From Bradyrhizobium sp. AZCC 2262 (GTDB taxonomy: Bacteria > Pseudomonadota > Alphaproteobacteria > Rhizobiales > Xanthobacteraceae): 64,000 nt of DNA. Under the pieces are notes generated by a model that saw nothing but the letters and a program-made list of their open reading frames with translations, was not told the DNA's origin and made no database searches. Position numbers and translations under genes: made by a program. This document shows positions 1 to 64,000 of the stretch, piece after piece (position 1 is the stretch's first letter; every line of letters begins with the position of its first letter). Location: positions 4,588,001 to 4,652,000 of the forward strand of contig NZ_JAZHRT010000001.1 of assembly GCF_036924535.1 (NCBI RefSeq), given 5' to 3'.

Positions 1-345
1 GACAATTTCTTCATGCTGGACTATTGGGGACTGGCACTGAAGCAGGCTTCCGATGGTCTGCGCGAAGAGCTGGTCGAACGGCAGGAATCGCCGCCGCAGG
101 GACGTAAATGGAAGGTCGCGGTGTGCGGCCCGCAGCGCCCGGCGCAGGTGGCGCTCGGCCCCGACTTCACGATCGGCTGGGACAGCCAGTCCGCCGACTT
201 CGCAATGACGCTCGGCGAGTTCTACTGCAAGGGCCTCACCGCGCCCGTCATGGTGGAAATCAAGCGTGACGATGTCGTGTTCGCGCGCGTCTACGATATC
301 CGCGGCCGCGGCATCTCGACGCTGCTGGCCATTCCGGCGCCGTAA
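1..345 (+). CDS. C-terminal end of a probable membrane glycosyltransferase (partial)
   Basis: The reading frame is open from the first base of the window, so the gene starts upstream and only about 114 C-terminal residues are seen. The segment begins DNFFMLDYWGLALKQA. An aspartate followed by YWG near the end of the protein is a feature I associate with bacterial GT39/ArnT-like membrane mannosyltransferases, where a soluble tail follows the last membrane helices. No membrane segment is present in the visible part. The family call is an inference from this short motif; the protein could equally be an uncharacterised conserved protein. The next gene lies 115 bases downstream on the same strand. 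Confidence 0.5.
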   Translation, partial: DNFFMLDYWGLALKQASDGLREELVERQESPPQGRKWKVAVCGPQRPAQVALGPDFTIGWDSQSADFAMTLGEFYCKGLTAPVMVEIKRDDVVFARVYDIRGRGISTLLAIPAP

Positions 346-460
346 CGGCGCATCGCCGCGATAGCATGACTGCCACGCGGGACGTCCGCCTTGCTGCCCG
401 TCCGGCGCAGGGCTAGGCTCGCACTTCCAAAATCAACAATTTTGCCCGGAGAAGCGCGCC

Positions 461-1240
461 ATGTCGCCAGCCGAAGCTCGCTTGAAGCAAGTTCCCTCCG
501 GCATGACGGATGCCGAGTGGAACCAGCGCGTCAATCTCGCCGCCTGCTATCGTCTCGTCGCGCTGTATGGCTGGGACGATTTGGTCGACACCCACATCTC
601 GGCGCGCGTGCCCGGCCCCGACCATCACTTTCTGATCAACCCTTACGGGTTGATGTTCGAGGAAATCACGGCGTCGAGCCTGGTGAAGGTCGATCTGCAC
701 GGCAACCAGCTCAGCGAGAGCGAATACAGCATCAATCCGGCGGGCTTCACCATCCATTCGGCGATCCACGAGGTGCGCGAGGACGCCGGTTGCGTGCTTC
801 ACCTGCATACGCCGGACGGCACTGCGGTCGCGAGCTGCATGGAAGGCTTGCTGCCGATGAACCAGACCGCACAATTCGTCACCCACGACCTCGCCTATCA
901 CGACTATGAAGGCGTGGCGCTGGACCATGACGAACGCCCGCGGCTGCAGAAGGACCTCGGCAACAAGAACCACATGCTGCTGCGCAACCACGGCACGCTG
1001 ACGGTCGGCCGCTCGGTCGCCTCCGCCTTCGAGCGCATGTACCATCTGGAACGCGCCTGCACCATGCAGGTGCGCACCCGCATGCTGGGACCGACCGCCT
1101 ATCCCGTCGAGCAGGCCGTGATCGACAAGAACGAACAACTGTTCGCCAATCCCGATCGCGCGGAATTGCGTTCGACCAATCTGGTATGGCCGCCGCTGTT
1201 GCGCAAACTCGACCGCATCGATCCCGGCTACAAGACCTGA
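461..1240 (+). CDS. Class II aldolase/adducin family protein
   Basis: A 259-residue protein of the usual length for the class II aldolase/adducin fold. The zinc-binding histidines typical of the family are visible as HLH (residues 114 and 116) and in RNHGTL (residue 177). Family members include fuculose-phosphate aldolase and related lyases or decarboxylases; the substrate here cannot be read from sequence. The ATG at 461 is preceded by a GGAGAAG-type ribosome-binding site. It is followed 31 bases later on the same strand by an NAD-dependent epimerase, so the pair may act on the same carbohydrate-like substrate. Confidence 0.85.
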   Translation: MSPAEARLKQVPSGMTDAEWNQRVNLAACYRLVALYGWDDLVDTHISARVPGPDHHFLINPYGLMFEEITASSLVKVDLHGNQLSESEYSINPAGFTIHSAIHEVREDAGCVLHLHTPDGTAVASCMEGLLPMNQTAQFVTHDLAYHDYEGVALDHDERPRLQKDLGNKNHMLLRNHGTLTVGRSVASAFERMYHLERACTMQVRTRMLGPTAYPVEQAVIDKNEQLFANPDRAELRSTNLVWPPLLRKLDRIDPGYKT

Positions 1241-1271
1241 GCCGGGCAAGCCCGCGAAAGGTTTTGGCGGC

Positions 1272-2255
1272 GTGACGGTACTGGTGACCGGCAGTTCCGG
1301 CCATTTGGGCGAGGCGCTGATGCGTACGCTGCAGGCGCAGCGGCGCGAGACCATTGGTATCGATATTCAGCCCGGCGCATTCACCTACCATGTAGGCTCG
1401 ATCGCGGACCGCGCCTTCGTGCGCCGTTGCATGAAGAACGTCACGACGGTGCTGCACGCCGCGACGCTGCACAAGCCGCATGTGGCAACCCACAGCCGCC
1501 AGGACTTCGTCGACGTCAACGTTTCAGGCACGCTCAACCTGCTCGAAGAAGCCGCCGCCGCCGGCGTCACGGCGTTCGTCTACACCAGCACCACCAGCGT
1601 ATTCGGCGATGCGCTGGTGCCGCCGCCGAGCGAACCGGCGGCCTGGATAACCGAAGACGTCACGGCGGTACCGAAGAACATCTACGGCGTCACCAAGGCG
1701 GCCGCGGAGGATCTGTGCCAGCTGTTCGCGCGCAATCATTCGCTGCGCGCCATCGTGCTGCGCACCTCGCGCTTCTTTCCCGAGGAGGACGACAATCGCG
1801 CGGTGCGCGAGGCCTACACCGACGCCAACATCAAGACCAACGAGTTCCTCTATCGCCGCGTCGATATCGAAGACGTGGTCAGCGCGCATCTGCTGGCGGC
1901 CCGCCACGCGCCTTCAGTCGGCTTCGCGAGGTACATCATCAGCGCCACCACGCCATTCTCGCGCGACGACGTGGCAGGTCTGCGCAGCAATGCACCGCAG
2001 GTAGTCCGCCGTTACGTACCTGACTATGAGGCCGAGTTTGCACGGCGCGGCTGGACGATGATCCCAGGCATCGATCGCGTCTATGTCAACGACCGGGCGC
2101 GCGCCGAACTCGGCTGGCAGCCGCGCCATGATTTCCGCGCGCTGATTGCGAGGCTGAGGGAGGACGACGACATCCTCAGTCCGCTGGCGCGCGAAGTCGG
2201 CAGCAAGGGCTATCACGATCGCGCTTTTCGCAAGGGCCCGTACCCGGTGGAATGA
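1272..2255 (+). CDS. NAD-dependent epimerase/dehydratase (extended SDR)
   Basis: A 327-residue extended short-chain dehydrogenase. The Rossmann motif TGSSGHLG is at residues 6-13, a serine/threonine stretch STTS at 106-109, and the catalytic pair YGVTK at 138-142. Length and motifs fit the sugar-nucleotide epimerase/dehydratase group. The start is GTG. It lies 31 bases after the aldolase-like gene and is probably co-transcribed with it. Transcription is likely to stop at the hairpin at 2338-2369. The substrate is unknown. Confidence 0.85.
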   Translation: MTVLVTGSSGHLGEALMRTLQAQRRETIGIDIQPGAFTYHVGSIADRAFVRRCMKNVTTVLHAATLHKPHVATHSRQDFVDVNVSGTLNLLEEAAAAGVTAFVYTSTTSVFGDALVPPPSEPAAWITEDVTAVPKNIYGVTKAAAEDLCQLFARNHSLRAIVLRTSRFFPEEDDNRAVREAYTDANIKTNEFLYRRVDIEDVVSAHLLAARHAPSVGFARYIISATTPFSRDDVAGLRSNAPQVVRRYVPDYEAEFARRGWTMIPGIDRVYVNDRARAELGWQPRHDFRALIARLREDDDILSPLAREVGSKGYHDRAFRKGPYPVE

Positions 2256-2337
2256 GGGCGCGGCGGAAGATATCGGTTGGACGAGCCGCGCGGATGCGCT
2301 AAACTGCCCGCCACAGACCCTCTACGCGTTTGGAATC

Positions 2338-2369
2338 AAAACGCCGCCCAATCCCGGGCGGCGTTTTTA
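2338..2369. terminator. Bidirectional rho-independent terminator
   Basis: A strong stem of AAAACGCCGCCC against GGGCGGCGTTTTT with a six-base loop, flanked by A-run and T-run. It sits between the plus-strand epimerase gene and the minus-strand histidine kinase gene, which converge, so it can serve both. Confidence 0.85.
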
Positions 2370-2395
2370 TTTGGGGACGGCGGATGGCGTAACGC

Positions 2396-4012
2396 TCACG
2401 TCCTGTCCGGCATCTGTCTTGGGAGTATGATCCTTACATCAGTCCCCTTGTCGGGTTCGCTGCTCAAGCGAAGCTGGCCGCCCAGGCGATCCGTCACCAC
2501 GCTGTAGACGATATGCAGGCCGAGGCCAGTGCCGCCCTGGTGGCGGCGGGTAGTAAAGAATGGATCGAACGCCTGCCGCCTGACGTCCGGGCTCATGCCG
2601 CAGCCGTCGTCGCTAAAGATGATCTCGACATTATCGGCGCCGGATGCGCTCACCTTGATGGCAATATTTCCCCGCCGGCCGTCCGGAAACGCATGCGCGA
2701 TCGCGTTGAGGAAAAGGTTGGTCAGCACCTGCCCGTAGGAGCCGGGATAGCTGCTGATCGAAAGGCCCTGCTCGCACTCGACGTTCAGCGTCACACCGTG
2801 CTTCGGCAGAGCCGGCCGCAGGCCCGTGGCGACCTGCTCGGTGAGATCACCGAGGTCGAACGATCGAAGCTCAGAACTGTTGCGGTCGGACGCCACCTGC
2901 TTGAACGACTGGATCAATCCGGCCGCGCGGTTCAGGCTCTCCTGCAGCTGCGCCGAGCCGTCGCACACTGCGTCCACAAACTCGTTGAGGCTCGACCGCT
3001 TGAGCGTTCCCTGCGCCGCTTCCGCGGCAAACTGTCGGCTTTTGCGCTCCAGCGATGACGCGACCGTCAGACTGGTGCCGAGCGGGTTGTTGATTTCGTG
3101 CGCGACACCCGCGACCAGCCGGCCGAGCGCTGCAAGCTTTTCCGCCTCGATCAGCCAGTTCTGGGTCTCGCGCAGATTTTGCAACGCGGCTTCGGCCGCA
3201 TCCCTGGCCCGGCGCACTTCCCGCTCGCTGCGCTTGCGTTCGCTGATGTCGATATGGGTGCCGATCCAGCCATAGACCACGCCCTGGGGATCGCGCAGCG
3301 GAACGACGCGCGTCAGGAACGGGCTGTACTCGCCGTCCTTGCTGAGCAGCGACAACTCCGACTCCAGGGCAGTGCCGGCTGCCAGTGCCTCGGTCCAGCG
3401 ATTGCCAAGCACCGTATGCCAGGCATGCGGATTGATCTCGCCGGCGGGCCGGCCCGTGTATTCGTACCAGTGACTGTTGAGCCAGTAGATTGCGCCGTCG
3501 GCGTGCGCCATCCACACTAGTTGCGGAATCGAATCCGCCAGCGTGTGGAACTGGCGTTCGCTGGCCCTCAGCGCGGCCTCGGCGCGCTTGCGCTCGGTGA
3601 TCTCCTCGGCAGCGACATTGACGCCGACGATCTCACCATCGGCGTTGCGATGCGGGTGCCAGTAGGTGACCCAGAAACGCTCATCGGTCTGGTCGGCGCG
3701 CTGGCCAGCCACCTCGACGCCGGTGACGGGATCGCCGGTACGCATGATCGACTGCACGATGCCTTCGACCGCATCCGCCAGCGCCGGTACGCAATCCCGC
3801 ACATAACGGCCAAGATGGTCCTCTACAGAAATGCCGCAGATATCGGTCAGGCGCTGGTTGATCTGGAGGTAGCGGCAGTCAGGCGACAGGAACGCAAGGC
3901 CGACCGGCGCGGTGTCGTAGATCAGTTGCAGCGTCGGCTGCCGCGGATCGAACACCTCGTCTGAAAATCTCGGCGGTACGCCGGTCGCGATCGGGGATTG
4001 ATATGGTGTCAT
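2396..4012 (-). CDS. PAS-domain sensor histidine kinase
   Basis: A 538-residue soluble-looking hybrid-free sensor kinase. Two PAS/PAC units can be followed (about residues 25-145 and 150-260, each ending in an ITERKRAE or ISERKRSE type linker), then a short coiled coil, the phospho-acceptor H-box VAGVAHEINNP with His305, and a HATPase_c domain with the N-box (LTNLFLNAIAHAF), G1 (DDGCGM) and G2 (GGTGLGLHI) motifs. No membrane segments are seen, so it probably senses a cytoplasmic signal through PAS. No response-regulator gene is adjacent. Its start codon overlaps the stop of a doubtful small upstream ORF by ATGA. Confidence 0.9.
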   Translation of the reverse strand: MTPYQSPIATGVPPRFSDEVFDPRQPTLQLIYDTAPVGLAFLSPDCRYLQINQRLTDICGISVEDHLGRYVRDCVPALADAVEGIVQSIMRTGDPVTGVEVAGQRADQTDERFWVTYWHPHRNADGEIVGVNVAAEEITERKRAEAALRASERQFHTLADSIPQLVWMAHADGAIYWLNSHWYEYTGRPAGEINPHAWHTVLGNRWTEALAAGTALESELSLLSKDGEYSPFLTRVVPLRDPQGVVYGWIGTHIDISERKRSEREVRRARDAAEAALQNLRETQNWLIEAEKLAALGRLVAGVAHEINNPLGTSLTVASSLERKSRQFAAEAAQGTLKRSSLNEFVDAVCDGSAQLQESLNRAAGLIQSFKQVASDRNSSELRSFDLGDLTEQVATGLRPALPKHGVTLNVECEQGLSISSYPGSYGQVLTNLFLNAIAHAFPDGRRGNIAIKVSASGADNVEIIFSDDGCGMSPDVRRQAFDPFFTTRRHQGGTGLGLHIVYSVVTDRLGGQLRLSSEPDKGTDVRIILPRQMPDRT

Positions 4013-4227
4013 CGGTTGCTATCGGCTTCTATCGCCAATCCTCCCGCGCACGACACAACTAAATCCGATACGCTTGTAGAGGCAGTGATCGCTTCGGCAT
4101 GCGTACCGCCAAAGATCCGGATCATGTCGCCGACCGTCTCGTCTGCCGGCGGCAGATCGAGCTCGTCCGTATCGGACGACGACACGGTTATCTGCGGGAT
4201 TGAACGCCTCAATGGGGTGACGTGCAA
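4009..4227 (-). CDS. Doubtful small ORF upstream of the histidine kinase
   Basis: A 72-codon frame starting with TTG whose TGA stop overlaps the kinase ATG as ATGA, which is the only real support. The product is acidic in its first half (DTDELDLPPADETVGD) and matches no family I recognise. No convincing ribosome-binding site precedes it. It may be a translationally coupled small protein or simply the 5' leader of the kinase mRNA. Confidence 0.25.
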   Translation of the reverse strand: MHVTPLRRSIPQITVSSSDTDELDLPPADETVGDMIRIFGGTHAEAITASTSVSDLVVSCAGGLAIEADSNR

Positions 4228-4375
4228 TGGTCACAATAACCTTGGACCTGCCCGGATCGCCCCAGAATCACCACATTCCGCACCGGCGCGCGGTCGCCGC
4301 AATGACGGTGCCAAGCGCGGCAGGGTGGCAAAGCCAACGAGTTGCGCGAACGTGTGTCCGGTGACAGGCTCCGCA

Positions 4376-4440
4376 TGCCCACCATTCAAGGCCAACTACT
4401 CGGATAGTTGGTGGGCACGGCGCAACGCGCCTTCACACCC
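4376..4440. repeat. Intergenic palindromic repeat (TGCCCACCA family)
   Basis: An inverted repeat TGCCCACCA (4376-4384) / TGGTGGGCA (4409-4417) followed by a GC-rich tail ending near CACACCC. Related sequence recurs at 24081-24165 and 52984-53070, so this is a dispersed repeat family. It lies just downstream of the minus-strand dipeptidase gene. The stretch 4230-4375 shows nothing else recognisable. Confidence 0.7.
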
Positions 4441-4454
4441 TACTGTCTCGCGCT

Positions 4455-5855
4455 CTACTTCGGCTCCGCGAGTGCTCCCAAAATCCGCGCCCAGGAGCGG
4501 ATGCCCTTGTGGAAGCTCTTGAGGTCGTACTTCTCGTTCGGCGAGTGGATGTTGTCGTCGTCGAGACCGAAACCGACCAGCAGACTGTCGAGGCCGAGCG
4601 TGCGCTTGAAATCCGCGACGATCGGGATCGATGCGCCTGAGCCGACCAGCAGCGCCTCCTTGCCCCATTCCTCGGTCAACGCGCGCTTGGCAGCCGCCAG
4701 CGGCTTCATGTTCCAGTCGAGCGCGATGGCCGCGCCACTGGAGTGCTCGGTGAAGACGGCCTTGCAGTCGCCAGGAAGTCGCGCGGTGACATAGTCGCGG
4801 AACGCCTTCTTGATCTTCTGCGGGTCCTGGCCTTCGACCAGACGGAAGGAGACCTTTGCGGAAGCTTCCGCCGGAATCACGGTTTTCGAGCCCTCGCCGG
4901 TATAGCCGCCGATGATGCCGTTGATGTCGCAGGTCGGACGCGAGGATACTTGCTCGATCAGCAGGCGATCCTTTTCGCCGGCGGGGATCGAGAGCCCGAT
5001 TGGCTTCAGGAACGACTCCGGCGTGAGGTTCAGGTTCTTCCACTGCGCCAAAATGTCTGGCGGCAGATCCTTCACGCCGTCGTAGAAGCCGGGAATGGTG
5101 ATGCGGCCATTGTCGTCGAACAGGCCGCCGAGGATGTTGGTCAGCACGCGGATCGGGTTGCGCGCGCCACCGCCGAACACACCGGAATGCAGGTCGCGGT
5201 TGGCGGCCTTGATGGTGACCTCGTCATACATCAAGCCGCGCAGCGAGGTTGTGATGGCAGGTGTGTTCGGGTCCCACATGCCGGTGTCGCAGACCAGCGC
5301 GAAGTCGGCCTTCAACTCATCCTTGATCGCCTCCATAAACGGCACGAAATTCTTCGAGCCAACTTCTTCTTCGCCTTCGATCAGGATCGTGACATCGACC
5401 GGCAGCGATCCCGTGACCTTCTTCCAGGCCCGGCAGGCCTCGATGAAGGTCATCAACTGTCCCTTGTCATCCTCGGCGCCGCGCGCCACGATGATTTTTC
5501 TGCCATCGGCATGGTCGGTGACGACGGGCTCAAACGGCGGCCGGTGCCACAGATTGAGCGGATCGACCGGCTGCACATCATAATGGCCGTAAAACAGAAC
5601 ATGCGGCCGGCCGTCGGTGCTGCCGTTCGCCTTGGCAACGATCGCGGGATGCCCCGCCGTCGGCCTCACCTCGGCCTTGAAGCCGAGCGTGGCGATATCC
5701 TTGGCAAGATGATCGGCGGCTGCCTTGCAATCGCCGGCGAAGGCCGGATCGGCCGAGATCGACTTGATCCGCAACAGCGCAAACAGCCGCTCCAGGCTGT
5801 TGTCGAAATCGGCGTCGATGTGATCGAGGACCGGCTGCATCTTTGCGTTGGACAT
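4455..5855 (-). CDS. M20 family metallopeptidase (dipeptidase-like)
   Basis: A 466-residue protein matching the M20 di-zinc peptidase family in length and motifs: GHYDVQPVDP with metal ligand His91 and Asp93, RGAEDDKG with the bridging aspartate, EGEEEVGS with the catalytic glutamate pair, the CDTG motif, and NIHSPNEKYDL near the C-terminus. A dimerisation (lid) domain occupies roughly residues 200-360. The arrangement is closest to cytosolic non-specific dipeptidase/CNDP-like members, so it probably hydrolyses dipeptides or N-acyl amino acids in the cytoplasm. It follows the GT87-like membrane protein gene by 17 bases on the same strand, suggesting co-transcription without an obvious functional link. 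Confidence 0.92.
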   Translation of the reverse strand: MSNAKMQPVLDHIDADFDNSLERLFALLRIKSISADPAFAGDCKAAADHLAKDIATLGFKAEVRPTAGHPAIVAKANGSTDGRPHVLFYGHYDVQPVDPLNLWHRPPFEPVVTDHADGRKIIVARGAEDDKGQLMTFIEACRAWKKVTGSLPVDVTILIEGEEEVGSKNFVPFMEAIKDELKADFALVCDTGMWDPNTPAITTSLRGLMYDEVTIKAANRDLHSGVFGGGARNPIRVLTNILGGLFDDNGRITIPGFYDGVKDLPPDILAQWKNLNLTPESFLKPIGLSIPAGEKDRLLIEQVSSRPTCDINGIIGGYTGEGSKTVIPAEASAKVSFRLVEGQDPQKIKKAFRDYVTARLPGDCKAVFTEHSSGAAIALDWNMKPLAAAKRALTEEWGKEALLVGSGASIPIVADFKRTLGLDSLLVGFGLDDDNIHSPNEKYDLKSFHKGIRSWARILGALAEPK

Positions 5856-5872
5856 GGCTGACTATCCCTGGG

Positions 5873-7195
5873 TTACCCTTGGCTGTGGGCCTTGTTGTTG
5901 GCCTCAAGTTGTAGCTTGCCCGTGGCCTGAGGCAAGGCGACGTCTTCGGCAGGCGGATGCAATATGTGCCAGGCCAGCCCCGCCGTCAGCAGGATGGTGG
6001 CGGCGAGATTGTTGCCATACGCCTGCAGGTCGATCGGGAACAGCGGAAGCGAGAGGCACAACAGGCCGCCTGCCGCAACCAGCAACACCCACGTGCCGGC
6101 CCTCGCCGCCGGCCTCGGATCGTAGGCGGCGCGATGGGCCAGCACGGTGATCGGAAAGAACAGCCACAGAAAGTAATACTGGCGAGCCAGCGGCGAAGCG
6201 ACCGTCATCAGACAGAACAGAATGCCAAGCTCCTCCGCATCCGACCGCTCGGTCCGGCGCGAGGCCTTCGGCATCACCGCGAGATATCCGAGCCCGATCG
6301 CGAGCGAGATCGCCAGCACGATCCAGTTCGCCGTCTTGAAATCGAGGTTGGCGACGTTCATCGTGCGCACCGGCTTGGACGGATCGTCCTGATTGTAGTT
6401 GACGGGCCGCGTCAGCCGGTGCGTCACCGCGATGATCGACTGATTGACCCACGACCAGTTCTGCTCGTCGCGCTGTCCGAACCCCTTCTCCGAACTGGTT
6501 CCGACCATGCCCTGGTACCAGGTCTTCAACTCCGTGAAATTGTTCTGGAAGCCGCGAAACGGCGCCGGCAGCACGAACAGGAACACGCCGATGAACACCA
6601 GCATGCTTGCCGCTGCCGCCCACTGTCGTCGCCACACCAGATAAGGCAGCACCGCCACCGGAAACACCTTGATCGCGGTAGCCAGCGCAAACATGCTGCC
6701 TGCCATCCAGCCACGGTGATCGCGCAGCAGCCAGAAGGCGTAAAGCATCAGCGCCAGCAGGACGAGGTTCGGCTGGCCGAGGTCGAACATGTCGAACACG
6801 AAGGTGACGGTGACGAAACCCGGCAGCGCTTCCAGCCACGGCCCGGGCTTGCGCCCCGATCCCGCCATCGCATGCGAGAACTGTGCCGTCATCCACCACG
6901 CGACGACGTTGAGAAACGACAGGCACAGATAGAGCGGGATCTTGCCGAACCAGCTCGGGATCGCGAGCAGCACCGCCGACAGCGGCGGATAGATGAATTC
7001 GAAATAAGCACCGGGATCGTCAGGATAGAGATTCCTGCCGTGCAGCACCTGCTGCCCGGCCCAGAACCACAGCGGATAATCCTTGGTCTTGCCGCTGCCC
7101 CAGATTTCCGGGACCAGGACATCAGCGGTCAGGGCGATGCAGCAGACCAGAAACAGGAGATCGAGCGGCCTTCGTAGCGACGGATATCTCAGCAC
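5873..7195 (-). CDS. GT87-like (DUF2029) multi-pass membrane glycosyltransferase
   Basis: A 440-residue integral membrane protein with about ten hydrophobic helices. Features of the GT87/DUF2029 family are visible: an early external loop with KDYPLWFWAGQQVLHGRNLY, then PGAYFEFIYPPLSAVLL, and a later helix with TAIKVFPVAVLPYLVWRR. Family members are polyprenyl-phosphate-mannose dependent mannosyltransferases in actinobacteria; the sugar donor here is unknown. The C-terminal 30 residues are hydrophilic. It lies immediately upstream of the M20 peptidase gene. Confidence 0.8.
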   Translation of the reverse strand: MLRYPSLRRPLDLLFLVCCIALTADVLVPEIWGSGKTKDYPLWFWAGQQVLHGRNLYPDDPGAYFEFIYPPLSAVLLAIPSWFGKIPLYLCLSFLNVVAWWMTAQFSHAMAGSGRKPGPWLEALPGFVTVTFVFDMFDLGQPNLVLLALMLYAFWLLRDHRGWMAGSMFALATAIKVFPVAVLPYLVWRRQWAAAASMLVFIGVFLFVLPAPFRGFQNNFTELKTWYQGMVGTSSEKGFGQRDEQNWSWVNQSIIAVTHRLTRPVNYNQDDPSKPVRTMNVANLDFKTANWIVLAISLAIGLGYLAVMPKASRRTERSDAEELGILFCLMTVASPLARQYYFLWLFFPITVLAHRAAYDPRPAARAGTWVLLVAAGGLLCLSLPLFPIDLQAYGNNLAATILLTAGLAWHILHPPAEDVALPQATGKLQLEANNKAHSQG

Positions 7196-7220
7196 ACACT
7201 CGTTCCGGAGGTCAGAGGGA

Positions 7221-7294
7221 GATCGTAGCGACTCTTTTGTTTAGACGCGTTTTCTTCACGCGAACCGGCTTCCACTTCGCTCGAAAACGCTTTA
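7221..7294. repeat. Recurrent intergenic element abutting herA-like gene
   Basis: Read on the minus strand this stretch contains AAGCGTTTTCGAGCGAAGTG, CCGGTTCGCGTGAAGAAAAC and GCGTCTAAACAAAAG, which I recall as a common intergenic motif in Bradyrhizobium genomes. It overlaps the TAA stop of the HerA-like gene and fills most of the gap to the GT87-like gene. Identification as a repeat family is from memory; no second copy is present in this window. Confidence 0.45.
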
Positions 7295-8923
7295 CCGCCG
7301 CAGCAAGCCGCCGAGCGCGCCGCGCACCAGCGCACGCCCAACCGAGCCGCCGAGCGATCCGCCAACTGCTTTGCCGAGATCGGCAGCGACACCACCGATG
7401 ACCTTGTTGGTGACAGAACGCGTAACGTCTCGCGCAATCACCTGGCCGGTCGACATCCTGCCACGCTTGACGTTGGTGCCGAAAATCGTGCCGACGATCG
7501 AACCGATCTGCCCGAGAATTCCGCCGCCGGCGGCACCAGCGCCGCCATCCGTTCCGTCCGCGGGCGCCGCTGTTCCGGCCACGCGCTTCTGCAGCATCTC
7601 ATAGGCGGATTCGGCGTCGATCGCGGTGTCGTATTTGCCCTTGACCGGGCTCTTGTTCATGATCGCCTTGCGTTCTTCCGGCGTGATCGGCCCGATCCGC
7701 GCCGTCGGCGGCCGGATCATGACGCGCTCGACCATGGTCGGCGTACCGCCGCCTTCGAGGAACGACACCAACGCTTCGCCCTTGCCGAGTTCCATGATGA
7801 CGCGGGCGGTGTCGAGCTTCGGGTTCGGCCGGAAGGTCTGCGCGGCGGCATTTACCGCCTTCTGGTCGCGCGGCGTGAAGGCGCGCAACGCGTGCTGCAC
7901 GCGGTTGCCCAACTGGGCCAGCACCTTGTCCGGCACGTCGATCGGGTTTTGCGTGACGAAATAGACGCCGACACCCTTGGAACGGATCAGGCGCACCACC
8001 TGCTCGATCTTGTCCATCAGCGCCTTCGGCGCATCGTTGAACAACAGATGCGCCTCGTCGAAGAAGAACACCAGTTTCGGCTTCGGCAGGTCGCCGGCTT
8101 CCGGCAGTTCCTCAAACAGTTCCGATAGCATCCACAACAGGAAGGTGGCGTAGAGCCTGGGGCTCTGCATCAGCTTGTCCGCGACCAGGATGTTAACCAT
8201 TCCCCGGCCATCGCTGTCGGTCTTCATGAAATCCTTCAGGGTGAGCGCCGGCTCGCCGAAGAATTTCGTTCCGCCCTGGTTTTCCAGCACCAGAAGCTGG
8301 CGCTGAATGGTGCCGACAGTCGCCTTGCTGACATTGCCAAAACTCTGCGCAGCCTTTCGAATCTCGGCCAACGGATCTTCCTCGGCATCCGGCCCCTTCT
8401 TGCGGCCATCGGGAACGATCGCATCCAACAGCGACCGCAGATCCTTCATGTCGATCAGCGTCAAGCCGTTTTCATCCGCCACGCGGAATGCGACATTGAG
8501 CACGCCTTCCTGCACGTCGTTGAGATCGAGCATTCGCGACAGCAATAGCGGTCCCATTTCCGTAACCGTGGCGCGAACCGGATGGCCCTGCTCGCCGAAT
8601 ACGTCCCAAAACACCGTCGAGAACTGATCGGGCTGGAAATTAAGGCCCATCTCTCCGGCGCGCTTGAGGATGAAGTCCTTGGCTTCGCCGACTTCGGAGA
8701 TTCCGGACAGGTCGCCCTTGATATCGGACGCGAACACGGGAACACCGGCGCGAGCAAAGCCCTCCGCCATCACCTGCAGCGACACGGTCTTGCCGGTCCC
8801 GGTCGCTCCGGTGACAAGGCCATGCCGATTGGCAAGTGCAAGCGTCAGCCAGGCCGTCTGTTCGCCCTTACCAATGAAAATCTTCTCGTCGGTATCGGCA
8901 ATCTTGTTATCGGAGGTGGCCAT
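7292..8923 (-). CDS. HerA-like helicase / DUF853 ATPase
   Basis: A 543-residue P-loop ATPase of the HerA-FtsK superfamily, DUF853 branch. The Walker A motif GATGTGKT is at residues 39-46, Walker B is KLVFFFDEAHLLF, and the arginine-rich C-terminal region has the usual glycine-rich tail (GSLGGSVGRALVRGALGGLL). The open frame extends far upstream, but the ATG at 8923 is chosen because it has a GAGGCG ribosome-binding site and begins the conserved part (MATSDNKIADTDEKIFIG). In this family the ATPase is often free-standing; no NurA nuclease gene is adjacent, so a role in DNA end processing is only a family inference. Confidence 0.9.
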   Translation of the reverse strand: MATSDNKIADTDEKIFIGKGEQTAWLTLALANRHGLVTGATGTGKTVSLQVMAEGFARAGVPVFASDIKGDLSGISEVGEAKDFILKRAGEMGLNFQPDQFSTVFWDVFGEQGHPVRATVTEMGPLLLSRMLDLNDVQEGVLNVAFRVADENGLTLIDMKDLRSLLDAIVPDGRKKGPDAEEDPLAEIRKAAQSFGNVSKATVGTIQRQLLVLENQGGTKFFGEPALTLKDFMKTDSDGRGMVNILVADKLMQSPRLYATFLLWMLSELFEELPEAGDLPKPKLVFFFDEAHLLFNDAPKALMDKIEQVVRLIRSKGVGVYFVTQNPIDVPDKVLAQLGNRVQHALRAFTPRDQKAVNAAAQTFRPNPKLDTARVIMELGKGEALVSFLEGGGTPTMVERVMIRPPTARIGPITPEERKAIMNKSPVKGKYDTAIDAESAYEMLQKRVAGTAAPADGTDGGAGAAGGGILGQIGSIVGTIFGTNVKRGRMSTGQVIARDVTRSVTNKVIGGVAADLGKAVGGSLGGSVGRALVRGALGGLLRR

Positions 8924-9259
8924 CACATCGCCTCTTCGCGCATCAGGCAGCTTTAGGTGCCAAGTTACACCATCATATCGCATCCTGTCCGCCGATTGAA
9001 ACCGCCAGCCGCACGGTTGCAGCGGCCCAAGGGCGTGCCTCTTATACTTTTTTCCGACCTCCGGCAGAAAAAACGAGAGCGCAGCGCAATAACTCAGTGT
9101 GAATCCGCTATTCACTCTTGCATTGCTGCAACACTCGCCGCGCGAATCGAGAGCTACATCGCCTTGATGTGCGTTGATCGCTTGTATTTCAATCCGCAGG
9201 CGCTCAAGATCAATTGACAAGCAGGCGACCCGGTAAAAACCGGTTGGAGACGGGGCAAT
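8924..9259. other. Intergenic region between divergent genes
   Basis: 336 bases separating the divergent HerA-like and DUF2267/DUF2780-like genes. It must hold both promoters. A small hairpin CCGGTAAAAACCGG is followed by GGAGACGG as the ribosome-binding site of the downstream gene. An 86-codon frame at 8957-9217 has no ribosome-binding site and no family resemblance and is not called. Confidence 0.5.
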
Positions 9260-9625
9260 ATGGACGAATTGATTGGACGGCTGGCCTCGAAGGCCAGCAT
9301 CGATAGCGTTGTCGCTGAAAAAACCATCGGCATCGTTCTGGGCTTTCTCCGTAACGAGGCGCCTTCCGACAAGGTTCAGGCGCTGATCGACCAAATTCCG
9401 GGGGCTGAAGCTGCGATCGCGGCTTCCAGCAGCAATGGTGGATTCTCGAGGCTGATGGGCGGAGGCTTGATGGCGGTCGGCACCAAGCTGATGGCGCTCG
9501 GCCTGGGCATGAGCGAGATTCAGAGCGTGGCGCGTGAACTTTTCAGGTTCGGTCGCGACAAAATCGGAGCGGATCAAATGGGCGAAATCATTTCAGGGAC
9601 GCCGGGCCTCAGCCAGTTCGCATAG
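9260..9625 (+). CDS. Small DUF2780/DUF2267-like protein
   Basis: A 121-residue protein made of two helical halves around a serine/glycine linker. The pattern of a short helical repeat, a QIPGAEAAI segment, and a second half with LGMSEIQSVARELFRF resembles DUF2780/DUF2267-type small proteins of unknown function. The ATG is preceded by GGAGACGG. The C-terminal IISGTPGLSQF echoes the PG motif of the first half, suggesting an internal duplication. No signal peptide is seen. Confidence 0.6.
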   Translation: MDELIGRLASKASIDSVVAEKTIGIVLGFLRNEAPSDKVQALIDQIPGAEAAIAASSSNGGFSRLMGGGLMAVGTKLMALGLGMSEIQSVARELFRFGRDKIGADQMGEIISGTPGLSQFA

Positions 9626-9684
9626 ATGCGCATCCTGGCAAGCACATTCAGCCCGAGCACATTCTTTATTATTTATCGAGCGTC

Positions 9685-10092
9685 ATGACCTACCCCCTTT
9701 CCGAGATCGAAGGCCTGACCGCCTACTCCGCCTCGAAACTGAAATCGTTGGGCATTCGCACCACCGAGGCGCTGCTGGAGGCCGCCCGCACGGTGAAGGG
9801 GCGCAAGGCGCTCGCCGCGAAGACCGGCATCAGCGAACAGCAACTGCTCGAATGGGCGAATTTTTCCGACTACATGCGCATTCCCGGGATGGGCAAGGCC
9901 AAGGTGGGCCTGGTGCGTGCGGCCGGCGTCACCACGGTACGCGAACTCACGCTTCGCAATCCGGCACGCCTGGCCCAGAACATGAAAGACGTGAACACCA
10001 GGCGTAAACTCGTCCGGGTTCTGCCCTCCGAAAGATCCGTCGAGCAACTGATCGAGCAGGCGCGCAAGCTTTCGCCAAAAATCAGCTACTGA
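9685..10092 (+). CDS. DUF4332 domain protein (helix-hairpin-helix)
   Basis: A 135-residue protein with two helix-hairpin-helix-like units: IEGLTAYSASKLKSLGIRTT near the N-terminus and IPGMGKAKVGLVRAAGVTT in the middle. This is the DUF4332 arrangement, related to DNA-binding HhH repeats. It is likely cytoplasmic and may bind DNA, but no function is established. It follows the preceding small gene by 59 bases and ends at a compact hairpin. Confidence 0.8.
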   Translation: MTYPLSEIEGLTAYSASKLKSLGIRTTEALLEAARTVKGRKALAAKTGISEQQLLEWANFSDYMRIPGMGKAKVGLVRAAGVTTVRELTLRNPARLAQNMKDVNTRRKLVRVLPSERSVEQLIEQARKLSPKISY

Positions 10093-10109
10093 GGCCGGTC
10101 AGACCGGCC
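10093..10109. terminator. Hairpin directly after the DUF4332 gene
   Basis: GGCCGGT, a three-base loop, then ACCGGCC, beginning at the base after the stop codon. There is no T-run, so it may act as an mRNA 3' end stabiliser or a weak terminator rather than a classic intrinsic terminator. Confidence 0.35.
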
Positions 10110-10166
10110 CGCGGGAGCCGGCTCTCACGCCTTGACTCCCCGGCGCGGACCGCGCAAAGCGACCGC

Positions 10167-11024
10167 ATGATCGCAGCCAAGCCCAGACCCACCGCCGCGA
10201 CCGGTCCGGCCGGTCATCCGGTGCTGCCTGCGCTGCTGTCGAGGCCCTATCCGGCGGTAATGGGCGTGCTGAATGTAACGCCGGATTCATTCTCCGACGG
10301 CGGACAATTCACCGCCCCCGAGCGCGCACTGGCGCAGGCCCGGCGTATGGTGGCCGAGGGCGCTGACATCATCGACATCGGCGCGGAATCCACCCGGCCC
10401 TACGGATCGGAACCGATCTCGGCGGAAGAAGAATTGAAGCGCCTGCAGCCGGTGCTGCCCGATGTCGTCGCGCTCGGCATTCCCGTATCGATCGACAGCA
10501 TGAAATCGGCCGTCGTTGCCTGGGCGCTCGATCAAGGGGCGGCGATCGCCAACGACGTCTGGGGCCTGCAGCGCGATAGAGGCATGGCGGGCCTCGTCGC
10601 CGAGCGCGGCGCGCCTGTCATCATCATGCATAACCGCGATAGCGCCGATCCCGCCATCGACATTATGCAGGACATCGCCGACTTCTTCGCGCGTTCGCTC
10701 GACATCGCGGCGAAAGCGGGAATTTCGCCTGACAAGATTGTCCTCGATCCCGGCATCGGCTTCGGCAAGACGCCCGAGCAAAGCATGACCGCGCTGGCGC
10801 GGCTCGGTGAGTTGCAGTCGTTCGAACTTCCACTGCTGGTCGGCGCCTCGCGCAAGCGCTTCATCAGCACGGTGACGCCGTCGGAGCCGCATCAGCGGCT
10901 CGGCGGCTCGATTGCCGCGCATCTGTTGGCGGCCCAGAACGGAGCGCGGATCATCCGGGCGCATGACATCGCCGAAACCGTACAGGCGCTGCGCGTCACC
11001 GCCGCAATCAGGGAACAGGAATGA
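10167..11024 (+). CDS. folP: Dihydropteroate synthase
   Basis: A 285-residue TIM-barrel enzyme that condenses p-aminobenzoate with dihydropterin pyrophosphate in folate synthesis, the sulfonamide target. The signature VMGVLNVTPDSFSDGG lies at about residues 31-46 and the second signature ADIIDIGAESTRP follows. DPGIGFGKT and the C-terminal GASRKRFI segment are present. It overlaps folB by ATGA and starts a folP-folB-folK operon. Confidence 0.97.
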   Translation: MIAAKPRPTAATGPAGHPVLPALLSRPYPAVMGVLNVTPDSFSDGGQFTAPERALAQARRMVAEGADIIDIGAESTRPYGSEPISAEEELKRLQPVLPDVVALGIPVSIDSMKSAVVAWALDQGAAIANDVWGLQRDRGMAGLVAERGAPVIIMHNRDSADPAIDIMQDIADFFARSLDIAAKAGISPDKIVLDPGIGFGKTPEQSMTALARLGELQSFELPLLVGASRKRFISTVTPSEPHQRLGGSIAAHLLAAQNGARIIRAHDIAETVQALRVTAAIREQE

Positions 11025-11392
11025 GCGATACGATCTTCATCACCGGCGTCGTCATCCATGCCCGCCACGGCGTGATGGAGCACGAGACCGAAGTCGGGCA
11101 GCGTTTCGTGATCGACCTCGAACTTTCCGCCGATCTGTCGGAAGCCTCGCGCACCGATCACCTGTCCGACACCGTATCCTATGCCAGTGTGGTGGCGACC
11201 GCGACGGCGGCGTTCAAGAACACCAATTACAAGCTCCTGGAGCGCGCCGCCGGCGCCGTTGCAGATGCGATATTCGCGGCGTTTGCGCGCATCGATGCGG
11301 TGAAGGTCACCGTGCACAAGCCGCATGCGCCGATTGCCGCGATCTTCGAGGATGTCGGCGTCGTGCTGACGCGCAAGCGGCAATCGCCCTGA
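11021..11392 (+). CDS. folB: Dihydroneopterin aldolase
   Basis: A 123-residue protein of normal folB length that converts dihydroneopterin to hydroxymethyl-dihydropterin and glycolaldehyde. The substrate-site pattern ARHGVMEHETEVGQRFVIDL contains the active-site glutamate region, and HKPHAPI near the C-terminus carries the conserved lysine-proline. Its start overlaps the folP stop as ATGA and its stop is one base before the folK start, so the three genes are translationally coupled. Confidence 0.95.
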   Translation: MSDTIFITGVVIHARHGVMEHETEVGQRFVIDLELSADLSEASRTDHLSDTVSYASVVATATAAFKNTNYKLLERAAGAVADAIFAAFARIDAVKVTVHKPHAPIAAIFEDVGVVLTRKRQSP

Positions 11393-11393
11393 C

Positions 11394-11885
11394 ATGGCCG
11401 ATGTGCTGATCGCGCTCGGCGGCAATGTTGGCGACATCCGCGCCACATTCCGGAAAGCCATCGCCAATATTTGCGGCATGACACAGGCCGCCCTGCTCGC
11501 GCGTTCCTCCGACTACATTACCCCGCCCTGGGGCGAGGAAAATCAGGCGCCCTTCACCAACGCCTGTATCGAGATCGAAACCAGCCTCGATCCGCACGCG
11601 CTGCTGTTTACGCTGCACAAGATCGAGAAAAAATTCGGCCGCGACCGCGCCCACGAGACGCGCTGGGGTCCGCGCACCCTCGACCTCGATTTGATCGCCT
11701 ATGACGACGTCAGGCTCGAGAAGCCGGAACTGACGCTGCCACACCCCCGCCTGTTCGAGCGCGCCTTCGTGCTGGTGCCGCTGGCCGAGATCGCGCCCGA
11801 CCGTGTCATTGCGGGACGCCGTGTCATTGATGCGCTGGCGCAGCTTTCGACCGAGGGGATCCAGCGGCTACCCGACCTGGATTGA
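11394..11885 (+). CDS. folK: 2-amino-4-hydroxy-6-hydroxymethyldihydropteridine diphosphokinase
   Basis: A 163-residue HPPK that pyrophosphorylates hydroxymethyl-dihydropterin with ATP, supplying the substrate of FolP. Motifs seen: ALGGNVGD at the N-terminus, PFTNACIEIET in the middle, and the signature RWGPRTLDLDLIAYD with the metal-binding aspartates, then LPHPRLFERAFVLVPLAEI. It completes the folP-folB-folK operon; the mutA start follows 83 bases later. Confidence 0.96.
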   Translation: MADVLIALGGNVGDIRATFRKAIANICGMTQAALLARSSDYITPPWGEENQAPFTNACIEIETSLDPHALLFTLHKIEKKFGRDRAHETRWGPRTLDLDLIAYDDVRLEKPELTLPHPRLFERAFVLVPLAEIAPDRVIAGRRVIDALAQLSTEGIQRLPDLD

Positions 11886-11968
11886 CCGGCAAGGACCCAA
11901 AACAACCGTTTGGCTTGGCGGCCGCCCCGTGGCAATTTCCGGTCAAATCAAGAGACGACCAGGGAATA

Positions 11969-13846
11969 ATGGGCCGGATGACCAGGATTGACGAGCTGAC
12001 ATTGGCGGCGGAATTTCCGCAGGCGACCTACGAGGACTGGCGCAAGCTGGTCGACGGGGTGCTGAAGGGCGCGCCGTTCGAGAAACTGGTCAGCAAGACG
12101 TCCGACGGGTTGAAAATCGATCCGATCTATCGCCGGGCCCAGGGTGCTACGCCGGTCGCCGGCCGTGCCGCGGCTGCGCCCTGGCAGATCATGCAGCGGA
12201 TCGATCATCCCGATGCAAAGGCGGCCAACGCGCAGGCGCTGCACGATCTGGAGAACGGCGCGACGGGGCTGACGCTCGTATTCGCCGGCGCCAATGGCGC
12301 CCATGGTTTCGGGCTGGATCCTTCGGCAGAGGCGGTCGCGCAGGTTCTCGATGGCATCTATCTCGACGCCGGCATCGGTATCGAGCTGCAGATCGGCCCG
12401 CAGTCGCGGATGGCAGCGATTCACGTGGCGGAATATATCAAGCGCAGAGGTATCGACCCCGCCGCCTGCGATATCCGCTTTGGGCTGGACCCGCTCGGAT
12501 CCTGTGCGGTGTGGGGCTTCAGTCCCTATAGCTGGGAGGAGATCGTTCCCGCGGTCACCGGCTCGATCAAGGGCCTCGCCGCCATGGGCTTCAAGGGCCC
12601 GTTCGCGGTCGCCGATGGGCGGGTGATCCACGATGCCGGTGGATCGGAGGTGCAGGAATTGGCATTCGTGCTCGCCGCCGCCGTCGCCTATCTGCGCGCG
12701 ATCGAACAGGCAGGCATTGCGCTCGAAGATGCGCGAGGCATGGTCTATGCGCGGCTGAGCGCGGACGCGGACCAGTTCCTGACGCTGGCGAAATTCCGGG
12801 CGCTGCGGCTGTTGTGGGCGCGGGTCGAGCAGGCCTGCGGTCTCACGCCCAAACCGCTGTTCATTGCGGCCGATACCGCATGGCGCATGCTGACGCAGCG
12901 CGATGCCTATGTGAACATGCTGCGCGCGACGATGGCGACTTTTTCCGCCGGTCTCGGCGGTGCCAGCGCCATCACCGTATTGCCGCATACGCTGGCGCTG
13001 GGTCTGCCCGATCCGTTCGCGCGGCGGGCCGCGCGCAACACACAACTGGTGCTGCTGGAAGAGTCCAACCTTGCCAAGGTGAGCGATCCCGCAGCCGGCG
13101 CCGGCGGCATCGAGGCATTGACAAAACAGCTTTGCGAATCCGCGTGGTCGCTGTTTCAGGAGATCGAAACCGCCGGCGGCATATTTTCCGCGCTCGAACA
13201 GAATCTGATCCAGCGCAAGGTCGCCGCCACGCGGACCGCGCGCGAGGCCAGCATTGCCAAGCGAAGAGACGTGTTGACCGGCGCGAGCGAATTCCCGAAC
13301 CTGCATGAGCCTGAGATCGCCGTCCTCGATGCGACGCCGATCGTGCTGCCGCCCTATGGCGAGGCAAAGTTCAAGTTCGACCCGCTGGCGCCGATGCGGC
13401 TGGCCGCGCCGTTCGAGGCGCTGCGCGACAAGTCGGACGAAAAGCTCAAGGCATCCGGCGCGCGGCCAAAGATATTCCTTGCCAATCTCGGCACGGCGGC
13501 CGACTTCACCGCACGCGCCACCTTTGCCAAGAGTTTTTTCGAAACTGGTGGCATCGAGGCGATCGACACGCAGGGGTTTGTCGACCCGGCGGCGCTGGCC
13601 GCCGCGTTCAAGGCGTCAGGCGCGGCGATTGTTTGCCTGTGCTCGTCCGACAAGGCCTATGCGGAACACGCAGTAGCCGCCACAAAGGCCCTTCAAGCGG
13701 CCGGCGCCAAGCATATCTATCTGGCAGGGCGGCCCGGCGAACAGGAGGCTGCGCTACGCTCGGCCGGCGTCGGCGATTTCATCTTTGCCGGCGGCGATGC
13801 GCTGGCGATGCTGAAGGAAGCCTGGCGGCGGATGGAGCAAGCATGA
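11969..13846 (+). CDS. mutA: Methylmalonyl-CoA mutase small (beta) subunit
   Basis: A 625-residue protein of the mutase TIM-barrel family that lacks the corrinoid DxHxxG motif; in the corresponding position it reads LGTAADFTARATFAK. This is the hallmark of the non-catalytic small subunit, which pairs with MutB. An upstream in-frame TTG at 11882 overlaps folK, but the ATG at 11969 has an AGGGA ribosome-binding site and starts the recognisable protein (MGRMTRIDELTLAAEFP). Its stop overlaps the GFA-type gene by ATGA. The heterodimer rearranges methylmalonyl-CoA to succinyl-CoA during propionate, valine or odd-chain fatty-acid use. Confidence 0.9.
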   Translation: MGRMTRIDELTLAAEFPQATYEDWRKLVDGVLKGAPFEKLVSKTSDGLKIDPIYRRAQGATPVAGRAAAAPWQIMQRIDHPDAKAANAQALHDLENGATGLTLVFAGANGAHGFGLDPSAEAVAQVLDGIYLDAGIGIELQIGPQSRMAAIHVAEYIKRRGIDPAACDIRFGLDPLGSCAVWGFSPYSWEEIVPAVTGSIKGLAAMGFKGPFAVADGRVIHDAGGSEVQELAFVLAAAVAYLRAIEQAGIALEDARGMVYARLSADADQFLTLAKFRALRLLWARVEQACGLTPKPLFIAADTAWRMLTQRDAYVNMLRATMATFSAGLGGASAITVLPHTLALGLPDPFARRAARNTQLVLLEESNLAKVSDPAAGAGGIEALTKQLCESAWSLFQEIETAGGIFSALEQNLIQRKVAATRTAREASIAKRRDVLTGASEFPNLHEPEIAVLDATPIVLPPYGEAKFKFDPLAPMRLAAPFEALRDKSDEKLKASGARPKIFLANLGTAADFTARATFAKSFFETGGIEAIDTQGFVDPAALAAAFKASGAAIVCLCSSDKAYAEHAVAATKALQAAGAKHIYLAGRPGEQEAALRSAGVGDFIFAGGDALAMLKEAWRRMEQA

Positions 13847-14307
13847 CGGAAAACAACAAGACGGTCCTGACCGGCGGCTGCCAGTGCGGCGCCATCCGCT
13901 TCGCGGTATCGGGGGTGCCCGCCAAGATCAGCATCTGCCATTGCCGGATGTGCCAGAAGGCATCGGGCGCGCCCTTCGCCTCCTTCGCCGACATAGAGCA
14001 TGAAAACTTCACCTGGACCCGCGGCAAGCCATCCGCATTCCAATCCTCCTCCATCGCCGAGCGCGATTTTTGCTCCGACTGCGGCACGCCGCTAAGCTTC
14101 CGGCGCATCGGCGGCCCCCGGATCGAGATCATGACCGGCACGTTCGACCGCCCCGACCGGGTGGTGCCGACGCGGCAATATGGAACCGAATCCCGGCTTG
14201 GCTGGGTGGTCGGCATCGCCAACCTGCCGAGCCAGACCACAATGCAGAATTACGGGCCGGAGAAGTTGGCGACCATCAGCAGCCACCAGCATCCGGATCA
14301 TGATTAG
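13843..14307 (+). CDS. GFA family (CENP-V/glutathione-dependent formaldehyde-activating-like) zinc protein
   Basis: A 154-residue protein with the full GFA zinc-ligand set: CQC at residues 13-15, CHCRMC at 32-37 and CSDCG at 77-81. The fold binds one or two zinc ions; the enzymatic role of most members is unproven, so a formaldehyde-glutathione function is not claimed. The start is the ATG that overlaps the mutA stop, with translational coupling. Its position between mutA and mutB is unexpected and suggests either incidental co-transcription or an accessory role. Confidence 0.88.
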   Translation: MTENNKTVLTGGCQCGAIRFAVSGVPAKISICHCRMCQKASGAPFASFADIEHENFTWTRGKPSAFQSSSIAERDFCSDCGTPLSFRRIGGPRIEIMTGTFDRPDRVVPTRQYGTESRLGWVVGIANLPSQTTMQNYGPEKLATISSHQHPDHD

Positions 14308-14337
14308 GGGTGGCGCGCCCTCGACTTCACATGTGCT

Positions 14338-16506
<2,169 letters not shown>

Positions 16507-16550
16507 CTTCGACACGAAGCGTACGATTGAGATAGGCTGTGTCAATGAAA

Positions 16551-16583
16551 GGGGGCACCGTGCAATGGTGCCGCAGTGCCCCC
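16551..16583. terminator. Hairpin between convergent mutB and small minus-strand gene
   Basis: GGGGGCAC (16551-16558) pairs with GTGCCCCC (16576-16583); an alternative inner stem GGCACC/GGTGCC exists. It lies 45 bases after mutB and 35 bases before the end of the converging gene. No T-run follows. Confidence 0.5.
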
Positions 16584-16617
16584 AGGTAGACCATCCTGAT
16601 GTCGGATGCGTCAGTGC

Positions 16618-16788
16618 CTACGCAGCAGCATCAAGGCCGATGCTTTGCCGCAGTCCTTCCAACTCTGCTTCCAAATCCAAAACGATATCGTGTAGCAAAC
16701 GCGCCGCGAGTGGATCCGTGGTTTCCTGCTCCATCGCCCGATAGCGCGCAACCTGATTTCTGCGCTCCTTCCAGTCGCTGTCAGTCAT
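16618..16788 (-). CDS. Small conserved-looking alpha-helical protein
   Basis: A 56-residue protein starting MTDSDWKERRNQVARYRAME, rich in charged residues and predicted helical throughout. The ATG at 16788 is preceded by GGGAGA and is preferred over an in-frame upstream start at 16839. The pattern (LAARLLHDIVLDLEAELEGL) resembles short bradyrhizobial hypothetical proteins with no known role. It converges with mutB. Confidence 0.6.
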   Translation of the reverse strand: MTDSDWKERRNQVARYRAMEQETTDPLAARLLHDIVLDLEAELEGLRQSIGLDAAA

Positions 16789-16930
16789 GATGTCTCCCCA
16801 TGCTCTGACCCCCAAGCGCGGGCACATTGGCTCCCTCAATTAAGGAATTATTGCGGCGCAAACGCGGAATCTGGCGGCTGCATCGCTACCGAAAGGTTCT
16901 GCAATACCCGCAAAAGTGAAGACCATCGCC

Positions 16931-17401
16931 TCACGCGCGAAGGCGGCTTAACGCCCTTTCGAGCGAACGAGTCCAATCCGGAATCCAGGACTGGAATTGC
17001 GTCCGCCAACGCTCGGCATCCTGCGGCGCGGTGTCGAGCGTTACAGCCCATTCGATGAATGTTCTGTTGCCCTCGACGACCGGAAGCAGGTGCATCGTGC
17101 CCTGATAGTGAGTCGGTGCGGGCGCTTCGGGCACGAGACCGGATGGAAACGGCAGCGGCTCGATGCCGGCATAGGTCAGCGTGTGGCCTTCGTCGGAATG
17201 GCCGGCGAGACGTTGGCGAACCCAGTTGCCGAGATAGCAGAAGCGCCTCACTGCTCCGATTTCGTCGCCGCTCTTGTCGTCCTCGATCACGCTTTCGGTG
17301 ACGCCGTCGATATAGGCCGGGTAGTTGTTGAAGTCGCGGATCAGATCCCACACGACTGGCACGGGATGGTTCAGCACAGTGCTGTAATAGGCTGTCGTCA
17401 T
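16931..17401 (-). CDS. SRPBCC/START-fold protein
   Basis: A 156-residue protein with the polyketide-cyclase/START pattern: YYSTVLNHPVPVVWDLIRDF at the N-terminus, a central IGAVRRFCYL strand, and TFIEWAVTLDTAP before the C-terminal helix. Such proteins bind small hydrophobic ligands in a helix-grip pocket. The ATG at 17401 has GGAGAC six bases upstream and is preferred to the start at 17446. No signal peptide is seen. It is divergent from tctC. Confidence 0.82.
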   Translation of the reverse strand: MTTAYYSTVLNHPVPVVWDLIRDFNNYPAYIDGVTESVIEDDKSGDEIGAVRRFCYLGNWVRQRLAGHSDEGHTLTYAGIEPLPFPSGLVPEAPAPTHYQGTMHLLPVVEGNRTFIEWAVTLDTAPQDAERWRTQFQSWIPDWTRSLERALSRLRA

Positions 17402-17623
17402 GGTTGTCTCCGCAATCGATCGCGGCTCGATGACTGAGCCGCACATGGATACCTATTTCGGGTAGCCTGATCGCCGCCACCCGATTTCCGGATGCGGCGA
17501 GATGCCCACCGGAGATGAAACCGTATGATCGGCCAACGGCTTGCGACTGCAGCACAAAGCCGCCTAGAATGCGGACATCACAAGAGCGCCTGGACTCACG
17601 GGTGCCGCAGGGGAGGACCCACC

Positions 17624-18619
17624 ATGTCCAGGAAGATCACGCGCCGCGCCTTCGCGGCTTCATCCGCTGCTGCGGCGGCTGTCGCGGGTTTTGGCTTCAA
17701 GCCGGCTTTGGCGCAGGCTTACCCGGCACGCCCGGTGACCGTGATCGTACCGTGGGGCGCCGGCGGCGGCACTGACGCGACCGCACGCATCGTCGCGGCG
17801 CTGCTGGAGAAGGATCTCGGCCAGCCCTTTAACGTGGTCAACCGCACCGGCGGCTCCGGCGTGGTCGGCCATTCCGCGATCGCGACCGCACAGCCCGACG
17901 GCTACACCATCGGCATGCTGACGGTGGAAATCTCGATGATGCACTGGCAGGGCCTCACTGAACTGGCGCCAAAGAGCTACACACCGCTCGCGCTGATGAA
18001 CGAGGATCCGCCCGGCATCCAGGTCAGTTCCGGATCGCCCTACAAGACCGTGAAAGAACTCGCCGACGCCATCAAGGCCGCGCCTGCCGGCAAGTTCAAA
18101 GCCTCCGGCACCGGCCAGGGCGGCATCTGGCACCTGGCGCTGGTCGGCTGGATGCAGGCGATGGGACTTGCGCCAAATCATGTCGCCTGGGTGCCGTCGA
18201 ACGGCGCGGCGCCCGCAATGCAGGATCTCGCGGCAGGCGGCCTCGATCTCACCACCTGTTCGGTGCCGGAAGCGCGCGCCATCATCGAGGCCGGCAAGGC
18301 ACGCAGCCTTGCGCTGATGGCCACGGCGCGCAACCCCGCCTTCCCCGACGTGCCGACGCTGAAGGAAGCGATGGGCATCGATTATTCGACCGGGGCGTGG
18401 CGCGGCATTGCCGGCCCCAAGGGCCTGCCTGCGGATGTCGCGACAAAACTCACCGCGGCACTGAAGAAGGTTTTCGACTCCAAGGAGTTCAAGGAGTTCA
18501 TGAGCAATCGCGGCTTCGGAACGGTGTGGGGCGATGCGACCGAATTCGCCACCTTCATGGACAAGGGCGACGCCCAGATGGGCGTGGCGATGAAGGCCGC
18601 CGGGCTATCGAAGGCCTGA
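17624..18619 (+). CDS. tctC: Tripartite tricarboxylate transporter substrate-binding protein (Bug family)
   Basis: A 331-residue periplasmic binding protein. The N-terminus carries a Tat-type signal (KITRRAFAASSAAAAAVAGF) with predicted cleavage near ALAQA, residue 30-32. Bug-family features include YPARPVTVIVPWGAGGGTD and NRTGGSGVVGHSAIATAQPD. The start at 17624 has a strong GGGGAGGA site. Substrates of this family are carboxylates such as citrate, aromatic acids or amino acids; the ligand here is unknown. It leads tctC-tctB-tctA. Confidence 0.93.
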   Translation: MSRKITRRAFAASSAAAAAVAGFGFKPALAQAYPARPVTVIVPWGAGGGTDATARIVAALLEKDLGQPFNVVNRTGGSGVVGHSAIATAQPDGYTIGMLTVEISMMHWQGLTELAPKSYTPLALMNEDPPGIQVSSGSPYKTVKELADAIKAAPAGKFKASGTGQGGIWHLALVGWMQAMGLAPNHVAWVPSNGAAPAMQDLAAGGLDLTTCSVPEARAIIEAGKARSLALMATARNPAFPDVPTLKEAMGIDYSTGAWRGIAGPKGLPADVATKLTAALKKVFDSKEFKEFMSNRGFGTVWGDATEFATFMDKGDAQMGVAMKAAGLSKA

Positions 18620-18657
18620 TCATCGGCTGACATCGTCCGAACCCACGGAGCCAGTCC

Positions 18658-19143
18658 ATGCGTCTTCCCGATCGCGTCACGGGATTGTTTCTCGTTGGCC
18701 TCGGCGCGGCTGCCGCCTATGGCGGCTGGCTGTTGCCGCCGGTGCCCGGCCAGCCGGTCGGGCCCAACGTGTTTCCGCTGGTGATCGGAACGGGTCTCGC
18801 GTTGTGCGGGCTCGCGATCGCGTTCGGGATCGGCCATTCCTTCGAAGAGGAGGAAGAGCTCATTCCGGTCGAGGGCGGCCAGCCGAGGCCGCCGACCGGG
18901 AAGTTTTACGGCCTGCGCGCATTGCTGCCGCCGGCATTGCTGCTGTTCTACGTGGTGGTCGCCGACCGGCTTGGCTTCATCATCACGGCAGCGCTGATCG
19001 TGTTCGTGACCTCGAGCGCGCTCGGCGCAAGATGGAAGCTGTCGCTGCCGCTCGCCGTGCTGGCGCCGATCGGCATTCATCTGATTTTCGCAAAATTGCT
19101 GCGCGTGCCGCTCCCGGCCGGGCTGCTGCCGATGCCATGGTGA
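18658..19143 (+). CDS. tctB: Tripartite tricarboxylate transporter small membrane subunit
   Basis: A 161-residue protein with four hydrophobic segments (about residues 8-26, 42-60, 84-105 and 110-150), as expected for TctB. A charged loop with EEEEELIPVEGG separates helices 2 and 3. It is short and poorly conserved in sequence, so the call rests on topology and on its place between tctC and tctA. A GGAG site precedes the ATG. Confidence 0.85.
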   Translation: MRLPDRVTGLFLVGLGAAAAYGGWLLPPVPGQPVGPNVFPLVIGTGLALCGLAIAFGIGHSFEEEEELIPVEGGQPRPPTGKFYGLRALLPPALLLFYVVVADRLGFIITAALIVFVTSSALGARWKLSLPLAVLAPIGIHLIFAKLLRVPLPAGLLPMPW

Positions 19144-19146
19144 TCG

Positions 19147-20658
19147 ATGCTGAAAACCCTGCTTGAAGCGTTCGCGCTCATTACCACCTGGGAAGTCATT
19201 ATCGCGATGTTCGCGGCCTCGATCTATGGCCTCGTCATCGGCTCGCTGCCGGGCCTGTCGGCGACCATGGCGACTGCGCTTCTGGTCCCCGTCACCTTCT
19301 ATCTGTCGCCGATCGCCGCCATCGCCACCATCGTGGCGGCCTCCTCGATGGCGATCTTCTCCGGCGACATTCCCGGCGCGCTGCTGCGCATTCCCGGCAC
19401 CCCGGCCTCCGCGGCGTATGCGGACGAAGCCTACGCCATGACGCGCAAGGGCGAGGCTGAACTGGCGCTCGGCGCGGGCGTCTGGTTCTCCGCCGTCGGC
19501 GGCATCGCGGGCACGCTCTCGCTGATGATCCTGGCGCCGCCGCTCGCCGAGATCGCGCTGTCGTTCTCGACCTTCGAATATTTCTGGCTGGCGTTCCTCG
19601 GGCTGATGTGCGCCACGCTGGTCGCGCGCTCCTCGCCGGTCAAGGCGATCGCCGGCATGTTCATCGGCCTGCTCGTCTCCTGCATCGGCATTGAGAATCC
19701 CGGCGGTGTGCCGCGCTTCACGTTTGGCATGACCGACCTTTTCGGCGGCATCGAACCGATCCCGGCGCTGGTCGGCGTCTTCGCCGTGGCGCAGGTGATG
19801 CGCGCGATGCTGACGCCGGAGCCGCCGCCGATTCCCCGGCGCAAGTTCGGAAGCATCATGGCAGGCCAGTGGCTGCTGACCAAAAAGTACCACTGGCAGA
19901 TGACGCGCGGAAACATCATCGGCATCATCATCGGCGTGCTGCCGGGCGCCGGCGCCGACATGGCCGCCTGGGTCAGCTACGCCATGTCGAAACGCTTCTC
20001 AAAAGAACCCGAGAAATTCGGTACCGGCCATGTCGAGGGACTGGTCGAAGCCGGCGCCAGCAACAACGCCAGTATCGCCTCGGGCTGGGTGCCCTCGCTG
20101 CTGTTCGGCATTCCCGGCGACACCATCGCGGCGATCGCGATCGGCGTGCTCTACATGAAGGGCCTCAATCCCGGACCGACGCTGTTCACCGAAAAAGCGT
20201 CGAGCATGTACGCGATCTACCTGATGTTCATCATCGCCAATATCATCATGATCCCGTTCGGCATCGTCATGATCCGGCTGGCGAGCCACGTGCTGCGCGC
20301 GCCGCGTTCCACCGTCATGCCGGTCATCATGCTGTGCTGCGCGGTAGGTTCGTTCGCGATCGGCAACAACATGTTCGGCGTCGTCACCGTCGCGATGTTC
20401 GGGATCATCGGCTACGTCATGGAGGAAAACGGCTATCCGGTCGCCGCCATGGTGCTCGGCATCGTGATGGGCACCATGGTGGAACAGGCGTTCGTCACCT
20501 CGCTGATCAAATCCGATGGCAGCATATTGCCGTTCTTCGAGCGTCCGATCGCCGCGATCCTCGCCGCCATGGCGATCGGCGCGTTGATCTGGCCGGTGCT
20601 GGTCTGGGTGTGGCGGAAGCTCAAGGGCGAGGCCCCAGCGGCCGCGTCGGCGCGCTGA
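19147..20658 (+). CDS. tctA: Tripartite tricarboxylate transporter large permease subunit
   Basis: A 503-residue permease with about 11-12 membrane helices. TctA signatures are clear: GLVIGSLPGLSATMATALLV near the start, IPGTPASAAY, GVLPGAGADMAAWVSYA, and VEGLVEAGASNNASIASGW with IPGDTIAAI. It begins three bases after tctB. With TctB it forms the inner-membrane channel energised by an ion gradient, fed by TctC. Confidence 0.95.
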   Translation: MLKTLLEAFALITTWEVIIAMFAASIYGLVIGSLPGLSATMATALLVPVTFYLSPIAAIATIVAASSMAIFSGDIPGALLRIPGTPASAAYADEAYAMTRKGEAELALGAGVWFSAVGGIAGTLSLMILAPPLAEIALSFSTFEYFWLAFLGLMCATLVARSSPVKAIAGMFIGLLVSCIGIENPGGVPRFTFGMTDLFGGIEPIPALVGVFAVAQVMRAMLTPEPPPIPRRKFGSIMAGQWLLTKKYHWQMTRGNIIGIIIGVLPGAGADMAAWVSYAMSKRFSKEPEKFGTGHVEGLVEAGASNNASIASGWVPSLLFGIPGDTIAAIAIGVLYMKGLNPGPTLFTEKASSMYAIYLMFIIANIIMIPFGIVMIRLASHVLRAPRSTVMPVIMLCCAVGSFAIGNNMFGVVTVAMFGIIGYVMEENGYPVAAMVLGIVMGTMVEQAFVTSLIKSDGSILPFFERPIAAILAAMAIGALIWPVLVWVWRKLKGEAPAAASAR

Positions 20659-20712
20659 GGGACTGCACAAGGCCCCCTCGCCTGCCCGGCGCGGGCGTTG
20701 TAAACCAACGCC

Positions 20713-21705
20713 ATGACCCTGCCGAAGAATCCCTCCCCCGATGCCGGGAAACTCGCCAAAGAACTCCGCTCCGGCCACCGCGCGGCGCTGGCGCGCGCGA
20801 TCACGCTGATCGAGAGCCGGCGCGGCGATCACCAAGCCGCGGCGCGCGATCTGGTGCAGGCGCTGTTATCAGACACCGGCAAGGCGGTGCGTGTCGGCAT
20901 CACCGGCTCGCCCGGGGTCGGCAAATCCACCACCATCGACGCGCTCGGCATGTTCCTGATCGAGCGCGGCCACAAGGTCGCGGTGCTGGCGGTGGACCCC
21001 TCCTCGGCGCGCACCGGCGGTTCGATCCTCGGCGACAAGACGCGGATGGTGCGGCTGGCGAATTCGGACGCCGCCTTCATCCGGCCCTCGCCGTCATCAG
21101 GCACGCTCGGCGGCGTCGCCGCAAAGACCCGCGAGGCGATGCTGTTGTGCGAGGCCGCCGGCTTCGACGTCGTGCTGGTGGAGACCGTCGGCATCGGCCA
21201 GTCCGAAACGGCCGTCTGCGACATGACCGATTTCTTTCTGGCCTTGATGCTGCCCGGCGCCGGCGATGAACTGCAGGGCATCAAGAAAGGTCTCGTCGAA
21301 CTCGCCGACATGATCGCGATCAACAAGGCCGACGGCGACAACATCAAGCGCGCCAATCTGGCCGCGGCCGAATATCGCGGCGCGCTGCATATTTTGAGCC
21401 CTCGCTCGGAACACTGGCATCCGCCGGTCCTGACCTATTCGGCGCTGACCGGCACCGGCATGGACACGCTGTGGCAGAAGATCCTCGATCACCGCACCGC
21501 CATGAACGCCTCGGGCGAGTTCGCCGGCCGGCGGCGCGAGCAGCAGGTGAAATGGATGTGGTCGATGCTGGAGCAGCGGATGATGGCCCGGCTGCGGTCT
21601 GACGCCGCGATCCGCGCCAAGGTGAAGAAGACCGAGGCCGAAGTCGCCGAAGGTCGCATCACGCCGGCGGTCGCCGCCGAACAGATCGCGGAGATGCTAC
21701 GCTAG
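20713..21705 (+). CDS. meaB: Methylmalonyl-CoA mutase-associated GTPase MeaB
   Basis: A 330-residue G3E-family GTPase that protects and reloads methylmalonyl-CoA mutase with cobalamin. The P-loop GSPGVGKS is at residues 65-72, followed by VDPSSARTGGSILGDKTRM, the Walker B/switch region VETVGIGQSE, and the NKAD base-recognition motif. The N-terminal helical arm and the C-terminal dimerisation helix are both present. It is 55 bases after tctA and on the same strand as mutA and mutB, which supports a functional mutase unit. Confidence 0.96.
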   Translation: MTLPKNPSPDAGKLAKELRSGHRAALARAITLIESRRGDHQAAARDLVQALLSDTGKAVRVGITGSPGVGKSTTIDALGMFLIERGHKVAVLAVDPSSARTGGSILGDKTRMVRLANSDAAFIRPSPSSGTLGGVAAKTREAMLLCEAAGFDVVLVETVGIGQSETAVCDMTDFFLALMLPGAGDELQGIKKGLVELADMIAINKADGDNIKRANLAAAEYRGALHILSPRSEHWHPPVLTYSALTGTGMDTLWQKILDHRTAMNASGEFAGRRREQQVKWMWSMLEQRMMARLRSDAAIRAKVKKTEAEVAEGRITPAVAAEQIAEMLR

Positions 21706-21710
21706 CCGTC

Positions 21711-21830
21711 ATCGTCCGCCTTGTGCGCAGTTGCGCACTGGGGCGGACGATCCAGTAATCGCAGGAGGCAGTCTTGAATCACATTGGAGCCGGTGAGTAC
21801 TGGATGCCCGCCTACGCGGGCATGACGACA
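21711..21830. repeat. Compound palindromic repeat upstream of the pyroglutamyl-peptidase-like gene
   Basis: A nested hairpin in which TCGTCCGCC pairs with GGCGGACGA around an inner TGCGCA/TGCGCA stem, followed by a second hairpin GCCCGCCTACGCGGGC. The element occupies the whole gap between meaB and the next gene and ends about 12 bases before its TTG start. Confidence 0.75.
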
Positions 21831-21841
21831 GGGTCGGGCAA

Positions 21842-22486
21842 TTGAGCGAAAAACTTCGCATTCTCGTCACCGGTTTTGGCCCGTTTCCCGGTGCACCCTA
21901 CAATCCAACACAGCCGCTGGTGGCGCGGCTGATGCGGCTGCGCCGGCCCGCCTTCACCGACGTCGAGCTGTCCAGCCACATCTTTCCCGTGACCTACACG
22001 GCGGTCGACCGTGAATTGCCGCTGGCCTTGCAAAAACACAAGCCACATGCGCTGTTGATGTTCGGCCTCGCCGGCCGCACCGGATACGTCCGTATCGAGA
22101 CCCGCGCCCGCAATGCCGTCACCATGCTGTGGCCCGATGCCGCGCAAACCCGGTCCCGCAAGGGATCGATCGCCGACGGGGCGGACGCGCAGAGATTCGG
22201 CCCGCATACCGCAAAGCTGCTGCGTGCCGCTGAGGGTACCGGCCTCGATGCCCGCGCCTCGCGCGATGCCGGAAGCTATCTCTGCAACTATCTGAGCTGG
22301 CGTGCGATCGAAGCCATCAATGCCGACAACGGCCCTCGTCTCGCCGCCTTCGTTCACATCCCGCCGCTGGCGCGCGGCGGCGCCGTCAGGCGCAAGGGAT
22401 TTTCGCGCATCACGCTGGAAGAGCTGGTCGATGCCGGCGAAGCGATGCTGCTGGAAATGGTTAGGCTGGCGCGAAGAGCTTCGTAG
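21842..22486 (+). CDS. Peptidase C15 (pyroglutamyl peptidase I-like)
   Basis: A 214-residue protein with the C15 catalytic triad in place: Glu86 in GYVRIETRARN, Cys148 in SRDAGSYLCNY and His172 in FVHIPPL; the N-terminal GFGPFPG motif is also present. It would remove N-terminal pyroglutamate from peptides in the cytoplasm. The start is TTG at 21842, the first possible start after an in-frame TGA inside the repeat at 21824. The C-terminus lies at the edge of the insertion sequence, so the last residues may have been altered by that insertion. Confidence 0.85.
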   Translation: MSEKLRILVTGFGPFPGAPYNPTQPLVARLMRLRRPAFTDVELSSHIFPVTYTAVDRELPLALQKHKPHALLMFGLAGRTGYVRIETRARNAVTMLWPDAAQTRSRKGSIADGADAQRFGPHTAKLLRAAEGTGLDARASRDAGSYLCNYLSWRAIEAINADNGPRLAAFVHIPPLARGGAVRRKGFSRITLEELVDAGEAMLLEMVRLARRAS

Positions 22487-22565
22487 GTTCGTAGATTCCA
22501 TGGGGCGGTGAGCGTGCCCTTTCCGGTAGGTTTGGGTTTCCACACTCGAACCATCGGAGAGCCAG

Positions 22566-23729
22566 ATGCAAGCATCGACCGTAGACACGCCCACCGCCGG
22601 GCATTGTGGCACGATTTTCGTTGCGATTGAACTGAGCCAGAAGAGCTGGCTGGTAACGCTGCACAGTCCGGACAAAGGCAAGATGTCGCGTCACAAGCTG
22701 GAGGGCGGCGATCATGCTGCGCTGCTGGCGCTGATCGGTCAGGTTCGGGAGCGGGCGGCCCGGGCGCTGGGAGCCGTTCCGGCGGTGGTGAGCTGCTACG
22801 AAGCGGGCTACGACGGGTTCTGGCTGCATCGGCTTCTGCTGGCTGCCGGGATCACGAACTACGTGTTTGACCCTGCGAGCATAGCGGTGGATCAGCGGGC
22901 ACGGCGGGTGAAGACCGACCGGATCGATGGCGAGAAGATGCTACGGACGCTGATGGCGTATCTGCGCGGTGAGCCGCAGGTGGTGCGGATCGTGCGGGCA
23001 CCTGCGCCGGAGCAAGAGGACGCCCGCCGCACCAGCCGTGAACGCGGCCGGCTGATCAAGGAGCAAACCGCGCACACCACCCGGATCAAGGCGCTGCTGC
23101 GATTGTTGGGCATGGCGGTGGGGAACCCGCGCCGGCGTGACTGGCTGAGCTGGCTTTCGGCGCAGCGGGATTGGCAGGGCCAGGCGGTGCCGCCACGGAT
23201 GCTGGCGGAGATCAGGCACGAGCACGCACGGCTGATGCTGGTGCGCGAACGGCTCGAGGAACTCGCACAGGCGTCGGCTCAAGCGGATCCGGCACCTGCG
23301 GCGGCGCAGATGACCGAGCGCAGCGAACTGTTGCTCCGGCTCAAATGCCTCGGTCCGGCGTTCGCGACGACGCTGACCAGCGAGGTGTTCTACAAGGACT
23401 TTCGTAATCGGCGTGAGGTCGCGAGCTATTTCGGGCTGACGCCCAGTCCATGGCAGAGCGGCGGGACCGACCGCGACCAGGGCATCAGCAAGGCGGGCAA
23501 TCCACGCGCCCGCTGCGCCGCGATCGAACTGGCCTGGCTGTGGCTGCGGCATCAGCCGGAGAGTGCGCTCACCCGATGGTTCCGCAGCCGCACCCACAAC
23601 AATGCCAGCAAGCGCAACAAGCGCATCGCCATCGTGGCCTTGGCGCGCAAGCTGATGGTGGCGCTCTGGCGCTACCTCACAACCGGCATGGTTCCCGAAG
23701 GAGCCGTGCTCAAGGCCGCGAAGGCGTAA
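22566..23729 (+). CDS. IS110/IS1111-family transposase
   Basis: A 387-residue DEDD transposase of normal length. The N-terminal RuvC-like domain begins IFVAIELSQKSWLV, with glutamate 22 where most family members have aspartate, and continues to RRVKTDRIDGEKML with the later acidic residues. The C-terminal transposase_20 part has GLTPSPWQSGGTDRDQGISK and AGNPRARCAAIELAW. GGAGAGCCAG gives a good ribosome-binding site. The frame is intact, so the element may be active. These enzymes use an element-encoded guide RNA to pair donor and target DNA. Confidence 0.92.
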   Translation: MQASTVDTPTAGHCGTIFVAIELSQKSWLVTLHSPDKGKMSRHKLEGGDHAALLALIGQVRERAARALGAVPAVVSCYEAGYDGFWLHRLLLAAGITNYVFDPASIAVDQRARRVKTDRIDGEKMLRTLMAYLRGEPQVVRIVRAPAPEQEDARRTSRERGRLIKEQTAHTTRIKALLRLLGMAVGNPRRRDWLSWLSAQRDWQGQAVPPRMLAEIRHEHARLMLVRERLEELAQASAQADPAPAAAQMTERSELLLRLKCLGPAFATTLTSEVFYKDFRNRREVASYFGLTPSPWQSGGTDRDQGISKAGNPRARCAAIELAWLWLRHQPESALTRWFRSRTHNNASKRNKRIAIVALARKLMVALWRYLTTGMVPEGAVLKAAKA

Positions 23730-23835
23730 ACGTTTCAAGCAACGCGTCAGCGTCGCGGCGTCGGCCGCGGTCAGCGCGGAATGGATGATGACCGTGCCAC
23801 CCTTGGGCCAAATCAACAGGCCGCTTCGTAGATGG

Positions 23836-23930
23836 GTCTCATCCTCATGGCTTCCTCGCCGCATGCATGCGGAATGTGGGTACCGGGCTGCAAAACGCCC
23901 GACCGGATATGAGGTGATGCAGTGAGATGC
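23836..23930 (+). ncRNA. Candidate IS guide RNA (bridge/seek RNA)
   Basis: Downstream of the transposase a nested fold can be drawn: TCTCA (23837-23841) with TGAGA (23923-23927), CCTCAT (23843-23848) with ATGAGG (23909-23914), and inside them two hairpins, CCGCA-TGCA-TGCGG (23859-23872) and CGGGC (23884-23888) with GCCCG (23897-23901). Two internal loops on a common stem and a position 3' of an IS1111-type transposase match what is known for these RNAs. Exact ends are not visible from sequence. Confidence 0.45.
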
Positions 23931-24080
23931 TGCATAAATCGCCGGAAGCCAGTTCCTGAGCGCACCGACCGCGGCGGCACGCTGCGCTACGCATGGCTCC
24001 GCGCGCCGCCGCTCCACCGAATGCAAAAAATCACATCCAAGCCCCGGTCGGGATGCTTGACTCAAAAGCCCTCATATGAG

Positions 24081-24165
24081 GGTGGGCAAAGCGAAGCGTG
24101 CCCACTATTTCGTCCAGCAAATTGAAACGGTGGGCACGGCGCAAGTGCGCCTTTGCCCTCCCTAG
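24081..24165. repeat. Palindromic repeat (TGCCCACC family) at the insertion-sequence edge
   Basis: Contains GGTGGGCAAAG, CGTGCCCAC, CGGTGGGCACGGCGCAAG and TTTGCCCTCCC, an inverted arrangement related to 4376-4440 and 52984-53070. The insertion sequence ends next to it, consistent with IS110-group elements choosing repeated palindromes as targets. The remaining bases up to the next gene (24166-24333) show nothing recognisable. Confidence 0.7.
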
Positions 24166-24333
24166 GGACTTCGCTTGGCCGAGACGACGTGGATTGATTG
24201 TCGCACCCAACATTAACCCTACCCCGAACAATCACCGCGTTCCCCCCTGGTCTTCACCATGCCCGGCCGCATTTTCGCGATACCTATGAAGGCGCGGATG
24301 CCGCGATCTGCATTGCGCGAGGACCATTCAACC

Positions 24334-25704
24334 ATGCATGTCAGCCGACGCAATCTCATTGGAACATCCGCCGCCGGCGTCGCGGGTGCGCTGGCGATCT
24401 CGCCGGATGCCGCGCGCGCGGCGCCCCTCACCTCCACGCTCGGCCGCGACGTCACGCAGTATGGCGTGCGTCCCGGCAGCCCCGACGATCAAACCGCAAA
24501 ACTGCAGCGCGCGATCGACGAAGCCGCGCGCGCACAAGCGCCGCTGGCGTTGCCGCCGGGAATCTATCGCGCCGGCATGCTTCGCCTGCAAAGCGGCACG
24601 CAACTCGTCGGCGTACGCGGCGCGACCAGGCTCATATTCAATGGCGGCGCCTCGATGCTGCAGAGCGAAGGTGCCAACAATATCGGCCTGACCGGCATCA
24701 CCTTCGACGGCGGCGGCATTGCGCTGCCGGAGCGGCGCGGTCTCGTGCACTGCCTCGGCGGCCGCGACGTCCGTATCGTCGACTGCGAAATATCGGGCAG
24801 CGGCGGCAACGGCATCTGGCTCGAGCAGGTCTCGGGCGACATTTCCGGCAACATCTTCAGGAAGATCGCGACCACGGCGGTGGTCTCGTTCGATGCGCTG
24901 GGCCTGATCGTCTCGCGCAACACCATCACCGACACCAACGACAACGGCATCGAGATCCTGCGCACGGCGATCGGCGATGACGGCACGCTCGTTCTCGACA
25001 ACCGCATCGAGGACATCAAGGCCGGCCCCGGCGGCTCCGGCCAATATGGCAACGCCATCAATGCATTCCGCGCCGGCAATGTGATCGTGCGCGGCAACCG
25101 CATCAGGAATTGCGACTACTCCGCGGTGCGCGGCAATTCAGCCTCCAACATCCACATCACGGACAACAGCGTCAGCAATGTCCGCGAGGTCGCGCTCTAT
25201 TCGGAGTTTTCGTTCGAGGGTGCCGTCATCGCCAACAACACCGTCGATGGCGCGGCCGTCGGCGTCTCCGTGTGCAATTTCAACGAAGGCGGCCGCATCG
25301 CCGTCGTGCAGGGCAACATCATCCGCAATCTGCTGCCGAAGCGGCCGATCGGCACCGCGCCCGATGACGACGCCGGGATCGGCATCTATGTCGAGGCGGA
25401 TTCATCCGTGACCGGCAACGTGATCGAAAACGCGCCTTCGTTCGGCATCATTGCCGGTTGGGGCAAGTATCTCCGCGATGTCGCGATCACCGGCAATGTG
25501 ATCCGCAACGCCTTCGTCGGTGTCGGCGTGTCGGTAATGCCCGGCGCCGGCACGGCGCTGGTCAACAACAACATGATTTCGGAAACCCCGCGCGGCGCCG
25601 TGGTCGGGCTCGATCACGCCCGTACCATCACGACCGATCTTTCAGCCGAAGGCGCCCAACGCTACGCGCAGGTGGTGGTCGGGGGCAACGCGGTAAGGCG
25701 CTAG
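24334..25704 (+). CDS. Tat-exported right-handed beta-helix repeat protein (TIGR03808-type)
   Basis: A 456-residue protein that begins with a twin-arginine signal (VSRRNLIGTSAAGVAGALA) and cleavage near AARA. The rest consists of parallel beta-helix repeats with recurring N-x-I and N-G-I turns (GNIFRKI, SRNTITDTNDNGIEIL, GNRIRNCDYSAVRG, GNVIENAPSFGIIAGW). This matches the family described as twin-arginine translocated repeat proteins, whose function is unknown; beta-helix relatives bind or cleave polysaccharides. The ATG at 24334 is preferred to 24259 because the twin-arginine motif follows at once. Its usual partner, the TIGR03809-type gene, is 2.4 kb away beyond an inserted cassette. Confidence 0.85.
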   Translation: MHVSRRNLIGTSAAGVAGALAISPDAARAAPLTSTLGRDVTQYGVRPGSPDDQTAKLQRAIDEAARAQAPLALPPGIYRAGMLRLQSGTQLVGVRGATRLIFNGGASMLQSEGANNIGLTGITFDGGGIALPERRGLVHCLGGRDVRIVDCEISGSGGNGIWLEQVSGDISGNIFRKIATTAVVSFDALGLIVSRNTITDTNDNGIEILRTAIGDDGTLVLDNRIEDIKAGPGGSGQYGNAINAFRAGNVIVRGNRIRNCDYSAVRGNSASNIHITDNSVSNVREVALYSEFSFEGAVIANNTVDGAAVGVSVCNFNEGGRIAVVQGNIIRNLLPKRPIGTAPDDDAGIGIYVEADSSVTGNVIENAPSFGIIAGWGKYLRDVAITGNVIRNAFVGVGVSVMPGAGTALVNNNMISETPRGAVVGLDHARTITTDLSAEGAQRYAQVVVGGNAVRR

Positions 25705-25909
25705 GTCGCATCCCTCTCGGCCCGCCAAACCTGCCGTTTTTACGCTATCGCACGACCCGCCGTCCGGTAGCCGCCGGTGCTACGATGAAACACGTTGGGG
25801 GCAGCGGAGCATCCGCCCTCCTCGCTTCACCCCCAGTTCGAAGTCTCGACGGACTGGCAGATTCGGAGCGACGTTGAATCAATGTGCGGCGCGGCTTATT
25901 CTCTGGTCC
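25705..25909. other. Intergenic region before the GIY-YIG gene
   Basis: 205 bases. A hairpin GGGGG...CCCCC encloses 25794-25831 and is followed by AGTTCGAAGTC, which gives a superficial T-arm look, but no full cloverleaf forms. This is probably the left junction of the inserted cassette. Confidence 0.4.
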
Positions 25910-26731
25910 ATGGTCAAGCTATTCGACGCCGACAGCATCCGAGCGGAGTTACGGGAACATGGACCGTTTTACGTATACGTCCTATGCCGCCCATGTGGAG
26001 AGCCGTTCTATGTCGGAAAGGGCGTGAAGCTCCGTGTTCTTCAGCATGAAGCAGAGGCACGAACAACTAGAATACTGACTTATAAGCTGAATCTAATCCG
26101 TAGCCTCCACCATCAAGGCCAACACATCGCATATCGCGTCGACAGTTCGTTCGCTGACGAAGCAGGGGCGTTGGCCCGTGAGCGTGCGCTAATAACCGAA
26201 ATTGGCCGTCACGATTTGAAGCTCGGGCCTCTTACGAATCAAACCGATGGAGGCGAAGGAACTTCCAATCCGTCCGAAGAAAGTCGTCAGCGACGGCGCG
26301 ATTCACTTTGGGGGGATGCGAACGATCCAGAGCGTCAAATCGCCAATAGCTGGTTTCAGAAGCTTACGCCGGTGAAGTCGGTCCCTATTAAGCCGGTTGC
26401 AACCTTCACGCGGGCGGCAGGACTTTGGAAGAATGATGACACGATAGGCATGAAACCGAGGCAGGCAGGGGCTATCGTGGCGAGTGCCATCGCCAACCGG
26501 GTTTTACTTGAACCCGATTGCCTATTGCCTCGGCGGCTAGAAATCGAAAGGGTTGAATACATCATTGAGAACGGCGTTGGGCGGGACATGATTTCGAACG
26601 GCATGATCACGCTGCACGACGCCACAGTAACAAGGGAAGTCCTGAGACTCACTCAGCTAGGTTACGCCTTCGTCGTAAAGGCGTTTGGGGCAGCAGCCTT
26701 GCTCGACGCGGGCGTCCTCACTCCCGATTAG
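25910..26731 (+). CDS. GIY-YIG endonuclease-domain protein (LEM-3-like)
   Basis: A 273-residue protein whose first 120 residues form a complete GIY-YIG nuclease: YVYVL (Tyr21, Tyr23), PFYVGKG (33-38), catalytic Arg42, the metal-binding Glu91 in ALARERALITEIG, and Asn110 in PLTNQTDGGEGT. The TDGGEG ending is typical of the LEM-3-like branch. The C-terminal 150 residues match nothing I know; they include two conserved-looking helices and an IERVEYIIENGVGRDMIS segment. A TTG at 25874 could add 12 residues. The DNA is visibly less GC-rich than its neighbours and uses codons such as TTA, CTA and AGA, suggesting transfer. Confidence 0.82.
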   Translation: MVKLFDADSIRAELREHGPFYVYVLCRPCGEPFYVGKGVKLRVLQHEAEARTTRILTYKLNLIRSLHHQGQHIAYRVDSSFADEAGALARERALITEIGRHDLKLGPLTNQTDGGEGTSNPSEESRQRRRDSLWGDANDPERQIANSWFQKLTPVKSVPIKPVATFTRAAGLWKNDDTIGMKPRQAGAIVASAIANRVLLEPDCLLPRRLEIERVEYIIENGVGRDMISNGMITLHDATVTREVLRLTQLGYAFVVKAFGAAALLDAGVLTPD

Positions 26732-26777
26732 GCTTGTCTAATATCGTGCTGAGAGGAATTCGGAGCAACCTCAAAGG

Positions 26778-26817
26778 GCTATAGCGTAGAGGCAGTGCTT
26801 CATCGGTGAGGCCCGCC
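26778..26817. repeat. Direct repeat copy 1 flanking the UDG-like gene
   Basis: GCTATAGCGTAGA, three bases, AGTGCT, then GGCCCGCC-like sequence (AGGCCCGCC). A second copy with a few differences is at 28039-28084 in the same orientation. The GTG used as start of the UDG-like gene falls inside this copy. Confidence 0.7.
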
Positions 26818-28011
26818 AAATGCCACCGATTTTTCGATATCCTGGGATACAACCGCCGACAGCCAGCATTGGGAGTTTTCGTGTACCGTATCAATACTGA
26901 GACAGGCGAAGTCCTAGTTCCTCACGTCTTCGAAGACGGCACCTATGGTGCAGCCGATCCTGACCTCGGTAAACAACGACACCACATCGCGAACAGAGTT
27001 ATCGCTGCAAGCATCGAGGAACTTAAGGAATATCTCCGCAGAGGCTGGCCGGTTTGGATGTCTATCCGTGGTACTAGGGACCGCCGTCTGATTTCGAAAG
27101 GTATCGTCGATTCCGATCCGCCACAGGACGGACCCGCCCCTGGAGACGACCAGCAGGCCAAGGGTTTCGCCGCACAGCCTCTCGCCCAAATGATAGAAAG
27201 GAAACCCGTAGAGTTTGTTCCGATAGCGCCGGCGACCAAACCAGTCGCTGGCGGAGTGACCGAATATCTGCAGATTATCTCAGCCATGTCAGAGGCCGAG
27301 GTAGTCGCCGAAACAGACAATCCTCGTAGGCTCCTTATGGGGACCCACGTATACAAGACAAAGCGCCTAGATATCGTCTACGCTCCGTTTGACCACATGA
27401 ATACCCGGGCAGATATCGTCATCGTCGGCATCACGCCAGGTAAGCAGCAGATGCGCGAGGCCATCGAGGAGGCCCGCCGGGCGATGATGCTCGGTCTGTC
27501 GGACGCAGAGGTCCTTGCGCGCGCGAAAGTCCATGCGAGCTTCGCAGGGACCATGCGGACCAACCTCGTGAAGCTGATGGATGGCGTGGGTCTGAACGTA
27601 CTGCTAGGCATTGCCTCGACGGCGAGCCTCTGGGGAGGCGACAACCATCGCGCCCATTTCACCTCCGCGCTAAGGTACCCGACGTTCGTCAATGGCGAGA
27701 ACTATAGCCGATCGCCTGACATGAATGGCGTGCCCTTCTTGTTCGATCGGTCAAAGAACTGGCTCGGGGAAGAACTCTTACTGTTCCCAGACGCAGTGAT
27801 CGTCCCTATGGGGGACATGGTCTCGGAGGCACTGACCCGCATTGGACGAAAAATGGACATTGCCAACGATCGGATTCTCGCCGGAATGCCCCATGCAAGC
27901 GGGGCAAATAACGGGCCGATTGCCAAATTCCTCGGGGACGCTGAGGCAGAGGACGAATGGCGCCTTCGCTTCGTGGGCATCACGGCCAAGGTACGAAGCC
28001 TTTGCGGCTGA
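26806..28011 (+). CDS. Uracil-DNA-glycosylase-like superfamily protein
   Basis: A 401-residue protein of no family I can name, but residues 195-400 follow the UDG fold: RADIVIVGITPGKQQ (motif A position, GITPG at 208-212), FAGTMRTNLVKLMDGVGLN, HFTSALRYPTF, LLLFPDAVIVPMGD, and GMPHASGANNGPIAKFLG, where HAS at 363-365 sits at the HPS position of UDG motif B. The first 130 residues form a separate alpha/beta domain (VYRINTETGEVL, EELKEYLRRGWPVWM), joined by a proline-rich linker. The start is uncertain: GTG 26806 lies in the direct repeat and GTG 26881 is an alternative. The gene follows the GIY-YIG gene by 74 bases on the same strand. Confidence 0.6.
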   Translation: MRPAKCHRFFDILGYNRRQPALGVFVYRINTETGEVLVPHVFEDGTYGAADPDLGKQRHHIANRVIAASIEELKEYLRRGWPVWMSIRGTRDRRLISKGIVDSDPPQDGPAPGDDQQAKGFAAQPLAQMIERKPVEFVPIAPATKPVAGGVTEYLQIISAMSEAEVVAETDNPRRLLMGTHVYKTKRLDIVYAPFDHMNTRADIVIVGITPGKQQMREAIEEARRAMMLGLSDAEVLARAKVHASFAGTMRTNLVKLMDGVGLNVLLGIASTASLWGGDNHRAHFTSALRYPTFVNGENYSRSPDMNGVPFLFDRSKNWLGEELLLFPDAVIVPMGDMVSEALTRIGRKMDIANDRILAGMPHASGANNGPIAKFLGDAEAEDEWRLRFVGITAKVRSLCG

Positions 28012-28038
28012 GTTGCAGCCGTTCGGTAATATCATAGT

Positions 28039-28084
28039 GCTATGGCGTAGACGTAGTGCTCATCATCGTCGTTCGTGGCCCGCC
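28039..28084. repeat. Direct repeat copy 2 flanking the UDG-like gene
   Basis: GCTATGGCGTAGA, three bases, AGTGCT, a short variable part and GGCCCGCC; compare 26778-26817. It ends exactly where the minus-strand TIGR03809-type gene ends. Distance between copies is about 1.26 kb. Confidence 0.7.
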
Positions 28085-28605
28085 TACAGCATGTTGCGCA
28101 GCAGCGGATAGCGTTCCTTCATCACGTTGAGATCGAGCGCCGGCAACGGCATATCGTCCAGCGCCGGCGCATCCGGCACGGACGGCGTCTTGTCCGCAAC
28201 GGCGAGCTGATTTTCCAACGCGGCCAGAACATCAGCGGAAATATCGCGACGCGGCGCGGCAGCGATCGGCGGCGCGGCCACAATCGGCGCGGGCGGCGGC
28301 TTCAGGTGCACAACCGGCTGACGGAAGCCCGTATCGCGCGGCAGCGGCGTCGTTCGCCGGCGGCCAAGCCAGGTCAGGTCGATCGCGGTGTTTTCCAGCG
28401 AGGCTTCGCGGTTCAACAGGTCACGCCAGGTTTCGACCGCGGCCTTGGCCTCCTGGATGTTTTCAAGAAATTCGAGTTCAGTGTGATAGCGGCGCCAGCG
28501 CCCGCTCTCGAACAGTTCGGTGAGATGTTCCAGCCGTTGCTCGGCAAGGTTGCACCAGCGCGCAACGATGTTGCGGCCGCGCGCCACGTCTGCAGGAAGT
28601 GCCAT
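28084..28605 (-). CDS. TIGR03809-type family protein
   Basis: A 173-residue cytoplasmic-looking protein. The N-terminal half is helical and charged (LAEQRLEHLTELFESGRW, YHTELEFLENIQEAKAAVE, TWRDLL), followed by a proline- and alanine-rich linker and a short C-terminal tail (DLNVMKERYPLLRNML). I recognise the pattern as the TIGR03809 family, which is found next to TIGR03808 beta-helix genes in this bacterial group; the function is unknown. Here the two are separated by the GIY-YIG/UDG-like insert. Confidence 0.7.
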   Translation of the reverse strand: MALPADVARGRNIVARWCNLAEQRLEHLTELFESGRWRRYHTELEFLENIQEAKAAVETWRDLLNREASLENTAIDLTWLGRRRTTPLPRDTGFRQPVVHLKPPPAPIVAAPPIAAAPRRDISADVLAALENQLAVADKTPSVPDAPALDDMPLPALDLNVMKERYPLLRNML

Positions 28606-29156
28606 AAATTAGCCCGTAAGAGAGAGACGGACGCAGACGCTACCTGAAACGAATCAATTGGACGTGACATGGATATTCTGTGGAAAACTTTCTCGTTGTC
28701 CAGTGCGTGAAGCTACGGATCGCGTCGCGATCGAAGAAATCCGCAAAAATACGGAGTTGTCAGCTCTATTCACCGTCAAGCTGCACGGCAGCATGGCCAC
28801 GTTGCGAAGCGCGTCTCGATAATTTCGTTTGGGAAGACGCGAGGAAATATCGCGGCATCACGCAGACGAACGGAAAAGTCTGCGATCGGCAAACCCGAGT
28901 CCGCCGCACGCGACGCAGCTTCTTCCAACAAAACCTGTGCCGGAAATGAAAGACCCGTCCGGGGGGACAACCGGACGGGTCAAGCCATATGGGGCGCTTG
29001 GGGTGGATGGGCGCTCGCGCCGAATACAGCCGATGGGGAGGGATTACCGCTCCCACATCAATAAGTCGCAGGACCTTCGCCGAACGTTCAAAACGCCGGG
29101 CGATTTTTTTAACCTGGTGTTCGGGACGATTATCGGAAAAACCCCTGCACAGCAGG
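28606..29156. other. Gene-poor stretch with a terminator
   Basis: About 550 bases. Several overlapping frames exist on both strands (for example 28680-28949 plus and 28776-28970 minus) but none has a ribosome-binding site or family resemblance. The minus frame at 28776-28970 has protein-like composition and could be a gene remnant. The terminator at 28952-28981 belongs to the subtilase operon. Confidence 0.5.
28952..28981 (-). terminator. Terminator downstream of the sigma/anti-sigma/subtilase operon
   Basis: An 11-base-pair stem, GACCCGTCCGG against CCGGACGGGTC, with an eight-base loop. On the minus strand the stem is followed by TTTCATTTCC, which fits intrinsic termination of transcripts coming from the subtilase gene 175 bases upstream. 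Confidence 0.7.
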
Positions 29157-30866
29157 CTATTTCGGGGCGTTTGCGGCCGATTTGTCCGACGCCATCGACG
29201 GCGGGGGGTCATTCAGCGCCCGGCTCACGGAAGCGTTATCGGCAGACGGGTCAAGCGCCGCCGGGGTTTTTTCTCCCGCAGGTTTGCCGGAAACAGCGGC
29301 AAGCGGAACTTCCGGCGCGGCGGTCGCCGCGGTGACCGCGGCAAAGGCGTCGGCCTCGCCCGCCCCGAACTGATCATCGCGGCCGGGGACGCCGAGGTCG
29401 CGGGCGGTCTTTGTCAGGATCGCGCGAACATCGTTCGGCTTCAACGCAGGATTGTGCTCCAGCATTAACGCCGCAACGCCGCTGACATAGGCAGCGGAGA
29501 AGGAGGTGCCCGACGTGATCTGATATTTTTCATCCGGCGCCGGCAGGAAGATATCCGCGCCCGGCGCCGATATCGCGATGTGGTTGCCCCGGTTGGACGC
29601 CGTAAACAGCTTTTTCTGCGCGTCGGTTCCGCTCACCGCAATGACGTTCGGATTGGCGGCTGGATAGAGCGGCGGCGATTTCGCCCCGGCATTGCCTGCC
29701 GCAGCCACCATCAGGATGCCACGGGCCGCGGTGGCGGCGATGCCGCGCTCGATCAGCGGATCCTTCGGGCCGGCAAAGCTCATGTTGATGATCTGCGCGC
29801 CATGCTCGGCCGCATAATCCAATCCCCTGAGGATCACGTAGGACGTGCTCTCCGCGCCCTTCGATCCCGCGCCAAATGCGCGGATCGCAATCAGCCTCGC
29901 CTCCGGCGCGCTGCCCATCAGCTTGGCGTGCGCGACGATCGCGCCGGCAATGCCGGTGCCGTGGACATGCGGACCTTCCTTGCTGCCGAGCGCATCGAAA
30001 CCGTCGGCGACCGAATTGGCGAGTTCGGGATGTTTGGCGTCGACGCCTGAATCGATCACCGCAATGGTGACGTTCATGCCGCGGGCGAGCGTGTGGGCCT
30101 GCGGCAGCCGAAGCTGAGCGACGGCGTATTGCGCGGCATCGCCCTCGATCGCGGGCTTCTTCGCATCCTGCAGGAAGTAACGGAAATTGAGCTGCACCGA
30201 ACGCACATCGGCGGCGAACTCGCGGCGCACCGTGTCCGCCGGCCGCCCATCAACGATGCGGAACAGGCCGATGGTAGCGCCGAGCAACGGGAAACTCTGC
30301 GAGGCGATGCGCTCCAGGCCATGACGCCGCGCCAATTCATCGGCCTCGGCGGTGGATAGCGCGCCGTCGATCTCGGCGACGAGTTCGTTCTTGACTGCGC
30401 GCAGATTGACTGCCGCCTGCGCATTGTTGTTGTGCGATCCCTTACTGCCCTTTTTGGCCGAAGCGCCGTCGCCGCCACCGGCCGACATTACCGGACGGTC
30501 GAAGCATTCGCCGTCGGGACCGCGAAGCGCAGCCTGGCAAGCCGGATAGACGTTCGGCGAAAACCGCGCATAAGGCAGCGCCGGTCGGACGCGCAGGGTC
30601 GAGTTCATCGTGCCGATCCGGGAGGGCGGCGTCCGCGCGACGGTATCGACGCGCACCACCGGCCGGGCCGCGATGGTCGGGTTGATCCGCGGCGTTACCG
30701 TCGGATTGATGGTGGGAACACGCGAGCCGATATTGAGATTGGGGGTGCGCATGATGCTTTGCGCATGCGCCGAGGGTTCAAAAACGATCAGCGGCAACAG
30801 CGCCGCCGACAACACCAGCGCCGCACGCCGCGTCCTTAACCGCCAGTTCGCGCCATCATGAACCAT
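29157..30866 (-). CDS. S8 family (subtilisin-like) serine protease, secreted
   Basis: A 569-residue secreted subtilase. A signal peptide with a hydrophobic core (LVLSAALLPLIVFEPSAHA) ends near residue 36. A pro-region at about 160-235 (VAEIDGALSTAEADELARRH...) resembles subtilase N-terminal propeptides. The catalytic triad is Asp272 in AVIDSGVD, His302 in HVHGTGIAG and Ser455 in SGTSFSAAYVSG, with the oxyanion Asn392 in AAAGNAG. The C-terminal 60 residues are low-complexity. It is 36 bases downstream of the anti-sigma gene, in one operon with an ECF sigma factor, so the protease may be induced by, or act upon, that sigma system. Confidence 0.93.
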   Translation of the reverse strand: MVHDGANWRLRTRRAALVLSAALLPLIVFEPSAHAQSIMRTPNLNIGSRVPTINPTVTPRINPTIAARPVVRVDTVARTPPSRIGTMNSTLRVRPALPYARFSPNVYPACQAALRGPDGECFDRPVMSAGGGDGASAKKGSKGSHNNNAQAAVNLRAVKNELVAEIDGALSTAEADELARRHGLERIASQSFPLLGATIGLFRIVDGRPADTVRREFAADVRSVQLNFRYFLQDAKKPAIEGDAAQYAVAQLRLPQAHTLARGMNVTIAVIDSGVDAKHPELANSVADGFDALGSKEGPHVHGTGIAGAIVAHAKLMGSAPEARLIAIRAFGAGSKGAESTSYVILRGLDYAAEHGAQIINMSFAGPKDPLIERGIAATAARGILMVAAAGNAGAKSPPLYPAANPNVIAVSGTDAQKKLFTASNRGNHIAISAPGADIFLPAPDEKYQITSGTSFSAAYVSGVAALMLEHNPALKPNDVRAILTKTARDLGVPGRDDQFGAGEADAFAAVTAATAAPEVPLAAVSGKPAGEKTPAALDPSADNASVSRALNDPPPSMASDKSAANAPK

Positions 30867-30902
30867 GGGACCTCGTCTTGCCCGGCACGCGCCGAGACGG
30901 CT

Positions 30903-31616
30903 TTACGGCGTTGCCACCGCAAGGCTGACGATCTTCTCACGCTGCAGCCTGGCGAGCAGGCTTGCCGCTTCGTCCTTGCTCATCGCCCTGTTGCCGAACT
31001 GCAGCCGGAACATGCCGCCCTTGGCGCCGTCGACGATCGAGGCCTGGTAGGTGTCGAGCAGCGCGGTGATGTCGGCGATGCGCGCTTCCGGCGCAAACCG
31101 CACCAGCGCGCGCGGCGGCGCCGCTGCAACGCCGAGATCGCGGGTGATGGGCGCCGAAGACGGCTCGTTCACGCTCAGCGATGCCGTCTGGAACGAAGCG
31201 GTCTGGTTCTTCATCAGCACTGCGCCGATCACGCCGGCCTGCAGCAATAGCGCCACCGCGCCGACGCTCGCCGACCAGGCCAGCGTACGCGGCGACAGCC
31301 TTGCGAAAAACTCCGATATCCGGGCTGACAAATTCACCGAAAGCGATGGCTTGCGCACGGGCTCTCCGTCGATCGCAGCAAACAACTTCTGCATGGCGCG
31401 CACCGACGGCGCACCCAGGCTCTCGTTGAGGCGGATCGTCTCGGCATATTCCTCGCGGATGACGGCGTACTGCCGGGCCAGCTCGGGATCACCGGCGAGC
31501 GCATCCTCGACACGGCGTGCATCGCGCGTGCTCAGCGTGCCGGCTGCGTGGAACGGCAACAGCATCTCGATTTCGCTGGGCTCTTGATCCAGCATTTTCC
31601 TGCTCGTTGCCATCAT
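30903..31616 (-). CDS. Membrane-anchored anti-sigma factor
   Basis: A 237-residue protein. The N-terminal cytoplasmic part (EIEMLLPFHAAGTLSTRDAR, LARQYAVIREEYAETIRLNES) has the helical anti-sigma domain form, without a zinc HxxxCxxC motif. One membrane helix follows at about residues 112-134 (LAWSASVGAVALLLQAGVIG). The C-terminal periplasmic domain (FAPEARIADITALLDTYQAS, FRLQFGNRAMS) looks like a small alpha/beta fold. The ATG overlaps the sigma stop by ATGA. It most likely holds the adjacent ECF sigma factor inactive at the membrane. Confidence 0.85.
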   Translation of the reverse strand: MMATSRKMLDQEPSEIEMLLPFHAAGTLSTRDARRVEDALAGDPELARQYAVIREEYAETIRLNESLGAPSVRAMQKLFAAIDGEPVRKPSLSVNLSARISEFFARLSPRTLAWSASVGAVALLLQAGVIGAVLMKNQTASFQTASLSVNEPSSAPITRDLGVAAAPPRALVRFAPEARIADITALLDTYQASIVDGAKGGMFRLQFGNRAMSKDEAASLLARLQREKIVSLAVATP

Positions 31617-32182
31617 GGCCAACCTCGCTCTATACCGGCTGCCTTCAGCAACTCGGCCAACTTCTTGCGCGCATAAAACAGGCGCGTCTTCACGGTGTTC
31701 TCCGGAATGCCAACGATTCCAGCCACTTCTTCCACGGACTTCTCGTGGTAGTAGACAAGATCGACGATCTCCCGGTGCTCCGACGAAAGTGCCGTCAGGC
31801 ACTTGCGCAACGCTTCACCCGTATCCTTCTTCTGCGCCACCACTTCCGGATCGTCGGACGTGTCCTCGATCGCGTTCGCGGCTTCCTCGTCCAGTCCAAC
31901 ATCCTTGCGGCGCCGAAGCGCCGACAGGGCCTTGAACCGCGTAATCGCCAGGAGCCAGGTGGTGACGGCGGACCGACCTTCGAACTTGCCAGCCTGACGC
32001 CACACATCGAGAAAAACCTCGCTGATGAGGTCTTCCGCAACCTGTTCGTCCCTTACGAGTCGAAGCCCGAAACGGAACACCCTCACATGGTGCCTTCCGA
32101 AAAGCACCTGCATGGCGAGCCGGTCGCCTTGAGCGATCCTAGCGATCAGAACTTCGTCTGAAGCCGCCTGTGACGCGTTCAA
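31613..32182 (-). CDS. ECF-type RNA polymerase sigma factor
   Basis: A 189-residue sigma-70 family protein with region 2 (FRFGLRLVRDEQVAEDLISE, VFLDVWRQAGKFEG, TWLLAITRFKALSALRRR) and region 4 (LSSEHREIVDLVYYHEKSVE, EVAGIVGIPENTVKTRLFYARKKL). It is followed by its anti-sigma gene with a stop-start overlap and by a subtilase gene. The start is TTG at 32182 with a GAGACGG site. A 23-base inverted repeat lies 47-69 bases upstream and may be its control site. Confidence 0.95.
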   Translation of the reverse strand: MNASQAASDEVLIARIAQGDRLAMQVLFGRHHVRVFRFGLRLVRDEQVAEDLISEVFLDVWRQAGKFEGRSAVTTWLLAITRFKALSALRRRKDVGLDEEAANAIEDTSDDPEVVAQKKDTGEALRKCLTALSSEHREIVDLVYYHEKSVEEVAGIVGIPENTVKTRLFYARKKLAELLKAAGIERGWP

Positions 32183-32228
32183 TGGCCGTCTCGCAGAGTT
32201 GGTCTGACGGGGGAGGCCGGCGGTTCGA

Positions 32229-32251
32229 TGTGAAGAGTGAGATTCTTCACA
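32229..32251. promoter_or_regulatory. Inverted repeat upstream of the ECF sigma operon
   Basis: A perfect 8-base inverted repeat TGTGAAGA / TCTTCACA separated by seven bases, 47 bases before the sigma start. Size and symmetry suit a dimeric repressor or activator site; it could also form an mRNA leader hairpin. Confidence 0.5.
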
Positions 32252-32602
32252 TTACGGCAATGTCCGGATTGCATGTGTGACCTACCGCACAGACGGACGT
32301 TACCCAGCCATTTTCCCGGCAAGGACGAGCTGAACCCAAGAATTGGTACCATAATACGGAAGCACTTTCTTAAAGACACGCCACCCCACAACCTTAGCAA
32401 GGCTTCGCCGGCGGGGCAGCATCTGCGTGCGCACAAGGTTTCCCGCAATGGCGGGTTCCGCGCTATCGGAATCCGGCAGATTTCCGTTACGAAACAGTGC
32501 AATGGCAGGGTTTTAACGGACCCGATTCGACTTCAAAAGATACCAAACCTAAAGGCTTTATTCCCTAAAGTTTCGTCCGGCATACTCCAATAGCGACGGG
32601 AC
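32252..32602. other. Intergenic region between divergent sigma operon and diguanylate cyclase
   Basis: About 350 bases without a credible gene. It should contain the promoters of both divergent units. No canonical promoter pair is convincing. An AT-richer part (32510-32590) lies just upstream of the cyclase gene. Confidence 0.4.
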
Positions 32603-33748
32603 ATGAGCAGCGCGGCTTCATTGCTTCAGGGGCAAGGCCCCCACAGTACGGTCGCGCCCGTCCGACTGCGGCCGGAGGTATTGAAGCGCCGGGTCGGCCA
32701 GCGCCGGCACATGCTGGCCGTCCAGGGCGTCAGCTACGCACTCATCACCTCGGTGCTGCTGGCCTATTGCTACGCCGGTACTGTCCCGATCGTCATACCG
32801 TCGGCCTATTTCCTTTCCGGCATCGGATTGGTCTCGGTCTTTGTCGTGTTGTCGGAAGCCCACTTCAACGACCGGTTCGAAGACCACTATCTGACGATCT
32901 TCCAGGTTGCCGGCCACGTCGCGCTGCAGCTCTGTTTTCTGCTGGCGGCGCCCGAAATCGGGTTTGCCTTCCTGAGCGTGGTATTTCTCATATTCGGGTT
33001 CGGCGCGCTGCGAATGACCTCGCGGCAGGCGATCATTTCCTGGACGCTCACCATGATCGGCCTGGCGCCGATCTTCCTCTTTAGCAGCACCCCGATCGGC
33101 CTGCCGATTACCACCCAGACCGAACGCGTCGCGGCCATGCTTTCCTTTGTCCTCACGATCGGACAGTGCGCCTTCGTGGGACTGTATGGCAGCACCATGC
33201 GCAAGATGCTCTACGACCGCAGCTTCGAATTGAAAGCGGCGTACAAGCGGATCGAGGAGCTTGCCGAACTCGATGAATTGACGGGAGCGTCCAACCGGCG
33301 CTGCATCATGCGAATGCTGGAGGAGGAGATCGCCCGTGCGACCCGCGGCGGTTCGGCCTGCTCCATCGCCCTGATCGACCTCGACTGGTTCAAGCGCATC
33401 AACGACGCCTACGGCCATCCGACCGGCGACGAGGTGTTGCGGACATTCTCGATCACCATGTTCGCCAACATCCGCAGCATCGACCGGTTCGGCCGCTATG
33501 GCGGCGAGGAATTCCTGCTGGTGCTGCCCGATATGGACACCGAGCGCGCGGCGCGGGCGCTCGACCGCTTGCGCGCGATTATTGCCGATCTCGACTGGAG
33601 CGCGTTCTCGCCCGGCATGAAAGTGACGATGTCGGCAGGGGTTGCCACACTGAATTCGAACGAAACGTCAGACACATTTCTCGCGCGCGCCGACAGCGCG
33701 CTTTATGCAGCCAAGGCGCGGGGACGCAACCGCATTACCAGCGCCTGA
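32603..33748 (+). CDS. Membrane-bound diguanylate cyclase (GGDEF)
   Basis: A 381-residue protein. About six hydrophobic helices fill residues 35-205, then a short linker (AAYKRIEELAELDELTGASN) leads into a GGDEF domain. The active motif is GGEEF in RYGGEEFLLVLPD, so c-di-GMP synthesis is expected. The product-inhibition I-site RxxD is present as RSID five residues before GGEEF. The membrane part is not a MASE type that I can name. No EAL domain is present. Confidence 0.93.
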   Translation: MSSAASLLQGQGPHSTVAPVRLRPEVLKRRVGQRRHMLAVQGVSYALITSVLLAYCYAGTVPIVIPSAYFLSGIGLVSVFVVLSEAHFNDRFEDHYLTIFQVAGHVALQLCFLLAAPEIGFAFLSVVFLIFGFGALRMTSRQAIISWTLTMIGLAPIFLFSSTPIGLPITTQTERVAAMLSFVLTIGQCAFVGLYGSTMRKMLYDRSFELKAAYKRIEELAELDELTGASNRRCIMRMLEEEIARATRGGSACSIALIDLDWFKRINDAYGHPTGDEVLRTFSITMFANIRSIDRFGRYGGEEFLLVLPDMDTERAARALDRLRAIIADLDWSAFSPGMKVTMSAGVATLNSNETSDTFLARADSALYAAKARGRNRITSA

Positions 33749-33810
33749 TCCGACATATTCCAGCTCCGGTGGCGGAGAAGCCGCGCCGGTCTTTGCTCCA
33801 GGACAGAGTC

Positions 33811-34920
33811 ATGATTTCGAAAGCCGCCAAGTCTCCTTCTCCCGGAAGTCTGCTCGATGAGCTGCAGTCCACCCTTGCGCACGGTACCGTCGCGCGCCGG
33901 GTAGAGACCCTGCGCCGGGTAACCGATCTCTTCATCAACGGCGCGGTCGACTATTCGGACGAGCAGGTCGGGCTGTTCGACGACGTCTTCCAGTGCCTGA
34001 TCGACCACATCGAAACCTCGGCCAAGATGCTGCTGGCCAATCGTCTCGCCCCGATCGACACCGCCCCGCCGCTCACCATCCGCGCGCTTGCCTTCGACGA
34101 CGTCATCGAGGTGGCAGGTCCGGTGCTGTCGCAGTCGATGCGGCTCGACGACAAGACCCTGATCGAGAATGCGCGCAGCAAGAGTCAGGCGCATTTGATG
34201 GCGATTTCGACCCGCAGGACCCTGAGCGGCGCGGTCACCGACGTGCTGGTCCAGCGCGGCAACGATGAGGTGATCCAGTCGACCGTGAACAATCCGGGCG
34301 CGGAGTTCACCGAGCGCGGCTTTACCCGCCTCGTCAGCCGCGCCGAGGGCGACGACAATCTCACGAGCTGCATCGGCCTGCACCCGTCGGTGCCGCGGCA
34401 TCTCTATCTGAAACTGCTGGCCAAGGCCTCGGACACGGTGCGGCAGCGGCTGGAGGCCGCCAACCCGCAGCAGGCGGCCGAAGTGCCGAACGTGGTCAAG
34501 GAAGCAACGCGGCGCGCGCGCTCGGCCACCGCGACGATCACCAAGAATACCGAGATTGCGCACGCGCTGGTCAAGTCGCTGTACGAGGACGGCCGGCTCG
34601 ACGAATCCGAGGTGGCGTCGTTTGCCGCGGCCGGGAAATTCGACGAAGCCAATGCCTCGATCGCGGCGCTCGCCAACGTGCCGGTGGCGATCGCCGAGAA
34701 CATGATGATCGAAAGCCGGGCCGAAGGCGTGATGATCCTGGCGAAGGTCGCGGGACTGTCTTGGTCGACGGTCAGGAACATTATCAGGATGCGCGACCAA
34801 TTGTCCGGCGCGGAGCCCACCGATCTAGCCGCCTGCCAGGACACCTATGAGCGGCTGCGGCCATCGACCGCGCAGCAGGTTCTGCGCTTCCACCGCATGC
34901 AGCAGAACGTGCCGGCTTGA
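33811..34920 (+). CDS. DUF2336 domain protein
   Basis: A 369-residue helical-repeat protein of the DUF2336 family, which is widespread in alphaproteobacteria and of unknown function. HEAT-like helix pairs are visible (RRVETLRRVTDLFINGAVDY, VGLFDDVFQCLIDHIET, ALAFDDVIEVAGPVLSQS). The ATG at 33811 has AGGACAG upstream and is preferred to the GTG at 33769. It lies 62 bases after the diguanylate cyclase gene on the same strand; some DUF2336 proteins are linked with c-di-GMP/PilZ signalling, which would fit, but this is inference. Confidence 0.85.
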   Translation: MISKAAKSPSPGSLLDELQSTLAHGTVARRVETLRRVTDLFINGAVDYSDEQVGLFDDVFQCLIDHIETSAKMLLANRLAPIDTAPPLTIRALAFDDVIEVAGPVLSQSMRLDDKTLIENARSKSQAHLMAISTRRTLSGAVTDVLVQRGNDEVIQSTVNNPGAEFTERGFTRLVSRAEGDDNLTSCIGLHPSVPRHLYLKLLAKASDTVRQRLEAANPQQAAEVPNVVKEATRRARSATATITKNTEIAHALVKSLYEDGRLDESEVASFAAAGKFDEANASIAALANVPVAIAENMMIESRAEGVMILAKVAGLSWSTVRNIIRMRDQLSGAEPTDLAACQDTYERLRPSTAQQVLRFHRMQQNVPA

Positions 34921-34953
34921 GCGGCTGGGATTTCAAGCCGGTAGCCCGCACCC

Positions 34954-35598
34954 TCAAAACCTCAGCAGCCTTGCCCCGGCGAGCGCGCCGACTACGGTCA
35001 CCAGCGCGGTCGCGATCGTGTACCAGGCCGCCACGAACAGCGGTGAATCGTCCGTGCAATGCGAGGCGTAGAGCGTCGCTGCCAGTCCCGCCGATAACAG
35101 GCCCGCGATGGCGCCGGCGACCGCCGGCCGCGCCGGCGCGCCGTGCCGCAGCCCGATCAGCGCACCGGCCAAAATCGGCAGCGACAGCGCCGGGATCGCC
35201 GTCATGCAGATCCAGGAATTCTTGCCGACCAGCCGCGTCATCATCGGCAACCGCTGCGGCATCATCATCTCGCCACCGATCCCTGCGGCCAGGATCCCGA
35301 CTGGGGCCAGCAGCAACCAGCCAAAACCGCGCAGCGAGGCTTCCGGCCTCGACAGATGCAGGCTGACGGCAATCGCTGCGATCGCCAGCGCCAGTGTCAC
35401 CGCGAATTTCAGGTCGAAGAACGGATTGCGCATCGCAACCATCACGTCGGGCCTGACACCGAGTTCGGTAAAGAACATTAGAAGCGAGACCGGCGCCGCG
35501 GCCAAAAGCGCCAGCATCAGCGCAAAGCCGACGGGCCGAGCCCGGTGCGGATTGTCGGCCGCTAACGTTCGAATGAGCTGATCGGTATCCATCCTCAT
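34954..35598 (-). CDS. nrsF: NrsF-like membrane anti-sigma factor (DUF1109)
   Basis: A 214-residue integral membrane protein with six hydrophobic helices, the DUF1109/NrsF form. Two cysteines stand at positions 131 (NSWICMTAIP) and 181 (YASHCTDDS), the same positions as the conserved pair needed for metal/oxidant sensing in Caulobacter NrsF, as I recall. Its ATG overlaps the sigma-factor stop by ATGA, so the two are co-translated. It should hold the cognate sigma factor inactive until stress. Confidence 0.88.
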   Translation of the reverse strand: MRMDTDQLIRTLAADNPHRARPVGFALMLALLAAAPVSLLMFFTELGVRPDVMVAMRNPFFDLKFAVTLALAIAAIAVSLHLSRPEASLRGFGWLLLAPVGILAAGIGGEMMMPQRLPMMTRLVGKNSWICMTAIPALSLPILAGALIGLRHGAPARPAVAGAIAGLLSAGLAATLYASHCTDDSPLFVAAWYTIATALVTVVGALAGARLLRF

Positions 35599-36140
35599 TG
35601 TTCCCGTAGCTTCGTCGTCAGGCTGGCCAGCCCCCGGTGCAGCGCCACCCGCACTGCCCCCTCTGTCATCGAAAATTTCGCGGCGGTATCCTTGATCGAG
35701 GCGCTGTCGACCGCGATCGACTGCAGCACGTCACGCTGCCGCGCCGGCAGCGTCTGGAGCTGCGCGGCGACCTCGCTCGCCGAGGCGGTCTCGGCCGGCG
35801 CTTCGCCTGGCAGCGTCTCGGCGAAATCGTCAATGTCGACAAAAATGCGCCGGCCGCGGCGGCGCAACGCGTCGATCAGCTTGTTGCGGGCGATCGCAAA
35901 CAGCCAAGGCGCAAACGGAGCGCTGACATCCCAGGTGTGCCGCTTCAGATGGACCGCCAGCAAAATGTCCTGCACGATGTCCTCGGATTGATCGACCGGT
36001 TGCCCTGCCCGCGCCAGACCACGGCGCGCCGCGGCCCGGAGCACCGGCGTGACGGCCTTGAGCAGGCGGTGATACGCCGCACTGTCGCCTGCAATGGCCG
36101 ACCGCATCAGGCCGGTCCATTCGTCATCCCGTTCGCGCAA
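35595..36140 (-). CDS. sigF: SigF-like ECF sigma factor
   Basis: A 181-residue ECF sigma factor. Region 2 has DQSEDIVQDILLAVHLKRHT, then PWLFAIARNKLIDALRRRGRR; region 4 has LPARQRDVLQSIAVDSASIK and FSMTEGAVRVALHRGLASL. The longest frame starts at 36176, but the TTG at 36140 is preferred: it has TAGGAG seven bases upstream and a candidate SigF-type promoter would place the transcript start between the two. With NrsF it forms a two-gene stress-response unit like the SigF-NrsF pair of Caulobacter. Confidence 0.88.
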   Translation of the reverse strand: MRERDDEWTGLMRSAIAGDSAAYHRLLKAVTPVLRAAARRGLARAGQPVDQSEDIVQDILLAVHLKRHTWDVSAPFAPWLFAIARNKLIDALRRRGRRIFVDIDDFAETLPGEAPAETASASEVAAQLQTLPARQRDVLQSIAVDSASIKDTAAKFSMTEGAVRVALHRGLASLTTKLREQ

Positions 36141-36159
36141 GAGCGCTCCTACCCTGCAA

Positions 36160-36184
36160 TTCGGTCGATCTTTCAATTTGTTAC
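36160..36184 (-). promoter_or_regulatory. Candidate autoregulatory SigF-type promoter
   Basis: On the minus strand GTAAC (36184-36180) and CGAA (36163-36160) are separated by 16 bases, close to the GTAACC-N16-CGAA pattern reported for SigF in Caulobacter. The site is 20 bases upstream of the preferred TTG start of the sigma gene. Confidence 0.5.
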
Positions 36185-36197
36185 GTCAGGACGACCC

Positions 36198-36215
36198 GAT
36201 CACGAAGTCGTGATC
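36198..36215. promoter_or_regulatory. 18-base palindrome upstream of the sigma gene
   Basis: GATCACGA, two bases, TCGTGATC, lying 14 bases upstream of the candidate -35 box. It could be an operator. The remaining bases up to 36466 hold no gene. Confidence 0.4.
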
Positions 36216-36466
36216 AAAAGCTTGACGCAGAAGGCCCCAGCGCCACCGGCCGAGCGGTCCCTGTCCGGGAATCGGGACGGCCAGCTGCGCCGACGGCAGG
36301 CTCATAACATCGATTTCACAGGCTCGCATCCCGGCGCACATCCGCTGCAACACGATTGCCCAGCTTTTGCCGGGTGTTGCCCGAAGATTCCCTTTTTCCG
36401 CCGTGCTGAGGACACGGCGCGGGGTCTTTTTCCGTGGTTGGGCGGCGGCCAATGGGAGATTTCTAT

Positions 36467-37156
36467 ATGACGATCAAAGCCCGCGCGCGGTCGGCCTTGA
36501 TTATCGCAGCAGGACTTTTGGTAAGTTTCGCAGGACCACCGCCGGCGATGGCCGCCGGCGCGGATGCGGATAGTGCCGCGGTCTCGACGTCGGAGAATGC
36601 AACGTCCGGCAAGTCCGTCAGGCAAGGTTCCCGTTACCTGAAGAAGCGCTACGCCCATCGCAAATCCACGCGCACGGCAACGAAATCCGCTGAGAGCAAG
36701 AAAGCCGACGAAAAGCAGGTCGTCGATGCGAGCGGCAGCACCTCGCCCGCGCTTCCCGAATGGCTGGCCAACGCCAACGCGCAAATGACTGCCGCCGATG
36801 CGCCCCCCGATAGCGCCAAGGGAATGTCGGCGGCCATGTCGGAGAAAGCCACCACGGTCCTGCAGTCCGCGGCGGACAAGCCGGCTGACGCGGCGATGGA
36901 CAAGGCTGATGCGGCAGAGGCGCCGGCCGATACCGCCGTAGCTGCCCCCGACCAGCTCAACGATGGCGATCGGGCGCTGCACCCCTCCTCGCAGACGGTT
37001 GCGATGGCCTCGGCCAAACCGGCAGCGGACGGCACCGTTCAGGCCGCGAACAACGACAGTACCACCCTGGACAAGACCTCGCTGATCGGAAAGATCTTCA
37101 TCGCCTTCGGCGCCCTGCTGACGATGGCGTCGGCCGCGCGCATGTTCATGGCATAG
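36467..37156 (+). CDS. Secreted/anchored alanine-rich protein of unknown function
   Basis: A 229-residue protein. The start at 36467 has GGGAGA upstream and gives a signal peptide (ARSALIIAAGLLVSFAG with cleavage near AMAA). A basic stretch (RQGSRYLKKRYAHRKSTRTA) follows, then a long low-complexity alanine/aspartate/lysine region, and a final hydrophobic helix (LIGKIFIAFGALLTMASAAR). It may therefore be a periplasmic protein held by a C-terminal helix. No family is recognised. It is divergent from the sigF operon. Confidence 0.7.
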   Translation: MTIKARARSALIIAAGLLVSFAGPPPAMAAGADADSAAVSTSENATSGKSVRQGSRYLKKRYAHRKSTRTATKSAESKKADEKQVVDASGSTSPALPEWLANANAQMTAADAPPDSAKGMSAAMSEKATTVLQSAADKPADAAMDKADAAEAPADTAVAAPDQLNDGDRALHPSSQTVAMASAKPAADGTVQAANNDSTTLDKTSLIGKIFIAFGALLTMASAARMFMA

Positions 37157-37170
37157 GTTTCGGCGCATCG

Positions 37171-37194
37171 GGACGCGGGCCACGCCCCGCGTCC
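37171..37194. terminator. Hairpin after the alanine-rich protein gene
   Basis: GGACGCGGG pairs with CCCGCGTCC around a six-base loop, 15 bases after the stop codon. There is no T-run. Confidence 0.45.
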
Positions 37195-37272
37195 GGGATC
37201 CGTTCACGCCCCACTTGAAGCCCACCCCGGCAGCGGGCACATTGCCCGCAACAACGGTACCCGGGGTGGATC

Positions 37273-38052
37273 ATGGCGACGTTCGAATACATCATTGTCG
37301 AGAGCAAGGGCGCGGTCGGCATCATCACGCTGAACCGGCCGAAAATGCTCAACGCGCTGTCGTTCGGCGTGTTTCGCGAGATCGCGGCGGCCGTCGACGA
37401 CCTCGAGGCCGACGACAAGATCGGCTGCATCCTGCTCACCGGCAGCGAAAAGGCGTTCGCCGCCGGCGCCGACATCAAGGAGATGCAGCCGAAAACCTTC
37501 ATCGACATGTTCTCCAGCGATTTCGCCGCGATCGGCGGCGACCGCGTCGCCACCTGCCGGAAACCGACGATCGCCGCCGTCAGCGGCTATGCGCTCGGCG
37601 GCGGCTGCGAGCTTGCCATGATGTGCGACATCATCATCGCATCCGACACCGCCAAATTCGGCCAGCCGGAAATCACGCTCGGCACCATCCCCGGCATCGG
37701 CGGCACCCAGCGGCTGACGCGCGCGATCGGCAAGTCCAAGGCGATGGATCTGTGTCTCACCGGGCGGATGATGGATGCGGCGGAAGCCGAGCGCTCCGGC
37801 CTCGTCAGCCGCGTCGTGCCGGCGGACAAGTTGATGGAAGAGGCGCTCTCGGCTGCGGAAAAGATCGCCTCGATGTCGCGGCCGGCTGCCGCCATGGCCA
37901 AGGAGGCCATCAACCGCGCGTTCGAGACGCCATTGTCGGAAGGCATGAATGTCGAGCGCAATTTGTTCCACTCGACCTTTGCGCTGGAAGACCGCTCCGA
38001 AGGCATGGCGGCGTTCATCGAGAAGCGCAAGCCGGTGAACAAGAACAGATAG
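37273..38052 (+). CDS. Enoyl-CoA hydratase
   Basis: A 259-residue crotonase-fold enzyme of the length of short-chain enoyl-CoA hydratases. The oxyanion-hole segments are [13 protein letters not shown] and [15 protein letters not shown], and the catalytic glutamate lies in [19 protein letters not shown]. Both acid residues of hydratases appear present, supporting hydration of 2-enoyl-CoA in fatty-acid degradation. It converges with the acetyl-CoA hydrolase gene across a large inverted repeat. Confidence 0.95.
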
Positions 38053-38056
38053 TGGT

Positions 38057-38177
38057 GTCGTCCCTGCGAACGCAGGGACCCATACGCCGCGGCCGTCGTG
38101 TTGAAGCGCCCTCGGCAGACGTCTTCTTTGAGCAACTAGGCCCTGTGGTTATGGGTCCCTGCGTTCGCAGGGACGAC
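38057..38177. repeat. 27-base inverted repeat filling the gap between convergent genes
   Basis: A perfect 27-base inverted repeat (38057-38083 and 38151-38177); each arm contains its own hairpin TCCCTGCGAACGCAGGGA. It starts four bases after one stop codon and ends six bases before the other, so transcripts from both sides end in it. It has the form of a paired REP/BIME-type element. Confidence 0.85.
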
Positions 38178-38183
38178 GCTAGA

Positions 38184-40037
38184 TTATTGCATGCGGCTCC
38201 GCGCCAGCGCCGCGTTGACCAGCGCGCGATAGCCGCGTTCTGCAAAACTCGTTGGATGATCGAGACCCAGCCGCGCCAGGCATTCGCGGTTTGCGGCGTC
38301 CGGTGGCTGCCTCATCCCCTGCCACAGCAACCCGGGCAAGCGCAGCGGCGTCCGCTGCGCTTCCCGCAGCAACTGCAGCGCAGGGATCAGCCGTTGTTCG
38401 ACCCCGTCAAAATCGCTGCCGAACGGGAATGAAGGCAGCAGCCCCGCATCGCGTGCAGGTTTTAAGGCTTGTGCGATCCGCTCCGGAAAGTTCTCGCGAT
38501 GGACTCGCGGAATTTCAAAACGCTTCGGCAGCTTGCCGGCATCCTTGGCGATCCCGGCCAGTTCATCCTGGAAACGGGAATCCGTGACCGCCAGCATCGC
38601 CGCGATGGTCTCGGCGTCCGATTTGCCCCTGACGTCGGCAACGCCGTATTCGGTCACGAATACATCGCGCAGATGCCGCGGGATGGTCTGGTGGCCGTAA
38701 TTCCAGCGAATGTTGGAAAGCGTCTTGCGACCCGCCTGCCGCGTCGATTCCAGCGCGAGCACCGACCGTGCGCCTTCAAGCGCGAACGCCTGCGCGACGA
38801 AATTGTACTGGCCGCCGACGCCGCTCACGACCTGGCCGTCTTCGAGGCCGTCCGAAATCGCCGCCCCCATCAGCGTCGCCATCATCGCGGCGTTGATGAA
38901 GCGGGCGCCGACGCGCGCCCGGCGCTTGGCGTCCTCCTCGCCATAGAGCTGGTTGGTAAAGGATACCGGCATCATCTGGATGCGCGCGAGTTGCTTAGGC
39001 GCCATCTCGCGCAACGCACGATAGAACGATTTCGGCCCGACGAAGAACGCGCCGTGCAGCATCACGCCATCGACCTCGCGCTTGAGAATATCTGCCTCAA
39101 TCAGGCCGAGAAACGCCTCGACCAGCATTTCGCTGACCCCATAAAGCCCTTTCGCGAACGGCCCGCTCTCCGCAGGCGGCGCTCCCGGCGCAAGCCGCTT
39201 CATGATGGCGTGGAACTGCCCGTTGTCGCGGTGGCGAACGATCAACCCCTGCGCCAGTGCATCACCGACCTGGCCGATGCCGATCTGCAAGGTGCCGCCG
39301 TCGGGCACGAGGCCCGCTGCATGAAGCCCGATCGCGTATTTGGTGTCGCTGACGGGTTCGGCCGGCGGGGCGAACAGCGGAAAATCCGTGGCGGGGCTGT
39401 CGAGAACAGCGGAAAACTCATCCGCTGGCAGATCGCCGGCACCCGGCATGAACGGCAGCTCGGAATTGACCTGGCCGATCAGCTTGAACGACGCCCGACC
39501 CTCGCTCCGTGCGCGCAGGATGTCGAGCGTGGTGTCAGTGTTGCAGCTCAGGCTGTAGCGGGTCACGCCATCGACCACACGTTTCGCGACCAGTTGGGTG
39601 ACGACGTTCAGCCTGCGCGTCAGCAGACAGGACGAGGCATGGGTATAGTTCGCGGAGATGTAATGCTGCTGAGCGTACGGCACGTGCAGCCATTTGCCGG
39701 CCAGAAAGAAGAACTCGATCACCTGGATGTTGGGCGGTAGCTCGCCGGCATGCAGCGCGCTGGCATAAGTCAGGTCGGGATAACCACCAAACAGGCGATC
39801 GATCACCGGGCCGATGAAGCGCCGTTCGAGCAGGCTCGAGGGCCGCGGCTTTTCCAGTGTCAGCGCCGAAAAGAACGTCAGGTTGATCGAACGGTCGGCG
39901 GCGGCGCGCGCGTATAGCGCGTTGACGACATGGTTGGCCTTGCCAAGCCCGAGCGGCAAGCCGACCACGAGGTTGGTTCCGACATCGCGGACGATATCCT
40001 CCGCGATCGCTTCGGGGTCGGTGAACAGCTTTGGCAT
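38184..40037 (-). CDS. Acetyl-CoA hydrolase/transferase family protein
   Basis: A 617-residue protein of the acetyl-CoA hydrolase/CoA-transferase family (Cat1/Ach1-like fold), longer than typical 500-residue members. The N-terminal half has VGLPLGLGKANHVVNALYAR, the middle DGGTLQIGIGQVGDALAQGL, and the C-terminal domain SGVGGQYNFVAQAFALEGAR, with VTEYGVADVRGKSD near the end. The ATG at 40037 (MPKLFTDPEAIAEDIV) is used; 40112 is another in-frame ATG. It may hydrolyse or transfer CoA from acyl-CoA. Confidence 0.85.
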   Translation of the reverse strand: MPKLFTDPEAIAEDIVRDVGTNLVVGLPLGLGKANHVVNALYARAAADRSINLTFFSALTLEKPRPSSLLERRFIGPVIDRLFGGYPDLTYASALHAGELPPNIQVIEFFFLAGKWLHVPYAQQHYISANYTHASSCLLTRRLNVVTQLVAKRVVDGVTRYSLSCNTDTTLDILRARSEGRASFKLIGQVNSELPFMPGAGDLPADEFSAVLDSPATDFPLFAPPAEPVSDTKYAIGLHAAGLVPDGGTLQIGIGQVGDALAQGLIVRHRDNGQFHAIMKRLAPGAPPAESGPFAKGLYGVSEMLVEAFLGLIEADILKREVDGVMLHGAFFVGPKSFYRALREMAPKQLARIQMMPVSFTNQLYGEEDAKRRARVGARFINAAMMATLMGAAISDGLEDGQVVSGVGGQYNFVAQAFALEGARSVLALESTRQAGRKTLSNIRWNYGHQTIPRHLRDVFVTEYGVADVRGKSDAETIAAMLAVTDSRFQDELAGIAKDAGKLPKRFEIPRVHRENFPERIAQALKPARDAGLLPSFPFGSDFDGVEQRLIPALQLLREAQRTPLRLPGLLWQGMRQPPDAANRECLARLGLDHPTSFAERGYRALVNAALARSRMQ

Positions 40038-40382
40038 CAAGTTGCAGACCCGGGCATAGCTGGGAAGCCAACCGCCCTGAGTCGGACGCCAGCCAGCGAA
40101 GCTATAGCGCATTTGCCGCCGAACTTCGTCTGTGACGAACCGGCAACAGCCAAGCGCTGATTTCGGTGAATTAATGAACTGATGTCGCGCGGCAGTTTGC
40201 CTGTGGCGGCGACGCCCCCTAAACAGGTAGACGAGCCGAGACTGTCGGCGGGGGCGGACAAGCAACGCATGATCTGGAATGACGGGTGACCGGCGTTCCC
40301 TGAAGATCATGCTCAAACAAGCAGATAGAGCGGGATAGCTCAAAGCAGGGTTATCACGTTCTTGGGTTGGCTACGGGATCAA
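40038..40382. other. Intergenic region between divergent genes, with a possible repeat
   Basis: 345 bases holding the promoters of the hydrolase and TolC-like genes. Bases 40294-40341 (around AAGATCATGCTCAAACAAGC and AGAGCGGGAT) resemble an intergenic motif I recall from other bradyrhizobia. No gene is seen. Confidence 0.4.
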
Positions 40383-41798
40383 ATGGCTAGGCGTGCTGCT
40401 AAGGTTGGCCACGTTGAAAGGCGGTTGCTTCGGTCGGGCATTTGCCTTGCGGCGGCTTGCTTTGCGTTCGCGGCGCCGGCCGCGCATGGCGAAGGCCTCC
40501 CGGAGGCGCTGACAAAGGCCTACCAGACCAACCCCGCGCTCAATGCCGAACGCGCCCGCCAGCGCGCCACCGACGAGAACGTGCCGCAGGCCCTTTCGGG
40601 TTATCGGCCGCAGATCCTCGCTACTCTCTCCGCCGGCTTTCAGGCGGTGCGCAACCTGCAGCCCGACAACACCATCCAGTTGGCGAACCTGAAGCCCTGG
40701 ACCATCGGGGTGACCGTGAGCCAGACGCTGTTCAACGGTTTCAAGACCGCCAACAGCGTCCGCGTGGCGGAACTGCAGGTGCAGTCCGGCCGCGAGGCGC
40801 TGCGCAATGTCGGCCAGGGCGTGCTGCTCGACGCTGTCACCGTCTATACCAACGTGCTCGCCAACCAATCGCTGGTCGACGCGCAGCGCTCCAATGTGGC
40901 GTTCCTGCAGGAAACGCTCGGCATCACCCAGAAGCGTCTCAATGCCGGCGACGTCACGCCCACCGACACCGCGCAGGCCGAGGCGCGCCTGAGCCGGGGC
41001 CGCGCCGATCTGAACGCCGCCGAGGTCAACCTCGCCGTCAGCCAGGCGACCTATACCCAGGTGATCGGCAACGCACCCACCCTGCTCCGCCCTGCCGAAA
41101 CCGTTGACCGCCTGCTGCCGCGCAGCCGCGATGACGCCACCGGGCTTGCCTTCCGCGAGCATCCGGCGGTGATGGCGGCCAGTTTCGACTTCGACGTCGC
41201 CTCCACCTCGATTCGCGTCGCCGAAAGCAGTCTGATGCCGACCATCACGCTGCAGGGCAGCGCCAGCCGCAGCAGGCAGTCGGATCCTACCCTCAGCAGC
41301 GCAGGGACCGACCAGGCCTCGGTCACCGGCCAGCTCACCCAGCCGATCTACGACGGCGGGATGGCGGCCTCGCAGACCCGGCAGGCCAAGGAAGTCGCGA
41401 CCCAAAGCCGGCTGGTGCTGGATCAGGTCCGCAACCAGTCCCGCACCGCCGCGGTCGCCGCCTGGGTCGCCAATGAAGGCGCCAAGATCGCGGTCACCGC
41501 ATCCGAAGCCGAAGTCCGCGCCGCCACCGTCGCCCTGCAGGGCGTGCAGCGGGAGGCCGCCGGCGGCCAGCGTACCACCGTCGACGTCCTGAACGCGCAG
41601 CAGGACCTGATTTTGGCCAAGGCCCGGCTGATCGGCGCGCTGCGCGACCGCGTGATCGCCTCCTATACCCTGCTCAGCGCGATCGGCCGGCTCGACGTCA
41701 AGAATCTCGGCCTCAACACGCCGGATTATCTGCCGGAAGTGCACTACCATCAGGTGCGCGACGCCTGGCACGGCCTGCGGACGCCGTCGGGGCAGTAG
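40383..41798 (+). CDS. TolC-family outer-membrane channel protein
   Basis: A 471-residue protein with a signal peptide (GICLAAACFAFAAPAAHGEG) and two OEP repeats. The first begins LPEALTKAYQTNPALNAERA; long coiled-coil segments follow (VLLDAVTVYTNVLANQSLVDA, LNAGDVTPTDTAQAEARLSR), and the second repeat ends GGQRTTVDVLNAQQDLILAK. These are typical of TolC/CyaE-type type I secretion or efflux channels. An in-frame TTG at 40362 is an alternative start. No inner-membrane partner is adjacent; the RND pump genes lie 4 kb away and lack their own channel. Confidence 0.93.
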   Translation: MARRAAKVGHVERRLLRSGICLAAACFAFAAPAAHGEGLPEALTKAYQTNPALNAERARQRATDENVPQALSGYRPQILATLSAGFQAVRNLQPDNTIQLANLKPWTIGVTVSQTLFNGFKTANSVRVAELQVQSGREALRNVGQGVLLDAVTVYTNVLANQSLVDAQRSNVAFLQETLGITQKRLNAGDVTPTDTAQAEARLSRGRADLNAAEVNLAVSQATYTQVIGNAPTLLRPAETVDRLLPRSRDDATGLAFREHPAVMAASFDFDVASTSIRVAESSLMPTITLQGSASRSRQSDPTLSSAGTDQASVTGQLTQPIYDGGMAASQTRQAKEVATQSRLVLDQVRNQSRTAAVAAWVANEGAKIAVTASEAEVRAATVALQGVQREAAGGQRTTVDVLNAQQDLILAKARLIGALRDRVIASYTLLSAIGRLDVKNLGLNTPDYLPEVHYHQVRDAWHGLRTPSGQ

Positions 41799-41802
41799 GT
41801 TG

Positions 41803-41998
41803 TATTTTCTCCCGGTATTATCGACGATGACGCCGAACAGGCCGTAGCCGCCGACCACCAGGTTGAACTGATCCTTGTTCTCGTTTGCCGACACCGTCTG
41901 CAACGAACCATCAGCCAGCATCACCTTCATCGACTTGATCGATTTGGCAAGATAATCTGCCGGCCGAACCACCGGCGAAACAAGGCCCGGCGACGCGG
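41803..41998 (-). pseudogene. Remnant of a FAD-linked oxidase/dehydrogenase gene
   Basis: On the minus strand about 60 codons read VVRPADYLAKSIKSMKVMLA, then DGSLQTVSANENKDQF and GGYGLFGVIVD. This is the characteristic piece of FAD-binding oxidases (DGS...F...GGYGxFGVI). Neither end continues into a gene of normal length (450 or more residues), so only an internal fragment survives, bordered by the TolC-like and amidohydrolase genes. Confidence 0.75.
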
Positions 41999-42074
41999 AG
42001 GAACGCTGAAGTCGATGGGCGCCACGGCCTGTTCGGACACCAACAATCAACAACATTATCCAGGGAGAACACCA

Positions 42075-43040
42075 ATGCTGACGCGACGCAGTATGATGCT
42101 TGCCTCCATCGCAGCCGGGGTATTGATGAACAACAGAACCGCCGCCGCCAAGGCCGCGCAGCCGGCGACGCCGGTCAATTTCGACATCCCCGCCGGCGCC
42201 TGCGACTGTCACACTCACATCCATCCGGACCCGGCGAAATTCCCGTTCTTCGCCGGCCGCGTCTATACGCCCGAACTGGCCTCGCCGGAGGAAATGACCG
42301 CCCTGCACAAGGCGCTGAAGATGGAGCGCGTGGTGATCGTGACGCCCTCGATCTACGGCACCGATAACTCGCCCACGCTGTTCGGCATGGCCGCCCGCGG
42401 ATCGACCGCGCGCGGGGTTGCCGTGATCGACGACAAGACGTCGGAGAGCGATCTCGACCTGATGGGCAAGGCCGGCATTCGCGGCGTCCGCCTCAACCTC
42501 GCAACTGGCGGCGTCAACGATCCGAACATCGCGCGTCCGCGATTCACGAATGCCGTCGAGCGCATGAAGGCGCGCGGCTGGCACGTGCAGATCTATACCA
42601 ACATGCCGATGATCACAGCGGTCAAGGATCTGATCATGGCCTCGCCGGTGCCAGTCGTGTTCGATCATTTCGGCGGCGCACAGGCGGAACTTGGCGTCGA
42701 GCAGCCCGGCTTTGCCGACCTCGTGGATCTCATCAAGGCGGGCAAGGCCTATGTGAAGATCTCCGGCGCCTACCGCGCTTCGAAGCTCGGGCCCGATTAT
42801 GCCGATTGCATCCCGCTCGCGAAGGCGCTGATCGGCGCCAATCCCGACCGCATCGTCTGGGGCACCGACTGGCCGCATCCGGATTCCGTCACGCCGCCCG
42901 GTAAGCAGATCAGCGATGTGACGCCGCTGTTCCAGATCGACGATGGGCGGCTCTTGAACCAGCTGCCCGTGTGGGCGCCGGACGCGGCGATTCGGAAGAA
43001 GATTCTGGTCGACAATCCGGCGCAGCTTTACGGGTTCTGA
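42075..43040 (+). CDS. Amidohydrolase family protein (2-pyrone-4,6-dicarboxylate hydrolase-like), exported
   Basis: A 321-residue amidohydrolase with a twin-arginine leader (TRRSMMLASIAAGVL), so it is probably periplasmic. Metal-site motif CDCHTHIHPDP near the start of the mature part, VVFDHFGGAQ in the middle and GTDWPHPD near the C-terminus match the PDC-hydrolase/LigI group. CAGGGAGAAC precedes the ATG. The last 13 bases overlap the convergent MetF-like gene. The substrate is probably a lactone or cyclic dicarboxylate. Confidence 0.9.
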   Translation: MLTRRSMMLASIAAGVLMNNRTAAAKAAQPATPVNFDIPAGACDCHTHIHPDPAKFPFFAGRVYTPELASPEEMTALHKALKMERVVIVTPSIYGTDNSPTLFGMAARGSTARGVAVIDDKTSESDLDLMGKAGIRGVRLNLATGGVNDPNIARPRFTNAVERMKARGWHVQIYTNMPMITAVKDLIMASPVPVVFDHFGGAQAELGVEQPGFADLVDLIKAGKAYVKISGAYRASKLGPDYADCIPLAKALIGANPDRIVWGTDWPHPDSVTPPGKQISDVTPLFQIDDGRLLNQLPVWAPDAAIRKKILVDNPAQLYGF

Positions 43041-43936
43041 ACCCCGGTGCTCGACATCGCGGCCCGCTCAGGTCCGAGCGGGTCGCGGTCATAGTTGCGC
43101 AGCCAGTCGCCGGCCTTGCGCAGCCCGCCGAACGGGAACAGGTGAAATCCCGCGATCGACGCCGTTGCGGCCGCAGGCGCGCAGCGCAATCCCCTGACGA
43201 CGTCGTCCGGCCCGGTATCCGTCAGCAGCCGGCCGAACCGGCCGATCTGGGCCCGCAGCGCGCGCATGGAATTGCCGATGCCGCAGCGGAGCGCGAATTT
43301 GGTCAGTGTCGCGGGCGTGGCCGGACCGGCCAGACCGACGATGACAGGCAGATCGATGCCGGCGCGATCGAGTGCAGCGATCCATTGCAGGATCGGTGCG
43401 CTCTCGAAGCAAAATTGAGTGACGATATCGACCCGCGTTCCGGTCCGCCGTCCCCAGTCGCGCCAGGCCTTCAGGCCGTTCAGCGCCTCCGGCAGTTCGA
43501 GATAGGGATGGCCTTCGGGATGACCGGCCAAGCTGACGGACGCGATCCCATGCGCCTCGAGCAAGCCGCTGCTGCAGACCTCGCGCGTCGACTTGAACGG
43601 GCCCCTGGCCGCCGCAACATCGCCCGCGATCAAGAGGATCCGCGATACGGCGGCCTCACCCCGCGCCCGCGCCAGGAAATCGTCGAGCGCCTCCCGCGAG
43701 GCCATTTCGCGCGCCGCGATGTGCGGCACCGGGTTGAAGCCGGCGCGGCGCAGCGCCGTGGCGGTTTCGACATTGTGGCGATAGTGGTCGCCCGGCAGGA
43801 ACGTAATGGTGGCATCCGTGCCGGCGGCGAAATGGTCGCCCAGTTGCGCGATCTGATGCCCCCGCGAGGAGATTTCGACGGATGCCGACGGCAGCAGCGC
43901 GGCTAGTCTGGGGGATGACTGATCGGAGACGGTCAC
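43028..43936 (-). CDS. Methylenetetrahydrofolate reductase-like protein
   Basis: A 302-residue TIM-barrel protein with a MetF-like pattern: ASVEISSRG near the N-terminus, FLPGDHYRHNVETATALRRAG, then SVSLAGHPEGHPYLELP and VDIVTQFCFESAPILQWI, and PVIVGLAGPATPATLTKFA. The flavin-binding and folate-pocket elements of MetF are therefore recognisable, but similarity to methionine-pathway MetF looks partial, so a role in one-carbon metabolism of another substrate is possible. It is 15 bases downstream of a methyltransferase-like gene. Confidence 0.8.
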   Translation of the reverse strand: MTVSDQSSPRLAALLPSASVEISSRGHQIAQLGDHFAAGTDATITFLPGDHYRHNVETATALRRAGFNPVPHIAAREMASREALDDFLARARGEAAVSRILLIAGDVAAARGPFKSTREVCSSGLLEAHGIASVSLAGHPEGHPYLELPEALNGLKAWRDWGRRTGTRVDIVTQFCFESAPILQWIAALDRAGIDLPVIVGLAGPATPATLTKFALRCGIGNSMRALRAQIGRFGRLLTDTGPDDVVRGLRCAPAAATASIAGFHLFPFGGLRKAGDWLRNYDRDPLGPERAAMSSTGVQNP

Positions 43937-43951
43937 GGGCGCCTCCCAAAA

Positions 43952-45415
43952 TCACGCCGGCGCGCGGCGGCGCGAGATCACATAGGTTTCGTCGTTGAAC
44001 CACAGGCCGCCATGCTTCTTCAGCACGCGGTCGGTGGCTTCGAGGTAGCGGCCGTCGCGGACCACTTCCGACAGCCTGTTGTCCTCGATCTGTGCCACGT
44101 AGATCGCAGCGTTCCAGGCCGCGAACAGCGTCGAGGTCCCGATCGGGCCGCTGACTTCGTCCGGCAGCGTGTGCATGTGGTAGCGGAAGATCGAGCGCGC
44201 GTCGGAGGAGGCGTTGAAATTGTAGTGCCGGGCCGCCGCGCCGAGCTCGTGCTTGACCTGGCGCAGGATGGCGTAGCGGTCGGTCTTGAAGGGATCATCA
44301 CCCGGCCAGACCTGGTCGATGATCTCGATGCCGGGATCCCGGCCGTGCGAATGGATGCCGATCAACCGCCCGCCCGGCCGCAGCGATTTGACCAGCGGCG
44401 TCACCACTTTCGAGGCCTTGAACTCGACACTCGCCCGCGCCCGGTAGGGCTGTGAGGCAATGACCAGATCGTAATCCGCCATCACCCGGCCGGGCCGCGG
44501 CATGATCGGATCAAGCAGGAACGAATGATCCTCGCGCCGCAGCGTCAGGATGACCGGGCGCTGGTAGACCGGATTGCCGGTGGTCGGGCTGATGCCCGCG
44601 CGCCAGTTCTCGGCGAGGAAGCCTTCGAGCTCGCCGATCTGCTCGGCAAAACCGTGCGCGGTGTTGCCGGTCAGCGTGACATCTTTCCAGATCAGCCCTT
44701 GCGCTGACGTCACCGAACGCGGCGTCAGCCACGGTGCCTCCGCGTAATAGAGATTGGTCACGACCAGCACGGTGGCGGGATGCTCGAACAAGCGATCCGC
44801 CATCTTCTCCAGCATCAGGCGGACGTCTTCGTAACTGATCTCCTTCGCCACGACGTAGAGCGGCATGGTCGGAAATCGCGCATGCACCGCCCGCATTACC
44901 CGCGACAGCACGGTGCCGTCGCCAACGCCAGCGTCGAAGATGCGAAGCGCCGGTGGCGCCGGCTGCAGATTGCCGAGCTCGAGCGAGATGCGGTGACCGA
45001 CCTCGGTCTTCTCGCTGCAGGTCGAGACGAACAGCAGGTACTTTTGGCGGTTGTCGAAGAATCGGAAACCCGGCGGCGCGACGGCGTTGGCGGCGCCCAC
45101 GCCGTTCAGCGGTTTGGCCGATGGTGAATTGGTTGGCGCTTCGGTCGAAGCCGGCCGACGCTCGGCGAGATAGGCGCGGACCTTGTCGAGGGTGCCGGTC
45201 GTGATCCTGGCGCCGTCGCGCAACCGCGACACCAGCTTGCCGTCGTTGACCACCAGCCGCCCGAAGGTCGATTCGGCGGTCTGTGTCTGGCGGCAATAGT
45301 CGCGGATTTCGCCGAGAATCTGCTCAGCCGTGGGCGCCGATTTCGCCGGCTGCGCGTGGCCGTTCTGCCCGCCGTTCGATCCGACGTTCGATCCTTGGCT
45401 TTCCTCGATCCGCAT
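43952..45415 (-). CDS. Methyltransferase-like protein with N-terminal HTH-type domain
   Basis: A 487-residue protein. Residues 31-86 (EQILGEIRDYCRQTQTAEST, FGRLVVNDGKLVSRLRDGAR) form a small helix-turn-helix-like domain of alphaproteobacterial type. The main part has a Rossmann SAM-binding motif LRIFDAGVGDGTVLSRV at residues 157-173, and later segments (GRLIGIHSHGRDPGIEI, SIFRYHMHTLP). The target is unknown. It forms an operon with the MetF-like gene, so the two may act in one one-carbon transfer route. Confidence 0.7.
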   Translation of the reverse strand: MRIEESQGSNVGSNGGQNGHAQPAKSAPTAEQILGEIRDYCRQTQTAESTFGRLVVNDGKLVSRLRDGARITTGTLDKVRAYLAERRPASTEAPTNSPSAKPLNGVGAANAVAPPGFRFFDNRQKYLLFVSTCSEKTEVGHRISLELGNLQPAPPALRIFDAGVGDGTVLSRVMRAVHARFPTMPLYVVAKEISYEDVRLMLEKMADRLFEHPATVLVVTNLYYAEAPWLTPRSVTSAQGLIWKDVTLTGNTAHGFAEQIGELEGFLAENWRAGISPTTGNPVYQRPVILTLRREDHSFLLDPIMPRPGRVMADYDLVIASQPYRARASVEFKASKVVTPLVKSLRPGGRLIGIHSHGRDPGIEIIDQVWPGDDPFKTDRYAILRQVKHELGAAARHYNFNASSDARSIFRYHMHTLPDEVSGPIGTSTLFAAWNAAIYVAQIEDNRLSEVVRDGRYLEATDRVLKKHGGLWFNDETYVISRRRAPA

Positions 45416-45491
45416 GGCTGTCTCCTGCGGTTGTCCCTGCTGATATCAAGGGACGGCCGCCGGATTGCGTCAACCACAAACCGAGTGGGCA

Positions 45492-45513
45492 GAAAAAATG
45501 GGCATGTGCCCAC
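45492..45513 (-). terminator. Intrinsic terminator of the RND pump operon
   Basis: On the minus strand TGGGCACATGCCCA is followed directly by TTTTTT. It begins nine bases after the stop of the pump gene. The stem is short (five pairs with a four-base loop). Confidence 0.7.
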
Positions 45514-45521
45514 AGGCGAAT

Positions 45522-48644
<3,123 letters not shown>

Positions 48645-48670
48645 TCAGATCGGAGCTTTCAATGAGGAGG

Positions 48671-49915
48671 TCAGCTGCCGGATGCGGCGCGGTCGATGAA
48701 TAGCGCACCCTTGGTGACGATGTGCTCGCCGGGTTTCAGATTGCCGACCACCTCGACGAGATCGCCATTGGTGAGGCCAGGCTTGATCTGACGCAATTCA
48801 ATCGTCTTGTCGGGATGCGCGACCCAGATCCGCACCTGATCGCCTTCATAGATCAATGCCTGCTTCGGCACGCCGACCGCCGGACGGTCACCCGCCGAAT
48901 AGATCGTGACGTTGGCGAACATCTCCGGCTTAAGCACGAAGTCCTTGTTGTCGATGGTGGCGCGGACCAGCAGCCGGCGCGTCGCCGGATCGATCGCGGT
49001 GGCGACGTAGTTGAGCCGCGCCGACAGCGGACGGCCCGGCAGCGCCAGCACGTTGAACGTCACCTCCTGCCCAACAGCGACGTTTGCGCAATCGCTCTCG
49101 CGGACGAAGGCCGTCATCCAGACGGTGGAGAGATCGCCGATCACATAGACGGGGTCGCTGGCGCCGGCATTGACATACTGGCCGGGGCCGATCTTGCGCT
49201 GGACCACGGTGCCGGCGAGCGGCGCGAAGATGGTGATCTCCGGATTGATGCGGCCCTTTTCCTGGAAGGTCGCGATGTCTTCATCGGTTAGACCGAGAAT
49301 GCGCAGCTTGTTGCGTGCGGCTTCCATCGCCGTCTGCGAGGCGCGCATGTCGTTTTGCGCCTGGATCAGCGTCGCCTGGCTTTGCTGGTAGTCCTTGAGC
49401 GGAACGGCCTTGCCTTCGAACAGATCCTTGGCGCGCGTTCCCTGCAACTGCGCCAGGTCTAGCGCGGACTTTGCCTTGTTCATGGCGCTCATCGCCGCGA
49501 TGAAATCGCTTTGTGCCTGAACGTTGTCGGCGGCCTCGATCACGAACAGCGGCTGGCCCTTGACGACTTGATCGCCCGGCCGGACCAGGAGCCTGGTGAC
49601 ACGGCCTGCGTAGGGCGAGAACACCGGCGTCGAGCGATCTTCATCGATCGCGATCTTGCCTTCGGTGACGTTTTCGGAACGGAAGCCGCGTTCGGTGACG
49701 GGCTGAATGGTCAGGCTGGCCCATTCGGCGGCGCTCGGCGTGTAGCGCTGCAATCCTTTGCGGGACTGGCTCGAGACTTCGGAATGCCCGCCCTTTGTGT
49801 CGCCGATCTGCGCAAAGCCGTAGAGGCCCGCGCCCGCGAGCGCCACCAGCGCCACGACCATAGTCCATCGCCGCCGGCTAAGCATCTGCCATTGCTTTGT
49901 AAATTCGTTCAGCAT
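48671..49915 (-). CDS. RND efflux periplasmic adaptor (CzcB/CusB-like)
   Basis: A 414-residue membrane-fusion protein. An N-terminal membrane anchor (WTMVVALVALAGAGLYGFAQ) is followed by a lipoyl/barrel-sandwich half (TPVFSPYAGRVTRLLVRPGD QVVKGQPLFVI in two parts), an alpha-hairpin (SALDLAQLQGTRAKDLFEG and later DMRASQTAMEAARNKLRIL), and a second lipoyl half (TIFAPLAGTVVQRKIGPGQY). No metal-binding histidine-rich tail is present. It is the first gene of the two-gene pump operon. Confidence 0.93.
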   Translation of the reverse strand: MLNEFTKQWQMLSRRRWTMVVALVALAGAGLYGFAQIGDTKGGHSEVSSQSRKGLQRYTPSAAEWASLTIQPVTERGFRSENVTEGKIAIDEDRSTPVFSPYAGRVTRLLVRPGDQVVKGQPLFVIEAADNVQAQSDFIAAMSAMNKAKSALDLAQLQGTRAKDLFEGKAVPLKDYQQSQATLIQAQNDMRASQTAMEAARNKLRILGLTDEDIATFQEKGRINPEITIFAPLAGTVVQRKIGPGQYVNAGASDPVYVIGDLSTVWMTAFVRESDCANVAVGQEVTFNVLALPGRPLSARLNYVATAIDPATRRLLVRATIDNKDFVLKPEMFANVTIYSAGDRPAVGVPKQALIYEGDQVRIWVAHPDKTIELRQIKPGLTNGDLVEVVGNLKPGEHIVTKGALFIDRAASGS

Positions 49916-50059
49916 GCAGCCCGGACCACTCAGCGACGTTTTGCCTCACCTGGGCGCTAATAGTGCCCAAATCGCATTTTACACAACCTAAAAAACGAAA
50001 ATTGGCTTGGCCGCGAGGTTAAAGTTTGGAGAAGGAAAGCTGAACGGCGGATGACTGCC

Positions 50060-51455
50060 TCATTCGCGTGCCGGCCATTGCGGCGGATGGCTGCCGAGCG
50101 GCATCGCCGGACGGACCCAAAATGCCGGTGTTTTCGACAAAATCGCGGAATGCCTGACCGCCCGCAGCGCACCAAAGCCCGAGCCCACCTCCTCGATAAA
50201 GGGCGTTACCGCTTCCCCCGTAAGATCACGGGTATCGAGGCCATCGGCGACCCGCCCGAGATTCCAGAGCCAGCGTCCGGTCTGCGCCAGCGAAACCTGG
50301 ACGTGCCAGCTTCCGCCTTCACGCGCCTGGCGCGCTTTGGCCATCATGGCGCCGAACGCCATGAAGTAGCCGGTGGCGTGGTCGAGCATCTGTGCGGGCA
50401 ATTCCTTCGGTCCATCGACCCCCGCGGCCTGCCCCTCGGCATGGTTGAATCCGGTCGCGGTCTGCACCAAAGAGTCGAAGCCGCGCCGCTCCGCCCACGG
50501 CCCGGCATGACCATAGGCCGACAACGTGACGTAAATGATGCCGGGATTGATGCGCGCGGCATCTTCCGGCGAGAAACCCAGGCCAGCAATCGCGCGCGGC
50601 CGGTAGCCTTGCGAAAAGATATCCGCCTCAGCCAGCAGATCGCGCAAGGCTGCCCGGCCCTGCTCGTTCTTGAGTTCGACAAAACTTGTCAGCTTGCCGC
50701 GGCCGGTATCGATGGTGAGCCACGGGATCGCCGGCAGTTCGGGGCCGGAAATCAGCAGCACATCAGCGCCATGCGCGGCGAGCGTCCGCCCCGCCACCGG
50801 ACCCGCGATCACGCGCGACAGATCAAGCACACGAATGCCCGCCAGCGGCCGATCGCCTTTGGGCCACGGCTTCGGTGCCGCCTCGCCGATCTTCGTGATT
50901 GACATCAGCGGCAATGCGGCGAGCGCCTTGGCATGCGGGGTTGCCGACCATTGGTCGTGCGAGCGCATGAAGGCGACGACACAGCCCGCCGGCATAGGCG
51001 GCGGTCTCGAATGCTTCGCCGTCCAATCGCATCAGCGCGGCCTGAACCGCGTCACGCTCCGGCTTGCAGTTCAGCACCTTGCAGACGGCGTCGCGGTGAT
51101 GGGGAAAATTGGTGTGCAGCCGCACGAAGCCGTCGCGGGTTTTATAGACACCGGCGATCGCGTCCCAGGCCGGCGGCGGCGGCTTGCCGTCGACACGCAG
51201 ATAGCGTTCGCTACGGCATTCGACCACGGCATGGCGCATGTCGACCGCGACGTCCTGCGCTTGCCCGCTCCGCATTTTCCAGATCCCGGCCGCCGCCAGC
51301 CCGGTCGCGGCGACGCTGACCTGTGCGGCGACAGCGACACGAAACGACGACGGCAGTTGCGGCTCATCGCCGGTCAGCGTGAGCGCGTCGAGCGCGGAAG
51401 CTTCGCCGCCGGCCGAGGTCCAGCTATCGGAGAGGATTTGCCTGGGGCTTTGCAT
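50060..51455 (-). pseudogene. CaiB/BaiF (family III) CoA-transferase, frameshifted
   Basis: Two overlapping frames carry the two halves of one protein. The N-terminal part (51455 down to about 50990) has ALDALTLTGDEPQLPSSFRV and AWDAIAGVYKTRDGFVRLHTN; the C-terminal part (about 50990 to 50060) has LAGIRVLDLSRVIAGPVAGR, GADVLLISGPELPAI, DTGRGKLTSFVELK and SAYGHAGPWAERRGFDSLVQ, all hallmarks of CoA-transferase III. The total length is 3x465+1, so a single extra base near 50985-51000 breaks the frame. The order is unusual: the CaiB core follows another domain, as in fused or duplicated members. Sequencing error cannot be excluded. Confidence 0.8.
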
Positions 51456-51501
51456 CGGCGGGTCTCTTCCCTAACGTTCTTTTTCAACATCGCACGCAAG
51501 C

Positions 51502-51625
51502 GTAGCCCGGATGGAGCGCAAGCGAAATCCGGGAAGCTCTTGCCAGGCGGATCGCTCTACCCGGATTGCGCGGAGCTTGTCATCGGGCGCGCATTCGCGC
51601 GACCCGTTGGCTCCATCCGGGCTAC
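51502..51625. repeat. Palindromic repeat, GTAGCCCGGATGGAGC arms
   Basis: A perfect 16-base inverted repeat (51502-51517 with 51610-51625) with further inner pairing ATCCGGG/CCCGGAT. It lies between the CoA-transferase remnant and a small membrane protein gene, ending 25 bases before its start codon. A related element is at 51964-52039. Confidence 0.85.
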
Positions 51626-51649
51626 GTGCTTAACCCCAGAGGAGTTGCA

Positions 51650-51937
51650 ATGGCTGCCATCGATCCCCTGACGGCAGGAGCCGTTTTGCTTGCGACTGCC
51701 GCAACGGACGCGGTCTACGTCATGTTCACCTCGGCGGTGGTCGCGCGCAAGCGCGTGCCGGCGGCGACCTGGAGCAGCGTCTGGTATTTGCTCTCGTCCT
51801 ACGCCGTCATCAGCTACACCGAGAATTGGGTTTACGTCGCCTTCGCAGCCGTCGGCTCCTGGGTGGGCGCCTACGCGACCATCACCTTCCTGCACCGCCC
51901 GCCTGGCGGCCCGCCGGTGGGAGCCGCGCCGGAGTAG
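51650..51937 (+). CDS. Small two- or three-helix membrane protein
   Basis: A 95-residue protein with three hydrophobic segments (GAVLLATAATDAVYVMFTSA, SVWYLLSSYAVISY, WVYVAFAAVGSWVGAYATIT) and a short proline-rich tail. The ATG at 51650 has AGAGGAG upstream. I do not recognise a named family. It is bracketed on both sides by copies of the same palindrome family. Confidence 0.75.
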   Translation: MAAIDPLTAGAVLLATAATDAVYVMFTSAVVARKRVPAATWSSVWYLLSSYAVISYTENWVYVAFAAVGSWVGAYATITFLHRPPGGPPVGAAPE

Positions 51938-51963
51938 ATTGTCCGTCATTGAGAGCGAAGCTT

Positions 51964-52039
51964 GTAGCCCGGATGAGCGAAGCGATATCCGGGGCGGTGT
52001 TAGAGTGGTCCCGGATCTCGCTTCGCTCATCCGGGCTAC
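51964..52039. repeat. Palindromic repeat, 22-base perfect arms
   Basis: A perfect 22-base inverted repeat (51964-51985 and 52018-52039) starting GTAGCCCGGATGAGCGAAGC and closing with the complement. It shares its outer GTAGCCCGGAT with 51502-51625. About 160 bases without a gene follow before the SDR gene. Confidence 0.9.
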
Positions 52040-52200
52040 GAACTGAGTATGACTTCGCGATCTCGCGGCGCATTGCGTCCGAGGTTTGGGAGACGTGGAT
52101 CGTTTCGCTCGCAATGCGAGAGGGATGTCGGCGATTTGAGCTTTCTCCCGGGTCAACTTGGCCGCTACAATGCGGCGGGGATCACATAAGGAAATGCAGA

Positions 52201-52971
52201 ATGGACTTGGGTTTGAAGGGAAGAAACGCCGTCGTGCTCGGCGGAACGCGCGGCATCGGGCGGGCGATTGCGAATACGCTTGCCGGCGAAGGCTCGGGCG
52301 TCGCGGTGTGCGCCCGCAACGCGGATCAGGTCGCCGGCACCGTTGCCGAGCTGCAGGCGATGGGCGTGAAGGCGACCGGTGCGCCGGTGGACGTCACCGA
52401 CGCCGACGCGCTGAAATCATGGGTATCGGACGCTGCCAGGGAGCTCGGCGGCATCGACATGCTGTTTTCCAATGCCGGGGCCATGGCGCAAGGCGGCGAT
52501 CCTGCTTCATGGGAGCAGAACTTTCGGCTCGACGTGCTCGGCGCCGTCAACGCGTTCGAGGCTGCGCGTCCCCTGCTCGAAGCCAGCGGCGACAAGACCG
52601 GCGACGCGGCCTTCATCATGATTTCATCAGTCTCGGCGGCGCAGGCGGATAGCGCCAGCTCCTACGGCCCGATCAAGGCGGCGCTGATCCACATGGCCAA
52701 AGGCCTGGCGCGGCAATACGCTGCCAAGAAAATCCGCGTCAACGTGGTGTCGCCGGGCACGGTCTATTTCAAGGGCGGCATCTGGAACATGGTCGAGCAG
52801 AACATGCCGAAGCGCTATCAGGATGCGCTGGCGCGCAACCCGACCGGCCGCATGGCAACGCCGCAGGAGATCGCCAATGCCGCCGTGTTCCTGGCGAGCC
52901 CGGCCTCCTCGTTCACGACGGGCTCGAACCTCGTCGTCGACGGCGCGATCTCGAACCGGGTGAATTTCTGA
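52201..52971 (+). CDS. SDR family oxidoreductase
   Basis: A 256-residue classical short-chain dehydrogenase: GGTRGIGRA at residues 14-22 for cofactor binding, NAG at 91-93, catalytic Ser142/143, and YGPIK at 155-159. The ending (RMATPQEIANAAVFLASPAS, SNLVVDGA) is standard. The ATG at 52201 has AAGGAAA upstream; an open frame extends further 5' but is not coding. The substrate is not predictable. Confidence 0.94.
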   Translation: MDLGLKGRNAVVLGGTRGIGRAIANTLAGEGSGVAVCARNADQVAGTVAELQAMGVKATGAPVDVTDADALKSWVSDAARELGGIDMLFSNAGAMAQGGDPASWEQNFRLDVLGAVNAFEAARPLLEASGDKTGDAAFIMISSVSAAQADSASSYGPIKAALIHMAKGLARQYAAKKIRVNVVSPGTVYFKGGIWNMVEQNMPKRYQDALARNPTGRMATPQEIANAAVFLASPASSFTTGSNLVVDGAISNRVNF

Positions 52972-52983
52972 GGATCGTGCGTA

Positions 52984-53070
52984 GGTTGGGCAAAGGCGCG
53001 CGAGCGCCGTGCCCACCATCTATCCACATAACTCGCTGAATGGTGGGCACGCTTGCGCATTGCCCACCCT
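52984..53070. repeat. Palindromic repeat (TGCCCACC family)
   Basis: Contains GGTTGGGCAAAGGCGCGC, GTGCCCACCAT, ATGGTGGGCACG and TTGCCCACCC as two inverted pairs, related to 4376-4440 and 24081-24165. It separates the convergent SDR and GlcG-like genes. Confidence 0.75.
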
Positions 53071-53097
53071 CCGATTCCTGTTCAGTTACTGCAGGCG

Positions 53098-53634
53098 CTA
53101 CTTCACCGTATCCGCGCCGGCCTTGCAGGCAGCGGCATCCTGATCGCCCATGGCGCCGCTGCAACCGACCGCGCCGATGATCTTGCCGCCCTCGATCAGC
53201 GGAACCCCGCCGGGAGATGCCGTCGGCGGGGGCGAATCCAAGGTGGCGACATAGGCGCCGGCGGGTGTCTGCATCGCGTTGCTGAAGATCTGCGTTGGAC
53301 GGCGAAGGCGCGCCGCCGTCCGCGCCTTGTTCTGCGAGATCGTCACCGATCCCTGCTGCGTATTGTCCATCTTGTAGAAATAGACCAGCTCGCCATGCGT
53401 ATCGACGACGGAAATGGCGAGCTTCCAGTTGCGGGGAGACTTCGTGGCCTCGGCGACGACCGCCTTCACGATGTCAGCGGCGCGATCGGCAGTGATCGAA
53501 TTTCCGTACGGGATGTCGAACGGCATCTGATCGGGCACCGCCGCCGGGGCGGCTGCCGGCTGCTGGGCCTGAGCCTGGCCGCAGATCGTCACGGCCGCGC
53601 AAGCCGCAAGAACCGCCAATGTCCTGTGACGCAT
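53098..53634 (-). CDS. GlcG/HbpS-family protein, exported
   Basis: A 178-residue protein with a signal peptide (LAVLAACAAVTICGQAQAQ) and a GlcG/HbpS fold: ITADRAADIVKAVVAEATKS, LAISVVDTHGELVYFYKMD, and GGVPLIEGGKIIGAVGCSGA, then GDQDAAACKAGAD at the end. Some members bind haem or act as sensory partners; most are uncharacterised. It is exported to the periplasm. Confidence 0.9.
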   Translation of the reverse strand: MRHRTLAVLAACAAVTICGQAQAQQPAAAPAAVPDQMPFDIPYGNSITADRAADIVKAVVAEATKSPRNWKLAISVVDTHGELVYFYKMDNTQQGSVTISQNKARTAARLRRPTQIFSNAMQTPAGAYVATLDSPPPTASPGGVPLIEGGKIIGAVGCSGAMGDQDAAACKAGADTVK

Positions 53635-53950
53635 GTCTTCCTCCCAAGGATATTGATTATGGGGGTATTGATTATGTTGCGGCCGGGCCGTCCCCCCTGC
53701 GCTGCCCGACTGACGTCGACAGTAGGCGTTTTCCAGGCTGGTTGAAACTCAATTTGGGCGTGCGTATCGCGCCAGAGCGAGATGACTTCTCTTCGATGCC
53801 CCCGACGACACGGGAATGATTGCAAGAGCTCAGCTTACAACTCGCGAACCAAACCGGTAAATTTGAAACGATAAACTAAGGGAACTTTACGAAGTTACCC
53901 TTCATTCTCAGGCCTGCTTCAAAGACCCGGCCGACTGGGTCCAACGACGG
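53635..53950. other. Intergenic region before the PilZ gene
   Basis: 316 bases between the divergent GlcG-like and PilZ genes. A tandem GGGTATTGATTAT-like motif occurs twice at about 53648-53678 (ATATTGATTATGGG and GTATTGATTATG). An AT-rich part just upstream of the PilZ gene probably contains its promoter. No gene is seen. Confidence 0.4.
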
Positions 53951-54232
53951 ATGGGCAGGATGATTGTCGACGAGCAAAGGACAAAGGTGCAGCGCGAACC
54001 GCGGCGCGAACTGCGCAAACGGCCGACATGGTTGACGGTCGACGACGGGGTGACGAAAATTGAATGCTTCGTCCTGGACGTCTCGCCGGGCGGCGCCAAG
54101 ATCGCGACCGATACCGCGCTGGACGTCAGAGACAGCTTTGAATTGGCGCTGGTGCCCGAACACACGACGCGCCAGTCGTGCGAAGTGGTCTGGCGTCGGG
54201 GCAAGACCTACGGCGTCAAATTCCTGTCCTGA
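53951..54232 (+). CDS. PilZ domain protein
   Basis: A 93-residue single-domain PilZ protein. The c-di-GMP signature is present: RRELRKR (RxxxR) near residue 18-24 and DVSPGGAKI (D/NxSxxG) in the middle. It is expected to bind c-di-GMP, with an output depending on partners. An in-frame second ATG at 53960 is possible. No operon partner. Confidence 0.88.
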   Translation: MGRMIVDEQRTKVQREPRRELRKRPTWLTVDDGVTKIECFVLDVSPGGAKIATDTALDVRDSFELALVPEHTTRQSCEVVWRRGKTYGVKFLS

Positions 54233-54578
54233 GAGCCTGGCCGGAAAAAAGCGGCAGACACTGTCAGGCGTTTCAAACCGCATGAACTTGATTTGATTTT
54301 TGGCATGGCCGGGCTGTCCCGGCCATCCGCATCCTTTGCCTTCGAACGAGAGTGTGGATGCTCGGGACATCAGCGCGAAGACGCGCTTTGCAGCTTTATC
54401 CGAGCCGTGACGAATGCTCAGCAAGGCCCTGCTTCCATTGGCCGATTTTCGAGTGAGACTCTGAGATCGGTCGGGTCCGGCCGGTTCTGACTTGGGCCGG
54501 ACCAGCGGCCGATCCGACCGGCAACTCCCACGCCCCGCACGGCCATCCTCCGCGGACATATCTATGTCGTGATTCGCC
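54233..54578. other. Intergenic region with palindrome remnant
   Basis: 346 bases without a gene. ATGGCCGGG...CCCGGCCAT at about 54305-54326 is an inverted repeat of the type seen in other intergenic palindromic elements, and a GACATCAGCGCGAAGACGCG segment follows. Confidence 0.5.
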
Positions 54579-54609
54579 TTGACACGTGACTGCATTATTA
54601 CAGTTAAAT
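54579..54609 (+). promoter_or_regulatory. Candidate sigma-70 promoter
   Basis: TTGACA at 54579-54584, 19 bases to TTAAAT at 54604-54609; a -10 of AGTTAA at a 17-base spacing is also possible. It would start transcription just upstream of the GGAGCGACGAA ribosome-binding site of the next gene, which supports the start at 54638. Confidence 0.5.
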
Positions 54610-54637
54610 GTCAGTTCGATTACAGCGGAGCGACGAA

Positions 54638-55621
54638 ATGAGCTTGGAATGGCAGCAGGCACGGTCAGGCAGCCTGGCCTGGTCGAATCCCGTGTCCTGG
54701 TGGTGGGGCCTGCTGACGCTGGTGAGCGGCGTTAATATCGCCGTCTGGTTCGCGCTGTATCGCGAGCTCCCCCTCCAGCCGCCCGGAGCTGCCGGCGGCA
54801 CGGCCGGCGTCGGGATCATGCTGCTTTTCTGTGCGGCCTATGTTTTCGGCTGCGCCTTCCGATCGTTTCTGCCGCGCGCGGACGTTCAGCGGATCTGTCT
54901 GTTCGACACCTGGTGGTCGAGCGTTCTGGTCGGACGGTCGGTGGCGACCGTGGCCGAGATCTGTTTTGTAGCGCAGTGGGCTATTCTCCTGCACCAGCTC
55001 GGCACGATGACGGGCGCGGAAACGACCGTGAATGCCGCGTGGGTGATCGTACCTTTGATCCTGATCGCGGAATGCCTCTCATGGTATGCGGTGCTGACCA
55101 GGAATTATCTCGGCAACGCCATCGAAAATTCGCTGTGGGCGGTTGCCTTTTTTGTCATCGGCGTCGGTCTTTGCCGCCTGCTGCCGGAATTCCATGGCGT
55201 GGTTCGCGTGGTCCTGGCCGTCGCCATCGCAGGCATTGCGGGCTTTCTCGCTTTTCTGATGACGATCGACGTCCCGATGTACCTGAAGCGCTGGCGGACC
55301 GGAGATGCCGATGGCGACAAGCGCCTGACGCCCCGCGAGGGCCTGCGCGACGTCAGCACGCGCTGGGTGGTGACGCACGACCTTGCCGAGTGGAAGGACG
55401 AGATTGCCTGGATGTCGCTTTATTTCAGCCTGGCGGTCTGGTCGAGCCTTGCGCTTTGCGTGTTCTACTCGTTCGAAAATCATCTGCCGCAATACCGAAC
55501 CGAAGCGGCGATCGTCGGCGTGTCGCCTGATGCAGCGGCTCGTCATGGTGCGACCGGCGCCGTGCCGGTGTTGAACGTTTCCGCAGTGGACGATGCGTCG
55601 AAGAAGAACGCTGCGCCGTAG
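54638..55621 (+). CDS. Multi-pass membrane protein with an EF-hand-like loop
   Basis: A 327-residue protein with seven or eight hydrophobic helices and no known family. Notable cytoplasmic or periplasmic segments are CAFRSFLPRADVQRICLFDT and VGRSVATVAEICFVAQW. Between the helices, residues 223-234 read DADGDKRLTPRE, a 12-residue EF-hand-like calcium loop with acids at positions 1, 3, 5 and 12. The ATG at 54638 has GGAGCGACGAA upstream and is preferred to 54608. It stands alone on its strand. Confidence 0.75.
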   Translation: MSLEWQQARSGSLAWSNPVSWWWGLLTLVSGVNIAVWFALYRELPLQPPGAAGGTAGVGIMLLFCAAYVFGCAFRSFLPRADVQRICLFDTWWSSVLVGRSVATVAEICFVAQWAILLHQLGTMTGAETTVNAAWVIVPLILIAECLSWYAVLTRNYLGNAIENSLWAVAFFVIGVGLCRLLPEFHGVVRVVLAVAIAGIAGFLAFLMTIDVPMYLKRWRTGDADGDKRLTPREGLRDVSTRWVVTHDLAEWKDEIAWMSLYFSLAVWSSLALCVFYSFENHLPQYRTEAAIVGVSPDAAARHGATGAVPVLNVSAVDDASKKNAAP

Positions 55622-56130
55622 CTCCATCGCGGTTGCCCGCTGAAGCCTTACGTCGCATGGCGGCGTGACGGGAGTTCGTCTATCGCCGTCGTGGGGCTTT
55701 GGTTCAGCGAGGCGAGCTTTGGACAGATTTCAGATAGGCGTTCATTTTCTGGCGCTGGCGGCCGCCTGTGCGCAGGCCCGCGCTGCGCGCCCGCTTCGGC
55801 GTTTCTGTCGGGCTCGGTAGCTACGACGTCGCGGTGACGGTTGCCGTGTTCACGCCTGACGCTGAGACTGCTGACGCTGGTCAAGGAAGAGGACGACCTC
55901 AAGGACGGTGGCGATCGCAAGAGCGATACCAGGTCGGATTGAGCCAAGGTTCGATTATAACGCGACAGGTCGCGAACGGTGCATACCAATCACCGCGCCG
56001 TGAGGCTGTTTCGCCGCTTGCGGATGGCATGAAATATTCCGCGCCTTACGCGAAGCCATTTTCCCGGCCGAGGAAGAAATCCCGAAACGATACAGTCGTA
56101 GCGTTCCCGTGATCAGACAAGGAGTCGATC
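55622..56130. other. Gene-poor stretch
   Basis: About 510 bases. Overlapping frames at 55768-56112 (plus) and 55648-55989 (minus) lack ribosome-binding sites and family resemblance; neither is called. A minus-strand third frame encodes a hydrophobic stretch (ALAIATVLEVVLFLDQ) with no start codon and may be a remnant. Confidence 0.4.
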
Positions 56131-56214
56131 ATGTGGATGATCATCGATCTACTCTACCGGGAATATTGTCTCGCTCGGCTGCAGGAGATGCGCAAGATCA
56201 GCTTTGCTCGCTGA
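56131..56214 (+). CDS. Very small ORF with strong ribosome-binding site
   Basis: A 27-codon frame whose ATG has AAGGAG eight bases upstream. The product (MWMIIDLLYREYCLARLQEM and a short basic tail ending FAR) has a hydrophobic start and a charged helix. It is shorter than annotation cut-offs. No family is known; it could be a small membrane-associated protein. Confidence 0.5.
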   Translation: MWMIIDLLYREYCLARLQEMRKISFAR

Positions 56215-56331
56215 ACTGGTAAAGCGCGAGCAATCTGTCGCAGGCGGCATTTGCGGTTCCTGTGGCTTGCAGACTTGCGGTCAACCGAAATCAGGAATCA
56301 TCTTGTCGGACCGAGATCGAAGGAGAAGGTT

Positions 56332-56547
56332 ATGCAGCCATCGACAGACGATCTGCTGATACGCCAGATCAGCGCGCTGATATCCGCAACCGCAGATGCA
56401 GCGTCCACCAGCAGCGAACACACTCCGTTCATGGAGGCAAGGCTATACGAGACCCTGGCTGCACATTGCGCCGAAAAGCAAAGGCTCGCAGCGGCATTTG
56501 CCAGAAGCGGCGCCGGAAAGACGCGACGGGGATTGATCTACTGGTAG
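56332..56547 (+). CDS. Small hypothetical protein
   Basis: A 71-residue helical protein (LLIRQISALISATADAASTS, LYETLAAHCAEKQRLAAAF) ending RRGLIYW. The ATG at 56332 follows GAAGGAGAAGG. It is not recognised. The gene lies 117 bases after the 27-codon ORF on the same strand. Confidence 0.65.
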   Translation: MQPSTDDLLIRQISALISATADAASTSSEHTPFMEARLYETLAAHCAEKQRLAAAFARSGAGKTRRGLIYW

Positions 56548-56610
56548 ACCGGCACCGGCGGATCGGGGATTGCGCCACAGAGGTTTCCACGGAATAGCTT
56601 TTGATTCCCT

Positions 56611-57634
56611 TCACGCGGTCCCTGAGGGAATGCGAACTGGCCCGTTGCTGCCAGCCAGGCTCAACCCCGCGCGCGATCGCCTGAATTGGCCTCTGAATTT
56701 TCCTGGCGGAATACCGAACTCGCGCTTGAACGCCCGGTTGAACGACGCTTCCGAGTCATAGCCTACCTCGGAGGCCACCTGTATCACGGCCTCCCGCGTG
56801 GTCTGCAGCATCCTGGCAGCGAGTTGCAATCGCCACCGCGCAAGATAGGTCAACGGCGGCTCGCCTAGAAACCGGGAGAACCTCTCGGCAAGGACCGAGC
56901 GTGAAACGCCGGTCTCGGCGGCAAGTTGCTCCACGGTCCAATGATGACAGGGTTTTCGATGCAGCAGCGCCAATGCACCGCCGACGACCGGATCCCGCGC
57001 ACCTGCCAGCCAGCCGGTCTGTTCAGGCGGCAACGCCTCCATATAGCGGCGAATGGTTTCGATGAAGAGCGCCTCCGCCATCTTGGAGAGCAGGACCGAC
57101 TGTCCCGGTCGCGCGGACCCAGCCTGGGAGACCAGATGGCGAACCGAGCTCTCCAGCCATTCGCCGGCCGGGTCGCCGCGGAGGTTGATCTTGATCATCA
57201 GCGGCAGGCCGGCAAGGAAGAGCCGATCGGCATGACGTTCGCAGCCGAAATAGCCGCAGACGAATTGGGTCAATTCGCCACCGCCGCCCAATCGCATCGT
57301 CGTCAGATCGCCCGCCAGAAAACTGCCAAGCGAAGCCCCGCTGTCAATGAAGGCCGAAGGCGAGCCGTTCGAGACAGTATGGGCATCGCCGTGGGGGATG
57401 ATGAGGATATCGCCTGCCGTGACGGGGATGTCTGCTTGGCCCGGGGAAGCACACGACCGCCTTGCCGTGGGTGACCAGATGATAGCTGACCAGCCGCTCG
57501 GTTCCGGGGGCGAGCACGTGGGCGACGTCTTCCAGGGACGGCACCCGGAACCCCCAGGGAGCCGTGCACTCCGCGTGATAGAAGATGGCGCCGGTCATGC
57601 GCACAGACGCCAGTGCCTCCGATAGAGCATCCAT
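56611..57634 (-). pseudogene. AraC-family transcriptional regulator with cupin domain, frameshifted
   Basis: The N-terminal part starting MDALSEALASVRMTGAIFYH is the AraC-binding cupin of this regulator family; it runs to CFPGPSRHP. The C-terminal frame, if read from GQADIPVTAGDILIIPHGDA, continues through an intact AraC double helix-turn-helix (LAAETGVSRSVLAERFSRFL, VIQVASEVGYDSEASFNRAF). The two frames differ by one base near 57440 within TTCCCCGGGCC, and the total is 3x341+1. AAGGAA lies upstream of the ATG at 57634. It is divergent from the flavoprotein gene, its likely former target. Confidence 0.8.
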
Positions 57635-57801
57635 TTCCTTGCTCCGTCGATCGTGGCCCCCGAACAACCTGCAAAGAACCACGGAGTTTCGGCAAAGTTG
57701 GGGCTTCGGCTTCCCGCTAGATTCGATTGCCGTGGGCCCGGCCGCGATCAGTCAGCCTGGCTGCCGTGAACGGAACGGAACGACTTTGCAAGGAGATCGC
57801 G

Positions 57802-59031
57802 ATGGGCAAGGCATTCGACGTGATCGTCATGGGTGCGCGTTGCGCGGGTTCGCCAACAGCGATGTTGCTGGCGCGCAAGGGCTACCGCGTGCTGGCGGTC
57901 GACCGCGCTTCTTTCCCGAGCGACACCGTCTCAACCCATCTTGTGCATCCCCGCGCCGTGAATGCGTTATCGCGATGGGGGCTGCTCGACCGACTGGTGG
58001 CGACCGGCTGCCCGCCGATCCACACCTACGCCTTCGACTTCGGCGCTTTCACCATTACCGGCGCCCCGGGCACGGACAAGGATGCCGTCGCCTACTGCCC
58101 GCGGCGGACAATCCTCGACAAGCTGCTGGTCGATGCCGCGGCCGAATCCGGTGCGGAGATCCGTCAGGGTTTTGTCGTCGAGGAAATAATGATCGAGAGC
58201 GGGCGTGTCGTCGGCGTCAAGGGCCGATCGAAGCACGGCGGCGCCGTCACGGAACTTGCCGACGTGATCGTGGGCGCCGACGGCCGGCACTCCATGCTGA
58301 GCGAGGCGGTTCATCCCGAGCAGTACCGCGAGAAGCCGCCTTTGCTGGTGGGTTACTACAGCTATTGGCGCGGACTGCCGACCGACGGCCGCTTTGAAAC
58401 CTATGTTCGCGACAAGCGCGCATTTGCGGCAATGCCGACCCATGACGATCTGACGCTCGTCATCGCCGGATGGCCTTACGCAGAGTTTGCGGACAACAAG
58501 AAGGATATCGAGGGCAATTACCTGAAGACAATCGAACTGGCGCCGGACTTTGCCAAAAGGCTGCACGGCGCCACGCGCGAAGCGCCGTTCGCCGGCGCAG
58601 CGGTACCGAATTATTTTCGCAAGCCTTACGGCCCTGGCTGGGCTCTCGCAGGCGACGCCGGCTACAACAGGGACTTCGTAACGGCGCAGGGAATTCTCGA
58701 TGCTTTCCGGGACGCCGAACTCTGCGCCACGGCAATCGACCAATCATTGTCCGGCGCGCGACCATTCGAGGATGCCATGGGCGAGTACCAGCGCATCCGC
58801 GACGCCGACGTTGGGGCGATGTACGATTTCACCTGCGACCTCGCAACGCTTGAGCCGCCGCCACCCGAGCTGCAACGGATCCTTGGCGCGGTTCACGGCA
58901 ACCAGGCAGCCATGGACGGCTTTGCGCGCGTCAACGCCGGGACGATATCGCCGACGGAGTTTTTTGCGCCGGAGAATGTCGAAGCGATCTTCGCCGCAGC
59001 AGCCGAGAGAACGCAAAAGATGAATGCGTAG
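57802..59031 (+). CDS. FAD-dependent oxidoreductase
   Basis: A 409-residue flavoprotein of the geranylgeranyl-reductase/p-hydroxybenzoate-hydroxylase-like group. The dinucleotide motif is GARCAGSPTAMLLARKGYRV at residues 11-30 (GxxxxG-type), followed by DVIVGADGRHSML (DG motif) and PGWALAGDAGYNRDFVTAQG (GD motif). AAGGAG precedes the ATG. Substrate unknown; its divergent AraC-type regulator is broken, so induction may be lost. Confidence 0.88.
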   Translation: MGKAFDVIVMGARCAGSPTAMLLARKGYRVLAVDRASFPSDTVSTHLVHPRAVNALSRWGLLDRLVATGCPPIHTYAFDFGAFTITGAPGTDKDAVAYCPRRTILDKLLVDAAAESGAEIRQGFVVEEIMIESGRVVGVKGRSKHGGAVTELADVIVGADGRHSMLSEAVHPEQYREKPPLLVGYYSYWRGLPTDGRFETYVRDKRAFAAMPTHDDLTLVIAGWPYAEFADNKKDIEGNYLKTIELAPDFAKRLHGATREAPFAGAAVPNYFRKPYGPGWALAGDAGYNRDFVTAQGILDAFRDAELCATAIDQSLSGARPFEDAMGEYQRIRDADVGAMYDFTCDLATLEPPPPELQRILGAVHGNQAAMDGFARVNAGTISPTEFFAPENVEAIFAAAAERTQKMNA

Positions 59032-59407
59032 TCAAGAGTAGCGTCGGACTTCCCCTGAAGGCAGAGCTGCTATAGATAGCGACCGCCGCAGCCCGCCGGG
59101 TCTCACGACGCCGAGCTGAGCGGCCATATCCTGTGAAGAGGGTAACCGCGCGCGAGGCGAGCCACCCGTTCTCCATTCCCTCTCGGATCGCCGAATAAAA
59201 TCTGTCACGATCAAGTTAGATGGGATGGCCGCCATCGCGCGATGGTACAGTCAAAAAATTGGCAATCTTTGTACTGTTTTATGACCAGGCGCAGCTCATC
59301 TATTCGCTAACACCAGCGACCGGAGCGATTCCGATGCATCAGGCTTCGTGGGAGCCCCGGTCAATACAGACAGCGCAGATCGCAAGCATGGAGGCAGGAG
59401 TTCGACA
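59032..59407. other. Gene-poor stretch before the HD gene
   Basis: 376 bases with only shadow frames. An AT-rich part at about 59250-59285 (AAAAAATTGGCAATC, TTTGTACTGTTTTATG) is the likely promoter region. No repeat is obvious. Confidence 0.4.
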
Positions 59408-60049
59408 ATGGCCGACATTTTATCTGGCATCAAGATTCCCGATAGCAAGATCGCGCGCGAAGCCGCCGAACTCGTGCGGCAACATGAATCCGAGCTGTTG
59501 TTCAACCACTCGGTTCGCGTTTTCGTGTTCGGCGCAATGAAAGGCGTCCGGCAAAATCTCAAATTCGACTCCGAACTGCTCTATGTCGCGGCGCTGTTTC
59601 ACGACTTGGGCCTTGTCGACGCCTATCATACCGAGACAAAGCGGTTTGAGGTCGACGGCGCCGATGCAGCGCGCGAATTCCTCCGCAGCCACGGCATTTC
59701 CGACCCGAATGCGGATCTGGTGTGGGAAGCCATCGCCCTGCATACCACGCCTGGCATCCCCCAATACATGCGGCCCGAGATCGCGCTCACAAACGCGGGT
59801 GTCTTGGTGGACGTGGTCGGAATTGGATATGATGAGTACACGCCAGAGCAACGCAACCAGGTCCTCGCCGCATTTCCCCGCGGTGAAAATTTCAAGAATG
59901 AGTTTATCCAGGTCCAGACTTGCTCGGCCTTGAAGAAGCCTCACACGACGTTCGGCACCGTCAATTTCGACTACATCTGGGAACACGACCCCACATTTCA
60001 CCGGCCAAACGCATGCGCTCGGATCCGCAACGCGCCTTGGCATAGCTGA
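59408..60049 (+). CDS. HD-domain hydrolase (cyanamide hydratase-like)
   Basis: A 213-residue HD-domain protein. His34 in FNHSVRVFVFG begins the metal site and His65-Asp66 in AALFHDLGLV form the HD doublet; a later histidine/aspartate pair lies in EAIALHTTP. The HSVR...FG start is the form seen in cyanamide hydratase-like HD proteins rather than in nucleotide phosphohydrolases. AGGAG lies upstream of the ATG. Confidence 0.8.
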   Translation: MADILSGIKIPDSKIAREAAELVRQHESELLFNHSVRVFVFGAMKGVRQNLKFDSELLYVAALFHDLGLVDAYHTETKRFEVDGADAAREFLRSHGISDPNADLVWEAIALHTTPGIPQYMRPEIALTNAGVLVDVVGIGYDEYTPEQRNQVLAAFPRGENFKNEFIQVQTCSALKKPHTTFGTVNFDYIWEHDPTFHRPNACARIRNAPWHS

Positions 60050-60174
60050 GCCGTGATCGCCGGACTATTGCCCACCCTGGCCCCGAGACCTGGACGTCGG
60101 CCTGCCCGTCGCCGGTCATTTGGTCACAGCCTTCGCCGACCTTTGAATTTATGGGTTTCACGTCCCCGATCAGC

Positions 60175-63100
60175 TCAATGAAAATCCCGTGACGGCGGCA
60201 GGATGCGGACGTCGCGCGGGTGGCGGATTTTTTGTGCGGGACTATCCGGGTGGTCGCGGCGGTCATCGTTGAGCGGCTCGATCAGCGCGGGGCCGGCCGG
60301 GACCGGATGCCTGCGGCCCGGCGCATCATTGGCGAGGCCGATCAGGTCGCCGGAGCGGTCGAACATGCGCTGCGCCACCAGATGCGTGACGTGCTCCGGG
60401 CTGCTCTGGATATAGCCTTCCACCAGGATGAGGCGGGCGCCCATCACCTCTTTCCGGTACTGCTCCATCACCTTGGGCCACACCACGATATTGGCGATGC
60501 CGGTCTCGTCCTCCAGCGTCATGAAGACGACGCCCTTGGCGCTGCCCGGCCGCTGCCGCACCAGCACCACGCCGGCGCAACGAACGCGGCGCTTGTCGTT
60601 CTTATGGTTGACATCCTGGCAGGTGACGACGCGCTCGCTCGTAAACCTCTCGCGCAGGAATTCCATCGGGTGCCCCTTCAGCGACAGCCGCACCGTCTGA
60701 TAATCGGCGACCACCTGCTCCGGCAGCGGCATCAGAGGCAGCGGTTTTGCGTTCTCGTCGGGCTGCTCGCGCGCGACCGCGGCTTCGAACAGCGGCAACG
60801 GCACGTCGTCGGGCAGCCGCCGCACCGCCCACAGCGCCGCGCGGCGGTCGAGCCCGATGGAACGAAAGGCATCGGCGTCCGCCAAGAGGATCAGCGCGCG
60901 CTTCGGCAGGGCGGTGTCGCGGGCGAATTCTTCCAGCGAGGTGAAGGGACGGCGTTTGCGGGCGGCGACGATGCGGTCGGCCCAGTCGGTCTCTCCGCCG
61001 TCATTCCGGGGCACGCGAAGCGTGAACCCGGAATCTCGAGGTTCCGGGTTCGTCGCTGACGCGACGCCCCGGAACGACAACTGGCTCTGCTTCAACCTCT
61101 CCTCATCCTCATCAACCCAGCTAAATCCGTCGATCTGGCGGAAGCCCAAGCGTACCGCGCAGTATTTCCCACTCCCCTCCTCCAGCGTATTCTGTGCAAA
61201 GCTGTAGGAGACATCGATCTCGCGCACCTCGACGCCGTTGGTGCGGGCGTCGCCGACGATCTGCGCCGGGGCGTAAAAGCCCATCGGCTGCGAATTGAGC
61301 AGGCCGCAACAGAAGGCATCAGGGTGATAATGCTTCAGCCATGAGGAGATATAGACGAGCTGGGCGAAGCTGGCGGCGTGGCTTTCCGGAAAACCGTAGG
61401 AGCCAAAGCCCTTGATCTGGTCAAAGCAGCTTCTGGCAAACTCCGGCGCGTAGCCGCGCGCGATCATGTTGCCGATCATCTTGTCCTCGAACTTGCCGAT
61501 GGTGCCAACGTTGCGAAAGGTCGCCATCGCGCGGCGCAGGCCATTGGCTTCCTCCGACGAAAACCTCGCCGCCTCGATCGCGATCCGCATCGCCTGTTCC
61601 TGGAACAGCGGCACGCCGAGCGTCTTGTGCAGCACCTTGTGCAGTTCATCCGGCGGCCCGTGCTCGGGCGACGGCGACGGATAGTTTTCCTTCTCGACGC
61701 CGTTTCGCCGCCGCAGATAAGGATGCACCATGTCGCCCTGGATCGGGCCGGGGCGCACGATCGCCACTTCAATGACGAGATCGTAGAAGGTGCGCGGCTT
61801 CAGCCGCGGCAGCATGTTCATCTGCGCGCGGCTCTCGACCTGGAACACGCCGAGCGATTCGCCGCGGCACAGCATGTCGTAGACCTTTTCGTCGTCCTGC
61901 TCGACGCTGGCGAGCTCCCAGCGCTGGCCTTTGTGGTCGGCGATGAGATCAAAACATTTGCGGATGCAGGTCAGCATGCCCAAGGCCAGCACGTCGACCT
62001 TCATCATATGAAGCGCGTCGACGTCGTCCTTGTCCCATTCGATGAAGGTGCGGTCGTCCATCGCCGCGTTGCCGATCGGTACATAGGTGTCGAGCCGGTC
62101 CTGCGTCAGCACATAGCCGCCGACATGCTGCGACAGATGACGCGGGAATTCGATCAGCTCGGTGGCGAGCTCGACCGCAAGCTCAACCATCGCATTTTGC
62201 GGATCGAGCCCGGCCTGCCGGACCTGCATTTCGTTGAGGCCCTTGCCCCAGCTTCCCCACACGGTGTCGGCGAGCGCCGCGGTGACGTCTTCCGTCAGCC
62301 CCAGCGCCTTGCCGACGTCACGGATCGCGCTGCGCGGGCGATAATGGATGACGGTGGCGATAATCGCGGCGCGGTGGCGGCCGTAGCGGCGATAGACATA
62401 TTGCATCACCTCCTCGCGCCGCGAATGTTCGAAATCGACGTCGATGTCGGGCGGCTCCAGCCGCTCCTTGGAAATGAAGCGCTCGAACAGGAGATCAACC
62501 TTGGTCGGGTCAACCGAGGTGATGCCGAGCACGTAGCAGACAGCCGAGTTGGCCGCCGAGCCCCGGCCCTGGCACAGGATGTTCTGGCTGCGCGCATAAT
62601 GGACGATGTCGTGCACGGTGAGAAAATAATGCGCGTATTTGAGCTCGGCGATCAGCGCGAGTTCCTTGCACAAGGTGGCGCGCAACGTGTCAGAGATCTC
62701 GCCGTCGAAATATTTGTCGACGCCGGCCCAGGTCAGATCCTCCAGATGCTGCTGCGCGGTCTTGCCCGGCGGCACCGGCTCGTCCGGATACTGGTATTTG
62801 AGTTGGTCGAGCGAAAACGAAATGCGCTTGGCAAAGCGCATGGTTTCAGCGATGGCTTCCGGAATATCGCGAAACAGCCGCGCCATTTCGTGGGGCAGCT
62901 TGAGGTACCGCTCGGCATTGGCCTCGAGCCGCCTGCCGATGGCGTCAATCGTCGTCTTCTCGCGGATACAGGTGAGCACGTCCTGCAGCGGGCGGCGCGC
63001 GGGATGATGGTACAGCACCTCGTTGGTCGCCAGCAGCGGCACTTTAGCGGCCAGCGCCAGCCGATGCAGCCGGGCCAGCCGACGCTTGTCATCGCCGCGG

Positions 63101-63618
63101 TAGAGCAGGCTTGCGGCAAGCCAGACGCCATCGGCGCGGCTGTTGTTCAGTTGCCGCAGAATTTCTTGCGCATTCGCCGCGTCGAAACGATGCGGCAGCG
63201 CCAGCACCAGAAGCTGGCCCTCGGCGAATTCAAGCAGATCATCGAGCTTAAGATGGCATTCGCCCTTCTCGATCCGCGTGATGTCGTCGCCGCGCTTGCC
63301 GCGGGTGAGCAACTGGCAGAGCCGGCCATAGGCTGTGCGGTCACGCGGATAGACCAGGATGTCGGGCGTGCCGTCGATGAAGACGAGCCGCGTGCCGATC
63401 AGGAGTTTTGGCTTATGCGTGACCTCGGGGTTATCCAGTTCCTTCCAGGCGCGCACCACGCCGGCCAGCGTGTTGTGGTCGGCGATGCCGATGACGGGAA
63501 TGCCGAGTTCACTGGCCTGATGCACATAGGCGCGCGGATCGGAACCGCCGCGCAGGAACGAGAAATTGGTGGTGATGCCGATTTCGGCATAACCGGGAAT
63601 GTTCGCAAGGTTTTTCAT
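60175..63618 (-). CDS. dnaE2: Error-prone DNA polymerase DnaE2 (ImuC)
   Basis: A 1147-residue C-family polymerase, the translesion partner of ImuA/ImuB in the SOS mutasome. The N-terminal PHP domain (AEIGITTNFSFLRGGSDPRA, GIADHNTLAGVVRAWKE) is followed by the palm with PDIDVDFEHSRREE and the fingers (FEDKMIGNMIARGYAPEFA), an HhH region, and an OB-fold (ANIVVWPKVMEQYRK). The ATG at 63618 overlaps the imuB stop as ATGA. Residues about 847-873 are encoded by a palindromic repeat inserted in frame (61000-61078). Confidence 0.95.
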   Translation of the reverse strand: MKNLANIPGYAEIGITTNFSFLRGGSDPRAYVHQASELGIPVIGIADHNTLAGVVRAWKELDNPEVTHKPKLLIGTRLVFIDGTPDILVYPRDRTAYGRLCQLLTRGKRGDDITRIEKGECHLKLDDLLEFAEGQLLVLALPHRFDAANAQEILRQLNNSRADGVWLAASLLYRGDDKRRLARLHRLALAAKVPLLATNEVLYHHPARRPLQDVLTCIREKTTIDAIGRRLEANAERYLKLPHEMARLFRDIPEAIAETMRFAKRISFSLDQLKYQYPDEPVPPGKTAQQHLEDLTWAGVDKYFDGEISDTLRATLCKELALIAELKYAHYFLTVHDIVHYARSQNILCQGRGSAANSAVCYVLGITSVDPTKVDLLFERFISKERLEPPDIDVDFEHSRREEVMQYVYRRYGRHRAAIIATVIHYRPRSAIRDVGKALGLTEDVTAALADTVWGSWGKGLNEMQVRQAGLDPQNAMVELAVELATELIEFPRHLSQHVGGYVLTQDRLDTYVPIGNAAMDDRTFIEWDKDDVDALHMMKVDVLALGMLTCIRKCFDLIADHKGQRWELASVEQDDEKVYDMLCRGESLGVFQVESRAQMNMLPRLKPRTFYDLVIEVAIVRPGPIQGDMVHPYLRRRNGVEKENYPSPSPEHGPPDELHKVLHKTLGVPLFQEQAMRIAIEAARFSSEEANGLRRAMATFRNVGTIGKFEDKMIGNMIARGYAPEFARSCFDQIKGFGSYGFPESHAASFAQLVYISSWLKHYHPDAFCCGLLNSQPMGFYAPAQIVGDARTNGVEVREIDVSYSFAQNTLEEGSGKYCAVRLGFRQIDGFSWVDEDEERLKQSQLSFRGVASATNPEPRDSGFTLRVPRNDGGETDWADRIVAARKRRPFTSLEEFARDTALPKRALILLADADAFRSIGLDRRAALWAVRRLPDDVPLPLFEAAVAREQPDENAKPLPLMPLPEQVVADYQTVRLSLKGHPMEFLRERFTSERVVTCQDVNHKNDKRRVRCAGVVLVRQRPGSAKGVVFMTLEDETGIANIVVWPKVMEQYRKEVMGARLILVEGYIQSSPEHVTHLVAQRMFDRSGDLIGLANDAPGRRHPVPAGPALIEPLNDDRRDHPDSPAQKIRHPRDVRILPPSRDFH
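61000..61078. repeat. Palindromic element read in frame inside dnaE2
   Basis: A 79-base palindrome: outer arms GTCATTCCGGGGC (61000-61012) and GCCCCGGAACGAC (61066-61078), inner arms GAACCCGGAA (61024-61033) and TTCCGGGTTC (61042-61051). It is translated as LSFRGVASATNPEPRDSGF and TLRVPRND without a stop or frameshift. The same type of sequence is normally intergenic in bradyrhizobia. Confidence 0.85.
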
Positions 63619-64000
63619 GCGAACAGCCCGTGCACGAACCATCTGACCGGCGCGGGCTCGCCTTCCGCGTCTGCCAGCTCGCTTTCATAGAGCCCGTCGC
63701 GAAAGATCCAGAAACGAAGTCCCGCCTCGTCCTCGATGCGAAAATAATCCCGCGTCGGGCCGTCGCCGTTTTGCTTCCACCATTCCATGGCGATGCGTTC
63801 GGGGCCCTCCACCCGCACCACCGCATGCGTCACGCGGCGCCAGGTGAACTGATGCGGCGGACCATCAGGCACCGTTGCAAACGGCACCTTGATGGGCTCC
63901 GGTTTTTCGAACAGCCGCAACGGCCGCAGCGGCGGTTCGCTTTCGATACGCTCCGGCCAAGCCGCCTGCGCTGCGGCCGCCAGATGGTGCTGCGCTGTTA
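63615..64000 (-). CDS. imuB: ImuB (DinB-like Y-family polymerase homologue), C-terminal part
   Basis: The frame is open to the end of the window, so only the C-terminal 127 residues are present. They match the ImuB tail: AAWPERIESEPPLRPLRLFE, KPEPIKVPF, THAVVRVEGPERIAMEWW and WFVHGLF at the end. ImuB is the non-catalytic hub that brings DnaE2 to the clamp. The stop overlaps the dnaE2 start by four bases. imuA and the expected LexA box are outside the window. Confidence 0.92.
   Translation of the reverse strand, partial: TAQHHLAAAAQAAWPERIESEPPLRPLRLFEKPEPIKVPFATVPDGPPHQFTWRRVTHAVVRVEGPERIAMEWWKQNGDGPTRDYFRIEDEAGLRFWIFRDGLYESELADAEGEPAPVRWFVHGLFA

Follow-up and report, generated by a model that had tools for sequence, protein, structure and literature searches.

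The window, a 64,000-nucleotide stretch of the Bradyrhizobium sp. AZCC 2262 genome, carries two genes that lie as a single insert between two convergent chromosomal genes. The left flank is a gene for a TIGR03808 family TAT-translocated repeat protein (24337..25704, + strand; NCBIfam E 7.5e-261), and the right flank is a gene for a TIGR03809 family protein (28084..28605, − strand; NCBIfam E 1.5e-47). The inserted genes sit on the same strand, 149 bp apart: gene 1 (25910..26731, + strand) starts with ATG and encodes a 273-aa GIY-YIG nuclease, and gene 2 (26881..28011, + strand) starts with GTG and encodes a 376-aa protein resembling uracil-DNA glycosylases (UDGs). An IS110-family transposase gene is found upstream of the TIGR03808 gene (22566-23729). 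A preliminary description of this DNA proposed that the two genes are foreign and less GC-rich than their surroundings, and both composition and the loci of relatives support this. The GC content is 54.8% for gene 1 and 57.6% for gene 2, compared to ∼65% for the flanking genes, and the third-position GC is 0.57 and 0.65, compared to 0.76-0.83. Both flanking genes are present in 18 of 19 relatives' loci (L004-L022; the TIGR03808 gene was not found in L018), and in 15 of these 18 their stop codons are separated by 0-148 bp, while in the window the gap is 2,379 bp. The gap in the remaining three relatives is 553 bp (L021), 741 bp (L017) and 1,197 bp (L011), indicating that other inserts are also taken up here. 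Most relatives thus have the flanking genes packed closely together, and a few have other inserts between them.

The insert is divided into two units by a short repeated sequence. The core GGCCCGCC (25719..25726, + strand) marks the left boundary of unit 1. An end element of ∼51 bp follows each gene: copy 1 (26774..26817, + strand) ends in GGCCCGCC at 26810-26817, closing unit 1 and starting unit 2, and copy 2 (28035..28084, + strand) ends in GGCCCGCC at 28077-28084, at the chromosomal junction. GGCCCGCC has seven + strand occurrences in the window, three of which are these boundaries, while GGCCCGCCAAA is found in the window only at the two unit left ends, in the 25719..25726 core and at 26810. 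An alignment between the gene 1 and gene 2 3′ regions scores 27, compared to a maximum of 21 among 1,984 random window pairs, and a 22-base core of the element occurs twice in 9.48 Mb at up to two mismatches, once after each gene. Relatives with the empty site lack the element, suggesting that it probably arrived with the genes. A locus from another sample, L050, holds a gene 2 relative (83% identical) without gene 1, close behind a tRNA-Ser gene (7275-7364); its similarity to the window begins at the last bases of the tRNA gene, and it ends in the same element. Among the 3′ regions of eight other homologues, only that of L050 resembles the element, and those of seven gene-1 relatives do not. 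An integron attC site was considered and rejected, as the element forms no stable hairpin and shows no excess folding (z-scores of +0.65 to +2.05 against shuffles). The element copies in the window had no Rfam match. A known RNA element at the insert was likewise rejected, with a sub-threshold fluoride-riboswitch match inside gene 1 as the lone Rfam signal.

The nuclease domain of gene 1 is complete, as first described: Tyr21, Tyr23, Arg42, Glu91 and Asn110 (numbered on the 273-aa protein) are invariant or at least 90% conserved among 40 sequences. Of the catalytic pair, Arg42 is at least 90% conserved and Glu91 is invariant. Y21xY23 together with Y34 makes up the GIYxY-YIG motif with its third tyrosine, which is at least 90% conserved in the same set and aligns with CMoRE. 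CMoRE (PD-T4-3) is a GIY-YIG type IV restriction enzyme dependent on 5hmC or 5ghmC (PMC12923530; PDB 9U75, 9U7U), and is the closest solved relative of gene 1 by both sequence and structure. The two proteins share the N-terminal nuclease with the third tyrosine (36% identity over 87 structurally aligned residues), a two-part layout and a similar length. There are also differences. Most CMoREs have a negatively charged autoinhibitory loop (PMC12923530), while the aligned stretch of gene 1, AEARTTRILT, lacks an acidic run where CMoRE has DDDD. Additionally, only residues 6-109 of the gene 1 model align with CMoRE chains; the C-terminal domain, which has no assigned fold, gave no alignment to the CMoRE sensing domain. 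The joining of a GIY-YIG nuclease to a putative modification-sensing domain also recalls the wH-GIY-YIG 6mA-dependent endonucleases (PMC11037411).

Alternatively, gene 1 could be a free-standing homing endonuclease that reached this site by its own copying activity, with gene 2 as an unrelated passenger or repair enzyme. Three of 15 phage records annotate a GIY-YIG relative as a putative homing endonuclease, but phage matches cover at most 49% of the query, corresponding to the nuclease part, and I-TevI ranks below CMoRE. The full-length relatives at L067 and L084 have defence neighbours, and the models matched around the gene-1 family include a cytosine methyltransferase and IetA. We consider homing to be an unlikely account of gene 1.

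For gene 2, the GTG at 26881 is preceded by GGGAG. An upstream GTG at 26806 is also in the open frame, and relatives of gene 2 (∼376 aa) begin at residue 26 of that longer frame; judged by these features, 26806 is less likely to be the start. The protein consists of an N-terminal domain without a family match (residues 1-82; 26881..27126), a low-confidence linker (residues 83-122) and a UDG-fold domain (residues 126-376; 27256..28008), which contains GITPG, the invariant Phe221 and Ser262, His338 and Ser340. The UDG-like half was correctly recognized at the outset from GITPG (183-187) and MPHASG (336-341), which fall at the UDG motif positions, and the predicted structure (pLDDT 86.3, pTM 0.68) has the fold of SMUG1, TDG and family 4 UDG. 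The best Foldseek E-value, however, was only 0.016, with none below 0.001, and there was no sequence match to any solved structure, UDGs included, at E ≤ 1. PF03167 scores 16.8 bits against the protein itself, below the Pfam cut-off of 24.3, and matches 43 of 48 family members at E ≤ 0.01. Across those 48 sequences Thr185, Pro186, Phe221 and Ser262 are invariant, and Gly187, Gln190, His338 and Ser340 are at least 90% conserved. UDG families 1-3 carry a catalytic Asn or Asp in motif A, which families 4-5 lack. This residue is absent from the gene 2 family, where all 48 sequences have Thr185. The N-terminal domain was found in stand-alone form in one protein. In Sphingomonas (L001), a separate gene just before a UDG-like gene encodes a similar stretch (34% over 61 aa). 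Gene 2 was not found in phage records.

Two anti-phage glycosylases provide the nearest comparison. Brig1 is an alpha-glucosyl-hmC DNA glycosylase (PMC11078745). Like Brig1, gene 2 belongs to the UDG superfamily and has relatives in defence islands, and it may likewise act on bases of phage DNA; it differs in its extra N-terminal domain, and the likeness is drawn at the level of superfamily and context. Brig3-BapA pairs a 5hmC DNA glycosylase, which requires Asn50, with a deglucosylase partner (PMC13160076). Brig3 too is of the UDG superfamily and has an operon partner, as UDG-only relatives of gene 2 often do, although those relatives are partnered by a DUF4258-like protein and by one of 293-363 aa. 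By motif position, gene 2 would have Thr185 in place of Brig3 Asn50 and Gln190 in place of Glu55 (PMC13160076). The preliminary description knew of no such system, a view now outdated for the parts given CMoRE (PMC12923530), Brig1 (PMC11078745) and Brig3-BapA (PMC13160076).

The neighbourhoods of relatives are rich in defence genes. Around the UDG family, 97 neighbours from 12 loci match 174 PADLOC models at a threshold of E ≤ 1e-15, while 98 control genes match none; these are not gene counts, as many models can be matched by a single protein. The matches include type IIG restriction (four proteins for the commonest model), Bil (two) and cytosine methyltransferases, and at L070 the UDG-like gene is near an RT-Toprim and a type IIG gene. 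The copy in the window, unlike its relatives in defence islands, has no company but gene 1. Sixty-six neighbours of the gene-1 family match 89 models, some of which, such as Cas12f, may be TnpB-like genes. These surroundings bear on whether gene 2 could be an ordinary repair glycosylase carried along by chance. Its fold is that of known repair enzymes, but the family is uncommon and patchily distributed (in 15 of the 265 genus genomes), adjoins restriction, Bil and RT genes, matches no solved UDG at E ≤ 1 and, in gene 2, has an extra N-terminal domain, making this reading very improbable.

Several other gene sets were observed at these loci. In six of 14 distinct UDG-only loci the UDG-like gene is accompanied by a DUF4258-like gene and the 293-363-aa partner (L070 6198-8384; L075 6675-8731; L079 6071-8808; L083 5484-7521; L085 3381-5386; L167 7519-9568), where L071/L072 and L081/L085 are each counted once and the L080 gene itself lies outside the listing. 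BLAST matches, of which one is weak, link the partners in a chain. DUF4258 exceeds the Pfam cut-off only in L067, falls below it in L070 and is absent in L167, and the other assignments are by BLAST. The set adjoins restriction genes in several loci, its partner in L167 has a C-terminal helix-turn-helix, and it looks like a candidate defence system of its own, so far uncharacterised. In L067 (4737-7533) and L051 (5129-7997), a DUF4258-like gene, a 541-551-aa protein and a GIY-YIG nuclease form a conserved three-gene set; the middle proteins are 38.7% identical and have no confident family match, and the L067 set lies near cytosine methyltransferase-like and Vsr-like genes. In L065 (7162-9749) and L066 (5257-7805), genes for a methylpurine-DNA glycosylase, a PAD_porph deiminase and a GIY-YIG nuclease stand in a row, named by family scan in L066 and by eye in L065; in L066 an IS66-looking insertion interrupts the nuclease gene. 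In L064 (6949-7812), a GIY-YIG relative (63%) that lacks the end element stands by itself, flanked by murC- and murB-like genes.

Are the two genes one system? The glycosylase could turn modified bases into abasic sites, which the GIY-YIG nuclease could then cut, and the arrangement in one insert on one strand would suit this, as would the DUF4258-like companions that both families have elsewhere and the gene-1 relatives in genomes G232 and G035 that lie beside a deiminase gene, itself adjoined by a methylpurine-DNA glycosylase gene (named by family scan in L066 only). Co-occurrence points the other way. Gene-1 relatives (E ≤ 1e-15) are found in six of 262 same-genus genomes and UDG-family relatives (E ≤ 1e-10) in 15 of 265, each count including the present genome, which alone is common to both lists; the five other gene-1-positive and 14 other UDG-family-positive genomes do not overlap. 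In wider samples, again with this genome included, gene 1 is found in four of 385 genomes of the class and the UDG family in seven of 397 genomes of the order. Neither the 265 genus genomes nor the 397 order genomes yielded another full-length gene 2, and a scan of genome contigs returned one locus. Given how rare both families are, chance alone would put the two together in ∼0.3 genomes; the missing overlap therefore rules out an obligate pairing, but not an occasional one. The two genes were together at none of the other loci examined, with flanks of 1.5 kb for most of one set and several kb elsewhere; for the 27 closest listed relatives (P0001-P0027, not all full-length), this covers the surroundings of P0003, at L050. 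A 36-residue match at L068 (E 6e-5) was taken as chance, and a DUF1643 neighbour of a gene-1 relative in Bosea was unsupported as a UDG relative (probability of 1.6% from a single sequence). Among the papers listed by literature searches, which also covered DUF4258, none addressed a defence pair of GIY-YIG nuclease and glycosylase. By the test that the preliminary description set for itself, its proposed two-gene system finds no second genome among those searched for both genes, and each gene has its own end element. Each gene appears to be a variant of a recently described kind, and a paired system is possible but disfavoured, and on balance improbable.

We instead favour, with a probability of roughly 0.6, a reading in which the insert holds two separately acquired single-gene anti-phage modules, a modification-dependent nuclease and a Brig-like glycosylase or modified-base binder. 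Both units would have inserted at the same short, GC-rich target, which separates the convergent genes, and would now lie in tandem. Gene 1 is most likely a modification-dependent (type IV) nuclease, in which the C-terminal domain would recognise a modified base and a GIY-YIG domain of the CMoRE/PD-T4-3 kind would then cut the DNA. Gene 2 is most likely a DNA glycosylase of the Brig kind, or else a binder of modified bases, that carries an additional N-terminal domain. It is predicted to act on phage DNA entering the cell, flipping a modified base into its pocket and excising it so that abasic sites are left. An aim at modified phage DNA, suggested early on, is plausible: among solved structures gene 1 is closest to an anti-phage nuclease specific for 5hmC, and gene 2 has relatives that lie among defence genes. 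Against the two-module reading stand the invariant Thr185, the Foldseek search without a gene 2 match below E 0.001, the missing acidic loop and unaligned C-terminal domain of gene 1, the putative homing endonuclease annotations and the lone relative between the murC- and murB-like genes.

The end element is also found elsewhere. At up to one mismatch, its core is found at 19 sites, distributed over 16 of 254 genus genomes, compared to nine sites for a reversed control pattern. Copies are spread across Rhizobiales loci (L192-L207), sometimes as direct pairs: a second profile copy lies 0.7-2.7 kb away in five of 20 distinct loci, always in direct orientation, with one of these weak (L207, E 2e-4). 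Plasmids of Agrobacterium, Aminobacter, Rhizobium and Sinorhizobium carry the element near ordinary genes, with no annotated feature beneath it, and in L194 and L206 it adjoins an apparent tRNA 3′ half where ARAGORN finds no tRNA. An IMG/VR contig (L189 4133-6313) has DNA methyltransferase-like and PLD-like nuclease genes, named by eye, followed by a copy. Translated from its reverse strand, the element gives an open peptide whose end resembles ...EHYVYAIAL in 22 of 25 copies, counting variants. At the copy in G265, three relatives share the LysR-like gene, and any match to the element at that place is no better than E 1. Near the MFS-like gene in G172, the one comparable relative (which has the gene at length, 68%) keeps a partial copy (E 1e-5), which argues against a fresh insertion there and fits a plain old repeat. 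The element may therefore represent an end used in recombination, an ordinary repeat or the remnant of a coding sequence. Its presence beside ordinary genes, the lack of a stable hairpin and its absence from the 3′ regions of seven gene-1 relatives all count against the two-module reading, and none of the papers listed by a search on rhizobial repeats and cassettes names it.

A bolder proposal, which we hold only tentatively and think unlikely, is a rhizobial cassette system. Its units would be single defence genes with a CCGCC start and a ∼51-bp end element tipped by GGCCCGCC, encoding no recombinase, inserting at short CCGCC-type cores (including the tRNA-Ser 3′ end) and stacking in tandem, here a CMoRE-like nuclease beside a Brig-like glycosylase. 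If this were true, GNAT, BrnA-like and methyltransferase/PLD-nuclease genes, as named by eye, would be among the genes carried at other copies.

The two-module reading would add rhizobia to the range of modification-dependent GIY-YIG cleavage and UDG-fold base excision, together with accessory domains that are new. Should the shared ends prove to be true signals of mobility, they would also offer a handle for finding single-gene defence modules outside classical defence islands.
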